Shown piece after piece: positions 1 through 64,000 of a stretch of 64,000 bases of DNA. Position 1 is the stretch's first letter. Every line of letters begins with the position of its first letter. The stretch spans positions 19,707,536 to 19,771,535 of the forward strand of contig NC_134524.1 in assembly GCF_027942865.1 (NCBI RefSeq). Reading direction: 5' to 3'. This DNA comes from Odontesthes bonariensis. Its lineage: Eukaryota > Chordata > Actinopteri > Atheriniformes > Atherinopsidae. The translations under genes were made by a program, and so were the position numbers. The notes under the pieces were generated by a model, which saw only the letters and a program-made list of their open reading frames with translations, was not told the DNA's origin and ran no database searches.

Positions 1-253
1 GCCCCCTTTTTTGCTTCTTCTTCCTACTTCCGTCGTCCCCATGGGACCTCATGCCTGGATCTATTGACATGGGCAGGATGATGTCTTCTGTTCCCAGTCA
101 TTATATGCCTTTTTACAGTACAAGCATGATGTTCTGGGGTTCAATATGCATGAGTTCATGCAAAAACATTGGCGATTTGTCGTAGGAGTGCCTGGTTAAA
201 CGTTGTAAAAAAAAGTTAGGGTAAAAAGACTACATTGCGTCGCATATGCTACG
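1..253. other. Unassigned flank
   Basis: No gene, repeat unit or splice-bounded exon could be recognised in this first stretch. It may belong to whatever gene or repeat lies to the left of the window. Confidence 0.4.
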
Positions 254-445
254 TCACTGATCCCACCATCTTCGCTGGCTGGCATGGACGAAGCCAGACA
301 TATCACCACCAGCATAGCAGAAGCTCTCCACGTGCCCCGACTGGTAGTGGTTCTCTCCTCGGCTCACAAGTTTTCGTTCGCCCTCGAAAAACTGAGTGAA
401 ACTGGCCAACGACAGCGCCATTCTTCCACTCCTCCGCGCGCCCAA
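254..445 (-). pseudogene. Possible exon fragment of a SWIM-linked protein
   Basis: A short open frame contains SFTQFFEGERKLVSRG followed by ENHYQSGHVESF. From memory, this resembles the segment just before the SWIM zinc finger in fish and invertebrate proteins that often carry YqaJ-type nucleases. The usual downstream Cys-x-Cys...Cys-x-His SWIM residues are absent, because the frame stops soon after GFVHAS. It could be a lone exon, a transposon-captured fragment or chance. No matching exons were found nearby, since the foldback element begins 300 bases away. Function is not assigned. Confidence 0.3.
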
Positions 446-746
446 ACGTGATGACGTTTATTTTCCGTGCCAAACGCTACATGCTGTAGTTCGAGAAATG
501 CTCAGAAAAATAACTTAACAATGAAGCACTTATGCCCGCTAAACTGTTACGCTACTGGTATGAAAAAATATTAAAAAATGTCCTACACAACATATGTGAA
601 ATGCAAGACTCAATTCCATCAAGCGCAAAAAATAGTTTTATTCCGTCATGGCTCCGTCATTGACTTGAATTGCAAATTATTACACTTCCGTGGTCCCGAG
701 GGGAGGAAGTTGGATGACGTCAAGGAGGCGGGACTTTCAAGCTCTA
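446..746. other. Unassigned spacer before the foldback element
   Basis: No coding exon or known repeat was recognised. In particular there is no ATGGCGG-GTGAG exon-1 signature like the one used by the downstream GIMAP units. That matters because GIMAP copy A lacks a visible first exon. Confidence 0.4.
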
Positions 747-758
747 TTACTTAGACAG

Positions 759-1458
759 CTCAAATCTGGATGGAATTATTCTAAAGAGGCTATAGATTCA
801 TTAAAACCTTGTTTGGGATTTGTGAAACCTTTTTCTGATTTGTGAAAATGCAGAATAGGGCCATTTCACTGCTTTTTTGGTATTCTGATCACCCTGAACT
901 GGGTCCTGTATGGAAACTACATTACTTAGACTGCTCAAATCTGGATGGAATTATTCTAAAGAAGCTATAGATTCATTAAAACCTTGTTTGGGATTTGTGA
1001 AACCTTTTTCTGATTTGTGAAAATGCAGAATAGGGCCATTTCACTGCTTTTTTGGAATTCTGATCACCCTGAACTGGGTCCTGTATGGAAACTACATTAC
1101 TTAGACTGCTCAAATCTGGATGGAATTATTCCAAAGAGGCTATAGATTCATTAAAACCTTGTTTGGGATTTGTGAAACCTTTTTCTGATTTGTGAAAATG
1201 CAGAATAGGGCCATTTCACTGCTTTTTTGGTATTCTGATCACCCTGAACTGGATCCTGTATGGAAACTACATTACTTAGACTGCTCAAATCTGGATATAA
1301 TTATTCTAAAGAGGGTACAGAGTCTTTAAAACACATTTTATTATTTGTGAAAACTTTATTTGGTCATTGAAAATTCAAAAAGTTCCTCTGAGCTTTCTTT
1401 CCTCTTTTCATTTGGACCATCCAAAACCAGAACCTGTATGAAAAATGATTAAATATGG
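759..1458 (+). repeat. Left 175-bp tandem array
   Basis: The motif CTCAAATCTGGAT recurs at 759, 934, 1109 and 1284, exactly 175 bases apart each time. The first three units are nearly identical; the fourth diverges. The first copy is cut short on its outer side. The array is the inverted counterpart of the one at the other end of the element. Confidence 0.9.
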
Positions 1459-1926
1459 GTTTAATCATTGATCACATGATATAAATGATATCAAACACAC
1501 TTTAGAATTTGTGAAACCTTTCTTTGTCCCAAAATTCACAGAAGTCCTCGCCTCTCCATGTTCATTTTAATTTCCATGAGGATCTCCTGTCTTTCACTAC
1601 ATAGGAAAAAGAAAAAGTTCATGCATTTTACGTCACTAACTACTTACAAGAGTCTTCTTCACTTGTTGACTTCATTATCATGTTCTTTTATCTAGAAACA
1701 ATGACTTCTCTCACCTTTCTTCCATCTGCCCGTGGTCAACCTCTGCCACCGATTCAATCCGTTTCATTTTTCTGACTACTTCCAGAGCCTTTATTCAAGA
1801 TTCAAGAGGGTTTATTGTCATTCCAGCCATATACACAGTATACAGTGCAATGAAATAACGTTTCTCAAGAAGTTTTTCAGTGCAACAAACAGCAACAATA
1901 AAGAACAGCTGGGACAACAGAGGTGA

Positions 1927-4900
1927 TCAGATCAGTCTCTGAGCGTTGAGGAGTCGTATGGCCTGGGGGAAGAAGCTGTTTTGTAGTCTGGTGGTGACAG
2001 ACCGTATGCTGCGGTACCTTCTGCCAGATGGGAGGGGTGAGAAAAGTCTATGTGAGGGGTGGGTGGGGTCTTTAAGAATCCTGGTTGACTTGCGGATGCA
2101 GCGTGTGGTGTAGATGTCTGAGACGGAGGGGAGAGTGGCTCCAATGATCTTTTCAGCCGTCCTCACCACACGCTGAAGGTTTTTGCGGTCCAGTTGGGTG
2201 CAGTTACCGAACCAGGCGGTGATGCAGCTACCCAGGAGGCTCTCTATGGTCCCTCTGTAGAAGGTGGTGAGAATGGTGGGAGGGAGGTGGGCTCTCTTCA
2301 GCCTTCTCAGGAAGTGGAGATGCTGCTGAGCTTTCTTGTCCACATTCAGAGACAGGTTGTTGGCTTTGCACCAGGTGATCAGCTTTTCCACCTCCTCCCT
2401 GTATGATGACTCGTCGTTCTTTTCGATGAGACCCACCACGGTCGTATCGTCAGCGAACTTGATTATGTGGTTCGATTCGTGTAGTGCTGTGCAGTCGTGG
2501 GTTAGGAGTGTGAACAGCAGTGGACTGAGCACGCAGCCTTGAGGTGCCCCTGTGCTCAGTGTGGTGGTGCTGGAGGTGTTGTTTCTAGGGTTGTGCCGAT
2601 GGACGATATCATCGTCATTTATGACCCACCATCACGATGGATGGTAACCATCGTGATGCCACGCCCACTTTTTTTTTTTTTAAACCGAAACACAATGGCT
2701 ATGGCATTTACCTTTTTTTTTTTTTTTTTTTTTTTTTTTACTGCAAAAGCTTTAAAATAATTTTTCATGCACTTCACTATAGGCCTATGATATCACAGCA
2801 GAACACCAAAAGGAAAGAATAATAAAAATATAAGCGCAAGAAAAATAATAAAACAAACAAACATAAAGCATGACTTACCTGTACCGAAACGCGCTAAACT
2901 GTAATAACTTAAAATGTTAAGAGGGCGGACACGGGTGCAGCCTATTCCAACATATTTACACATCAATGTTTCTGGCCAAAAAAACCAGCGTCGGCTAAGC
3001 TGCGGACTGGGGTGACCACACTGCCGGCGGGGCTGAAAACTCTTTCCGAAGGCGTGCTGGTAGCGCATAAGCAGAGACACTTTCTAGCGATTTTTGCCAT
3101 CAAAGGAAACCTGCTCTGGTTACTTTCTCTGGTTACTTCCCATAGTTTGGGAAAGTTTCCAAATGCCTAAATGCACTGAGTTGCGGCCATGCGATCAGCT
3201 GTTTGTGTTAACGAGCGGAGCAACTGAACAGCCGGATAGTGACATTCTGGCACGGGCCATTCAAACGCAATGGAAGGATGTTTTTTTTTTTTTTTTCCTC
3301 TTACAGCTAAAGCCTGGGAAGTCTGTGTAGAATCATCACCATGTAGCTTACATACTACCGTTTTATTATTATTATTTTATCATAATTGTATTCTTATTAT
3401 TTGATCATAAGTCGTAACCCCCCCCAAACCCCCCCCCCCCCCCCCCCCCCCCCCGACGACGACGACAACGATATCATCGTCCATCACGATGTTTCACTGT
3501 AAACATCGTCTTCTGCCAATTAAGAAGACATCGCCCAACCCTAGTTGTTTCCGATCCGGACTGACTGGGGTGTCTCCGTAAGAAAGTCCAGGATCCAGTT
3601 GCAGAGGGTAGTGTTCAGGCCAAGCAAGCTCAGCTTCCTAATCAGGTGCTGTGGGATGATAGTGTTGAATGCTGAACTGAAGTCTATGAACAGCATTCTG
3701 ACGTAAGTGTCTTTTTTGTCCAGGTGGGTGAGTGCTAGGTGGAGGGTGGTGTTGATGGCGTCGTCGGTGGAGCGGTTGGCTCGGTACGCGAACTGCAGGG
3801 GGTCTAGGGTGGGAGGCAGATGGTTCTTGATGTGCTTCAGGATCAGCCTCTCAAAGCACTTCATGATTGTAGGGGTGAGTGCGATGGGGCGGTGATCATT
3901 GAGGCATGACACAGGGAACTTCTTGGGCACAGGGACGATGGTGGTGGTTTTGAAGCACGATGGGACGATGGCACTGCTCAGGGAGATGTTGAAGATGTCC
4001 GTGAAGACATCTGCCAGTTGGTCTGCACATCCCCTGAGCACACTCCCGGGAATGTTGTCTGGGCCAGCAGCCTTACGTGGGTTGACTCTGTGCAGAGTCT
4101 TTCTCACTTCAGCTGTGGTCAGGCATAGCACTTGTTCGCCAGGAGGGGGGGGGGTGTTCTTCCTTGCCACCACATCATTCTCTGCATCAAAACGACTGTA
4201 GAACACGTTCAGCGCATCGGGCAGGGAGGCATCACTGTCACAGGCCGGTGTTGTTGTCCTGAAGTTAGTGATGGCTTGGATTCCCTGCCACAGCTGCCGT
4301 GTGTCTCCACTGTCTCTGAAGTGGCCGTGGATTTTCTGGGCATGCGCTCGCTTTGCATCCCTGATAGCCTGGGCCAGTGTTGCCCGCGCTCTGCTCAGGG
4401 TCTCCTTTTCTCCTGTTCTGAATGCTGTGTCTCTGGCTCTCAGCAGTGCACGCACCTCAGCAGTCATCCATGGCTTCTGGTTAGAGCGCGTGGTGATGGA
4501 TTTGATGACCGTGACGTCATCAGTGCACTTACTGATGAAACCAGTGACTGAAGCCGTGTACTCCTCTAGGTCAGTGGAGCCGTTGGTGGTTGCTGCTTCC
4601 CTAAACATTTGCCAGTCAGTGCACTCAAAACAGTCCTGGAGGGTAGAGATGGCTCCTTCCGGCCAGGTCTTTACCTGTTTGTTGACTGGTCTGGAGCGTC
4701 TGACCAGCGGTCTGTATGCTGGGATCAGCTTGACGGAGATGTGGTCAGAATATCCCAGGTGGGGGCGGGGCTCGGCACGATATGCACCGGGTATGGTGGT
4801 GTAAACAAGATCCAGCGTGTTCGCTCCTCTCGTTGCAAAATCCACATGTTGGTAGAATTTTGGAAGCACTGTTTTTAGATTAGCATGATTGAAGTCTCCG

Positions 4901-5664
4901 GCGACAATAAGCAGTCCTTCTGGATGTTTGTTTTGGAGATCACTCATGGCCCCGTACAGTGCGGTTAGCGCTTCCTTAGCGTTAGCGCTGGGAGGAATGT
5001 ACACAGCTACAATGTGCAGAGAGGATATCTCTCTCGGTAAGTAGAATGGTCTACATCTCACGACCGCGTATTCCACCAGCGATGAACAGGACTTGGAGAC
5101 TAGGACAGAGTTGTTGCACCAGTCCGTGTTGATGTAAACACACAGTCCCCCGCCTCGTGTCTTACCGCACAGCGGGTCTCTGTCGGCTCGATGCGAGACT
5201 AGTCCGTCTAGCTGAGTAGCCGCCTCCGGGACGCGGTCGCTGAGCCATGTTTCTGTGAAAAGATACACACAGCAGTCCCTAGTGTCCCGTTGAGTAGTCC
5301 GTTGTAGTTTGATGTAGTCCAGTTTATTTTCAAGTGAGCGGACGTTAGAGAGCAGGATGGACGGGAGAGCCGGTCGGCTAGCATTAGCCATCAGCCTAGC
5401 ACGGACACCGGCTCTCTTGCCCCTCTTCCGTCTTCTCTCACACCGCTTTCGGCGCCTCCTCACCCGGCCCTTGTCTTCAGGCGAGCTCAGGAATTTGCGA
5501 AGCAGGCTGGTAGACTGTAGCGCGTCCTTTGTCTCCGTTGGTAACGCCGTTGGGCAGTGTTTAAGTCCCATAAGTAGACTCCGTTGGTAGACTTTTTGTG
5601 ATACTGCGTCTGAGTGTTGCAGTTTAGCGGCCTCTTGAGGGCAGTTTGTAGATTTCAGACACAT
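1927..5664 (-). pseudogene. LINE endonuclease-reverse transcriptase, broken
   Basis: The first part (5,664 down to 3,552) encodes a basic N-terminus, then an AP-endonuclease domain with [13 protein letters not shown] and GYSDH motifs. The start of the reverse transcriptase follows, with [24 protein letters not shown] and [11 protein letters not shown]. After the MITE the frame resumes with GAPQGCVLSPLL and the catalytic FADD box, then the C-terminal region (LPPTILTTFYRG, LPSGRRY). Compared with the family, the stretch between LSLNVDK and the C-terminal helical region is missing. The copy therefore carries both an insertion and an internal deletion and should be inactive. Motif order is that of CR1/L2-group LINEs; the exact family is not certain. 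Confidence 0.85.
2586..3543. mobile_element. hAT-type MITE, 958 bp, inside the LINE
   Basis: The element begins TAGGGTTGTGCCGATG and ends with the inverted form CATCGCCCAACCCTA. It is flanked on both sides by the 8-bp duplication GTTGTTTC (2,578-2,585 and 3,544-3,551). Removing it and one flank rejoins the LINE reading frame through RIGNN and the following residues. An 8-bp duplication with short TIRs fits the hAT superfamily. The interior has a poly-T tract and a long C run (about 3,418-3,453), and no transposase. Confidence 0.9.
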
Positions 5665-5784
5665 AACTTAACGATATAAATACAATAATACACTAAAATT
5701 ACACTTTTTTACACAGTTTTTCCTCTCGAGGGGTCGCTGCGAAAACGATCGCGCCGCCGCTTTACGTGGTGGTACCATTTTGGT

Positions 5785-6027
5785 CTGTTAGAGTTCACCC
5801 TATACCAGACAATTTGTGAATGTAAGGTTGAAATACATTTACTTAATCAAGATTTGTCTTTCTGGAATGTTGAAGATGTCCTTTGGGTTAAACTATTTCT
5901 TGGTGGAGCCAGAGTAGGATATAAGGCTGCCAGTTGTACCACGTGAGAGAGTTGGTCCTGTTACTACGAATGCTGCTAGGACCACAGTGCTCCTGGTCCG
6001 CAGTATGTGTCCATGTTAAAGTGTATG
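5785..6027. repeat. Patchwork copy of foldback core joined to the LINE 5' end
   Basis: The first half closely matches 6,374-6,486 and the second half matches 7,219-7,350, so two separated core segments have been joined with about 730 bases skipped. The junction reads CTATTTCTT then GGTGGAGCC. The skipped segment has no GT-AG ends on either strand, so this does not look like splicing. The patch lies between the LINE's 5' end and the resumption of the foldback arm. Confidence 0.75.
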
Positions 6028-6268
6028 ATTTATTGTTGCCTGCATCAGACATCCCATAGTCCAACCATTAATATGCCCTATTCTGTATTGGATGCTTTGA
6101 TGAAATCTGCATCACACATTTATTGCTGTCATCTCATTAATCTTTCCACTAACATGTGCTATCATTTCAGACCCTGCTTGTCTTCTCCTGCTCCCATCAT
6201 AGTCATCTTACCTCCCATCTGAGTGCAGACAGGACCTTCTTCATCCCTTTATTAACACTATCTTAGAT

Positions 6269-7721
6269 ACTGTACCACAACTTCCTAATTATATCGTCTA
6301 TCAAACCCGTAGTATTTTGCCATTATGTGTTATGTGCACTGATGAATTGGATATTAAACATTACATTTTGCTGTTAGAGTTCACCCTATACCAGACAATT
6401 TGTGAATGTAAGGTTGAAATACATTTACTTAATCAAGATTTGTCTTTCTGGAATGTTGAAGATGTCTTTTGGGTTAAACTATTTCTTCATATCTTCAAGT
6501 GGTTGCCAGTGAGAAATAAACTTCTTGTTAAGTTGTTGTAATATAGATAGAACAGTGTGTAGTTTGGTCAGTTAAAAATGTGTAGTGTTGTTGTGGCTCC
6601 AGAGTAGAGTAAAATAAATTACAATGGGAAAATGGGCTACTGTAATGAAGGTAATCTTCATTACTGACTTTTGGTCTTTGAGGTCACATGAGTAGTATTT
6701 TTAATAATGTGGCATAAATAAATTGTCAAATGTTTTATTGAATGTGTATATTAACAACAAGTGGGTGTGCAAGTCCTGTGTTGCCCTCAGCGGGGAGTGA
6801 GGGGGGACCAGGCCTGTAAAGGGAAACATCCAGTCAGTTAGTAGCCTGAAATGCTCTGTGATAAGGATACATGTAGCTAAAGGGTGTGATAAACTGTGAG
6901 GTGACTATGCTGTTTGGAATTGTGAATTCTGAAATTTGTGTGTAAAGTCATTCACCTATGTCTCTTCTCCAGGGTGCTCGGTCAAAAGAGTCCCTACATT
7001 CAGTCTGCAGCGTTTGAAGGTTCCGGGTCGTACCATGTGCTGATTAGTGTAGGGGGGAGTGCACCAGAATCAGTTAGGGGAAGTCTTTGGTAGATTTGGT
7101 ACTTTTGTTTAGACATGCTAGGAATTGATTGATTTTATAATAGAGGGTAAATGTATTTTAAGGTTTTTGTGTGTTGTTGTTATGGGGATGTGTAATGGGA
7201 GGAGCAGAATCCCCCAGGGGTTTGGTTGGTGGAGCCAGAGTAGGATAAGGCTGCCAGTTGTACCAGTGAGAGAGTTGGTCCTGTTGCTACTAATGCTGCT
7301 AGGACCACAGTGCTCCTGGTCCGCAGTATGTGTCCATGTTAAAGTGTATGATTGATGTAAATGTTGGTGAATAAAACACCCGGTTGGTTCATCACTACCT
7401 CTGCCTCAAGCCTCCTACCTTGCGTATCCAGCTGCTACATGGCCATCCTAACAGATACATATGTCCATGTACAGTATTCTAAATCATTTAAGCACAACCT
7501 GATGATTACTGTTGGTCTTAACCACCCATTATTTTACATTAAATATGTCAAATAAAATAAATTTTTATTTTCTTGACGTGTCTTGTAAAATGGCAACTGG
7601 AAACAAACTTTAGCCAAATAGACAGTTTTTAATCTCATTATTACAATGGCAGGTTATCACATTCACAAATAGGCTAAAGGGCTGCAAGGCAAAGACAATG
7701 TTGAACAGTTGTTTTACAGAC
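6269..7721. other. Unique core of the foldback element
   Basis: This stretch lies between the inverted arms. It has no reading frame above about 76 codons and no recognisable transposase, integrase or helicase motif. It is AT-rich and the source of the two segments copied next to the LINE. The element is therefore non-autonomous as it stands. Confidence 0.6.
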
Positions 7722-8460
7722 ATCTAAGATAGTGTTAATAAAGGGATGAAGAAGGTCCTGTCTGCACTCAGATGGGAGGTAAGATGACTATGATGGGAGC
7801 AGGAGAAGACAAGCAGGGTCTGAAATGATGGCACATGTTAGTGGAAAGATTAATGAGATGACAGCAATAAATGTGTGATGCAGATTTCATCAAAGCATCC
7901 GATACAGAATAGGGCATATTAATGGTTGGACTATGGGATGTCTGATGCAGGCAACAATAAAGGCTCTGGAAGTAGTCAGAAAAATGAAACGGATTGAATC
8001 GGTGGCAGAGGTTGACCACGGGCAGATGGAAGAAAGGTGAGAGAAGTCATTGTTTCTAGATAAAAGAACGTGATAATAAAGTCAACAAGTGAAGAAGACT
8101 CTTGTAAGTAGTTAGTGATGTAAAATGCATGAACTTTTTCTTTTTCCTATGTAGTGAAAGACAGGAGATCCTCATGGAAATTAAAATGAACATGGAGAGG
8201 TGAGGACTTCTGTGAATTTTGGGACAAAGAAAGGTTTCACAAATTCTAAAGTGTGTTTGATATAATTTATATCATGTGATCAATGATTAAACCCATATTT
8301 AATCATTTTTCATACAGGTTCTGGTTTTGGATGGTCCAAATGAAAAGAAGAAAGAAAGCTCAGAGGAACTTTTTGAATTTTCAATGACCAAATAAAGTTT
8401 TCACAAATAATAAAATGTGTTTCAAAGACTCTGTACCCTCTTTAGAATAATTATATCCAG

Positions 8461-9420
8461 ATTTGAGCAGTCTAAGTAATGTAGTTTCCATACAGGATCC
8501 AGTTCAGGGTGATCAGAATTCCAAAAAAGCAGTGAAATGGCCCTATTCTGCATTTTCACAAATCAGAAAAAGGTTTCACAAATCCCAAACAAGGTTTTAA
8601 TGAATCTATAGCCTCTTTATAATAATTCCATCCAGATTTGAGCAGTCTAAGTAATGTAGTTTCCATACAGGACCCAGTTCAGGGTGATCAGAATTCCAAA
8701 AATGCAGTGAAATGGCCCTGTTCTGTATTTTCACAAATCAGAAAAAGGTTTCACAAATCCCAAACAAGGTTTTAATGAATCTATAGCCTCTTTAGAATAA
8801 TTATATCAAGATTTGAGCTGTCTAAGTAATGTAGTTTCCATACAGCACCCAGTTCAGGGTGATCAGAATTCCAAAAAAGCAGTGAAATGGCCCTATTCTG
8901 CATTTTCACAAATCAGAAAAAGGTTTCACAAATCCCAAACAAGGTTTTAATGAATCTATAGCCTCTTTATAATAATTCCATCCAGATTTGAGCAGTCTAA
9001 GTAATGTAGTTTCCATACAGGACCCAGTTCAGGGTGATCAGAATTCCAAAAATGCAGTGAAATGGCCCTGTTCTGTATTTTCACAAATCAGAAAAAGGTT
9101 TCACAAATCCCAAACAAGGTTTTAATGAATCTATAGCCTCTTTAGAATAATTCCATCCAGGTTTGAGCAGTCTAAGTAATGTAGTTTCCATACAGGACCC
9201 AGTTCAGGGTGATCAGAATACCAAAAAAGCAGTGAAATGGCCCTGTTCTGTATTTTCACAAATCAGAAAAAGGTTTCACAAATCCCAAACAAGATTTTAA
9301 TGAATCTACAACCTCTTTAGAATAATTCCATCCAGATTTGAGCAGTGTAACTTTTGTAGTTTCCATACAGGACCTTGTTTTGGTCGATCAAAATGCAAAA
9401 AAAGCAGTGAAATGGCCCTT
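8461..9420 (-). repeat. Right 175-bp tandem array
   Basis: The reverse-strand motif ATTTGAGCAG (with small variants) recurs at 8461, 8636, 8811, 8986, 9161 and 9336, again with a strict 175-base period. It has more copies than the left array (six against four), so the two ends have changed copy number independently. The outermost copy is the most divergent and fades out near 9,420. Confidence 0.9.
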
Positions 9421-10231
9421 TATGCCCACCCCTTTAATTCGCGAATCGGAGGCTGTTTTCGTATATAAGATGAACAACAGAGCAGTATGTCAGCTGAGCT
9501 GCATTGATAACACAAGTGCAATTTATAGATCAAACACATTGCTGTAACTTCCTGCATAATGTATCTGTTTGAATTTTTTTAATGAAATGTTTATACTGAC
9601 TGGATCTGTGAAAAATACTATGCACACTGTACTAAAATCTGTAAAAACCCCGCAAACAAAGAAACAAAACGTTTTGACCCAACTTAGTGAAGACTTGAAG
9701 GGCAGTTAGAGGCTGACAGGCTACAAGGAAAAACTGTAGTTACAGACAATTAACCACAAATTTTTAGGTTAGCATGCGAGCCTCAACATCATTACACAAA
9801 TAAGAGAACATACTGCAGGCTATTCAGGTCTACTGAACAACACATTCATATATCTCACCTTTAAGCTTGGATGTGTCAGCTTCACTAACTCTCTAAACAC
9901 ATTTTCACTGACAGCGTTCCGGAAACTTGCACAACTTGTGATGGTGAAATGACACGTAAAGTATAGTAGCTTCATCATACAACGTTTTTCTGCTTTTTCT
10001 GAGTAGAATGAATAGATCAGTGCATGTCATTTGCAATTTTCATTTGATTTCTGGAATCACGGAGGGTGACTGAAATTTTTTTTTTCTGCGTAGGTTAAAG
10101 AGTCTGGAATTAATGCACAAATACTGTTTTGATGGTACTTAAATTAACTTCCTGTTCTCACAGACATGGTTTTAAAAAAAACTTGCAGCAGCAACAAAAG
10201 CGGAACCTGTGGTCTTTAAAAAAAAAAATTC
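9421..10231 (+). other. Remains of intron 1 of GIMAP unit A
   Basis: From about 9,487 the sequence is a diverged copy of the DNA just after exon 1 in units B and C. Shared landmarks include ATGTCAGCTGAGCTGC and, further on, AAGCTTG with ACTAACTCTCTAAACAC. In C that landmark lies about 108 bases after the exon-1 donor, so A's exon 1 would be expected near 9,375, which is now foldback sequence. Confidence 0.65.
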
Positions 10232-10740
10232 AGTTTAAAGTTAAAATGTGTAATATTTCACGTTGTCTATTAACAAATTTGAGTCTTATCATTCACAAGT
10301 ATTACCTCAATCGTTATTAATTACCTCCATCACAAAAGTGCAGTGTTCTTATATTCTTTATATTCAGCATGCGAATGAACATAACAGTGTTACACCCCAA
10401 TGAATGTCTCCATGTCGCTCCGCCATTTTAAAACTACGGGATTTGTAGAAGGACATGTCATCAGCTTCGCCCTTTCCGTATCGAAATGTGGAAATGGAAA
10501 GGGCGAAGCTGATGACATGTCCTTCTACAAATCCCGTAGTTTTAAAATGGCGGAGCGACATGGAGACATTCATTGGGGTGTAACACTGTTATGTACATTC
10601 GCATGCTGAATATAAAGAATATAAGAACACTGCACTTTTGTGATGGAGATAATTAATTACGATTGAGGTAATACTTGTGAATGATAAGACTCAAATTTGT
10701 TAATAGACAACGTGAAATATTACACATTATAGCTTTAACT
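10232..10740. mobile_element. Near-perfect palindromic MITE, 509 bp
   Basis: The two halves are reverse complements with very few differences, meeting around 10,480-10,495. Each arm is about 245 bases and includes the landmark GGCGAAGCTGATGACATG. Both strands encode almost the same short peptide for this reason, so neither is a gene. The outermost few bases (AGTTTAAAG against AGCTTTAACT) are less well matched, and no clear target duplication was found. It sits in the intron upstream of GIMAP exon A. Confidence 0.85.
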
Positions 10741-10926
10741 ATGAAAGTCAGTTGATTCAGCGACAGTTATATGGTAGTTTATGTTCCCGTAGTTTTATAA
10801 AACAACCATTACTGATTAATATGTGGAATATATATGTATATATATATAACAGACTTAATTGAAGATGTACAACAACAATTAGTTACATGCAATCATTAAT
10901 CTGAAATCATTACTGTCTTCTTGCAG

Positions 10927-11670
10927 CAGACCTAAGGATCGTTCTACTTGGGAAAACTGGAGTTGGGAAAAGCAGCCTGGCTGAAACCATACTTGGAGAG
11001 AAAGTGTTTGAGATAAATGACACTGCAATCTCTGGAACAAGTAAATGTCAGAGTGCAACCAGAGAGGTTAATGGAAGAAACATCACATTGATCGACACTC
11101 CTGGATTCTTTGACAATCGCAAAAATATAGAGGACCTGAAACCTGAGACAGCAAAGTGCATCACCGAGTGTCCTCATGCTTTTCTCATTTTACTTAAAGT
11201 GGAGAAATTTACGGAGCACGAGAAAGAGGTTGTCTCTAAAATAAAACAAACTTTTTCTGAGGAAGCTTTCAAATATGCTGTGGTCGTCTTCACTCACGGT
11301 GATCAGCTCGACGAAGGGATGACGATTAAAGAGTTTGTGAGAGGAAATAAGGATCTGTGTGATCTCCTGGATAAATGTGGAGGCCGCTGCCATGTGGTTG
11401 ACAACAAACACTGGAAGAACAACCAGCATGAAAAATACAGAAACAACCAGATCCAGGTGGGGAAGCTGCTCAATACAATAACAGAGATGGTGAAGACCAA
11501 CAATGGAGGTTTCTACACCAATGAGGCGCTACAAGCAGAGAACAGACTAATTCAAGAGGAGGAAAGATGCATTCAGTCATCATTAGGACATGTGTCACAG
11601 GAAGACATTAAGAGTCAGGCAAAGAAAAATGTCACAAATCTTTCCACTTTGATTTCTAAAGTCATGGCGG
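10927..11670 (+). CDS. GIMAP/AIG1 GTPase copy A, main exon
   Basis: GTPase of immunity-associated protein family: septin/dynamin-related GTPases acting on intracellular membranes of immune cells. The exon opens at a tandem acceptor (TTGCAGCAG) and encodes ADLRIVLLGKTGVGKSSLAE (G1 P-loop). It continues with LIDTPGFFD (G3), VVFTHGDQL (G4) and GGRCHVVDNK (G5-like). Relative to copy C it lacks three codons in the CPPGPHAF stretch. After AKKNV it departs from C: the C-terminal hydrophobic part is replaced by sequence matching the 5' UTR and exon 1 of the next unit, ending ATGGCGG before GTGAGT. Read without splicing it stops at MAGE. Because that ATG is in frame, splicing to copy B would continue the protein into a second GTPase domain. 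No first exon for A was found; the foldback element occupies the expected place. Confidence 0.8.
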
Positions 11671-11997
11671 GTGAGTAGAGATAATGAATATTTTTCTGTA
11701 GCTTGAATGACTGAAAACATGAAGTGCTAAAATGTCTTCAATTAAAAACTTTCAAAGACATAAAATGCACAACACCAATATGTCAGCTGAGCTGCACTGA
11801 TAACACAAATACAATTAGTAGATCAAACAGATTCATGTTGATGATGTATGAAATACAAGATTGATGGAACTTCTTGAATAATGTTTCTGTTTTATGAAAT
11901 GTTAATGTTAAAGGCTATTCAGATCTGCTAAAGGACACATGCACATAATCTCACCATTAAGCTTGCATGGAACAAATATCAACTTAACTAACTCTCA

Positions 11998-13082
11998 TAT
12001 AGCAGATCGATTCCTTATATACCATGGAATTTTTTTATGATTTTAAAATAATTTTAGGCCCCTGGATAGTCCTGATTAGGCCCAATAAACTATCACCACA
12101 TTTGACTCGAATTTGGCAAACTGGAACGACAGGTGCGTGACGTCGCGAGTGCCAGCTGCTGGAACAATCACCAGTAGTTCTAGTAGCGAAGCCAGCAGTT
12201 TGCCAGACCTGGACAGCTTCTTCACGGCAAATTTCTATGTGTGCCGCGGGACGTCGCTTGGAAATATAAAACGTTGGGTTCAGTGCAGTTTTTATTGCGA
12301 GTAGATGTACGAAGTGCGTGTGTTGCCCTCAGCACCAGCAGCTCACACCACCGGGGACAGAGGAAGCAGAGAGACCTGCGGTCGGAACTTGTGTCTGTGT
12401 CTCCCTGTCTGCCTGCCTCCTCTCCGGCTGATTAATCAGCCGGAGCCATCCCGCCGTGTTCAGCTCCCTGCGGTGTGGACAGGAATCCACCTGGCGGAGA
12501 GCGGACACACTCTCCGCCAGGTGGAGAGTGGAAATCAGCCGGCAGAGCGATCATCAAGATGATGATCGCTGATTTCAGGGCAACCATCCCGCGGTGTGTC
12601 CGCTCTCCGCCAGGTGGATTCTCCCTGAGTGTCCGCACCGCAGGGAGCTGAACACGGCGGGATGGCTCCGGCTGATTTCACCAGAGAGGAGGCAGGCGGA
12701 CAGGGAGACACAGACACAAGACCGCGGGTCTCTCTGCTTCCTCTGTCCCCGGTGCTGTGAGCTGCTGACACACGCACCCACAGCACTTCGTACATCGACT
12801 CGCAATAAAAACTGCACTGAACCCAACGTTTTATTGCCTTCACCACTCAACAAGCATACTACAATAGCGGCAGCCAGGAAAACCCATGGCACATGTGACG
12901 TCGCACGGAAGCCCCGCCCCCAGTCTGGAATTCCAGGAAGGATTTCCAAGCGGCAAATTCAAAATCGCAAATTTCATGCGTTTATGAAATGTTTTGGTGT
13001 AGAGTCCAATTATCATTATTGTTCCTCTGTGTATGTATTATCATTATGTATTGGGTGTAGTGTCAGCTTTCTGTAGGCCTTT
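11998..13082. mobile_element. Inserted segment bounded by a 78-bp direct repeat
   Basis: Copy C has one instance of the stretch AGGCTATTCAGATCTGC to TTAACTAACTCTC, while here it occurs on both sides of this segment. The inserted segment is therefore framed by a direct duplication of about 78 bases. Its middle is a large palindrome. The duplication is much longer than a normal transposase target duplication, so the event may have been replication- or recombination-based. Confidence 0.6.
12265..12837. repeat. GC-rich palindrome of about 570 bp
   Basis: The left arm starts ATAAAACGTTGGGTTCAGTG and the right arm ends with its reverse complement. The halves meet near ATCATCAAGATGATGAT. Internal shorter inverted repeats (GGCGGAGAGCGGACAC) are nested in it. 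It is far more GC-rich than the surrounding intron. Open frames across it are mirror images and are not counted as genes. Confidence 0.85.
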
Positions 13083-13257
13083 AAGGCTATTCAGATCTGC
13101 TAAAGGACACATGCACAATTCTCACCATTAAGCTTGCATGGAACAAATATCAACTTAACTAACTCTCTAAACACATTATTACTGATAATGTACTGTAAAC
13201 TCACACAACGCGTATGCTAGCAGGAAATGAGTGGTTCCACCCATGACTTTCTGGTTA

Positions 13258-14158
13258 CCGTAAATCCTCTAATATAGGCCGGGGCCTTTATTCACTCACG
13301 TGCATCTTGGTCCCGGCCATTATTGGAAGGAGGCCAGAATTAGAGACAGGCCTCTATTTCTATTTGAGCAAAACAGACTACCAGTGGAATGAATAAAAAC
13401 GAGATTTTGTGTCTATTTGAACCTATAAAATAGACAAATACCGGCAATTCAGGCTAAATTCCAGTGTAGTACCGGTAATATGGTAACAGAAACGTAGCAA
13501 ACATACCGGTACCAGTAGACTGCGGTCAAGTGAGCCGCCACTCGTTCATCCGCGGCTCACTTGACCGCAGTTACCAGTAGTGCATTGTCACTTAACCATG
13601 GTGATAATTAGGCTACCGGTATTTCATCTCTCCCCGTAATCTCCTCATCACTCGCTCCAGTCTCTACAACAAGTTCATTATTGTACAGTTCTTCTTCGTC
13701 CTCCTCATGTTCTGCTGCCTGTCTGTTCTCTTCCTCGCGCAGACGGGCAGCAGCGCAGGGCTGTAAAAAACGATATCGTAGTTTGGCCGTTATTGCAAGT
13801 CACAGTGGACAGGCTCACTCACGATCGTGATCGCATTCGAATGCGATAGTGATAGAAGTGAATGCTAATTTCAACATACCATATAGCCTACTTGTTTATT
13901 TTTTATTTTACTTAATTTTGCTTTAACTTTGTTGTTACCGGTAATCTGACTGTAAAGCGCATTGAGCTGCAAGTCTTGTATGTTACGATCACAAGTACCG
14001 GTATAATGTTGAGGCTGCCCAGAGAAATCGTTGGTTCTAATTATAGACCCGGCCTGTATAAGAGTCCGGCCAGTATTTACCTCCTCCGACAGCGAGATCG
14101 GCCAATATTAGAATCCCGGCCAGTAATGGAATACAGGCCAATATTAGAGGATTTACGG
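13258..14158. mobile_element. TA-flanked MITE, 901 bp
   Basis: The termini are CCGTAAATCCTCTAATAT and its inverted counterpart ATATTAGAGGATTTACGG, flanked by TA on each side. The paralogous intron of copy C has the empty site CTGGTTAGTGAGG, showing a 2-bp TA duplication. That suits Tc1/mariner-type transposases, although TIR length and sequence do not settle the superfamily. A second inverted repeat (CTGCGGTCAAGTGAGCCG) lies inside near 13,520-13,575. Confidence 0.85.
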
Positions 14159-14487
14159 TAGTCAGGTTCATTCAAGGAATTAAATCTAACTTTCAAAACT
14201 CTTACATGAAGATCACATTTCTATAAATAAATGTTAGTCACAGACACTCATTTAAATACCTGTAACATTTTAAATTTCTCCATCATTTTTGCTCACCTAT
14301 AAAAACAGAAACACAAGCACACCAGCACGATGTGACTGTACACTGCAGGCTTTTGGGGTCTGCTGTACAACACATGTACGTCTTCAAGACCCCTAAAATG
14401 TCCAAACTGTCCTACTTGAACATTACAATTAATATTGTGAGCACAGGAAATACTCCGGGACCACCATACCCACAAAAAGAAGACGAT

Positions 14488-15988
14488 CAGTGGGGTTACA
14501 TGGCACTGAAAGGATCGGATAATTGGCTAAATTACAATAAGATTGAGTCATTAAGTGCATGTAGACCAGAGCATGTGAACGGAGCGGAGCGCAGCGCAAT
14601 TCCCGCTCAGGAGGATGTTCGCTCATTCGCTCCCCGCTCAAAGTTGCGCCAGGACGCTCCGCTCAAAACTCGCTCCGCGCTCACCTTAATTTTCCTGCTG
14701 CTCAGGTGAAATCGCTCCACGCTCGCTCAAATTTTCAGGAGAAGGAATTTTCTGACATTTTTACTTCATGTAATTATGACAGGGCCCTGGGACACACGGC
14801 GTTTGATTTAATGATGTGACCGGTGTATTGTCTTATTTAACTGGCTGTTAAATTATCGCCACTGTAACGGTGGCTCTGACGTACAAAAAATAATGTTTAG
14901 AAAATGTTGGGCGCTAGGTAGGGTTAGAACTAGCACCTGAGCAGTCAGCTTAATTCAGACAATCAGAAAGGGGAATATGTCTTCACGGTACCTGACCTGT
15001 TCCGAGCGTTCCCGTGTCCCAAAACTCCAGACGAAATACACAATCCACGCTCGATAGCATTTGTAGGCCCTACAGTTCGGGCGTTTCCCTGTTTATTGTT
15101 CGCACTCTCTCTGCAACTTATGCTAGCTCCGCCACACATAGAACACACCGTTGCGCCCTCGACTTGAATTGCTCACTTCCTCATTTACTACGGGTGACAA
15201 GGCCCGCGTGGCTGCTTGTCCCCAGCTGTGAACGTAACATCTCGCTCCATTCATGTTGCCCCGCGTTTCCTTTTTAATTATTAATTTATTACACTAGACT
15301 ACATTAAATCAAAAATGTTATTTTACAAATTTTATAATCCGCCATTTTTATTTGACGTTGTGAGCGCATCGGAGCGAACTGGAGCGGAGCGAAATCCTCG
15401 CTCCGGATTTTGAACTGAAAACCGCTCTCCACTCTGACCATATTTCACCGCTCCGCTCCACCGTCCGCTCCACGCTCCGCTCCGTTCACATGCTCTGATG
15501 TAGACACCTTAATCTGACAAGAAATTGGATCGGCTTACTCGCGATCGGATTAAGACCCCGAGATAACTCGGTTGAAAGTCAAATTAAACGTGTTTGCAGA
15601 CGGGTGAAGCACGTGGTGAATTAGACGATATTACTGTTGTAGTAGCCGTCAGAAAGAAAAACATGCGCCGTTGTGCATTACGTTTGTGCATTAAGCAGCT
15701 CATCACAAATTAAATGTAGAGGGACGTAGCTTCATCTTGCTCTTCATTCGCCATTTTCTCAAATGCCTGAGGTTGTTGGTGGTGGTGAAGCGGTCAACCG
15801 GAAGTGGCTCTATTAGCAATAGTTGAAATGGGTACAGCGCCACCTATCGTATCGGAGTATGACATGCTTTGTGCCTCTGATCCGATTCATTCACCGCCAT
15901 ATATCCAAGGATAATTACCCTTGCTCAAATCATTCTTATTGTAATTTAGCCAATAATCCAATCCTTTCAGTGCCATGTAACCCCACTG
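14488..15988. mobile_element. Older hAT-like element with CAGTGGGG termini
   Basis: The left end CAGTGGGGTTACATGGCACT is matched in inverse at the right end (AGTGCCATGTAACCCCACTG). The homology continues inward through GGATAATTGGCTAAATTAC. In copy C only the left part and a short remnant survive, so the insertion predates the B/C duplication and C then lost the right end. No clean target duplication remains. A younger hAT MITE is nested inside. Confidence 0.65.
14567..15497. mobile_element. hAT-type MITE, 931 bp, CAGAGCATG termini
   Basis: The termini are CAGAGCATGTGAACGGAGCG and the inverted CGCTCCGTTCACATGCTCTG, flanked by the 8-bp duplication ATGTAGAC on both sides. Copy C retains the uninterrupted site (GCATGTAGGCACC), so the insertion postdates the duplication. 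The interior near both ends is rich in CGCTCC repeats. No transposase is encoded. Confidence 0.9.
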
Positions 15989-16212
15989 AGTGATGGTTTA
16001 CAAAATAGAAGAGCAACAATCAGAGTGAAGCAAGAAAAGATTTGGAATCGTGGAGGGTGACGTGAAAGAAATCTTTCTGTGTGGGTTCAAAAAGCTTCTT
16101 CATCTGCTCAAATACTGCTCTGATGATATGCAAGTGGACATGTGTGTGTATGTGTGTATAATGTATTTAATTGAAGATGCAATAATGTGAAATCATTACT
16201 GTCTTCTTGCAG

Positions 16213-17494
16213 CAGACCTAAGGATCGTTCTACTTGGGAAAACTGGAGTTGGGAAAAGCAGCCTGGCTGAAGCCATATTTGGAGAGAAAGTGTTTGAGAT
16301 AAATCACACTGTAAACTCTGAAACAAGTAAATGTCAGAGTGCAAGTAGAGAGGTTAATGGAAGAAACATCACATTGATCGAGACTCCTAGATTCTTTGAC
16401 AATCGCAGGAATGAAAAGGACCTGAAACCTGAGATAGCAAAGTGCATCACTGAGTGCTCCCCTGGCCCTCATGCTTTTCTCATTATACTTAAAGTGGAGA
16501 AATTTACAGAGCACGAGAAAGAGGTTGTCTCTGAAATAAAACAAACTTTTTCTGAGGAAGCTTTCAAATATGCTGTGGTCGTCTTCACTCACGGTGATCA
16601 GCTCCCTGAAGGGATGACGATTAAAGAGTTTGTGAGAGGAAATGAGGATCTGCGTGATCTCCTGAAGAAATGTGGAGGCCGCTGCCATGTGGTTGACAAC
16701 AAATACTGGAAGAACAACCAGCAGCATGAATACAGAAACAACCAGATCCAGGTGGGAAATCTGCTCAGCACAATAACAGAGATGGTGAAGACAAACAGTG
16801 GAGGTTTCTACACCAATGAGATGCTACAAGCAGTGAACAGACGCATTCAGTCACAGGAAGACAATGGGCCTCATGCAAGAACATTTTCGTATTTCTATTC
16901 TAAATTTATCTCACTTTTTTCGTAAGGTCTCGTACGAACACGCTACGTCAGATTCAACAAGCGCGCTTAACTTCGGAAAAAGTGTGTAAACGACCTGTGT
17001 AAATGATGAATCCCACCTGTGCGTATTTAAGGGGCACGTGCACGAGGATAGTACATTTGCATACTCCACGCCCAAAATGATACCATATAAGGCTGTGCTT
17101 CCTCTCTCCTGTGCCAGGAAAAGTTGAGTGTTGAGTCATGAGAATGAAACAGTGTCAGCAGTGGAATTACGGGACCTGCTAAAGCCAAGATATGGGAAGC
17201 AATTAGGAGTGCTGTTAATACCATGTCACCTGTAGTTCGTAATGTCACCTAAATAAAAAAGCTGGAGGAACTGCAGCATCAGGTGTGGTAGCTGGTATAG
17301 CAGCAGGAGCTGTTACTATTGGAGGAGCAGCAGCTGGAGGTTATATTGGGTATTATGAAGCTGATAAATCACACTCGGCTGTAGAAGCGGTAATGAACAC
17401 AGCTAAGGCTGTTGGTAATCTTGCTGCAGAGCCGATTAAAAAAGTGTTAAATATAAAGAAAAGCAAAGCTCGGAGGACAGTAAGGCTCTGTTAA
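16213..17494 (+). pseudogene. GIMAP/AIG1 GTPase copy B, broken
   Basis: The exon begins at the same tandem acceptor as A and C. It encodes a P-loop (GKTGVGKSSLAE), an intact THGDQL (G4) and RCHVVDNKYW. The G3 motif DTPG has become ETPR, which should impair nucleotide hydrolysis and Mg coordination. After RRIQSQED a MITE interrupts the exon and supplies a stop at 16,923-16,925. Beyond the MITE the frame of the Gly/Ala-rich C-terminus is still readable (GIAAGAVTIGGAAAGG, then YEADKSHSAVEAVMNTAK) to a stop near 17,494. About 168 bases of coding sequence present in C are missing at the insertion. It may survive only as the second half of an A-B fusion lacking the C-terminal region. Confidence 0.75.
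16864..17260. mobile_element. MITE fragment disrupting GIMAP copy B
   Basis: Alignment with copy C shows about 397 extra bases starting ATGGGCCTCATGCAAG and ending in ACCTAAATAAAAAA. They replace about 168 bases of coding sequence. The GGGCCTCATGCA terminus recalls fish Harbinger-type MITEs, but no matching inverted end or target duplication remains, so the assignment is tentative. Confidence 0.5.
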
Positions 17495-18720
17495 ACTAGG
17501 CTGCGGCTGAGCTTTTATTAAGCTTATTAGACGAAGGAACATTTTAAGTTTACATGAAGACTAAGAAATACATGTCATACTTTAACTACTGGAAACCTAA
17601 ACAATACATCTATTCATTTATTTGTCTTTTATCCCGCTTTCACACCTAAATGAACTTTAACTGGATATTTTTCCCCTTAAAAGATCTTGTTTTTGGCCTG
17701 ATAATCAGAGCATTTCCTATTTTACTTTCTGTCTTCATTTTATTCTGCGCTGATTTGGAATTGGGATGGGAGTGTTACAATACATTTTTAAATTCTCTTT
17801 TAGCAAATTTGTTCAATCTAAATATGGAAGTTGAGGGAATCTGAACACAGTTTTCTTTGCCAGGTGTGGTTTTGTACAGATTCGTTGATAAGTTGATTTC
17901 TGTAGTTGACTCTTTTGTGTGCAGGTGTCATTGTTTTTGTCACTTATTTTATGCATTATACAAAGACTGATAAAGGTCACTGGAACAGAGCGTCGGCTGT
18001 TTAAAGGGAATGTTGCTTTAAGGTTTAACAATGATATTTTTCTAATATGAAACATGTATACTGCTGTTCAAACACTGCTCTTTACGCATGTAATGTTAAT
18101 CATGAATAAAAAAAACCTCCTGTATTGTTGGTTTCTTTTTATCTTAATCATTTACACACACACACAAAATCGGTCTTTTGACTTGATTTAAGTGCAGGTT
18201 GCCTTTTAGGTTTAAGCAGAATATTTGACAGTTTTATTTCCAATGAAGTCCTCACTCATAAGACATCCCAACGTTTCCATGTTTGATTGTAATGTGGAGT
18301 GTGGTCAGAGTGAGCAGCCACAAATACTCAGTCAGATATGAGTTGTTGCAGATCAGCAGGAACAGCTGAGAACAGGATGAGAGGAAGAAGCTCTCAGCAC
18401 CATCCCCTCATTAAACTACTTTCAGTACATTTCCAAACTGATCTGCATGGAATGTGAAGTTTAGTTTCAGTCCTGTTCTCAGCTGTTCCTGCTGATCTGC
18501 AGAGGGACTGAGTTCAAGCCTTTTCCAGGTTCCACTCAATTTTTATCAGTCTTCAAGCTTGTGTCTTGGATCTTAATTGTGTGTAAGCCCATAAAGTCTT
18601 GCAGATTGTTAGTTTTCTGTGACATGTGTTTCCAATAAGCTAAAAGAAGCCATGGTAGCTTATCATATATATTGTGGTTCAGAAGGGGATTCATTTCATT
18701 ATGTGAAATGGTTTTCTTTT
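17495..18720 (+). other. Conserved 3' flank of GIMAP unit B
   Basis: This region aligns closely with 29,741-30,895 after copy C, so the duplicated unit includes the 3' UTR and downstream DNA. Likely 3' UTR with ATGAATAAAAAAAA near 18,100. No independent gene was seen. It contains a perfect 31-base inverted repeat described separately. Confidence 0.6.
18347..18502. repeat. Perfect 31-bp inverted repeat (hairpin), copy 1
   Basis: TGCAGATCAGCAGGAACAGC and the following bases are repeated in inverse about 95 bases later, giving a 31-base perfect stem. The same hairpin is kept after GIMAP copy C at about 30,522-30,675. It could be the remnant of a palindromic MITE or a structured RNA; nothing here decides between them. 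Confidence 0.7.
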
Positions 18721-18723
18721 GTG

Positions 18724-18820
18724 GGCTCCACGTTGGTATCGTGGTTAGCACCGTCGCCTCACAGCGGGAGGGTTCCAGGTTCATCTCACGGCTGGGGTCT
18801 ATGGGGTGCTGTTTGTAAAG
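18724..18820 (+). repeat. SINE-like repeat with tRNA-like promoter boxes, copy 1
   Basis: The segment GTGGTTAGCACCGTCGCC resembles a pol III A box and GGTTCCAGGTTCATCTC a B box. This is the widespread fish repeat whose head reads like a tRNA. It is truncated, lacks a cloverleaf acceptor stem, and is duplicated with the GIMAP unit, so it is not called as a tRNA gene. Confidence 0.65.
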
Positions 18821-18839
18821 CGGCTCACGCTGAAAATAA

Positions 18840-19726
18840 CAGCAACATTTAGCTTCAAACAATGTTTAAAAAACGTGTGAATTTTTGAGCTTCACTTTTT
18901 TGCACATTTACAACAATATTTGTCAACTTAGAGATATTTTAAATATTTAAATCTAAATGTTAAATTTAAATGCAAAATGCTAAATCTAAATGTTAAATCT
19001 AAATGTTAAATTTAAATTCCATGATGTGGATGAGAGAGCTGCAGAGATCTTTATTCCTGCCAAGGAGTTAACATTATTCTAGTTATTTCCAAGACTCGGC
19101 AGGTTAACTTAATACTTAAACCCGATCTCAGTTTTTCCCCCTTTAAAACCAACTAGCAGGTCCCACTAGTGAAGTGGACAAGTGATGTGTTGGACCCGTG
19201 CTGATTTGTTTTCGTTTCCTTGCCATGGAAAAGTGAGAACAGCTGTTGTGATGGAGGCTAACAATGCACGGCAGTGACAGCGGGCACTGCTGTAGCCTCA
19301 GATGATTGTGTTTGGGATGAACACAAAAGACTCAGGGATCAGAAGGACATGAGAGGACCGAGAACAAGACGCAACCAATTCCGGGGGCTCCTGTCCACAA
19401 CACAAGCCTGACTTGCGAGTGCGGAGCAGACGCTTCCAGCCACAGCCTCATACTGTGCGCATGGAAAGAGCCTGACTGCTGTCCTGGCAGCCGAGACTCA
19501 ACGCCCATCTGCCATCAGCCTCTCAACCTGCTCCCTGAGGGAGGGGAGCCACAACCTCCCAACACAAAGCTGCTGATCTCTGGGTCCTAGTTATAAACTT
19601 TCGCCTCTGACGTTTAATGACGTGTTATGACGTATAAAACACGTGTTATGTGCGTGTTTTACATTGACGTATGTCGTTGAGGCATTATCATCACATATGT
19701 GGTGAGCTCTTTGTGACGTATTACCG

Positions 19727-19772
<46 letters not shown>

Positions 19773-19875
19773 ACGTGTGTGTAAGTTGTGACGACCCAGA
19801 ATAAAGTGAAAAAAAAAAACAGTTGGCTTGTTTCCTCCTGGAAGCTGGTTGGTGGTGGAGCAGAGTGGGCGTGGG
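18840..19875. other. Intergenic, no gene seen
   Basis: AT-rich start with short AAATCTAAATGTT-like repeats, then unremarkable sequence. A dinucleotide (GT)n tract lies at about 19,728-19,769. Open frames across the GT tract are low-complexity and were discarded. Confidence 0.5.
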
Positions 19876-20120
19876 TAATTGCGTATCTGCCAGCTTGACA
19901 ACCTCTTTGCATCTGTCTCTATACTTCCCTCTGGTGGCCATAAACTGTAACTACACCCTGAAAGTCAGCATGAACATTGAAATGTGGGAACTCTTTATCA
20001 AATGAGGTTTTATGATGGAAGAGAGCATTCATATTAATATTTTAATAACAATGTCATATTTAGTTAAGATTATGAATGCTGAAGTTTTACCACAGCTTAC
20101 ATTTCTTATCATTACCCAGT

Positions 20121-20230
<110 letters not shown>

Positions 20231-21249
20231 CAGAGCATGGGCTTTCTGTTAGAGGGAATAGAGCTTACTACAATGAAAAGAGATAAAGTAGGACCAGTTT
20301 CAAACCTGCACAGTAACTGGTAAAAACCTTTAAGGATGAGACTTCACGTAAAGATTGTTGTACTTTGTCAGTTTGAATGTTTTACTGAAAGCATTGTTCT
20401 CCAGTTGTGTCTGAAATGGAGTGAAATCTGTTACAAAGTCATTTTGTTAATATGATGAAGGCACCAGCTGCAGTCCACAGATTCAGTCTTTATACTGTGA
20501 GCAGGGCATTTCTGCCCTCTAGTGGCCACAAATGGTATCTACAGAAAAAGTAAAGCTAGAGATATTATAAATGACTGACACTTCCGGTGGTACCGTTCAA
20601 AAATAAAATTCTATTAACAGACGTAATATAAAGCTATTTGACCTGATAACAGCGTAGATTTGTATTATTTACTATTTACGAGTGACTGAATGTAAATAAA
20701 TACTGCTTAGATGTTGTCCATGAACTGAACTGTCAGATTAGAAAATGTCTTCGCAGATCTGAGCGTGTGACGGATTTACAAGTGATGAGTTTGGTCGATC
20801 TCAAGAGGAGCTGGTGAGGTTTCATATGAACCAGTTCCATTTTAAAGGCCAAAACTGAAAACCAAAGATACAAAAGCTTCAAGAAAGACTGAGTTACTGT
20901 CAGGAAAAACATCTCTGTCTGATAGAGAGCAGTTTGAGAAGGCAGATGGACAGTTCAAGCCTTTTCCAGGTTCCACTCAATTTTGTCTTTAAATTTGGAA
21001 ACCAACAAGTCAGAGACTTTATTTGGATACAGAGCATGAGACAGAACAGTCCAACCCAACACCAAGCAGCTGAACAAACCAAAGACTGTTGATGAGCAAA
21101 GCTGCTTCACAGGAAACATGTTGGAAATCTAAAAGATAGTGTCTGTAGTCATCAGTCTCGGGTAAAAAGTGCCAAAAAAGCAGCACAAACAAGGCCAAAG
21201 TAAAGAGTGAAAATCTTTAAGTTGGTTAAAGTTTCATTCTCTGATTTAA

Positions 21250-21905
21250 AGGATAAGACCGGTTTTTTGACATTGGGCCCTTGATTTCACATTATAACAT
21301 GATGTTCTACTCACCCCTGCTTGTTGTTGGTCATTTGGAGCTGTTCCGAAGATATTCGAGAGGCGTCTGGCTGCTCTCTTGAGATATTCGGCCATGAAAC
21401 GGTTTCCTATGGGCAAGCTTATACAGGCACAAACTATGCTGTTTATAATTTATTAATTACTGTACACTAGCACTGATAACGTGGAGGTGCGTCGCTTACT
21501 TAAAAAAATCCGGGTTACTGTCATTTTGAATTTTTGTCGTAAAGTGGGTGTTACTGACGTCCTCGTCGTGCTACTACCACAGACAGCCCACAGACCTGCT
21601 GCCTATTTATTCATTCGGCTAAAATTCAAAATTTCATTAACCCGGATTTTTTTAAGTAAGCGACGCACCTCCACGTTATCAGTGCTAGTGTAGAGTAATT
21701 AATAAATTATAAACAGCATAGTTTGTGCCTGTATAACGTTGCCCATAGGAAACCGTTTCATGGCCGAATATCTCAAGAGAGCAGCCAGACGCCTCTCGAA
21801 TATCTTCGGAACAGCTCCAAATGACCAACAACAAGCAGGGGTGAGTAGAACATCATGTTATAATGTGAAATCAAGGGCCCATGGTAAAAAAAACGGTCTT
21901 ATCCT
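21250..21905. mobile_element. TTAA-flanked palindromic MITE, 656 bp
   Basis: The element begins AGGATAAGACC and ends GGTCTTATCCT. It is flanked by TTAA on each side (21,246-21,249; 21,906-21,909). The paralogous site at about 35,370 is empty and reads CTGATTTAATGGC, confirming a 4-bp TTAA duplication. Arms of about 280 bases are almost perfect inverted copies around a short centre. TTAA duplication points to a piggyBac- or Kolobok-type transposase acting in trans. Confidence 0.92.
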
Positions 21906-22780
21906 TTAATGGCCCAAACTGTTACTGAGCAGCTTTTAGTTTGTCAAGATGAGGGATCAAAGCTCTTACAGAAATAAACTCTGCAGTTCAGCATCCCAAC
22001 AGAAGAATGGAACCAGCTCAGAAAGGAGGCTGCAGCTGTGGTTTGGTGGTTCAGGCAGACACAGAGCAGCTTCTGGAAGCAGAGGGAGGGGGTTCAACTC
22101 CTGTGGATGCTGATGGCTTTTAGAAAAGGAAGGGCAGGTTGTTCAGCTCAGAGGAGGCTGGGACTTTTGAAGCCAAAATGAAAAGAGAAACTTTAGGATT
22201 CAACCTTTCAGTGTGTTGTTGGACAGCTCAGGCTGTTGGGTGAAAACTTTGATCCTCCGAGAACGTGGAAAGTATGATCAAAGCACTTTTAAAGTTCAAC
22301 AAAGGTGCTCAGAAAGAGTAGCTCAGGATGGAATGCTGCTTGGGGTTGGAATCATCATGGGTTCAATTCCCTCAAATTCTCTATAGGCTTCCAGTTTTTA
22401 TTCTTTAAGGAATCTAAGGTTTGTGAGAAAGTGTTAAAGGGCAGATAGCTCAGACTGATAAAACAGTGAGATACCATTTGTGGCCACTAGAGGGCAGAAA
22501 CGCCCTGCTCACAGTAAGAAGACTGAATCTGTGGACTGCAGCTGGTGCCTTCATCTTATTAACAAAATGACTTTGTAACAGATTTTACTCCATTTCAGAC
22601 ACAACGGGACAACAATGCTTTCAGTAAAACATTCAAACTGACAAAGTACAACAATCTTTACGAGAAGTTTAATCCTTAAAGGTTTTTACCAGTTACTGTG
22701 CAGGTTTGAAACTGGTCCTACTTTATATCTTTTCATTGTCGTAAGCTCTGTTTCCTCTCTGACAGAAAGCCCATGCTCTG

Positions 22781-22900
<120 letters not shown>

Positions 22901-23386
22901 TCACTGGGTAATGATAAGAAATGTAAGCTGTGGTAAAACTTCAGCATTCATAATCTTAATTAAATATGACAGTGTTGTTAAAATATTAATATGAATGCTC
23001 TCTTCCATAATTAAACTTCATTTGATAAAGATTTCCCACATTTCAATGTTCATGCTGACTTTCAGGGAGTAGTTACAGTTTATGGCAACCAGAGGGAAGT
23101 ATAGAGACAGATGCAAAGAGGTTGTCAAGCTAGCAGATACGCAATTAGATATCACTTCCGGTGAAGACGTACAAACAAAAGCCCCTAAATAATTGTAAGC
23201 GCTTTTTTTTTATCCTATATTTATGTATATAATAACGTACTTTTCTTAAGAAATTTACAATTTTTTTTATATAAGATATTCCCAGTATACATATTTGATG
23301 TTTTGTTTTGACTTGGAGTCTTCATTTAGAAGACATGAATCTTGAATCTGGTTTTCCTTTTCCTGCCTCAGCTCATGTGGGGGAGG

Positions 23387-23705
23387 AGCTGGAGCCTATC
23401 CCAGCTGTCATCGGGCAAGATGCAGGGTACACCCTGGACAGGCCGCCAGTCCATCACAGGGCCACACAGAGACAAACGAGACAAACAACCACACACTCAT
23501 ACTCATTCCTAGGGACAATTTTCAGAGACACCAATTAACCTAACATGCATATTTTTGGATGGTGGGAGGAAGCTGGAGTACCCAGAGAGAACCCATGCAT
23601 ACACGGGGAGAACAAGCAAACTCAGAAAGGCCCCAGCCGGAAGTTGAACCTGGAGCCCTCTCGCTGTGAGGCGATGGTGCTAACCACCACACCACCGTGC
23701 AGGCC
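23387..23705 (-). repeat. Full-length SINE-like fish repeat, reverse orientation
   Basis: Read on the minus strand it starts with GTGTGGTGGTTAGCACCATC (A-box-like). It continues through TGTGGCCCTGTGATGGACTG to the characteristic end GGATAGGCTCCAGC. It is the same family as the two truncated copies next to GIMAP units B and C. It interrupts a segment that is continuous in the two other copies (33,860 and 36,560), so it inserted after duplication. Confidence 0.75.
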
Positions 23706-23924
23706 CTATAGGCTAATGTTTGTAATGTATGCTAATGTAACAGTCTCCTTGTTATGATGACTAATTTGTTGTTATAGTTTATATTCAGGCAATTCCACAA
23801 TTGGAATTAATTGTATCGATAATCTAAGAATAAAAGAAAAAAGATCAGCAGTTTTAGGCAGACAGATTGAACTTTTATTGGGTTTGGTGAAAGCATTAAC
23901 TCTTAAAGAATTAGTTTAGATGAG

Positions 23925-24500
23925 ATAGAACTTTATTGATCCCTTTGGGAGGTTCCCTCGGGGATATTAAGATTCCAGCAGCACCATTACAGAAAAAAAA
24001 AAAAATAGGATAAAAATTATACATACAAAGTTTGATAATAATAAAATAAAGAAATAAAATAAAGAAATCCTTTATCCAGCTAGTTCTAGTGCTCCTTCCC
24101 ATTGTCTACCCCCTGATACCCCCCCCCCCCCCCCCCCCAAAGAGGAGTTGTACAGTCTGATAAAGTGAGGGACAAAGGAGTTTTTGAGTCTATTGGTCCT
24201 ACACTTGGGAAGGACGAGTCTGTCACTGAATAGGCTCCTCTGTTCACTGAAGACGGTGTGCAGAGTGTGACTGGCTTTGTCTATAATGTCCAATAGTTTG
24301 TCCATAGTCCTCTTCTCAGAGAGTCCAGCTTCAGGCCAACCACAGCGCCAGCCTGCCTGATCAGTTTGTCCAGCCTGGATTTGTCCTTCTTGGATATAAT
24401 GCCCCCCAGCACACCACGTTGTAAACCATTGACTGATGAAACATCCACAGGAGTCCCCTTTTGCAAAGAATCAACTTATTAAACCTCGTTAACGTGTCGA
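23925..24500 (-). mobile_element. LINE 3' fragment (Rex1/L2-like)
   Basis: Minus-strand open stretches read RLDKLIRQAGAVVGLKLDSL, then LFSDRLVLPKCRTNR and NSFVPHFIRLYNSS. This is the conserved C-terminal tail of fish non-LTR reverse transcriptases. The 3' end contains the ACTTTATTGATCCC motif on the plus strand, typical of such tails. There is a frameshift between the parts and a C-rich run at about 24,118-24,138. It is a 5'-truncated dead copy. Confidence 0.8.
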
Positions 24501-26858
24501 TAAGGTGTTTTTGTGTTGCAGGAGATAGTATGACATGGAAGACAAAACATAGCAAACATCAACTCTGGGACGGGAAATATGGATACCTATTCTTAAGCAG
24601 ATTTTAAATTTGTAGCATTTTGTACTGACCTCAGAGCACCTGATAGTTTTTCATGGTCAGATGTTGGACTCACAGCACTGCTTGAGAATGGCCAACCAAC
24701 AGGCCAAGCCAGCAGAAAATCAAAGTACAAGTCAAAGTGCTGCAGTCACTTTTGTGATTTGTATTTTGACAACATGGAGGTTAAGCTTTTGTTAAGCGTT
24801 CAAATTTTTTCTTTTCCATGGTTGTCGACACCAGTTAAAGCACCTTCATATCTACTTCTCTCATCTCAAAGCTATTACAGGGTGCAGCCTTTTCATAAAT
24901 TCCTTGTAACGATGCCGTAGACTGTGTAGTTTCTTTGGAGTCATTTCCACATCCATATTCTGCTGCTGTAAGTAGACGGCAAGTTTCCAAATGATTCCGT
25001 AACAGCTAAAAACAGTGGTTAACCAAGTCAACACGTACTCATTTTTAATAACTGAAGTGTTCACTTATAACTTCAGCCTTCAGGTGTTTTATATGGTTAA
25101 TTTGGGTTTTCACAGGTTAGCTGTAACCTTTTTCACTCATAAAGTTAATCAAGCTTTTTTATAAAACAAATCTTTATCTGAATTTGTTTTGTTCCTGCAG
25201 CTTGTTATTTCAGCACATCTTTGACCCAAAGGTCTTACTGTTTATTGTTTTACTTCTGTAACTCCATTTCATGGAGTTTCTGTGTTGCCATTAAAAACAA
25301 AGATAAAAAGTGCCTCTTTTTTGACTTGTGAAAATCTTGCTCTATCCCAAAAAGGCATGAAAAGCTGGAGCTGGTGTTTTACAAAACATATTCCATTGAT
25401 ATTATATTCTTATTATGGACAACAATGTTGAAGGTTTTGTCATAGGGCCTGTTGCAGTAGGAAAAGATGTGTTTAAAATCCTGGATGATAGGAATCGGGT
25501 GTTTTACAGTGAACAAGCATCACATCATGTCCCACATCAAACTGCTTATCTGTCACGGTCTGTGGGTTTTCCGTCATGAAGTTCGTGTTGTGGCTTTTGT
25601 TTCACTGAACTTGTTTTACTGGTTTAGTTGGATTGTTCTTGGTTTGTTGGTGTTTTTTTTGGCTTAGTTCAGTTTCTGTCGTACATTTATTTAGTTTTCC
25701 TTATTCTCCAGATCACTGTTTTAGCACTCCCTGCGCTTTCATGGTTTCTGCTCAGCTCTGTTTCTTGTTTGTCCAGCACATGGCACTGCTTTTAGTTTGT
25801 ACATAATAAACATTTAGGTTCTAACACCTGTGTGCCTCACACCTTTTTGCTCCCTGGGTTGGATCTGACACTTCTTCTTGGTAATATGGACTGTGACAGT
25901 AGAATCTCTCCACACCTGGACCCAACAGGCTACACTTTTTCCTTCCAGGAGGTTACTGAATCTGGCTTAGGATGCAAAAGGCTCACTTCAGCTATTTCTG
26001 GCTCCACCATCATTCACCACACATGTTTAATCACATTTCTTGCTGGGACAGTGTCAGAGCCCATTTAGGGCCAAGGTTCACACCGCTGCAGCTCATGCCT
26101 GGTGCAAAGCCTGAGCTTGCAGACAATGCCGAAAAGTTCTGATCTTGTCCCTACCTAGGGCTTTACAGTTGACACCAGACATGTCCCTGTTCCTGTGCAG
26201 GAGTCTGTAGGTGTTACATACCGATCAGGCAGTGACTCAACAGGGCGTGCACTCAACACTAGAGGATACCATTTTAACGAAGCTGTACTGAAGCTTCTTT
26301 AAAAGTAATTTCAAACTGATATCAGCTTTGCATGCAGTTGCTAAAGTAGGCTATAGTTTATATTCGTTATGGTTTGAGGTACAGTGTTTTTGAAAGACCT
26401 AAATACAGATACAGCAAATGATCGGAGGTTGAAGGCAACTGAACTGATTTATTTAAATTTTAAACAAAAAGTGAGGCCAAACCAGAAGTACATAAAATTT
26501 TTTTAAAAAATGCTGCCAAAACATGAAAAAAAAAAATTAGACTAATCAGAGACTAGAAACAAGAACTGGAACAAGTGGTTGTAACAGCAAGGATCTGACA
26601 ATGACTGAGAGAACAGAGAGCTTAAATACTGAGAACTGATTGGTGAAAGGTAGCAGCTGAACAGAGGTGAGTGAGTGGAGTGAATGACCTGAACATGGAG
26701 GCTGAGGAAACTATGGGTGAGAGATGTGAAACGAGAAATCTACATGATTACATACAAGGAAACACAAAACAAAACCCAGAAAAAATCCACACAAAACCAA
26801 AACAAAGTCCAAAAACAAATCCACAAACTCTAAAAATACTTTTGTAGGGTGAAAATGT
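24501..26858. other. Intergenic, no gene seen
   Basis: AT-rich, with no open frame longer than about 78 codons having family features. A possible solo LTR-like repeat (25,551-25,870) is noted separately. The last part leads into the 5' end of GIMAP copy C. Confidence 0.5.
25551..25870 (+). repeat. Possible solo-LTR-like repeat
   Basis: The segment starts TGTCACGGTC and ends GGATCTGACA, giving TG...CA ends with a short TGTCA inverted repeat. It contains ATAATAAACATTT, usable as a polyadenylation signal. Flanks (CTTATC and CTTCTT) are only partly alike, so the target duplication is not convincing. It could equally be a short DNA element. Confidence 0.3.
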
Positions 26859-26879
26859 TTGAACCCATTAAGACCTGAT

Positions 26880-27108
26880 GTTACATGTAATGTTTTCTGT
26901 CCACATTTAGAGGAAGTTTCAAGTCTTTGTGAGTTAAAACATTGTCAGAGGCAGTTTGAAACTAGCTCCGCCTCTAAAACACCATTATTTTCCCCTGTTA
27001 TTGCATCTCGAGGAAGTGATTTGAACAGACGAGCTACAATCACAGCACAGAACGGAGCAGAGAACAAGTTCCAACAGATTTCCACTTTGATTTCTAAAAT
27101 CATGGCGG
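26880..27108 (+). promoter_or_regulatory. 5' UTR and upstream region of GIMAP copy C
   Basis: The DNA before ATGGCGG (TTTCCACTTTGATTTCTAAA) is duplicated inside the 3' end of GIMAP exon A, so it belongs to the unit's 5' UTR. Further up lie AGTTTC and GAAACT half-sites (near 26,916 and 26,957), but no complete ISRE. No TATA box is clear. Confidence 0.4.
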
Positions 27109-29740
27109 GTGAGTAGAGATAATGAATATTTATCTGTGGGTTGAATGACTGAAAACATGAAGAGCTAAAATGTCTGAAATTAAAAACTTTCAAAGACATA
27201 AAATGCACAACACCAATATGTCAGCTGAGCTGCCCTGATAACACAAATACAATTAGTAGATCAAACAGATTCATGTTGATGATGTATAAAATACAAGATT
27301 GATGGAACTTCTTGAATAATGTTTCTGTTTGAAAAAAAACAAATGAACATTTCATTTGTTTTATGAAATGTTCATACTGAATGTGTGTGTGAAAAATACT
27401 GTACACACTGTACACAAATATATAAAAACACTGTAAAAATGCTGCATCCAAAGAATCATTTGGACCAAACTCGGTGGAAACTTAAGACACTTGTTGGCAG
27501 GAATAAAGTGTAGATCACTGTTGGGCTGTGGTTCGTGGAGCGTGTCGAACACTGGAAGCAGGAATGAATACTTAAAGGAGGGGCAGTTAGAGGCTGACAT
27601 GTCAGAAGGCAAAACCAAAGACACAGACAAACTGTCTTTAAAAACACTAATCACACATTTTACAATTAGCATGTGAGCCTCAACTTCTTTACTCAAATAG
27701 GAGAGCACACAGCAGGCTATTCAGATCTGCTAAAGGACACATGCACATATCTCACCATTAAGCTTGCATGGAACAAATATCAACTTAACTAACTCTCTAA
27801 ACACATTATTACTGATAATGTACTGTAAACTCACACAACGCGTATGCTAGCAGGAAATGAGTGGTTCCACCCATGACTTTCTGGTTAGTGAGGCTCATTC
27901 AAGGGATTGCATCTAACTTTCAAAACTCTTACATGAAGATCACATTTCTATAAATAAATGTTAGTCACAGACACTCATTTAAATACCTGTAACATTTTAA
28001 ATTCCTCCATCATTTTTGCTCACCTATAAACACAGAAACACAAGCACATCAGCACGATGTACACTGCAGGCTTTTGGGGTCTGCTGTACAACACATGTAC
28101 GTCTTCAAGACCCCTAAAATGTCCAAACTATCCTACTTGAACATTACAATTAATATTGTGAGCACAGGAAATACTCCGGGACCACCATACCCACAAAAAG
28201 AAGACGATCAGTGGGGTTACATGGCTCTGAAAGGATCGGATAATTGGCTAAATTACAATAAGTCTGAGTTATTAAGTGCATGTAGGCACCTTAATCTGAC
28301 AAGAAATTGGATCGGATCGGATTACTCGCGATCGGATTAAGACTTAAACGTGTTTGCAGACGGGTGAAGCACGTGGGGAATTAGATTTTGCGTTCTGTGC
28401 ATGCTTGAGATTTTTTTTCCACGGTCGTGAACCGGAAGTCGGAAGAGACGATATTACTGTTGTTATTATCAGAGTGAAGCAAGAAAAGATTTGGAATCGT
28501 GGAGGGTGACGTGAAAGAAATCTTTCTGTGTGGGTTCAAAAAGCTTCTTCATCTGCTCAAATACTGCTCTGATGATATGCAAGTGGACATGTGTGTGTAT
28601 GTGTGTATAATGTATTTAATTGAAGATGTAATAATGTGAAATCATTACTGTCTTCTTGCAGCAGACCTAAGGATCGTTCTACTTGGGAAAACTGGAGTTG
28701 GGAAAAGCCGCCTGGCTGAAACCATATTTGGAGAGAAAGTGTTTCAGATAGGTGGCACTGCAAACTCTGAAACAAGTGAATGTCAGAGTGCAACCAGAGA
28801 GGTTAATGGAAGAAACATCACATTGATCGACACTCCTGGATTCTTTGACAATCGCAAGAATGAAGAGGACCTGAAACCTGAGATAGCAAAGTGCATCACC
28901 GAGTGCCCCCCTGGCCCTCATGCTTTTCTCATTATACTTAAAGTGGAGAAATTTACAGAGCACGAGAAAGAGGTTGTCTCTAAAATGAAACAAACTTTTT
29001 CTGAGGAAGCTTTCAAATATGCTGTGGTCGTCTTCACTCACGGTGATCAGCTCACCGAAGGGATGGCGATTAAAGAGTTTGTGAGAGGAAATGAGGATCT
29101 GCGTGATCTCCTGGAGAAATGTGGAGGCCGCTGCCATGTGGTTGACAACAAATACTGGAACAACCAGCAGCATGAATACAGAAACAACCAGATCCAGGTG
29201 GGAAATCTGCTCAACACAATAACAGAGATGGTGAAGACAAACAATGGAGGTTTCTACACCAATGAAATGCTACAAGCAGTGAGCAGACTAATTCAAGAGG
29301 AGGAAAGACGCATTCAGTCATCATCAGGACATGTGTCACAGGAAGACATTAAGAGTCGGGCAAAGAAAAATGTCTTAAATTTTCTCAAGAAAGCTGCAGG
29401 TATTACAACAGGAACGTTGTTAGGAGCTCTGCTCGGTGTGCCTGTGATGGTTGCTGCAGTTGTCCTGGCATTGAAAGCAATGGGAACAGCTGGAGCAGTG
29501 GCAGTGGTAAGGGCAGCTGGAGGAACTGCAGCAGCAGGTATAGCAGCTGGTATAGTAGCAGGAGCTGCTGCTATTGGAGGAGCAGCAGCTGGAGGTTATA
29601 CTGGGTATTGTGAAGCTGATAAATCAGACTCGGTTGTAGAGGCGGTAATGAACACAGCTAAGGCTGTTGGTAAGCCGATTAAAAAAGTGTTAAATATAAA
29701 GGAAAATCAAGTCATATATACCAAATCAAAGTTAAACTAG
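27102..29740 (+). CDS. GIMAP/AIG1 GTPase copy C, intact two-exon gene
   Basis: Predicted 361 residues. Exon 1 contributes ATGGCGG (27,102-27,108) before a GTGAGT donor. Exon 2 starts at 28,662 after CTTGCAG, giving MAADLRIVLLGKTG in frame. A second acceptor three bases on (CAGCAG) would give MADLR. Domains: G1 GKTGVGKS at about residues 11-18, G3 LIDTPGFFD, G4 VVFTHGDQL and GGRCHVVDNKYW. Then come an amphipathic charged helix (EEERRIQSSSGHVS) and a Gly/Ala-rich hydrophobic region from about residue 245 (GTLLGALLGVPVMVAAVV, AGAAAIGGAAAGG). A basic tail ends the protein. The P-loop is followed by Arg (GKSRL) where other copies have Ser. Family members act on intracellular membranes in lymphocyte survival and immunity; the exact role here is unknown. 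It is the only intact member of the tandem trio. Confidence 0.85.
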
Positions 29741-31104
29741 GCTGCAGCTGAGCTTTTATTAAGCTTATTAGATGATGGAACACTTTAAGTGTACATGAAG
29801 ACTAAGAAATACATGTCATACTTTAACTACTGGAAACCTAAACAATACATCTATTCATTTATTTGTCTTTTATCCCGCTTTCACACCTAAATGAACTTTA
29901 ACTGGAATTTTATTCTGTGCTTATTGGGATGGGAGTGTTACAATACATTTTTAAATTCTCTTTTAGCAAATTTGTTCAATCTAAATATGGAAGTTGAGGG
30001 AATCTGTTTTCTTTGCCAGGTGTGGTTTTTTACAGATTCGTTGATAAGTTGATTTCTGTAGTTGACTCTTTTGTGTGCAGGTGTCATTATTTTTGTCACT
30101 GATTTTATGCATTATACAAAGACTGATAAAGGTCACTGGAACAGAGCATCGGCTGTTTAAAGAGAATGTTGCCTTAAGGTTTAACAATGATATCTTTCTA
30201 ATATGAAACACTGATTTATTGCCTTTATGTATACAGCTGTTCAAACACTGCTCTTTATGCATATAATGTTAATCATGAATAAAAAAAACCCTCCTGTATT
30301 GTTGGTTTCTTTTTATCTTAATCATTTACACACACACACAAAATCGTTCTTTTGACTTGTTTTAAGTGCAGGTTGCCTTTTAGGTTTAAGCAGAATATTT
30401 GACAGTTTTATTTCCAATGAAGTCCTCACTCATAAGACATCCCAACGTTTCCATGTTTGATTGTAATGTGGAGTGTGGTCAGAGTGAGCAGCCACACATA
30501 TTCAGTCAGATGTGAGTTGTTGCAGATCAGCAGGAACAGCTGAGAACAGGATGAGAGGAAGAAGCTCTCAGCACCATCCCCTCATTAAACTACTTTCAGT
30601 ACATTTCCAAACTGATCTGCATGGAATGTGAAGTTTAGTTTCAGTCCTGTTCTCAGCTGTTCCTGCTGATCTGCAGAGGGACTTAGTTCAAGCCTTTTCC
30701 AGGTTCCACAAAATTTTTCTCAGTCTTCAAGCTTGTGTCTTGGATCTTAATTGTGTTTAAGTCCATAAAGTCTAGCAGATTGTTAGTTTTCTGTGACTTG
30801 TGTTTCCAATAAGCTAAAAGAAGCCATGTTAGCTTATCATATATGTTGTGGTTCAGAAGGGGATTCATTTCATTATGTGAAATGGTTTTCTTTTGTGGGC
30901 TCCACGTTGGTATCGTGGTTAGCACCGTCGCCTCACAGCGGGAGGGTTCCAGGTTCATCTCCCGGCTGGGGCCTATGGGGTGCTGTTTGTAAAGCGGCTC
31001 ACGCTGAAAATTACAGCAATATTTAGCTTCAAACAATGTTTAAAAAACGTGTGAATTTTTGAGCTTCACTTTTTTGCACATTTACAACAATATTTGTCAA
31101 CTTA
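29741..31104 (+). other. Conserved 3' flank of GIMAP unit C
   Basis: It aligns closely with the flank after copy B, including the AATGAATAAAAAAA-like signal near 30,275 and the perfect hairpin at about 30,522-30,675. Minor deletions distinguish the two copies. No separate gene was seen. Confidence 0.6.
30898..30995 (+). repeat. SINE-like repeat with tRNA-like boxes, copy 2
   Basis: Nearly identical to the copy after unit B, with GTGGTTAGCACCGTCGCC and GGTTCATCTCCCGG. Its presence at the same place shows that it was in the unit before duplication. Confidence 0.65.
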
Positions 31105-31316
31105 GAGATATTTTAAATATTGAAATCTAAATGTTAAATGTTAAATTTAAATGCTAAATCAAAATCTAAATCTAAATGTTAAATGTTAAATGTAAATGTA
31201 AATGTAAATGTAAATGTAAATGTAAATCTAAATGTTAAATGTAAATGTAAATGTAAATGTAAATGTTAAATTTAAATGCTAAATCTAAATCTAAATGTTA
31301 AATCTAAATGTTTTGG
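31105..31316 (+). repeat. (AAATGT/AAATCT)n hexamer tract
   Basis: A run of six-base units, mainly AAATGT with AAATCT and AAATGTT variants. The same tract is much shorter after unit B (near 18,950-19,015), so it has expanded in this copy. Confidence 0.85.
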
Positions 31317-31365
31317 GTGAAACTAAAGGAGCGCGGGTGTATGATGATAGATCAGTCACCCCCCC

Positions 31366-31415
<50 letters not shown>

Positions 31416-31436
31416 CGATCGATCGATCGATCGATC
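31366..31436 (+). repeat. (GATA)n(GATC)n microsatellite
   Basis: GATA units change into a run of GATC units before CAGAGCATGGGC. It is the counterpart of the GATA tract in the first inverted repeat. Confidence 0.97.
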
Positions 31437-31542
31437 AGAGCATGGGCTTTCTGTCAGAGAGGGAACAGAGCTTACTACAATGAAAATATGTAAAGTAGGA
31501 CCAGTTTCGAACCTCCACCGTAACTGGTAAAAATCTTTAAAG

Positions 31543-33271
31543 ATGCACTGAAACTAATGTTCATCTATCATTCAAATGAAATTTTTGTCTTTTTCTAAAA
31601 CCATCAATCCAACTTGAACTAAATTTTCCGGGCATAACTTGTTAAAACGGCCATTTAAAAGTGTGAATTATGTGGCCTTTGGTGCGAAATTGGCCACGTG
31701 ACCGTGACGTCATAGGGTTGACTCCCTTATTTGCTAGTATGGCTGGCTGCGAAAATAACATACATTTGATGGACTTATATCTCATAAAGGAACCAAAATT
31801 CTGATACAAACATCAGCAGGTCGAAAGAACACACCTCTAACATTATGTGGAAAAACTTTCGTTGAATTTAAGCCACACAAATCGATTTAATATCTATATT
31901 GTAGAGGCTCTCTGCACCTCCCGTATGGGTAATGAAAATGAAAGAAAGTTACCATTTTCGGCACAGGATCGGCGGCACAAAACAGCCATCGCTCCTACTA
32001 CACGCTGATTATTATTAAGATGCTATCAATCAAATGACACAATAGTGTATGTTTGCTGTGGTAAACTGGAAAAGATTTGAACATGCCGGTTTCGCAGATA
32101 TGGCAGGCTGCTGCGCTGTCTTTTACACGTTGAAACATAACGAAGGGGCACTTTGAAATCCAGCCACTTAAAAAAACCGTATGTGATAATAACATGGTTT
32201 TAATGTAAGCTTAATAAACAATGGCGTGGATTAACGGGTCGGAGATCCTCCAGTGCGCGGCCCCATCTGCGGATCCTCACGGGTCGGCGGCAGGGAGATG
32301 GGCACCCGGCCTCGCCACGACTGACAGCAGCCATCGGTAGGAGTAATCCACGGAGCCTCGGATGTCGTAGCCGGCGCAATCACCGGAGAGACCAGACAGC
32401 AATTCTAGCTGGATATGTGTGTAGACCGAAGAGCAAAGCGAGCAGTCCCCTGCTTCCGAGCAGCAATTCAGGTGCAGCTATCGGCAGGCGGCAGCACGCT
32501 GTGATACGATCCACCGTGCTCTCAGCCAATAGCAGTGGTCGACACTTGCCTCTCAGAAGCGAACAGTAAGCGAACATTATTATATATAAAAAAAACAAGT
32601 CCAATTATGTCCGATCTGGAAATTTCAGACTCACCTGTCTTCGCGCCCGAGCAGTAGTTCGAGCAGGGACAGTCTCCGTCGGCACACCAGGTCCAGCAAT
32701 GTCAATAGTTGGAACAGCTTCAGCTAAAAGACGTCTCCTATTCCCAACCATTCCCGCGATCTCCACATTTTTAGTGAAACAGTTCTGATGGAAATGTACG
32801 GAGCACAACACGGATGTTGAGGACACTTCAAAATCACGACGATGCCTCCGTACAAACTGTATCCACCGTGCTCTTGTCTTTGCCTTCTCCTTGTCAGCCT
32901 CAGTTCCAGTAGTTTTTGGTTTGGGAAACATGTGCAGAGAGATGCCTTCAGTGAAGCTGCTATTTTTGCAACTAACACCATTTGGCCCTCCAGCAACACA
33001 ATATTTTCTGCCGTGCTTTGATGTCCTAGCCATAGACGCCACCATTACAGTTAGACTACGAGAACTGCTGTGTCAACCCTATGACGTCACGCATTAAAAA
33101 AAGAATTCGCAAAAAAAGACAAAATGTGGCTCCTTTTGAGCCCGTTTTAACATGACTTCCCGGATAAATTATTATCCAGACAATATCTCATTTTAATCGC
33201 AAGGCTTGGAACCTTTAGAATCAGCAGCAAAAACTGTGAAATTCCAACAATTAAAATTCGTTTCATAAGCA
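31543..33271 (-). mobile_element. P-like (THAP) DNA transposon, non-autonomous, 1.73 kb
   Basis: The element interrupts a segment that is continuous in the paralogous copy at about 20,330. It is flanked by an 8-bp duplication (CTTTAAAG and CTTTAAGG). The imperfect TIRs read ATGCACTGAAACTAA and, inverted at the other end, TGCTTATGAAACGAA. It encodes a THAP-domain exon on the minus strand but no recognisable transposase catalytic region. THAP plus an 8-bp duplication is the signature of P-element-type transposons (the THAP9 family in vertebrates). Confidence 0.85.
32635..33045 (-). CDS. THAP-domain exon of the P-like transposon
   Basis: It encodes 137 residues ending at a strong donor (AGACAG before GTGAGT). 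The THAP zinc-binding pattern is visible as KYCVAGGPNGVSCKN, then HMFPKP, a conserved Trp in RWIQFVRRHR, and LCSVHFHQNCF. The first Cys pair is spaced C-x8-C, wider than in host THAP proteins. THAP domains bind the transposon's own ends. An alternative start lies five residues later (MARTSKHG). The downstream exons that should carry the nuclease are not visible in the remaining 1.1 kb, so this is probably a remnant exon. Confidence 0.75.
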
Positions 33272-33279
33272 CTTTAAGG

Positions 33280-33327
33280 ATGAGACTTTACAGATCATAG
33301 AATCATGCATGTGTAACATAGCAGATC

Positions 33328-33396
<69 letters not shown>

Positions 33397-36055
33397 CACT
33401 GAGTAATGATAAGAAATGTAAGCTATGGTAAAACTTCAGCATTCATAATCTTAACTAAATATGACAGTGTTGTTAAAATATTAATATGAATGCTCTCTTC
33501 CATCATAAAACCTCATTTGATAAAGATTTCCCACATTTCAATGTTCATGCTGACTTTCAGGGTGTAGTTACAGTTTATGGCCACCAGAGGGAAGTATAGA
33601 GACAGATGCAAAGAGGTTGTCAAGCTAGCAGATACGCAATTAGATATCACTTCCGGTGAGGACATACAAATAAAAGCCTCCCAAATAATTGTAAGGGCTT
33701 TTTTTTATCCTATATTTATGTATGTAATAACGTACTTTTCTTAAGAAATTTACAATTTTTTTATATAAGATATTCCCAGTATACATATTTGATGTTTTGT
33801 TTTGACTTGGAGTCTTCATTTAGAAGACATGAATCTTGAATCTGGTTTTCCTTTTCCTGCCTCAGCTCATGTCCCACACTCCAGATCCGCTCAGATCCAC
33901 AAGCACAGCTCGCCTTCTCCGGAGACATTTTTTTAATCTGACAGTTCAGTTGATGGACAACATCTAAGCAGTTACTGTTGGGTCTCTGAGAGAAACGTGA
34001 TGTTGAGGCGCACTCAGCCGCCCCAGCAGCAGAACATCTGTCTGTCATGAAGGTGACGTCACTAACTGAAGAAACGGATAACAAGGAAGAAAAAAAAAAC
34101 AGGGAAAAGTAGTTAAAGCGTGGCCTTGTTTCGGTATAAGATGTGAATAAGCCCAGTAACACAAGGATTGTTCACATTCATACAAGACACAAAAGGCATT
34201 CGATTCTGAGAGATTTTATTTATTCCAAATCCCAATTCCTCTCCTGAGCTGACTCGGCCTTATCCTTCTGTTCCTCAGGGTTAAGGTGCCCCATGAGAGG
34301 CGATCAAACAGGCTTTACACAGAGACAGTGGAAACCATTAGGGAATAGAGCTTACTACAATGAAAAGATGTAAAGTAGGACCAGTTTCAAACCTGCACAT
34401 TAACTGGTAAAAACCTTTAAGGATGAAACTTCTCGTAAAGATTGTTGTACTTTGTCAGTTTGAATGTTTTACTGAAAGCATTGTTCTCCCGTTGTGTCTG
34501 AAATGGAGTGAAATCTGTTCCAAAGTCATTTTGTCCACAGATTCAGTCTTTATACTGTGAGCCAGAGCCGTTTATAGAGAGCCGATTCAGAGCCTCTGCT
34601 GTGCGCAGGGCGTTTCTGCCCTCTACTGGCCACAAATGGTATCTACAGAAAAAGTAAAGCTAGAGATATTACAAATGACTGACACTTCCGGTGGTGCCTT
34701 TCAAAAATAAAATTCTATTAACAGATGTAATATAAAGCAATTTGACCTGATAACAGCGTAGATTTGTATTACTTACTATTTACGAGTGACTGAATGTAAA
34801 TAAATACTGCTTAGATGTTGCTCATTAACTGAACTGTCAGATTAGAAAATGTCTTCGCAGAAGGCGAGCTGTCCTTCCGGATCTGAGCGTGTGACGGATT
34901 CACGAGTGATGAGTTTGGTCGATCTCACGAGGAGCTGCTGAGGTTTCATATGAATCAGTTCCATTTTAAAGGCCAAATCTGAAAACCAAAGATACAAAAG
35001 CTTCAAGAAAGACTAGTTTGCTGTCAGGAAGAACAGCTCTGTCTGTTAGAGAGCAGCTTGAAAAGGCAGATGGACAGTTCAAGCCTTTTCCAGGTTCCAC
35101 TCAATTTTGATCAGTCTTTAAATTTGGAAACCAACAAGTCAGAGACTTTATTTGGATACAGAGCATGAGACAGAACAGTCCCAACCCAACACCAAGCAGC
35201 TGAACAAACCAAAGACTGTTGATGAGCAAAGCTGCTTCACAGGAAACATGTTGGAAATCTAAAAGATAGAGTCTGTAGTCATCAGTCTCAGGTAAAAAGT
35301 GCAAAGAAAGCAGCACAAGCAAGGCCAAAGTAAAGAGTGAAATCGTTAAGTTGGTTAAAGTTTCATTCTCTGATTTAATGGCTCAAACTGTTACTGAGCA
35401 GCTTTTAGTTTGTCAAGATGAGGGATCAAAGCTCTTGAAGAAATAAACTCTGCAGTTCAGCATCCGAACAGAAGAATGGAACCAGCTCAGAAAGGAGGCT
35501 GAAGCTGTGGTTTGGTGGTTCAGGCAGACACAGAGCAGCTTCGGGAAACAGAGGGAGGGGGTTCAACTTCGGATGCTGATGGCTTTTAGAAAAGGAAGGG
35601 CAGGTTGTTCAGCTCAGAGGAGGCTGGGACTTTTGAAGCCAAAATGAAAAGAGAAACTTTAGGATTCTACCTTTCAGTGTGTAGTTGAACAGCTCAGGCT
35701 GTTGGCTGAAAGCTTTGAACCTCAGAGAATGTGGAAACTATGATCACAGCACTTTTAAAGTTCAACAAAGTTTCTCAGAAAGAGTAGCTCAGGATGATGG
35801 GATGCTGCCTGGGGTTGGAATCATCATGGGTTCAAATCTCTTTAGACTTCCAGTTTTTATTCTTTAAGGAATCAAATCATCATTTCTTTCAGGATAGAGA
35901 CCAACAATCAAAGTAAGATTTGTGAGATAGCTCAGACTGATAAAACAGTGAGATACCATTTGTGGCCACTAGAGGGCAGAAACGCCCTGCTCACAGTATA
36001 AAGACAGAATCCGTGGACTGCAGCTGGTGCCTTCATCATATTAACAAAATTACTT

Positions 36056-36099
<44 letters not shown>

Positions 36100-37200
36100 C
36101 ACTGGGTAATGATAAGAAATGTAAGCTATGGTAAAACTTCAGCATTCATAATCTTAATTAAATATGACAGTGTTGTTAAAATATTAATATGAATGCTCTA
36201 TTCCATAATAAAACCTCATTTGATAAAGATTTCCCACATTTCAATGTTCATGTTGACTTTCAGGGTGTAGTTACAGTTTATGGCCACCAGAGGGAAGTAT
36301 AGAGACAGATGCAAAGAGGTTGTCAAGCTAGCAGACACGCAATTAGATATCACTTCCGGTGAAGACATACAAACAAAAGCCTCCAAATAATTGTAAGCGC
36401 TTTTTTTAAATCCTATATTTATGTATGTAATAACGTACTTTTCTTAAGAAATTTACAATTGTTTGTATGTGACATATTCCCAGTTCACATATTTGATGTT
36501 TTGTTTTGACTTGGAGTCTTCATTTAGAAGACATGAATCTTGAATCTGGTTTTCCTTTCCCTGCCTCAGCTCATGTCCCACACTCCAGATCCGCTCAGAT
36601 CCACAAGGACAGCTCGCCTTCTCCGGAGACATTTTTTAAAACTGACAGATCAGTTAATGGACAACATCTAAGCAGTTACTGTTGGGTCTCTGAGAGAAAC
36701 GTGATGTTGAGGCGCACTCAGCCGCCCCAGCAGCAGCACATCTGTCTGTCATGAAGGTGATGCTAACTGAAGAAATGGATAACAAGGAAGAAAAAAAAAA
36801 CAGGGAAAAGTAGTTAAAGCGTGGCCTTGTTTCGGTATAAGATGTGAATAAGCCCAGTAACACAAGGATTGTTCACATTCATATAAGACACAAAAGGCAT
36901 TTGATTCTGAGAGATTTTATTTATTCCAAATCCCAATTCCTCTCCTGAGCTGACTCGGCCTTATCCTTCTGTTCCTCAGGGTTAAGGTGCCCCATGAGAG
37001 GCGATCAAACAGGCTTTACACAGAGACAGTGGAAACCATTTGGGTGACCACACACAAATGACCACAACTTCTGTATCCCCATTTAAAAAGTTGTCCCAAG
37101 TTGTCCCTGGAAAAACCGCAGGGAAGGGTGCTGGAGAAACGGACCAACAGCGCCTTCCTACAACTAGTGCCTTCTTATCCATGGTGTACACGCTTTAAAT
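33280..37200. repeat. Re-duplicated flank segments after GIMAP unit C
   Basis: Blocks of the earlier inverted repeat recur here in altered order. A right-arm copy (33,327-34,200) is followed by a left-arm and centre copy (about 34,335-35,930, without the TTAA MITE) and a second right-arm copy (about 35,935-37,000). The two right-arm copies share TCCGCTCAGATCCACAAG and downstream sequence. TCTA tracts lie at 33,327-33,390 and 36,054-36,098. Short open frames in the copies are near-identical duplicates without family features. No gene is called. Confidence 0.75.
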
Positions 37201-39815
37201 CTAAAGAAAACATGAGAAAATAACTCATCTTGATGCTATAATGGGATTTTAGGGATGTGTACTTTCTTTTTACAATGAAATAAATGTGACTAAACACCAT
37301 AACAAACCTTAGACATTCAGTCCCTGTCTAAAAATGTAGACTTGCAGCACCAAAGTGGCCTTGAGTTGGTCCTCAGCTTCCTCTGCTTTCACCTCATTAT
37401 TCACTCCTTCCTGAGTTCACCAAGCCGTCAGTTTTCATTTCATCGCGTCAGCTGTTGAAGGTGATATTTTCCACCCACACACTGGACCATCCATCCATCC
37501 ATTTATTTATTGTTTATTATTGGGCTGAGATTTCTGCATCATGTCTTAAAGATGTCACAGTTGGATATTTTTCTAACAGAGTTTCTCTTTTTCAGCAGGT
37601 ATCCCGGGGCTGGTGCCCCCTTTCCTGTCCCCTCGGCCCCCAGCTGCCCTGCGCTCAGGATGGAGGATCGGACTGAAGAGAAGCTTCTGTGCAAATTGTT
37701 GGTTTCCTTAGTTAGGAAAAAGTTTTTGAATTAGCTCTGTGTGAATGATTTCAATGAATTGAAGTATATTATTTATGTGTTGAGATGACATTTTGTGCTG
37801 TGTAAATAAGACTGAATTGTTTCCAGAGGGGAACAGTGTAGCTGTAAGTTAGCAGCAGACCGAGCCGGAGACGTACTCAGCGTAACTCGCAGTAATGCAC
37901 GCGTACTGTTAATTACTGTGTTTAACTATATTAATGGTTTTTGCTTTCCTTGTTTGAAATGTTTAGGTTTAATACTTTGTCTGCGCTTTGGAAGCTTGTC
38001 TCCATTTGGAAATGTTGACGAGTTGCCAATAAGCTTGTCTTGGATCTTAATTGTGTATAAGTCAATAAAGTCTTGCAGATTGTTAGTTTTCTGTGACTGT
38101 TGTATTCAATAAGCTAAAAGAAGCTTATCATATATGTTGTGGTTTAGAAAGGGATTCATTTCATTATGTGAAATGGTTTTCTATTGTTGTATTTAATTTT
38201 TAGGTAAATGACAGATTTAGGTTCAGGCAGCATTTAATCATCATTTCTTTCACGGTTGGAGACCAACCATGAAAGTACAGCTTGTGTGAGAATGTTAAAG
38301 TGATGGGCAGATAGCTCAGACTGATAAAACATTGAGGTGGTGTTAGAGTCGGGGGATCGGAGCCCACAGCTGCAGAGGCACCAGCTGGGGGTGCTGTTAG
38401 GTGAATGATTTTAACTTTGGAGGCTCTGAGATATTCTTCCACGCTGCTGTTTTGTCCATCCAGAAGTTTGTCTCTTCATTTGAGTTATTGTTTTCAAAAT
38501 TTGAAAACATACTTGAGTGGAACCAGAAAAGGATCGAACTTCTCCAGTTCAATAGAGGCTTCCCCTGCTCCGCTTTAACACAGCAGGGTACAGGAGGTCA
38601 TTTCTGCCATGAGCTGTAACCATAGTGAAACAATACTTTAATTTCTCTTTAGAGTAATTCTTTTTTTAATTGATCTGAATTTAATTTAATTCCATGCAGT
38701 CTACAGAGAGAGTCCGCCTGTGTGTGACCGTCGACTAAGTTGTTACCGAGCTACAAACAACACCACAGTCCATTCATGGTGATCTCTCTGCCTCATTTCA
38801 ACTCTCAGACAGTTTGTCAGCTGATTTCAGTGAAAACATTTAAAAAAAAACTATTCAGAACAACATTACATCTTTAATAACAATTTGAATGGTATTGAAT
38901 CATTTAAATACTAGCGTGTGAGTTGTAAAACCATGTAATATCAATTACAAACATGGAAAGGGGTATGAAGTATAATACTTTTATAATCTATATATTTATT
39001 TATAAATTTGAAATGCAGGGGTTTAGAAGTATAGAGGAGCACAAAAGTAATGAGGCCAAAGAAAGTCAAAATTTCAAAATAGTTGCTGAGTACCAGAAAA
39101 GTTGTTAATTAAAGCACAGAAAACTTAACAAAGCACTGTTCTAGCCACCTTTGGTCATGTTTTTTTTCATCAAGTGTAGAATGATCAATTAATCATTTAC
39201 AATGTGCACATTGCAAAGCTGCACATTGCAGTATAGTGTCAAGGAAGTAAATTCATTTTACAATTCACATACACAACAGAGAGATTCAGACCCAGCAGTT
39301 AGTGTTATTTGGGTCATATTAAAGAGGAGATGAAACAGTCTAACATTACTGGGCATGTTGCAGTTGACTTGAATCTTTTATGTAACTGAACATGTATTAA
39401 TTTTAGAAGAGATTTTATACTCTCAAAACATACCCAACGGAATAAGAATTGTGTTTCAGGTTGAGTGGACAACAGTCAGGTGATTAACCAAATCATTGTG
39501 GGCGATAAAAGAGGGAAACAGGAAAAACAATAAGATGCACAGAAGCAAACATCCCTTTTCCTGTCTGCTGAAACAGTTTTTGTTTATTTTTATTTCATTT
39601 TAAATTCAGATAAAAATCTTATATATGCTAACTGATGGACAACATAAGCATGATATATCAAAGCAAGTAATAGTCTGGCAAACTTTTGCAACAGTTATTA
39701 CTGTGAACACGAATGCAACAAAAAAAAAGTTTGAACACCACTTTCATTAGGACAATCTAATAATTAGTTTAGAAATGATAGTAAAAATGTATCTAACATC
39801 AATTACTGTGACTTA
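37201..39815. other. Intergenic, no gene seen
   Basis: It includes a further truncated copy (about 38,035-38,190) of the GIMAP-unit 3' flank (TCTTGGATCTTAATTGTGT). Otherwise it has no long reading frame, repeat array or splice-supported exon. An acceptor-like TTTTTCAGCAG near 37,590 precedes a Pro-rich stretch of unknown meaning. Confidence 0.45.
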
Positions 39816-39864
39816 ATGAAACATTTTAAAGCTTGTAAATTGCAGAAAAACTTGCAGAACGCAC

Positions 39865-40502
39865 TAAAAGCTGCACAGAAGAAAAAGATCCAAGGAATTG
39901 TGAAGGCTGCCCAGCAGATAGTCGGTTGCCCTCTCCCCTCAATAGAAGAACTGCACAGTTCCTGCCCCCTCGGGAACATTAAAGGGGAACTGCGGTATTT
40001 TCAACATTAAGCCTCTTTTCTGAGTCGTCTGCAATGTTTTAGAACCCCCCTCACCGCTTTTTTGATGTTTACTGCTGTCTCCGGTATTTGCCTAATTTTG
40101 ATTCTTCTCAACCTGCTTCAGAATGGCAAGTCATGCGCATGTCCAAAAAGGTCCGTAAAAGCACAATAAACGTCCGTTTTCAAAATCATCAACTCACCGG
40201 AGTGGTTACTGGTGTGCACTGGTAATCCATATCAAATTTCGTTACGAAAAGTTGCTTCTGTCGTGTTTTATTTGACATTTTGTACTGAATGTTCGTTGAT
40301 ATTACTCCGCCACCGCTAAGAAAATAGTGCGAGCATGAACGAGCTGGTTTAGATTTTTGTAGTTTTTAATTGATCTATTTGTTTTCTATTTTTCTTAGTT
40401 TTCTATTTTCTATATTTCGTATGCACTGGAAACTTGCACCTTTAATTTCGTTGTGCAATGGCTCATTGTCACAAAGACAATAAAGATTCTGATTCTGATA
40501 TT
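39865..40502 (+). mobile_element. L2-type LINE 3' fragments
   Basis: An open stretch reads KIQGIVKAAQQIVGCPLPSI, the C-terminal motif of L2-type reverse transcriptases. About 400 bases later the classic 3' tail appears (TTGTGCAATGGC, ACAATAAAGATTCTGATTCTGA). The two are separated by an AAAGGGGAACTGCGG insertion that looks like a MITE end. The copy is severely truncated and inactive. Confidence 0.75.
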
Positions 40503-40600
40503 ATTTGTACTATTGTTAAAAATGCAAAAGTTAAAAAAGTTAAACATTTTGATTTGGACATATGGTCTACAGCGCCACATTACTTTGTTATCATACATTT

Positions 40601-42222
40601 TCAACAGGAATTGTCCTTTGGTTTCAACTTCTCTTTGACAAAATCTTGACATTTTTCCATAACATCCCATCCTGAATGCCACACATCCTTGAGTGCCTCA
40701 CTTGCTGCTTCTTTTGGTGTTTTGGCTCTCTCAGCTGCCTGATACCCTTTAACTCCACCTAACACTGCTCCTGCTGTTGCAGCTGTACCCAGTATTGCCC
40801 CTGCCATAATCTTGGCTGCTCCTGCTCCACGTGCTACTATTCCTTCTGCTCCCACTGCTCCTGGTGCTCCAGCTGTTCCAGCCCCTCTTGCTCCAGCTGT
40901 TGCTGCTCCTGCTAATAGGTCTGCTGTTCCAACTGTTCCTGCTTCTGTTGTTCCAGCTCCTACTAATAGTTCTGCTGTTCCAACTGTTCCTGCTTCTGTT
41001 GTTCCAGCTCCTACTAATAGTTCTGCTGTTCCAACTGTTCCTGCTTCTGTTGTTCCAGCTCCTGCTAATAGTTCTGCTGTTTCAAATGTTCCTGCTTCTG
41101 CTGTTCCAGCTCCTGCTAATAGTTCTGCTGTTTCAAATGTTCCTGCTTCTGTTGTTCCAGCTCCTACTAATAGTTCTGCTGTTCCAACTGTTCCTGCTTC
41201 TGTTGTTCCAGCTCCTGCTGCTCCAGCTGTTGCTGCTGCTCCAGCTGTTGCTGCTGCTCCCACTGCTCCTGCTGCTCCAGCTGTTCCAGCTTTAGCTGCT
41301 TTACCTCCTGTGCATTTTGCTGCGACTGCATTCATTACAAATGTGAAAGCTACTGCAACACACGTTGCTACACCAAAAAGAGCTCCCAACAGTGCACCTG
41401 CAGTAACACCCGATGCTTTGATCAAAATGTTATTTAACCAGTCTTTAGCCTTCTCGTCGATCTCCTTTTCTGACATGTTTCCGTCAGACTGTGCAATGTG
41501 TTGCTTCTTTTGTTGAATGATTTTCTGCACTGCTTGTAGCATCTCATTGGTATAGCAATTTCCTTTGTTTGCTTTTATCGTCTTGTCAATTGATTTAAGT
41601 ATCTCTTCCACCTGGAACTGGTTGCTCCTGTATACATCTTTTGGGCGCCCATTCCAGTATTTGTTATCAATGACATGGCACCTACCTCCGCACCTTTCCA
41701 CTAAATCACACATAAACTCACTTTGGCTGACAAAATCTTTGATTGTTTGTCCTTCCTCGAGCTGGTCTCCATGAGTAAAGACGACTGTTGCATATTTCAA
41801 TGCTTCTTCAGAGAAGAACTCAGAAATCTTGTCAATGACATTCCTCTCTTGGTCTGTGACTCTCTCCACTTTGAGCATGATGAGGAAAGCATGAAGCCCG
41901 GCCGAGCACTCTGTGATGCAGCTCACGATCTTAGACTTCAGCTCCTCTTCCGATATGTTCGTGTCAAACAAACCAGGCGTGTCAATCAGACTGATGTCTC
42001 TTCCATTAACAGATTTTGTTTTTACTTGACATACACTTTGTTCAGAGTTAATCGTATGCCCAACTTTGAAATTGTTATCTCCAAGTATGGTGTTACCAAG
42101 GCTGCTTTTCCCACATCCAGTTTTTCCCACCATGGCAATCCTTGCTGTTTTTGGCACTAAAAGACAACATTTAAAATCAGTTAAACTTGTTGTCATGTAT
42201 AGGAAAACATACATGAACTCAT
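40601..42222 (-). CDS. GIMAP/AIG1 GTPase D with a 17-residue repeat domain
   Basis: The main exon (42,156-40,601) follows a TTTTAG acceptor and encodes PKTARIAMVGKTGCGKSS (G1), LIDTPGLFD (G3), VVFTHGDQLEEG (G4) and GGRCHVIDNKYW. A charged helix and hydrophobic ASGVTAGALLGALFGV follow. A Gly/Ala/Thr/Glu-rich block holds about six copies of GTTEAGTVGTAELLVGA. Then come AGAILGTAATAGAVLGG and a charged C-terminus. A candidate first exon (ATGAGTTCAT, 42,222-42,213) before GTATGT joins in phase to give MSSLPKTARI and 521 residues. The implied intron of 56 bases is unusually short. Reading through gives a hydrophobic N-terminus instead (MYEFMYVFLY), or exon 1 may lie beyond the LINE. The GTPase part is a confident call; the start is not. 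Confidence 0.8.
40905..41212 (-). repeat. 51-bp in-frame coding minisatellite
   Basis: On the plus strand GCTCCTACTAATAG (or GCTCCTGCTAATAG) recurs at 40,956, 41,007, 41,058, 41,109 and 41,160, exactly 51 bases apart, with degenerate flanking units. It encodes the 17-residue repeat of GIMAP D. The period is a multiple of three, so copy-number change keeps the frame. Confidence 0.95.
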
Positions 42223-42670
42223 ACACAGTGATTCAGTTGAATAAGAAAGGTAAAGCAGTCAGTGTAAATAAAATGGCTGTATAAGCTTAATGAGAGAGTG
42301 GCAAATTGTTTTTCAAGGAGGATTGTTTGTGCTGAGTGCCCAACAGGCAGGATGTAATGCAGGAATTATGCTGTGGAAATTGCTTTTTCTCAAACCATGT
42401 GGATTATTGCAGATGAGGCTCCTTCTTGAGTTGGCATCGATTGCCACATGTATCTGAATAGGAAGTGTCTCACTGGCACCCGCTCCAAAAGATTTGCTGC
42501 AATATTTGAACATGATCTTTCCCTCTGGACATTTCACCAGGGGTCTGGATGGAAAATAGATGATCTTTACAGGAGCCAGGACTCGTCTTTTCAGCCTCTA
42601 TATTTTATTTACCGATTCAACAGAAATACAGGTCACCACATCAGCATAGAAGGATTTCTGAAGATAGTAT

Positions 42671-45418
42671 ATGGACTCTTTTATACTTTCCCCTTTCCAC
42701 CTTTCCATCACTTCTTTTGAATATCTGAGTTTTATTTTAAAGGGTGTTCCTAAAATCCCGTTCTTAATCATTTACAGATCTCCAGGATACTGTGCAAGTT
42801 TTATTGATGATTTTTCTGAATTATTGTCTGTTATTTCGACTGATTTTAACCATTTTATCTTGACCGGGGATTTTAACATTCACATAGATAATATGACGGA
42901 TGGTACTGCCAAAGAATTTTCTTCTGTGCTGGACATGTTTGGTTTGTGGCAACATGTAACAGAACCAACCCACCTTCGAGGTCACATTCTGGACCTGGTC
43001 ATTTCTAAAGGTGTTGATATTTCTTCTGTTGTGGTTATTGATTTGACCTTGTCTGACCATTTTTGTATTTTATTTGATTTACATATTACTCAGAATGTTC
43101 AAACAACCAGCTTCTCAGTTAAGAAGAGGTACATCAATGAGAAAACAAGTGCTCAGTTTAGGGAGGCCATAGTTATGTTACCAACAATGAGCGCAGAGTC
43201 TGTTGAAGGACTGCTGGATCATTTTAACTTGAAAATTTTGAATGTAATGGAAGCTGTTGCACCGATAAGAATCAAGAGCACCTTGATCAAACAGAAAACC
43301 CCATGGAGAAACAGCACTACGGTCAAAAACCTGAAAAGAGAATGCAGGAAAGCTGAACGTAAATGGAGGAAAACAAAGCTTCAGATTCACTATGAGCTAT
43401 ACAAAGAAAGCCTGCGTAGTTATAACAATGAGCTGTGCAAGGCCAGACAGCTGCATTTATCTGAAATGATTAATAAGAATGTCAACAATTCTCGAACTCT
43501 GTTTGCTATGGTTGAAAAACTCACAAATCCTCCTAAACAGTCAAACCCAGACCTCCTCTCCACTGACAAATGCAATGAATTTGCCAACTTTTTTAGCCAA
43601 AAAATCAAAACAATTAGACAAAACATTAACGCAACACAGACAAACAAGAAAACTAATCTGTGTCTAAAACCTAGAAATAACTCTGACGTTATGTCACAAT
43701 TTAATATTGTTAATTTAAAAATCCTAGAGGAAACAGTTCGGCAGCTGAAATCAACAACTTGTTCTCTGGACATAATACCATCCGACTTTTTAAAAACTGT
43801 TTTTACCTCAGTAGAAAGTGATCTCCTATGAATAGTTAACAGCTCACTGGCATCAGGCATTTTTCCCAAGTCACTAAAGACAGCTGCCATTAAGCCACTC
43901 CTAAAGAAGAGAACTCTAGATGCCTCTATGATGAACAACTACAGACCTGTCTCTAACCTCTCTTTTATATCCAAGATTATTGAGAAAGTTGTATTTAACC
44001 AGTTCAACGACTTTCTGAATGAAAGTGGAAGTCTTGATAAGTTTCAATCAGGCTTCAGACGTCATCACAGCACTGAAACAGCTCTGGTCAAAGTGTTAAA
44101 CGACATTAGGTTGAATACTGATTCTGGTAATGTTTCAGTCCTGGTTCTGTTGGACCTCAGCGCTGCGTTTGATACTGTAGATCACAGAATCCTGTTGCAC
44201 AGGCTGGAAAACTGTGTTGGACTTTCTGGAGCGGTCCTTAACTGGTTCAGGTCCTACTTAGAAGGCCGGAGTTATTTTGTTACTATTGGCAGCTATGAAT
44301 CTGAGCGAGTGGCCTTGACTTGTGGAGTCCCCCAGGGGTCAATTCTTGGACCTCTTCTGTTTAACTTGTATATGCTCCCTTTGGGTCAGATATTGCAGAA
44401 TTTTAACATCAATTAATACAGTTATGCAAACGATACACAACTTTATGTGTCTCTGTCACCGGACGACTGCAGCCCAGCAGACGTACTGTGTCAGTGTCTG
44501 GAGGAAATAAACACCTGGATGAGAGAGAATTTTCTACAATTAAATGAAAATAAAACTTAGATCATTCTGTTTGGTAGCAAAGAGAAGAGGGTCAGCGTTG
44601 GTAAATATCTTGAGACTCGGGACCTTACAATCACTGACCAAGTTCGTAACCTCGGAGTGTTGATAGACTCAGATCTGACTTTCAGCAGCCACATCAAAGC
44701 TGTCACCAAGGCAGCTTTTTACCATCTCAGAAACATCAACAGAATTAAAGGTTTCCTCTCCCAAAAAGACCAGGAGAAACTCATCCATGCATTCATCTCC
44801 AGTAGACTCCATTACTGTAACGCTCTTTTAACTGGACTTCCCAAAAAGAGCATTAAACATCTGCAGCTCATCCAGAACGCTGCTGCTAGAGTTTTAACCC
44901 GGACTAAGAGATCTGAACACATCACAGCAGTTTTAAAATCTTTACTCTGGCTTCCAGTCAGTCACAGAATAGATTTTAAAAGCCTGCTGATGGTTTACAA
45001 TCTGTGATATGTTCAGAGAATATAAACCCAGCAGAGTTCTTAGATCCAAGGACTCAGGTCAGCTGGTCCAGTCCAGAGTCCAGACTAAACATGGAGAAGC
45101 AGCATTTAGCTGTTATGCTGCAAACAAGTGGAACAAACTGCCAGTGGAGATTAAACTTTCACCAAATGTAGACATTTTTAAATCCAGGTTAAAAACATGT
45201 GTCTATGCATGAAATCTGCATGGTATCTTTTAACTTATCTGGACTGTTGCTTGTTTTTAAGTTCATTTAAATTATTTTATTTGTTTCTCTTTATATTCTT
45301 TTATGTATTTTAATGCTTCTTCCACTCCCTGCTGCAATGCTTTTATTTTATGTAAAGCACTTTGAATTGTTTTTTACATGAGATGTGCTATACAAATAAA
45401 TTTGATTTGATTTGATTT
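42671..45418 (+). pseudogene. L2-group LINE, broken copy
   Basis: A 386-codon frame starts within an AP-endonuclease domain (LTGDFNIHID, HILDLVIS, LTLSDHF) and runs into the reverse transcriptase linker before a stop at about 43,830. Further frames give NNYRPVSNLSFISKIIEK, LLDLSAAFDTVDH, GVPQGSILGPLLF and the C-terminal part (HLRNINRIKGF, LHYCNALLTGLP). The YADD box region is disrupted: ATGCAAACGATAC gives YANDT. At least four frame breaks are present. The 3' end is (TTTGA)n after AAATAAA. The 5' end is truncated. It lies upstream of GIMAP D on its strand, possibly inside D's first intron. Confidence 0.85.
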
Positions 45419-45420
45419 AA

Positions 45421-45845
45421 TGACCGCTCCAGAAAGTCCAACCCAGTTTTCCAGCCTGTGCAACAGGATTCTGTGATATACAGTATCAAACGCAGCGCTG
45501 AGGTCCAACAGAACCAGGACTGAAACATTACCAGAATCAGTATTCAACCCAATGTCGTTTAACACTTTGACCAGAGCTGTTTCAGTGCTGTGATGATGTC
45601 TGAAGCCTGACTGAAAGTTATCAAGACTTTTGTGCCACTTTTCAGAAAGTCGTTGAGCTGGTTAAATACAACTTTCTCAATAATCTTAGATATAAAAGAG
45701 AGATTAGAGACAGGTCTGTAGTTGTTCATCATAGAGGCTGTTTTTAGTGACTTGGGAAAAATGCCTGATGCCAGTGAGCTGTAAACTATTTGAAGGAGAT
45801 CACTTTCTACTGAGGTAAAGCAGTTTTTAAAAGTCGGATGGTCAC
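45421..45845 (-). mobile_element. Inverted partial L2 copy abutting the LINE tail
   Basis: This segment is the reverse complement of the reverse transcriptase part of the same LINE family, including VSVLVLLDLSAAFDTVYH read on the minus strand. It begins immediately after the TTTGA tail of the plus-strand copy. That order does not fit ordinary twin priming, where the tail is outermost, so two insertions or a rearrangement are more likely. Confidence 0.8.
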
Positions 45846-46419
45846 TGAATTCACTGAAATTGTAACTTCATCATCCCTTCTCTAAGTAATGATATGGGAC
45901 TTTCTTTACAGCTAAAGCCACAAGGGGTCAAGTCAGTCATATGGCCTGAGAAGGACCAAATTAGTCCTCCCAGAATCCACACACCCATGTGTATGGCCCA
46001 ACAAGCCATTTCCCTTTTACTTTTGAGGAAACAATAGACATTGCATTTAGTATGCTTTGGTTCAATTCAAGAAGCACTAATAAAAAGACCTGATCCACTA
46101 CATTATTGCCTTCACATTTAGTAAAAAAAACAAAGAGCCAGGTTTCCATTCATTAGTAAAGCTAATTTTAAGTGATCTTTATAGAGATGGAAGGAAAGAA
46201 AAAGGAATCAGGTACAGGCTACGTTGCCAGTGGTTGTAATTCAGTAGAAGTTGTCCTAAGTCGATACAAACCTTGATATGGGAGAAAATGAAGAGAACTC
46301 TTCTTCAGGAATGACTTGAAACAGCTGGTGAGTCACGGCATATTAATCTTTGCCAAGTCGAACGTGATTCACAAAGTTGTTTCCATTCCACCTAATGTGC
46401 TGCAAGTCTCCTTTGAAAC
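45846..46419. other. Spacer, likely 3' UTR of the macrodomain gene
   Basis: No separate gene was seen. The part nearest 46,419 lies downstream of the macrodomain gene's stop codon on the minus strand and probably includes its 3' UTR. Confidence 0.4.
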
Positions 46420-49400
46420 TTAAAAAGAATGTATAAACTTTTCCTTTTTAAACCTCTCCATTAACCTTCTCTTACACTCATCTTCTCTCTTGGGTCTCTT
46501 AGGGCTACACCCACCTTTGCCTTGATCTTGTTGCTGATAGTCATCGACGAACTCTTTGCATTTCAAAGCTTTCTGAATAGATGTGAAGACCTGGAGAGAC
46601 AAGAATGTACAGGGTTTAACATCAGTTCCCGGATACATTCATCTGATGTTTAATATAAAAAGCTCTTTCCAACCATAATGCTTATCTACTCATACGTCGG
46701 ATTATGGCCTTAAAAGACAATTATACACAGTGTTATTTTAAGGTGTCCCTGATGAAAGATGACCGACTTGAAAGAAACGCTGAAAAGAAGAGAAAAGAAA
46801 ATCAAAAAAAATAAATAAATAAATCAGCAAGCAAAATTTACTAGAACTATCTTGCACTGCTACGACCTGTGCCTACTTCCCAACTAAAGCTGTACGAATG
46901 CAAAGTAGAATACAGAGTCGGCTGTTATTGTTACCAAACAGAAATAGCAGTCATGTCTGGTAACCTATGATTCAGAAGGTACCATCATACAGGAAATAAA
47001 CGGCAAACACAATGCATCTGTGGCATCCAATAAACATATTAACACTGAAGTCTCAAGTCTTTAAGTGCTTTTAATTGAAGCCTGCATTGCATCAAAAAAA
47101 TCCAAATCATCTGGAAACCAACTTTATAATAAGCAAAAAAAGGACTTTGTGAACTCTTCAGTTGTAAATAATTAGTGGCACCATGCATTAATTACCTCAT
47201 AAGCCTCGTCATCATTGGGGTATATGACAATGCGGACCAGGAGCGGTGAGCTGTTGGTTCGGCCCTGTTCAAATTTATTAACTTCCTCCAGTAACACCTT
47301 GGCTACCACGGTGTCAGGAAAACGAAGGGCAAGCCCAGACCCGAGCACCGGAAAAGCGACAGATCCAAACCCTCTGTTCTCACAGGCAGTCAGGATGTTG
47401 CTGATGCCCACTCGCAGCACCTGTAAAAGGTAAACATCCAGAATTCTTCAAGGGCATGCACACAGCTTAATGGAAACACGCCCCACGCACACTGCTCTCA
47501 CGACAAGAAATTCTCACAGAAACGCCCAGTAATTTCACCTCGACTGGAGATCCATTTTCATCATTATCCCAGCGACAGAGGTTGACGAACAACACTGCAT
47601 GAGATGGAAGTCCAGGCAACCCCTCCACCAGCACTGAGTCGCCAGGCATCGATTCATCTCTTTCTTCTGCTCGAAACCTTGAAGTCAGCTGAGGACCGAC
47701 GATTTCATTCAAAATGTTACCAATTCGGGTAGAGAGAGGATCATGGAGAACCATGGGTGATACCATGGCATCAACCTGAAAGACGAACAGGACATGTGGT
47801 GCAGATTGAACAGCAAATTAGTCAGCTTACTGGTCTGTAGCCACAATGATGTGAAATATGCAAAAAAAAAGAGGCGTGGCAATTAGTTGTCAAGCCAGAA
47901 ACTGTGTGTTTGCATAACTTTATAAGAAGGAAATGGTAGATGTGCAGATAGAGAACAGCTGATCTATTTTGAGAGATGTTTCCTGTCACCCGATGATTTA
48001 AAATCAGACATCCACACCACTTTAAGTTTTGCAAGGTATTTCTCACCTGTTGGGTCTCGATGGTCCCCTGAACAATCTCTACACAGACTCTGCCTCCAGG
48101 TACTTCAGCCTCATCTGGGTGAATCTGGGCAGAGGAGCATTCAGAGGTCAGCTCTTCCTCCTGGTCTTCCTCAGCACTGGGCCTTTCCTTCAGGGAGGTC
48201 GATGGCTGATCGTTAGGTTGTAGCTCACAATCTTCACCACTTGATGAAGCACCTGAGGCAGGAATGGACTGAGGGTCCTGCATCAAAAACACATTCAAAT
48301 CTTAACAGTTTACTGTTCTCAGTGACTGACATGTGTCAGATCAGAGAAACCTTGACGAAATGACTAAAAGAAATTGCGCTGACCTCTTCTGGAGCTGTGG
48401 GGGTGGTGCTGTTAGAGTGGGTGGGAGCTTCCCAGCTGCCCCGGACAGTGAACACCAGGCGACCATCTGCGAGCGCCACAGCATGCTCGGATCTCTTTAG
48501 GACTTCCTGCTGATCTAAAACAGAATGTGTCACATTTGTTATTTCAAGCATTAAACATGACCTAAAGAATACATTTATTCTCATGTCATGCTATGCATAA
48601 CTACCACACAGAGACAAGAATGAAGCTAATCATTTATATGAGCCGCGACAGTTATTCTTTAAAATGGCTGCTGTGGATACATGGAGTCATATTTGGGAAA
48701 CAATTGAAAAATACTGATTTAATTTCCTCTTGGACACTGTACATGTCAGACAACATATATTTTGATTCCAAGATATCTGTGACAAAGCTCTTATAAGCCG
48801 ATCAGCCACAACATTATGACCATTAACAGGTAAAATGAGTGACACTGCTGATCTTGATCATAAGCAAAGTCCTCCTAGAAAAGAGTCAGTCCACATGTGG
48901 CAACAGCATTCCCCGGCAGCAGCAGCTGGAATAACTGGAGGAAGGAATCAAATAAGGCATCAAAGGTTTTCAAAGCACCCCAGATAACAATCTGATTGGA
49001 ACTGGTGCCATCTGTGGAAGGAAGCTCAATTCACAGAGATGTCATCCAAAAACCCAAAGGCCTTTAAAGGGGAACTCCGGGGCATTTGAAGCGCATTTCC
49101 ATTGCTAGAGGTTGTCAAATACTGATAGTAGGACACAAACAGGTGCAAATCTGCGCTCCCTGTGTGGAGATCGCGCTGTTCGCTCAGCCTGTCATGCGAG
49201 GCTAATACGTGGTGGCTAAGGGGCAAGCGCTAACCCTTCCACGTAAAACAACAACTTGCACACTGCAGAAACGTCACACCACTTTATAAACCATCCGACA
49301 ATAAAGTCACAACCCTTACCATCAAAACCATATGCATGGTTCTCACATTACTGGCATGGGGACGTTACAAAACAACTTTATAAACAGCATGTAACTCACC

Positions 49401-52400
49401 GGCTGGTTGTAGGCTCGCGCATGTGAAAGCCCAAAAGAGTCGATGAAGAATAATCCCATATACAAAACAATTATCTTCTCTAGAAAAACTGTGTTCAAGT
49501 ATTTAAAACATTACAAGAATATATGTATTGTTGTAATGTTTTAAATACTTGAACGCAGTTTTTCTAGAGAATATAATTGTTTTGTATATGGGATTATTCT
49601 TCATCGACTCTTTTGGGCTTTCACATGCGCGAGCCTACAACCAGCCGGTGAGTGACATGCTGTTTATAAAGTTGTTTTGTAACGTCCCCATGCCAGTAAT
49701 GTGAGAACCATGCATATGGTTTTGATGGTAAGGCTTGTGACTTTATTGTCGGATGGTTTATAAAGTGGTGTGACGTTTCTGCAGTGTGCAAGTTGTTGTT
49801 TTACGTGGAAGGGTTAGCGCTTGCCCCTTAGCCACCACGTATTAGCCTCGCATGACAGGCTGAGCGAACAGCGCTATCTCCACACAGGGAGCGCAGATTT
49901 GCACCTGTCTGTGTCCTACTATCAGTATTTGACAACCTCTAGCAATGGAAATGCGCTTCAAATGCCCCGGAGTTCCCCTTTAACTCTTCCGGTGCCATTG
50001 ACGTCTATAGACGTCAATTTAAAAAAAAACGTTCACTGCCAAAGACGTCTATAGACGACAATTGCGTTTTTTAACGGAGCGGGCTGGGGGACAATCTGGC
50101 GGAGTTCGTCACTAAATCTTAGGCTTGTAAACACTAAACATAGAATATACTGGCAAAATTACCCGCAAGGTGGCAGCAGTGCCACTTTGCACAAAAAAAG
50201 AAAAAGCGTGTTTTCTCCGTTTTTTGGGTCAAACCAACCTATGTTCTACTGTCTATTACTAAAAGACTGAAAATGGTAGACACAAACTTTTTTTTCCTGA
50301 TCAAAGAAGAGAGTCTACTCTTTCTTTTGGTAATTTCGGTGTGTACATAGTCATAAGACACACTTTTCTGTGGGTCTTGGAAAATCAGTCAAAATACTGA
50401 AAAACACTTGGCAGTATGGGTGGCTCTGAACTGAAAATGGCTGGCAGCCAATGAGTTAAGGATCAACTGTTAAAGGGATAGTTCGCCTCTTTTGACATGA
50501 AGCTGTATGACATCCCATATTAGCAATATCATTTATGAACATTGACTTACTCCCTGCTGTGTCCTTTGAGCTGAGTTCAAGCCGAGTTTTGGCGTTGAGG
50601 AAGCTAGTCCAGCTAGTTGGCTGGGGTCCCGAAAATAAAGCATCTTGCTTCTCAAAACAATATGCGTTCAAAAGAGTAATACATTTGCATCACAAAATCG
50701 TCCCTCCAAAAAAGTCAGACCTCACAAATCGCTTGGCGCTATTTTTGCCTCCCTTTGTATCACTGCGTGCTGCCACCTGCCGATAGCCGCACCTGTTACG
50801 ATGTTTACTGCTCTGTCTGCACAGTTTACACAGCCCGCAGTGATATGAAGGTAGAGAGAAATAGCGCCAAGCAATTGTGAGGTCTGACTTTTTCTGGATG
50901 AACGATTTTGTGATTTGTGATTGCAAATGTATTACTCTTTTAAACGCATATTGTTTTGAGAAGCAAGACGCTTTATTTTCAGGACCCTAGCAAACTAGCC
51001 GGACTACCTTCATCAACGCCAAAACGAGGCTGGAACTCGGCTCACAGGACGCAGCGGGGGGTAAGAAAATGTTCATAAATTATATTGCTAATATGGGATG
51101 TCATACAGCTTCATGTCAAAAGAGGCAAACTATCCCTTTAAAGTGGCGCTATGCAACTTTCAGTAATACGGGGTTTGTTTACCATGCAATACACACCCCA
51201 AAGCTGTAGGGGGAGCTCCGTAGAAAATAAGGCGACAGTCTAGCCAGACTGTCGTAAACCCACCAGAGGCAATTTACAGTTTATTTTTCAAGACACTGGC
51301 AGAGAGTTGTAGAGCCGTCGACAGCTAATGGAGAGGGGGTGTGTCTTATCAGGCTACCTGGCTCGGCTCAGAGCCCTTTACGACCTGCCGTGAAGCAGTA
51401 GTTCTCAGCTCTCGTGTGTCGCGAGACTTCCAGAGGTAAACAAAGCACGCGGCGGCGCCACAGGCAAAGTTGCAAGCGCTGTTTCGGTCTAGGGCCACCA
51501 GATGGAGATGGAAATGTCACCGTTTTCATCAGAACGGGTCAGCCAAGCAATCTGATGATTGCCAAGCAATTTTATGACCATGAAAAAGTTGCATTGTGCC
51601 GCTTTAACATTCCAGTAACATGGGGCACCCTCAGTGGTTTTTTTTCCCACACCCTGACTGGTCAGAGCACTTTTGGCAGCATGAGAAGGACCTACTCCAT
51701 ATTTGGCAGGTGGTTATAATGTTGAGGATAATCATTGACATTGTGTTCACAGTTATCACCATCCTTTGGGGGCACTGAGTTCATGTGCACGTTGTTTACC
51801 TCATAAACAGGATATCACTGCGAGTCTGCATTCAAAACTGAGATCATCTCACTTGCATCAGAACTTTACCCGAATGGCAAACTTTTTTGTAATGGTGTTT
51901 TTTTTTCTTCTTCTTCTTCTCTTATCGCATGTAACAATATTGCACTGCGCAAGGCAATGGAAATGGGCACAATAAGATGAACACCATGGGTGTTTTAAAA
52001 TTGCAAATCAACATTCCAAGAATATAGAAATAGGCTACGGTATTTTGTATTTATTTAACTTTACCTAATCACTCATTGCCTAAAATAGATGGTTGACATT
52101 TCTCCGCCTCGGTTTTACAGGAAGGAAGGAAGGAAGGAAGGAAGCACATACAAGGCCTGTCGACACGCAGGGATTAATGGAAATTATATTGCTGCCAATA
52201 AAAGGAGAAGGAAAATAGAAACGGGAACATTTCATAGGAATAAACACGGGGAGTCAGAAATGACGAAAGAAGTCCAAAACGAAAAGAGACAAATCAAATA
52301 AAAAAGTTTAGATGGCTGAGTAAATAAACAGGGATATCAACACAAAGGTGAATTAATGCAGGTGAAAAATCAAATCAATCATGCTACATTAGTTTCATAT

Positions 52401-52923
52401 CTGTCAGGTTTACCATGTTACAGATAAGAGTTCGTGAACATGAAAACTGGACAGTCACAAGTCAGTGACTTTGGTTTCGTTTTCCGCGGAAATTCCCACT
52501 TTTTTTAAAAGCGCTTCCACACCAGTTTTGACCTGCTTTATGATTTATTGTGCAGTCTCGTTTGCAAATTAAGCACTTAAACTTGGCCCATCCAGTCTTT
52601 GTACAGAGAGTTTTCAAAGAAATGGGACTAATGTACCTACAGTTGGATGGACAGGGTTCCTCTTGGATAAGACGACCCCCGTCATAAAATAATGAAAAGA
52701 GCAGATTTAAGTATGAGCAGATAACTGAGCGTATCTTTACTGTACCTTTTTGACATCGGAAAGTTAAACAGTAGACGTTGTCAGCCACAGTCCTCAGTGG
52801 GCCGCACTCTCCTCCGCCGGATCTGCGTCGAACACGGAAATATGCTTCCACTTTCTTCACCTGCTGCTCCCCGAGAGGCCAGTGGCACTCGAAGAAAACG
52901 GGGTACTGGTGAATATCATCCAT
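46420..52923 (-). CDS. Macrodomain protein with PARP14/DTX3L-like N-terminus
   Basis: Six exons on the minus strand keep one frame for 390 residues: 52,923-52,746; 48,514-48,384; 48,277-48,047; 47,775-47,539; 47,420-47,196; 46,590-46,420. Every junction is GT-AG. Exons 1-2 encode an RRM-like module with RRSGGGECGP, the signature shared by PARP10, PARP14 and DTX3L N-termini, then QEVLKRSEHAVAL. Exon 3 is acidic and Ser-rich, probably disordered. Exons 3-5 form one macrodomain: VCVEIVQGTIETQQVDAMVS, GDSVLVEGLPGLPSHAVLFV, VAFPVLGSGLALRFP. The usual ADP-ribose-binding VNAAN is replaced by VSPMV, so ligand binding may differ. Exon 6 ends in a basic tail (SPKRPKRE; RRLMERFKKEKF), a possible nuclear signal. 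No catalytic PARP or RING domain follows. A role in ADP-ribose signalling during interferon responses is inferred from family. Confidence 0.85.
49068..49979. mobile_element. TTAA-flanked palindromic MITE, 912 bp
   Basis: The termini are AGGGGAACTCCGGGGCATTT and its inverse, flanked by TTAA on both sides. The arms of about 445 bases are almost perfect inverted copies meeting near 49,515-49,530 (AAACATTACAA, TTGTAATGTTT). It carries no transposase. The two arms differ at only a handful of positions, which suggests a recent insertion or arm conversion. Confidence 0.92.
49984..50469. other. Intron 1 segment between MITEs
   Basis: The short motif GACGTCTATAGACG occurs twice near 50,000-50,055 (GACGTCTATAGACGTC and GACGTCTATAGACGAC). 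Nothing else is recognised here. It is likely part of another unrecognised repeat. Confidence 0.4.
50474..51137. mobile_element. TTAA-flanked MITE, 664 bp
   Basis: It begins AGGGATAGTTCGCCTCTTTT and ends with the inverse AAAAGAGGCAAACTATCCCT, with TTAA at each side. The arms of about 270 bases are imperfect inverted copies, more diverged than in the neighbouring 912-bp MITE, so it is probably older. Confidence 0.9.
51142..51603. mobile_element. TTAA-flanked MITE, 462 bp, abutting the previous one
   Basis: It begins AGTGGCGCTATGCAACTTTC and ends AAAAAGTTGCATTGTGCCGCT. TTAA lies on both sides, and the left TTAA is the same one that ends the preceding MITE. It must therefore have inserted into the target duplication of its neighbour, or the reverse. 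Confidence 0.85.
51731..52745. other. Remainder of macrodomain-gene intron 1
   Basis: It has a short TTC run near 51,908 and a (GGAA)n tract at about 52,121-52,144. No exon was recognised. The intron donor (CAAAAAG before GTACAG) lies at its right edge. Confidence 0.5.
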
Positions 52924-52932
52924 CGTCCGCAG

Positions 52933-52942
52933 GAAAGGGGAA
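52933..52942 (+). promoter_or_regulatory. Weak ISRE-like site at the macrodomain-gene 5' end
   Basis: GAAAGGGGAA differs from the GAAANNGAAA core by one base. It lies just upstream of the start codon, so it is probably in the 5' UTR or core promoter. The match is weak and could be chance. Confidence 0.25.
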
Positions 52943-53084
52943 GAAGCCGAACTTCCGCAGAATGCAGCACTTTGTTGAGCGACAGATTTACAGTATCACA
53001 GCTCCGTGTCCGTTCCGCGCAGAGCTGTGCTGATAACTGAGAGCAACTGCAAAACAAGCGTCAGCTGATGCTGTGGGTGGGACG

Positions 53085-53960
53085 ACCGTGGTGAAGTTGG
53101 TTTGATATTGGATATTCGACATAAGGAAATAAGGTGTCTTTTTTTTCCAATACCTCCCAAGCCTTGTGACCTAGTGACTCCAAACCAATGCAGAATAGTT
53201 CTCCTATGTAGTAACAACCACACACACCTTTTTTTTACATCAATTGTATGCACACGCTATTTCATATGATTTTTTAAAAAGTAAACAGTGTAGGGATATA
53301 ATCAGTGCAAAGCTGTCACTGTTGTTAAATAGAATTTATTGAGAAGTATGGACTAGCTCCATGTCAACTACAGCTCTGTTTACCAGCCTGTCAAGTCATC
53401 CAACGTCCCTCTTCTTTATGCTACCTCCCCAGCAAAATTCAGCATAGGAAAGGACACTGGCAGGATTATTAGTGCCACATAGCAGCACAGTTCTTCATTG
53501 GTTTGGGGTGTTTGGGTTCCATAAAATGGAAGCTATTGAACAAAAAGCTGTTTTCCACAAGAAATAAATGGAATTCTTAAAAAAATAGAGGACGCAAACT
53601 ATTACTTCATATTGAGGTGTCTATGGTTGGTACTACATAGGAGAACTACTCTGCATTGGTTTGGAGTCACTAGGTCACATGGCTTGGGAGGTATTGAAAA
53701 AAAGAGACCATTCCCTATAGGAAATAATGGCTTTTCCTTTAAAAAAAAAAAATCATAAAAATAGAGTGTGCATACAATTGAAGTAAAAAAAAAAAAAAAA
53801 AAGGTGTGCCTGGTTGGTGCTACAAAGGAGAACTATTCTGCATTGGTTTGGAGTCACTAGGTCACAAGGCTTGGGAGGTATTGGAAAAAAAAAAAGACAC
53901 ATTATTTCCTTATTGTGAATATCTGTCGAATATCCAATATCAAACCAACTTCACCACGGT
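53085..53960. mobile_element. MITE with 9-bp target duplication, 876 bp
   Basis: The termini are ACCGTGGTGAAGTTGGTTTG and its inverse, flanked by GGTGGGACG on each side. TIR homology extends about 190 bases inward through CAATACCTCCCAAGCC and the TTGGAGTCACTAGGTCAC motif. That block also occurs a third time internally near 53,630-53,700. A 9-bp duplication suggests a Mutator-like or Merlin-like transposase. It lies about 160 bases upstream of the macrodomain gene's start codon. Confidence 0.88.
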
Positions 53961-53969
53961 GGTGGGACG

Positions 53970-55268
53970 GGCTGTCATCCGTCTGTCTGACCTTCATACG
54001 CAACATAGTTAACCATAACGCGCGAATATTACTCTGTCCTTTTTGTTGGATCAAACTCCCTGTAATTCAATAGAAAACTTAATCATGTCATTTATTGCAG
54101 CAGACCTCTGAAATTCCACTTTTATATATATATATATATAAATAAATGTTTATGAATCATGAATTAAAACTGAAATATTGAATTCTCAATTATAAATGAT
54201 GAACTAAAAGTCCTGTGCCGATTTAGTCCTCAAACTGATCAATTGGATTTACACCGTTTGATCCAGCAGATGTATTTTACCTATGTCTTTGAAACTAATA
54301 AAACCAGTTACTCCATTCTAGCAGGACTATTCCAGTGTTCCTTATGTGCAATCATATTTTGTCAAGACTATATATGCTAAAGGTATGGAAGTTGCCTGAA
54401 GTGGCATTGGTAAGTGTGTCACATTTTTACAGCAATCAAACATCAGCTTTATGCTGCTTTCCAAACATATGAGACAATTAAGGCTCCTTAACAAATGATA
54501 TCAAATCATCATATAAACCTGTTGTAGTAGTGGAGTTGCTGTCAGACTAATTATAAATCTCTTGGCCGGGGCTACAGAGTGTAAAGGTCGACCAGTGTTG
54601 CGTCAGCTGATACGCCATCTACTCCCTACCTGGGTTTTCATGTGGATGATTCAACTAATACAGACATGGAAATATTCCCCCCATCATTACGCTGCTAAAG
54701 ACACAGCTTTAATAGACATTTACACTTTAAGATTCATATACACTTAAGACTGTTAATTGGCCAAAAATACACTCACATATCAAATAAACTCATACGCCGA
54801 GTATGCATATTTATTCATTTATTTCTCTTAAAAATGACAAAGACAAAAATAACAATTTCTACATGCACATTAAAAAAAGTAAAAGGTGGGTTCTTAACAC
54901 TGATGGTAGATGTGGCAAGGAGAGCCGACTTTTTCTGAGCAGCTGCTTAAAACAAATAAGAACTCCAAAAAGTTGGGAACTCAGGGCCATAACACTGTGG
55001 GACTGGCTGGAAACCACACTGGAGCATTTAAAATCAAATCACGCTAATCACTACTGTGGAACACACTCCGTTTGTCTTGCTGAATACTGGTAGTTTGAAT
55101 ACAGGAGCAGATCAAACTGAATATAAGTAACTATACGTCGACTTATTCAACTGAAACATCGATCACAGGTCGCTGTTTCTGCTGAGGCCAAAAATGTCCT
55201 CTCACATGTTCAACTGTGGCGTTTGTGGGAAAATATTGACTCAGTTTACAGCCCAAAGAGTGACCTCA
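53970..55268. other. Spacer; right part is TRIM 3' UTR
   Basis: No gene was seen in the left part, which is AT-rich with a TATATA run near 54,125. The part closest to 55,268 lies downstream of the TRIM stop codon on the minus strand and is probably its 3' UTR. Confidence 0.45.
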
Positions 55269-58225
55269 TCACCATAGCTTCATCACTTCTGCGTTGCTCT
55301 CAACGTTTGATCCATCTCTCAGCCAGAGGCCTGGATAGAGAGGCTGAGTGAAGCTGGTCTGCTCTTTGTGGAGCAGAGTCATCTGGTCAGAGACGCTATA
55401 AAAAGACAGCTCGCCTGCCTTATAATCCAGGTACACTCCAATCCTGGAGGATGCAGGGCCTCGCACTTTTCTGGTTGCTGCGTTATGTCGGAAAGCGTAA
55501 GCACCTGGGGCGCACTTTAAGCTCCACGACTTCTTATTCTTTCCAAACGCCGAGTCGTCTGACGCTTTGCTGATGTCTTTGTAAGCCACTGCCACCTCCC
55601 ACAGACGACATCTTGAGCTGACCTCCCAGTAGCATCGCTCCGACAGACCCTCTCTGCACAGCACCTGCCCCACATCCGTAAACCTGTCAGAGTGATGGGG
55701 ATAAGGTTGCGGCCAGATATGACTCGTCACCCGCCGGCCTTGCTGAGAGATGGACAGACATCTGTGAACAGTGTTGGTGTCCAGCGTTAAGGTGCGACAG
55801 TCTGTTAGAAAAGCAAAGCAGGAACACGGGGCAACATTACTATCACTCATCTGGTGTTCAGTTCATTATTAAGATGATTTAATTTTGTACTCACAGTGTA
55901 AAAACTCTTCTCTGGTCTTTGGCTTAGGTGGCAGTACAACACCTACAGCACAGACTGTCGACAGAGGGGAGGAAAAAAAAAAAAAAAAAAAGATTCTGAA
56001 TCCCACACAGCGTGAAAGAGAGCACCGTTCATGAACTACAATTTCTCTCACATACCTCTGGCAGAGATCTTGGGCCATGTCTTCTTTATGAGATCCTCTA
56101 TGTCACCTTTCAGTTCGCACACACACTTAGTCGCCGTTTCCATCGAATGGCGAGGACGAACAACGGCACCGGGTGGCAAGTCTGGAGATTCACATGAGGC
56201 GGACAGAGACTGGAAAGTCTGCGGGTCAGTAAGTCCGAGACAAAAAAAAAAAAAATTTTTGAATAATACTGGAAGAAGATACTCGTCTGCTTAATATATG
56301 CAGTCTTTTTTGTGAAAGAGTGATGGAGCAGACAACTTACAGGGCTATCAAGTCTTGTGCAGTTGCCATTTTATGGAAAAACACATTTAAACCTGACGCA
56401 AGTCAGGATCTGATCAGAGCAGAGCAGCAGTCTCAGAATGCTTTGTTGTTTCACCGTGTGACAGTAGGAACGGAAAAGTATGTTTTATTGACAAGTCTGC
56501 GGTCTTAATTTAGCCAGAAGTCATAAGATGCAAAGCCCGCTTTTAGGCTTTGTCCTAAAGAAATGTTACGCAAGTTCTGCATGTAAACTGACAGTAAAAA
56601 CGTGGCCTGCCTGAATGAAATGAATGTGGTCGGTGGTTTGAGAAAGCTGGTCCAGGTCGGCGTCTCTTTTTCTCAGCTTGGCGATCTCGGCCTCCAGCTG
56701 CAGCTGCAGCTCTTCAGCCTGAGCGACGGCGATGTTCTCCTGGGATCCCATCAGCTGCTTTGCTAAAAGTCGCCTTCTTTGAATGGAGGAGATCAGCTGG
56801 TCCATCATGTCGTCAATGGACTTCACTGCAGTCTGGCAGCAGCTCTGCTTGCACACACACCAAACACAACAAGACTTTTCTCTCATTAACTTTCACTGTG
56901 GTTCATTTTCAACCATTTTCCAAACCAGAAAAAGACCACTGAAAGCAAAACTTACTGGAAGCAACTCCCATTTTATGACTACGGGGGCACACCAACACGT
57001 TAAACAACATTCATTTACGTGTTAAGCAACAATAATTTTCTGCGTTACTCAACTGAGTCAACACATGGACTGAAGGAGCGAGCAGAAAAATGATTACAGA
57101 GGCATTAAATCTGAAGCTACGCCATAAGCTACAGCGTAGCTGATGTTGGAATACATAACCTGCCGTCCCATTCCACACCTTAAATTCCTTCAGAGCTTGA
57201 ACCAGCTCATTCACTTCGCATTCCCTCTCCTGGAGTCTCTTCTGGACTTTCTTTTGGTTCATGACCAGCAGTTCCTGAAAGAAATCGTTTGTGCAACAAC
57301 TTGAATGTGGCCGGTTTAATCCACAGAGAATTACTGCTTCTAAAAACTCAGACCAGGTTTTCAAAAGCTGCGAAAATGCATGTAAAAAAATGCATGTTTT
57401 TACATTCAGCACAAACACGTTCCTGTGCCATGTTCACTGTGCTCTGCTGTGTCTCCCATCATACCTGTTCTTCAGCTCTTTCTGCCGCAGCCGACACATT
57501 GGAATGGCGGCTGTGGTGCTCTATAGAGCACAGGCAGCAGATGCACCTCTTATCCGTCTTACAATAGATGTCCATCAGCCTGTTGTGCTGCGTACACACC
57601 TTCTCCTTTACTGGGATCGTAACTGAGACCAGCTGGTGTGTCTTTAACGCGGGAAATATGTAGTGAGGCTTCAGGTGAGCGGCACAGTACGATGCCAAGC
57701 ACGTCAGGCAAGACTTGGAGGCCGTGCTTTGTCTGGAACTGCTGCAGAAATCACAGGCCACGTCTGCAGGGCCGGCACAGGGAGAGCACTGCTGGGTGCT
57801 CAGCCCGCTCAGGTTCTCCACAACCTAAAAATAACAAATAAAAACAAACTGCTGAATCTCAGCCTGCAAAGTGGGACGGTTTCATATATCACATGTATGA
57901 GCTCAACAGTCACACTGCAGAACCTGTTATTCAAAAGACTCACAATCTCAAACATACAATATTAAATTATTTTTTATTTTTGGCCGTGTGGAACACTGAA
58001 GTCTGTCAGACAAGCTACAACTCCGTTCAGTTAAAGGGTTCTGAGGTACACGGACTATTCATTTAGCATTTTATCGACATATTAAGGAGTTTGAGTTGTA
58101 ACGGGACAAAACAAAAAAAACTGGTACTTGGATGGCAAATTTCATTTAAAACACACCATTTAATTTTGTGGAACATAAATTAAAGCATGTTTATTTAATG
58201 TTGTGAAAACAGATAATAAAATAGA

Positions 58226-58264
<39 letters not shown>

Positions 58265-58600
58265 TAACAATAATTCAACTGTTAGGCCGCAATGTGGTGC
58301 TACAGCGTCACTTATCTGCGCTCATGAGTCTGTGGCAAACAGTTGGAAGTGTAAAAGCATCACCTCTGCCAGCATGGTGTTCTTCCCCAGAACAGGGCGG
58401 GACTGGAAGATCTGCCTGCACTGAGGGCAGCTGTACTCCCCCTTATTCTCTTCATGGTCCCAGCATCTCTCAATGCAGATTCTGCAGTAGCTGTGTCCGC
58501 ACTGGACGGTGACGGGTTCTTTTAACAGATCCAGACATAACGCACACCAGAACTGAATGTTGTCCGTCGCAACACCTCGATGCAGCGGCTCCTCTGCCAT
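55269..58600 (-). CDS. finTRIM-like E3 ligase: RING, B-boxes, coiled coil, PRY-SPRY
   Basis: Seven minus-strand exons keep one frame for 561 residues: 58,600-58,364; 57,824-57,465; 57,274-57,179; 56,847-56,611; 56,218-56,056; 55,954-55,895; 55,801-55,269. Exon 1 is the RING ([20 protein letters not shown], then [10 protein letters not shown] and CPQCR). Exon 2 has two B-box-like segments (CDFCSSSRQ to [27 protein letters not shown] to HHSRH). Exons 3 (96 bp) and 4 (237 bp) are coiled coil, ending DHIHFIQ. Exon 5 begins [15 protein letters not shown]. Exon 6 is a 60-bp linker ([14 protein letters not shown]). Exon 7 is PRY-SPRY ([42 protein letters not shown]). The exon 4 donor is GC rather than GT. 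The layout and residues match the fish-specific finTRIM group, ubiquitin ligases linked to antiviral responses. The specific member is not identified. Confidence 0.9.
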
Positions 58601-58642
58601 GTTTGGATGAACCGCACACGTGCAGAGTGAGGGGCTTAATTA

Positions 58643-58655
58643 GATTCGTTTTCGC
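58643..58655 (-). promoter_or_regulatory. ISRE/IRF-like site upstream of the TRIM gene
   Basis: On the minus strand GCGAAAACGAATC contains GAAAACGAAT, one base off the GAAANNGAAA core bound by IRF proteins. It lies about 45-55 bases upstream of the start codon, a usual distance for interferon-induced fish promoters. Function is inferred only. Confidence 0.4.
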
Positions 58656-60010
58656 GGGAGAAGCTCTCCACGTGCCTGTGGGCGGCTCTCCCGACAACAA
58701 CGTAACTCCATTTCTTGAATTTTTTTCTCTTCCAAATTGAAGTAACATTGGGATTTCTATCAAAAGGTAGGCTACTCCTTTTCACCCCATTGTTTCATTT
58801 GATTTTTAAAGATTTGTAATGAGGGGATTTTTACTGACTAATATAAGTGTGCCAGATTACAAAGTGGTCTGTCTCACTTTGGCAAATCAAGACAATATTT
58901 TCTAGGGATTTTAGAAAAGTCTCATATGTTTATCTAAAATGTTAAATATCAGGATGAGCAGTAAAAGTAAAAAAAAAAAAAAAAAAAAAATGAATAAATA
59001 GTCCCAGATGGCCCAAGTTCACCCCTAAGGTAGCAATATTAATACATCTTTTGGGAGGTACCTGTAGCTTGGAAGTTATAGTTTGAAATAGTTTCTTATT
59101 TTTAATTGGGCTAACAATAATCTCTCCAGTTGGAGGGTTATTGTGCAACCACACTGACAGGAGATTAGCCGAGTTGGAAAATAGTTTGGCTACTTCTACA
59201 TGTAAGGTTACTGTCTCCTTTCTACATCATAGACATTCAGACTGAAACGGAAGTTAAAGCCTTTTAATAATATGAACAGCCAGTGCAAAACCCAAATGTT
59301 ATTGTAGTACAAACAACCAGATCAGAGAAAAAGAAAAAAAAAGCTTAAAAATTAAAGACTGTCAAATATAATATATGATTTTCATAAAGATTACACATAC
59401 TGAAAATAATTTTCACGATGTCAGAGTAATTATCACAATGTGTGAAACAAAACATCATAGACCAAATACTAAAAACTTGTATTTGAATAAAAAAAATGTC
59501 TTAACATGATTCAATAAACGTATGTATATCATCTCAAACTTACAGAAAATGAATAGAAATAGTTGAAATTTCCTTCTGTCAAGACATCGTTTCCTTGAAA
59601 AATGAATATAACACCATAGATACTTTTTCCCTATACACAGTCATTGTAAAAGAAACTGTTAAGTCATTTCAAACTGATTTCGGGTATCTGATATCAGGTC
59701 AATTGCTCTTCTGTTGTGGCTTGCTGGGATTGAGTTTGCCGTGATGAGCTTTCAACATATATTTCTGAGATTGCTGAAGAATGTTCTGGACAGTATTTGT
59801 CTCGACAATTTTATTGTGGAATGCTACAAGAATAGATATATTTGTCTCCTCATGTGTTGATGAAAATATCCCTTTAAGGTGCATTCAGAACATATATGTA
59901 CGTGGGATTATTTTACAATTAATCACGAGTTAATTACAAACACAAAATTTTGAAGCGATTGACAGCCCTGATAAAAACATCAGCACATCCCTGTTATTTT
60001 TATGTGTACT
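58656..60010. other. Intergenic, no gene seen
   Basis: AT-rich sequence with a poly-A tract near 58,970-58,990. Short open frames here lack any family feature. The right edge is presumably the 3' UTR of the next GIMAP. Confidence 0.5.
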
Positions 60011-61598
60011 CTAATCGTCGCTTTGCCCCTCTGCACCCCCAAATCCTAAACTCGACGTGGACTCATTCCAAACAGCATCCATGGCTTTCTGAAACGCATC
60101 CCTTGTAGTTTCTGCTCCTGCAGCAGCATGATATCCCGCCACACCTCCTTTTACAATCCCACTGAAAGCAGCAGACACAATTGATGCCTTTTGTGGGTCT
60201 GTTGATACCAGCGCTGCAACATCTGAATTTCCTTGTACATTTTTACCAGTGGATGTAATTCCTGACACACCAAGTAAAGCTCCTAAAACTGCGCCAGTTG
60301 CTGCACACGCTAATTTGACCATTAACTCATTGAGCACATTGGTTTTTGCCCTCTTTCTGATTTCCTCAGTTGACACATTTCCTGATGCCTGCGTTATGTC
60401 TTCTTCCTGCTTCTGTATTTCTTTTTTCACGTCTTTCAGCATCTGATTGGTGTAACACTTTCCATCGTTTGCCTCACTTATCTTGTCTATTGTACGGAAG
60501 AGCTCTTCCACTTGGAACTGATTGCTCCTGTAGGGATCTTCGCTGTGGAGCTTCCAGTATTTGTTATCGACAACGCGGCACCTGCCTCCACATTTCTTCA
60601 CCAGATCATTCAGCTCTTTGTTTAAGCTGACAAATTCCTCAATTCTCATTCCCTCCTGTAGCTGGTCTCCATGAGTGAAGACAACTGCAGCATATTTCAG
60701 AGCGTCTTCAGAAAAATCCTGGCAGATTTTTTTTACGACATCTTTCTCTTGCTCAGTGAATTTCTCCACTTTAAGCACAATGAGAAAAGCATGAGGCCCA
60801 GGAGCGCACTCTGTGAGACACCGAACTATCTCAGTCTTAAGAGAGTCCTCAGACCCACATGTGCCAAAAACACTGTGCATGTCAATCAGAGTGAGATTTC
60901 TTCCGCTGACACACTTGCTTCTTGCTCGAGTTGGACTTCCTTCTGAATCTGGAGAATGACTTATCTTGAACGCATCTTCTCCCAACATGGTATTAGCCAG
61001 GCTGCTTTTCCCAGCTCCAGTTTTCCCCAACAGAACAATCCTTCTTGATGCCAACACTAGGACACAAAAATGTTATGTGAAAGGCATCCAGTTTGAGTAA
61101 ATGTTGGCAATACTTGAGATACTTTAATCAGAACCAGTAAAGTTGTGATATAACTAATAGAGGATGTGAAGCTGACATCAACCCATTATGAATTTTGGGT
61201 AATTTTTATATTTATTTTCTGTCCAAGGTCCATAATGGTATGGTTAGAGGGACCAAACACACGACTTAACTGATGGCAGGCAGGCGTCAGAAACTGAAAG
61301 ACCTTATTCTAAACCAAAAGATGTGGTCTCGGAATGCAGGGAACCTTTTTTTTTTAAAAAGGAAGGGGGGGCTAACCAAGGAGCATATATACTGGGAGGG
61401 GTGATGCAGGGGAGTAACAAGTACAGGGAACGGGTGGTAACATGATGATCAACTAAATGTTTTGAACATTGAACTCGGCAGCAAATGATTCTGGCAGTAA
61501 TGGGATGAGGCTAGTTTTGAAAGTTCAAAGTGTAGAGAAAGTGCAGCATGTTGCGAAGGGTTGACAAAGATATGAATTAAGCTTAACTCACCGTCCAT
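60011..61598 (-). CDS. GIMAP/AIG1 GTPase E, two exons, G3 motif lost
   Basis: Exon 1 gives ATGGACG (61,598-61,592) before GTGAGT. Exon 2 (61,056-60,011) follows GTCCTAG, giving MDVLASRRIVLLGKTG and 350 residues. The phase is the same as in GIMAP copy C. Motifs: G1 GKTGAGKSSLANT, G4 VVFTHGDQLQEG, GGRCRVVDNKYW. The G3 DTPG is replaced by DMHS (LIDMHSVFG). This should compromise switch II and GTP hydrolysis, although binding may persist. A charged helix (QKQEEDITQASGNVSTEE) precedes a hydrophobic stretch (CAATGAVLGALLGVSGI) and a second Gly/Ala segment (SGIVKGGVAGYHAAAG). The tail is acidic (GGAEGQSDD). An alternative upstream first exon at 62,677-62,749 is possible. A perfect ISRE core lies 131 bases upstream of the ATG. 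Confidence 0.87.
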
Positions 61599-61728
61599 GT
61601 TGTCAAATATGAAGTCACCGGAGTTATTCCAGCAGTTCGTGGCCGTTTTTGAGGCGAGGAATGGCTTGTTTGTGCGGTGTCCTTGCTGTGTGTTTTTGCT
61701 CCGGCTCTTCTGTGCAGTTTGATCGTAC

Positions 61729-61738
61729 TTTCATTTTC
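61729..61738 (-). promoter_or_regulatory. ISRE upstream of GIMAP E
   Basis: The minus strand reads GGAAAATGAAAGT, containing GAAAATGAAA, a perfect match to the GAAANNGAAA ISRE core. It is about 131 bases upstream of the exon 1 start codon, in the orientation of the gene. This supports, but does not prove, interferon induction. Confidence 0.6.
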
Positions 61739-61749
61739 CACCGGTTTGG

Positions 61750-64000
61750 CTGGTTGGTTTCTATTATTTCAGTACAGCCAGCTGGAACAATGGAAAGTGT
61801 ATATAAAGTATTTGTGCATGACGCAGGCTCCATTGTGACTTGATAACTGTAATTAGTCGGCATTAAAGAATAGTTTCTGTAGTCATTAAAGAGTTGCCAT
61901 TCTGTACGGCCACATGCACAGTTGAGCGGGTCCTAGCACATATGCATGAGGTGGGAATCTATGGAATGCTGTTTCAATCAAGAGTTTTTTTTTTAAAAGA
62001 TACTTGAATCAATGAATGTCGTTCAGAAATTAATTTGAAAAAAAAATTATGTCATATTTATTTGTTTTTTATTGAACTTTTATTTCATAATTCTCCTTTT
62101 ATCTTTTTCAAAGGAGTTCAGGGGGCCGATAACACTGCTAACTCAACCAAGAATAACACACGCACACACAAAAAAAGATATACTGGAAATCTTCTCAAAC
62201 TCCAACTTAGATAGAACTTAATATGGTCAAAGGTCATTTCAGCTTCTTATTCTGATCTATTGCTAAAGATTTTATAGACTTAAAAGCTGTAATTTTACGG
62301 TAACATTTCAATGAATAATGTTCACAATTGCTGTAAAAAAAAGTATATGATCACATAATTGTGTCTTCTCTGTATTCTGTTTATGTGGCAGCTGGGTGGA
62401 AAATTATATATATATCTGTATATACAACAAAATCAAGTAAAGAGATGTGTTGTTGTTTGAAAATAAATGGCCAAAAAGAAAGAAACTTGAAACTTCATCC
62501 ATGTAGAGCTTTAGAAGGAATGAGCCCATTTAAAGCTGCTTTTTTAAAGTCAAGTGTCAGGATGGAGTGGTGTGTTGTCATTGGCGTACTGTTCTTATTT
62601 AGCTTCAAACAGGGAGGATATTAATCAATGCCAATGTAGAAGAATCCAAGTAAGATGTCACATATAATTGACTTACATGTTTTTAGTGTTTTTTTGCATT
62701 GAGCTTCTGCAGCATCACGCCTCTTGAAACTACTTTCGATATCGTCCATATTAATGACTTCATAGTAAAGATAAATGCTGTGCAAGACAGCTGCTGCACC
62801 CGTTCTTTTTAGGGCGTAGCAAGTTTTCCATCAGTCAAGAATTTGAAAGGAGGTGCTTTGTTTGCTTTTGTTGGCACCACAGATGCAACGCTTCTCGGAA
62901 ACAGTTCTAAAGTTAAACAATGAAACAATAAGTAAGACCTTTGGGTTGAAGGTGTGCTGTCACAACAAACTGCAGGCACATCGAAAATTCAGTTTAAGGT
63001 TGTTGTTTTTTTTTAAATGTGGAGACGTCCTATGAGTAACTGTAAGTCAGGCTTCGTACAACAGAATAACAGCTAACACTTTCATGAACAATTTAGTTTG
63101 TACACCAGTATGTGTTGACTTTGTTTGCCGCTATTTTCAGCGATTAATTGATCATTTGGTATCTTACTGTATATTTACAGCATCAAAAAACGCATGGAAA
63201 CCAGACAGTCTATGGCATTGTAACAAGGAAATATATGACACAGACAAACATGGAGCTAATGTAATGCTGTAGAGCTATTCTGATTCAACCAGCAGCTGGT
63301 AGGAATGTATTACTACCATCACAAGGTGACAGTAATCTACAGAGCTGTTTTCAGACCATCGTGCAAACAACAACAGAAGAGTGCTTCACCACTGCCACGC
63401 TACAGGATAACATGTCTGACACTGTGAGCTTAGATGCTAATGGTGTCCCAACAGGAGAAACATGCAAAGCTAAACACTGCAGACCATCAAACACTTTGTG
63501 TGGAATTAAAAAAACACAAGCAAAAGTAACATTCCGGACAAACTCTTCCACATTTGCCAGCATGCCAAAGTTTACCACAACTACGCAATATCATTGCAAA
63601 GCACTGAGCACGCCTCTTTTTTTTTCTTTTTGCAGATGTATGAAACTGTGTGTGACGATTATAACAATGTATGCAATATTAATCATAGCATTACAGAACA
63701 TGACAGTATAACTAAAAAGCAATGTGAATGGAGTTAATGGCCATCACTTTCGCTTTTGCATGTGTGTTGACGTGAGCTTATATGTGTGACGAGGGGATGT
63801 TATCAATCTGAACATGTTCAAATATTTCCCTGTGATCACAGACGGTATATTTACCAATGTTTAACATTGGTGCGTTATTCTTAAAGTTCAGTCTTGATGC
63901 TGATATGAAGAATGCATCCACGAGTGGCATTATATTGTCTGTGAGCTTTGAACCAAACAAAGCTGTCTCTGACTGATGAGCGCGCTGCATTGAATAACTG
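61750..64000. other. Right end of the window, no clear gene
   Basis: Apart from the candidate exon, nothing with family features was recognised. Open frames of 60-116 codons at 63,361-63,711 and on the minus strand lack splice support and conserved motifs. The far right may belong to the next gene outside the window. Confidence 0.4.
62677..62749 (-). CDS. Candidate alternative first exon for GIMAP E
   Basis: On the minus strand a 73-base exon starts ATGGACGATATCGAAAGTAG and ends ACAT before a good GTAAGT donor. It encodes MDDIESSFKRRDAAEAQCKK and a few more residues, ending in phase 1. That is the phase needed to join GIMAP E exon 2 (giving KTLLASRRIVLLG). It could also belong to another minus-strand gene downstream of it or be chance. 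No transcript evidence is available. Confidence 0.3.

Follow-up and report, generated by a model that had tools for sequence, protein, structure and literature searches.

An in-frame tail-to-head join of two tandem GIMAP genes in Odontesthes bonariensis predicts a two-GTPase gene

In a tandem array of GIMAP genes in Odontesthes bonariensis, the GTPase-domain exon of one unit (unit A) runs in frame into the 5' UTR end and first coding nucleotides of the next (unit B). The explanation of the locus as a whole that we favor, with modest confidence, is a two-GTPase gene (A-B) that would have been born by deletion from two single-GTPase neighbors. We set out the evidence for the join, its probable origin, the splicing and protein that it predicts, and the condition of the two domains.

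Genomic Setting and Sequences Compared

The window, by which we mean the whole stretch of DNA that was analyzed, comprises 64,000 nt (C24:19707536-19771535) of a 945-Mb genome in 187 contigs, in which exon A has at least 148 AIG1-like matches. It holds a close trio of GIMAP units (A, B, and C) and two more distant ones. Units E and F are paralogs taken from the same chromosome and form a pair about 40 kb upstream. The single-GTPase units C, E, and F share the exon 1/exon 2 layout of A, and their domains are 84-88% identical to that of A in protein sequence. They retain a glycine/alanine-rich hydrophobic C-terminal tail, whereas the frames of A and B are without it. Unit D of the array is missing its exon-2 acceptor and first residues, and an orphan F-type head at 19645455 is followed by no exon-2 match before the head of E itself. 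No Rfam match was obtained at gathering scores between 9000 and 31000. The features referred to below are as follows.

C24:19705781 (window position -1754, ~1.75 kb before the window), plus strand: A's own exon 1, ATGGCTG/GTGAGT, found in fetched upstream DNA
9456..10926, plus strand: 3' part of unit A intron 1, E-type, 98.5% identical to E intron 19664497-19664825, plus further blocks
10235-10738: inverted-repeat insert in A intron 1
10927..11670, plus strand: exon of GIMAP unit A (close trio with B and C); chimeric exon A (744 nt, phases 1-1), with AIG1 GTPase domain and fused head (Pfam AIG1 E 2.1e-49)
11640..11642, plus strand: putative deletion junction, 3-nt microhomology CTT, common to the E/F-type tail and the F-type head
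11643..11670, plus strand: end of the former unit B 5' UTR and start codon ATGGCGG, now coding (..STLISKVMA), within 77/77 nt identical to the F head
11671..16212, plus strand: intron 1 of unit B before the join and predicted intron 2 of the fused gene; it is homologous to the C intron, with large inserts between blocks
16213..16925, plus strand: exon B of GIMAP unit B (close trio with A and C), with the second AIG1 domain (Pfam AIG1 E 4.9e-54), an acceptor in phase 1, and a stop codon at 16923-16925 that falls within an insert
16867..17259 (approximate ends), plus strand: ~390-bp insert in place of the beginning of the B C-terminal tail, from alignment with the C tail
17260..17671, plus strand: remnant of the B C-terminal tail and following sequence, off the B frame, 88.9% identical to 29515-29911
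27102..27108, plus strand: coding part of unit C exon 1, ATGGCGG, intact comparison
28662..29740, plus strand: unit C exon 2, intact GTPase and tail, 366-aa open frame (AIG1 E 9.5e-55)
40601-42232 and 60011-61072, minus strand: two more distant GIMAP units

The Junction Inside Exon A

The region of exon A (10897-11644) is homologous to exon 2 of copy C, and the sequence that follows (11641-11892) matches the 5' UTR, exon 1, and intron of C at 27079-27330 with 96.4% identity. The fused stretch consists of the last ~24 nt of a neighbor's 5' UTR, then ATGGCGG, a consensus donor, and intron 1. All 77 alignable nucleotides of this head are identical to the head of unit F, and over 252 nt it is 97.6% identical to a third head, which makes its homology certain. 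At the switch itself the sequence is AAAAATGTCTCAAATCTTCTCAAG in the tail of E and F, CAACAGCTTTCCACTTTGATTTCTAAAGTCATGGCGGGTGAGT in the F head, and AAAAATGTCACAAATCTTTCCACTTTGATTTCTAAAGTCATGGCGGGTGAGT in A.

A preliminary description of this DNA had exon A switch to 5' UTR and exon 1 sequence right after AKKNV. The switch is there, at 11640-11642, but A's own tail extends slightly beyond AKKNV (the peptide is AAAAATGTCACAAATCTT in A and AAAAATGTCTCAAATCTT in units E and F). The description was right that ATGGCGG (11664-11670) precedes GTGAGT (the donor, from 11671) and that this ATG lies in A's own frame, within the open reading frame 10905-11678. The internal Met codon that it assigned to A at 11004 is a GTG (Val); the first Met of exon A is in ..LDEGMT...

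Near-identical tandem copies misassemble easily, and a join of this kind might come from faulty assembly or the merging of haplotypes. The two sequences that meet at the breakpoint, however, share 3 nt and are otherwise unrelated, unlike what a collapse of similar copies would give; there is no N anywhere in the window, and the contig measures 35 Mb in a 187-contig assembly. We consider such an artefact most improbable and hold the join as described to be real with high confidence.

Probable Origin by Deletion Between Neighboring Units

The parental flanks at the breakpoint are identical at 56 of 200 positions in true register, and in local alignment they score 9.0, a value reached by 151 of 200 shuffles, whose mean is 9.2. 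Homologous unequal recombination, which the preliminary description had put forward as the cause, does not fit flanks that are unrelated and share a 3-nt microhomology, and we rejected an unequal crossover of this type. In the unfused E-F pair, the positions equivalent to the breakpoint are ~8.0 kb apart (7,987 nt). Between A and B this spacer is absent, and the simplest route is therefore a deletion of ~8 kb, whether through end joining or through template switching.

The heads of these units fall into two types. E-type heads are A's own and that of E, and F-type heads are those of F, C, the orphan, and the one fused into A. A's head is 97.5% identical to that of E and 78.9% to that of C, and head and intron together are 97-99% identical to E. 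With an E-type head on A and an F-type head fused into it, A and B derive from different unit types. This distinction bears on another way of placing an exon-2 piece ahead of an exon-1 piece, namely a tandem duplication within one gene, from its head to the middle of its exon 2, in place of a deletion spanning two genes. A duplication of that kind would need a later conversion of A's head, since identity to E of 97-99%, against 79% between A's head and that of C, marks A's head and intron as E-type and the fused head is F-type (100% over 77 nt). We disfavor this origin and rate it very unlikely.

Under the deletion that we prefer, A (E-type head) and B (F-type head) would once have been adjoining single-GTPase genes arranged like E and F. 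The loss of ~8 kb, via CTT, would have brought A's exon 2, broken just past the GTPase domain, up against the final ~24 nt of the B 5' UTR, and would have removed the C-terminal tail of A, the spacer, the promoter of B, and most of the B 5' UTR. Since phase 1 applies in these units both to the end of exon 1 and to the start of exon 2, the resulting chimeric exon would be a symmetric 1-1 GTPase cassette. The join, its frame and phases, the homologies, and the loss of the G3 motif in B can be read directly from the sequence, whereas this event and its order, like the transcription, splicing, and protein considered below, are inferred.

Reading Frame, Splice Sites, and Predicted Product

The preliminary description also predicted that splicing from 11671 to 16213 would yield a double-GTPase frame. 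The sequence supports such a frame, all the more because A has an intact head upstream and exon A is in phase 1-1. The acceptor of exon A is in phase 1, a NAGNAG of which both choices are in frame; with 744 nt and phase 1 at both ends, exon A would be spliced to exon B in frame. Joined to 16213, it reads ...ISKVMA and then, across the splice, ADLRIVLLGKTG... The fused donor (CGG/GTGAGT) agrees with 6 of 7 positions in a simple consensus count and is the best-scoring donor of exon A; of the top-ranked sites in B, C, E, and F (up to four per unit), none lies at this place. In the former B intron, the blocks that align with C are 11641-11892, 13084-13257, 14159-14564, and 16019 onward.

Transcription would start from A's promoter. 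Although no exon 1 is found for A within the window, the fetched upstream DNA contains it, with a good donor, and rules out a headless A. An insert of ~11.2 kb, running past the window start toward exon 1, accounts for the 12.7-kb length of A's intron 1, and an intron of this size could hinder expression of A. The fused gene would then comprise exon 1 (coding MA), exon A, and exon B, with a predicted coding sequence of 1,464 nt for a tailless two-GTPase protein of 487 aa plus stop. As its own promoter region appears to be lost, B would be readable solely from A. We put the chances that a spliced A-B mRNA is made at about even.

Left unspliced, the frame of exon A ends at MAGE* (TAG), and exon A may instead encode a tailless single-GTPase protein, read into the intron up to that TAG, with B as a promoterless relic. 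A polyadenylated, intron-retained product of this form requires no new splicing. The donor at 11671, however, is near consensus, and the same letters close exon 1 of F and C, so we think it unlikely that the single-domain protein is the product.

An open frame is by itself no evidence of selection here. When breakpoint pairs in E exon 2 and the F 5' UTR were simulated, 9,869 of 30,000 (33%) were open and in frame. Going upstream from the ATG, the first in-frame stop is reached at -150 in F and, in C, at -252. With 5' UTRs open for 150 and 252 nt and phase 1 at the exon borders, about a third of the simulated exon-2/5' UTR deletions would give a spliceable two-GTPase gene.

Condition of the Two GTPase Domains

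Exons A and B score 168.1 and 183.3 bits against Pfam AIG1 (cut-off 27), which places both in the AIG1/GIMAP family. A contains the P-loop (GKTGVGKSS) and DTPG, the G1 and G3 (DxxG) motifs, and it has no stop or frameshift; three residues before PHAF are missing, as in the defective unit D. A structure model of A (AlphaFold, mean pLDDT 73.8, from a 5-row alignment) has human GIMAP7 (3zjc) as its best match (E 3.8e-19) and supports a GIMAP fold. In this model the last helix (225-247) extends, with low confidence, into the new residues.

B retains the P-loop, and its G3 is ETPR instead of DTPG. By a simple count, B has four amino-acid changes unique to it, of which two are in G3 (D to E and G to R). 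Judged by these motifs, the second domain of the predicted product is probably GTPase-dead and the first active. The B reading frame ends inside the ~390-bp insert, for which no convincing pair of terminal inverted repeats was found.

Degenerate motifs are also seen in other long open frames of this family: the unit at 60011-61072 has DMHS, and two domains on C26 have altered P-loops.

These features raise the question of whether the fusion is instead a side effect of decay in the array. The deletion would then have destroyed both genes, leaving pseudogenes or at most an unstable transcript, and the frame would be open by a one-in-three chance, with too little time elapsed for it to close. B has lost G3 and has an interrupted tail, the neighboring units are broken too (D and the orphan head), and 33% of breakpoint pairs are open in frame. 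The dN/dS ratio between A and B is 0.99, with no purifying selection visible, but this value does not single out A and B, because the ratio exceeds 1 in 19 of 21 unit pairs, intact ones included (C-F 2.17). With a divergence from the relatives of just a few percent, an absence of stops would not be surprising. Against decay, A retains its head, donor, acceptor, P-loop, and DTPG without a stop or frameshift, and degenerate motifs also occur in the other long open frames noted above (DMHS at 60011-61072 and the two C26 P-loops). Decay is in our view a serious possibility that falls short of being probable. We judge the feature to be real and well explained as a young fusion gene, born by deletion and with an exon of cassette type, that is possibly decaying, and we think it unlikely that A-B has a selected function.

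Multi-Domain AIG1 Loci of the Same Genome

Three loci with three close AIG1 matches each (L027-L029, at C20:3.10 Mb, C26:17.89 Mb, and C26:7.57 Mb) were used as references, and one extra stretch each from C25, C17, and C7 was compared. The reference loci contain nine domain exons, eight of them with a readable start; the third of L028 is without a P-loop in its open frame. The domains have diverged, with 30-35% identity to A, and the three loci are not independent tests since they share common ancestry.

Each readable GTPase domain in these loci is its own exon. The top-ranked acceptor is in phase 1 in seven of the eight (two of them with tied sites that are all in phase 1); the remaining one has a phase-1 site in second place. 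The donors as read are in phase 1 in all six non-terminal exons, one of them picked among three tied sites (phases 1, 0, and 0). With the sites chosen, all six are 687-717 nt long and divisible by 3. Phase 1 is likewise seen at the acceptors in the stretches from C25 and C17. Exon A, at 744 nt, has this format of fish multi-domain exons (one domain per exon, phase 1-1, length 3n), and its fused donor has a score equal to that of four of the six non-terminal donors.

The preliminary description had suggested that linkers of multi-domain proteins might preserve a relic of the start, VMA(A)DLRIVLLG. None of the five readable junctions in the three older loci of this genome has it, and an MA start-codon relic was seen only in A/B. 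In at least one other locus, at C7:7.05 Mb, two domains are within one open frame and one exon. The broader proposal, that GIMAP8-type proteins arise through fusion within arrays, is consistent with the 1-1 format of exon A, and the five linkers, having no start relic, do not confirm it.

Relation to GIMAP8 and to Dual-Domain AIG1 Genes

Mammalian GIMAP8 has three AIG1 GTPase domains (available parts of PMC4201521 and PMC3100574). GIMAP8 and A-B would have in common that several AIG1 domains occur in one polypeptide, which for A-B is a prediction; the predicted product has two domains, the second with a broken G3, in place of the three of GIMAP8. In mouse GIMAP8, splicing of exon 2 to exon 5 was expected to be out of frame (PMC4201521, in the part available), which suggests that this gene is not built simply of consecutive 3n cassettes.

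A closer parallel in domain number is found in the snail Biomphalaria glabrata, in which 8 of 91 AIG genes are dual-domain, mostly with one exon per domain, and three are in one tandem array (excerpts of PMC7053062). To the extent of these excerpts, two-domain AIG1 genes tied to tandem arrays were already known. The snail genes, in contrast to A-B, are annotated, some with expression data, and the excerpted accounts (PMC7053062) mention neither a junction of tail to head nor a start codon preserved within a gene. Among the matches listed, judged by title and abstract opening, we found no description of a GIMAP tail-to-head fusion.

The A-B locus bears on the question of how multi-GTPase GIMAPs arise. 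It offers a young junction resolved to the base and, not far away, the sister pair E-F in its unfused state. It also points to a simple rule, that both borders of the exon are in phase 1, which makes fusion products cassette-like. If it is not expressed, A-B is an ordinary broken gene pair. In its strongest form, the reading would be that a multi-GTPase immune gene has been caught at birth, that arrays generate GIMAP8-like proteins, and that A-B is expressed as a tailless pair of a catalytic and a pseudo-GTPase; we regard this full version as improbable. Should it be true, tandem GIMAP arrays would be standing generators of GIMAP8-like proteins.

Broken and interrupted units

Several units of the GIMAP array on contig C24 (NC_134524.1) are broken, as judged from an orphan head (5' UTR and exon 1) and a defective exon 2 in unit D. 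Unit G, whose GTPase domain is kept, is another case of a tail lost to repeated sequence.

C24:19645455, orphan F-type head, no exon-2 match ahead of the next unit's head
C24:19637826, exon 2 of unit D, without an acceptor and without its first residues
C24:20936560-20935432, minus strand, unit G (L023)
Window -1720 to about 9452 (C24:19705814-19716991), insert of about 11.2 kb in intron 1 of unit A

In the tail frame of unit G stands other sequence containing GGRVCVEIVQGTIETQQVRNTLQNLKWCGC, and this sequence recurs at window 47822-48301. Unit E is uninterrupted at the place that matches the insert in unit A. The ends of this insert are similar and inverted (judged by eye), tandem repeats of about 175 bp lie close to each end, and a reverse-transcriptase frame is nested within.

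Distant GIMAP copies

Two distant copies lie on the minus strand of the window.

60011-61072, minus strand, GIMAP with a 353-aa open frame, G3 motif DMHS instead of DTPG
40601-42232, minus strand, GIMAP with a tandem repeat in its C-terminal tail

The first is likely a pseudo-GTPase. The tail repeat of the second has a 51-bp (17-aa) unit, with seven overlapping copies among the matches listed. On contig C25 of the same genome, one array (3.92-4.52 Mb) holds 28 AIG1 matches with a 240-aa open frame among those listed, spaced about 20 kb apart and scoring nearly identically.

Divergence of exon 2

Units A and E have nonsynonymous differences at 36 of 464 sites in exon 2, compared with 30 differences among 1,076 sites of head and intron (Fisher p = 2.7e-5; intron counts from local alignments, gaps excluded), and dN/dS for exon 2 exceeded 1 in 19 of the 21 pairwise comparisons among units A-G. 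Exon 2 thus seems to diverge faster than the introns in these C24 units, an excess that may reflect diversifying selection or gene conversion among the copies.
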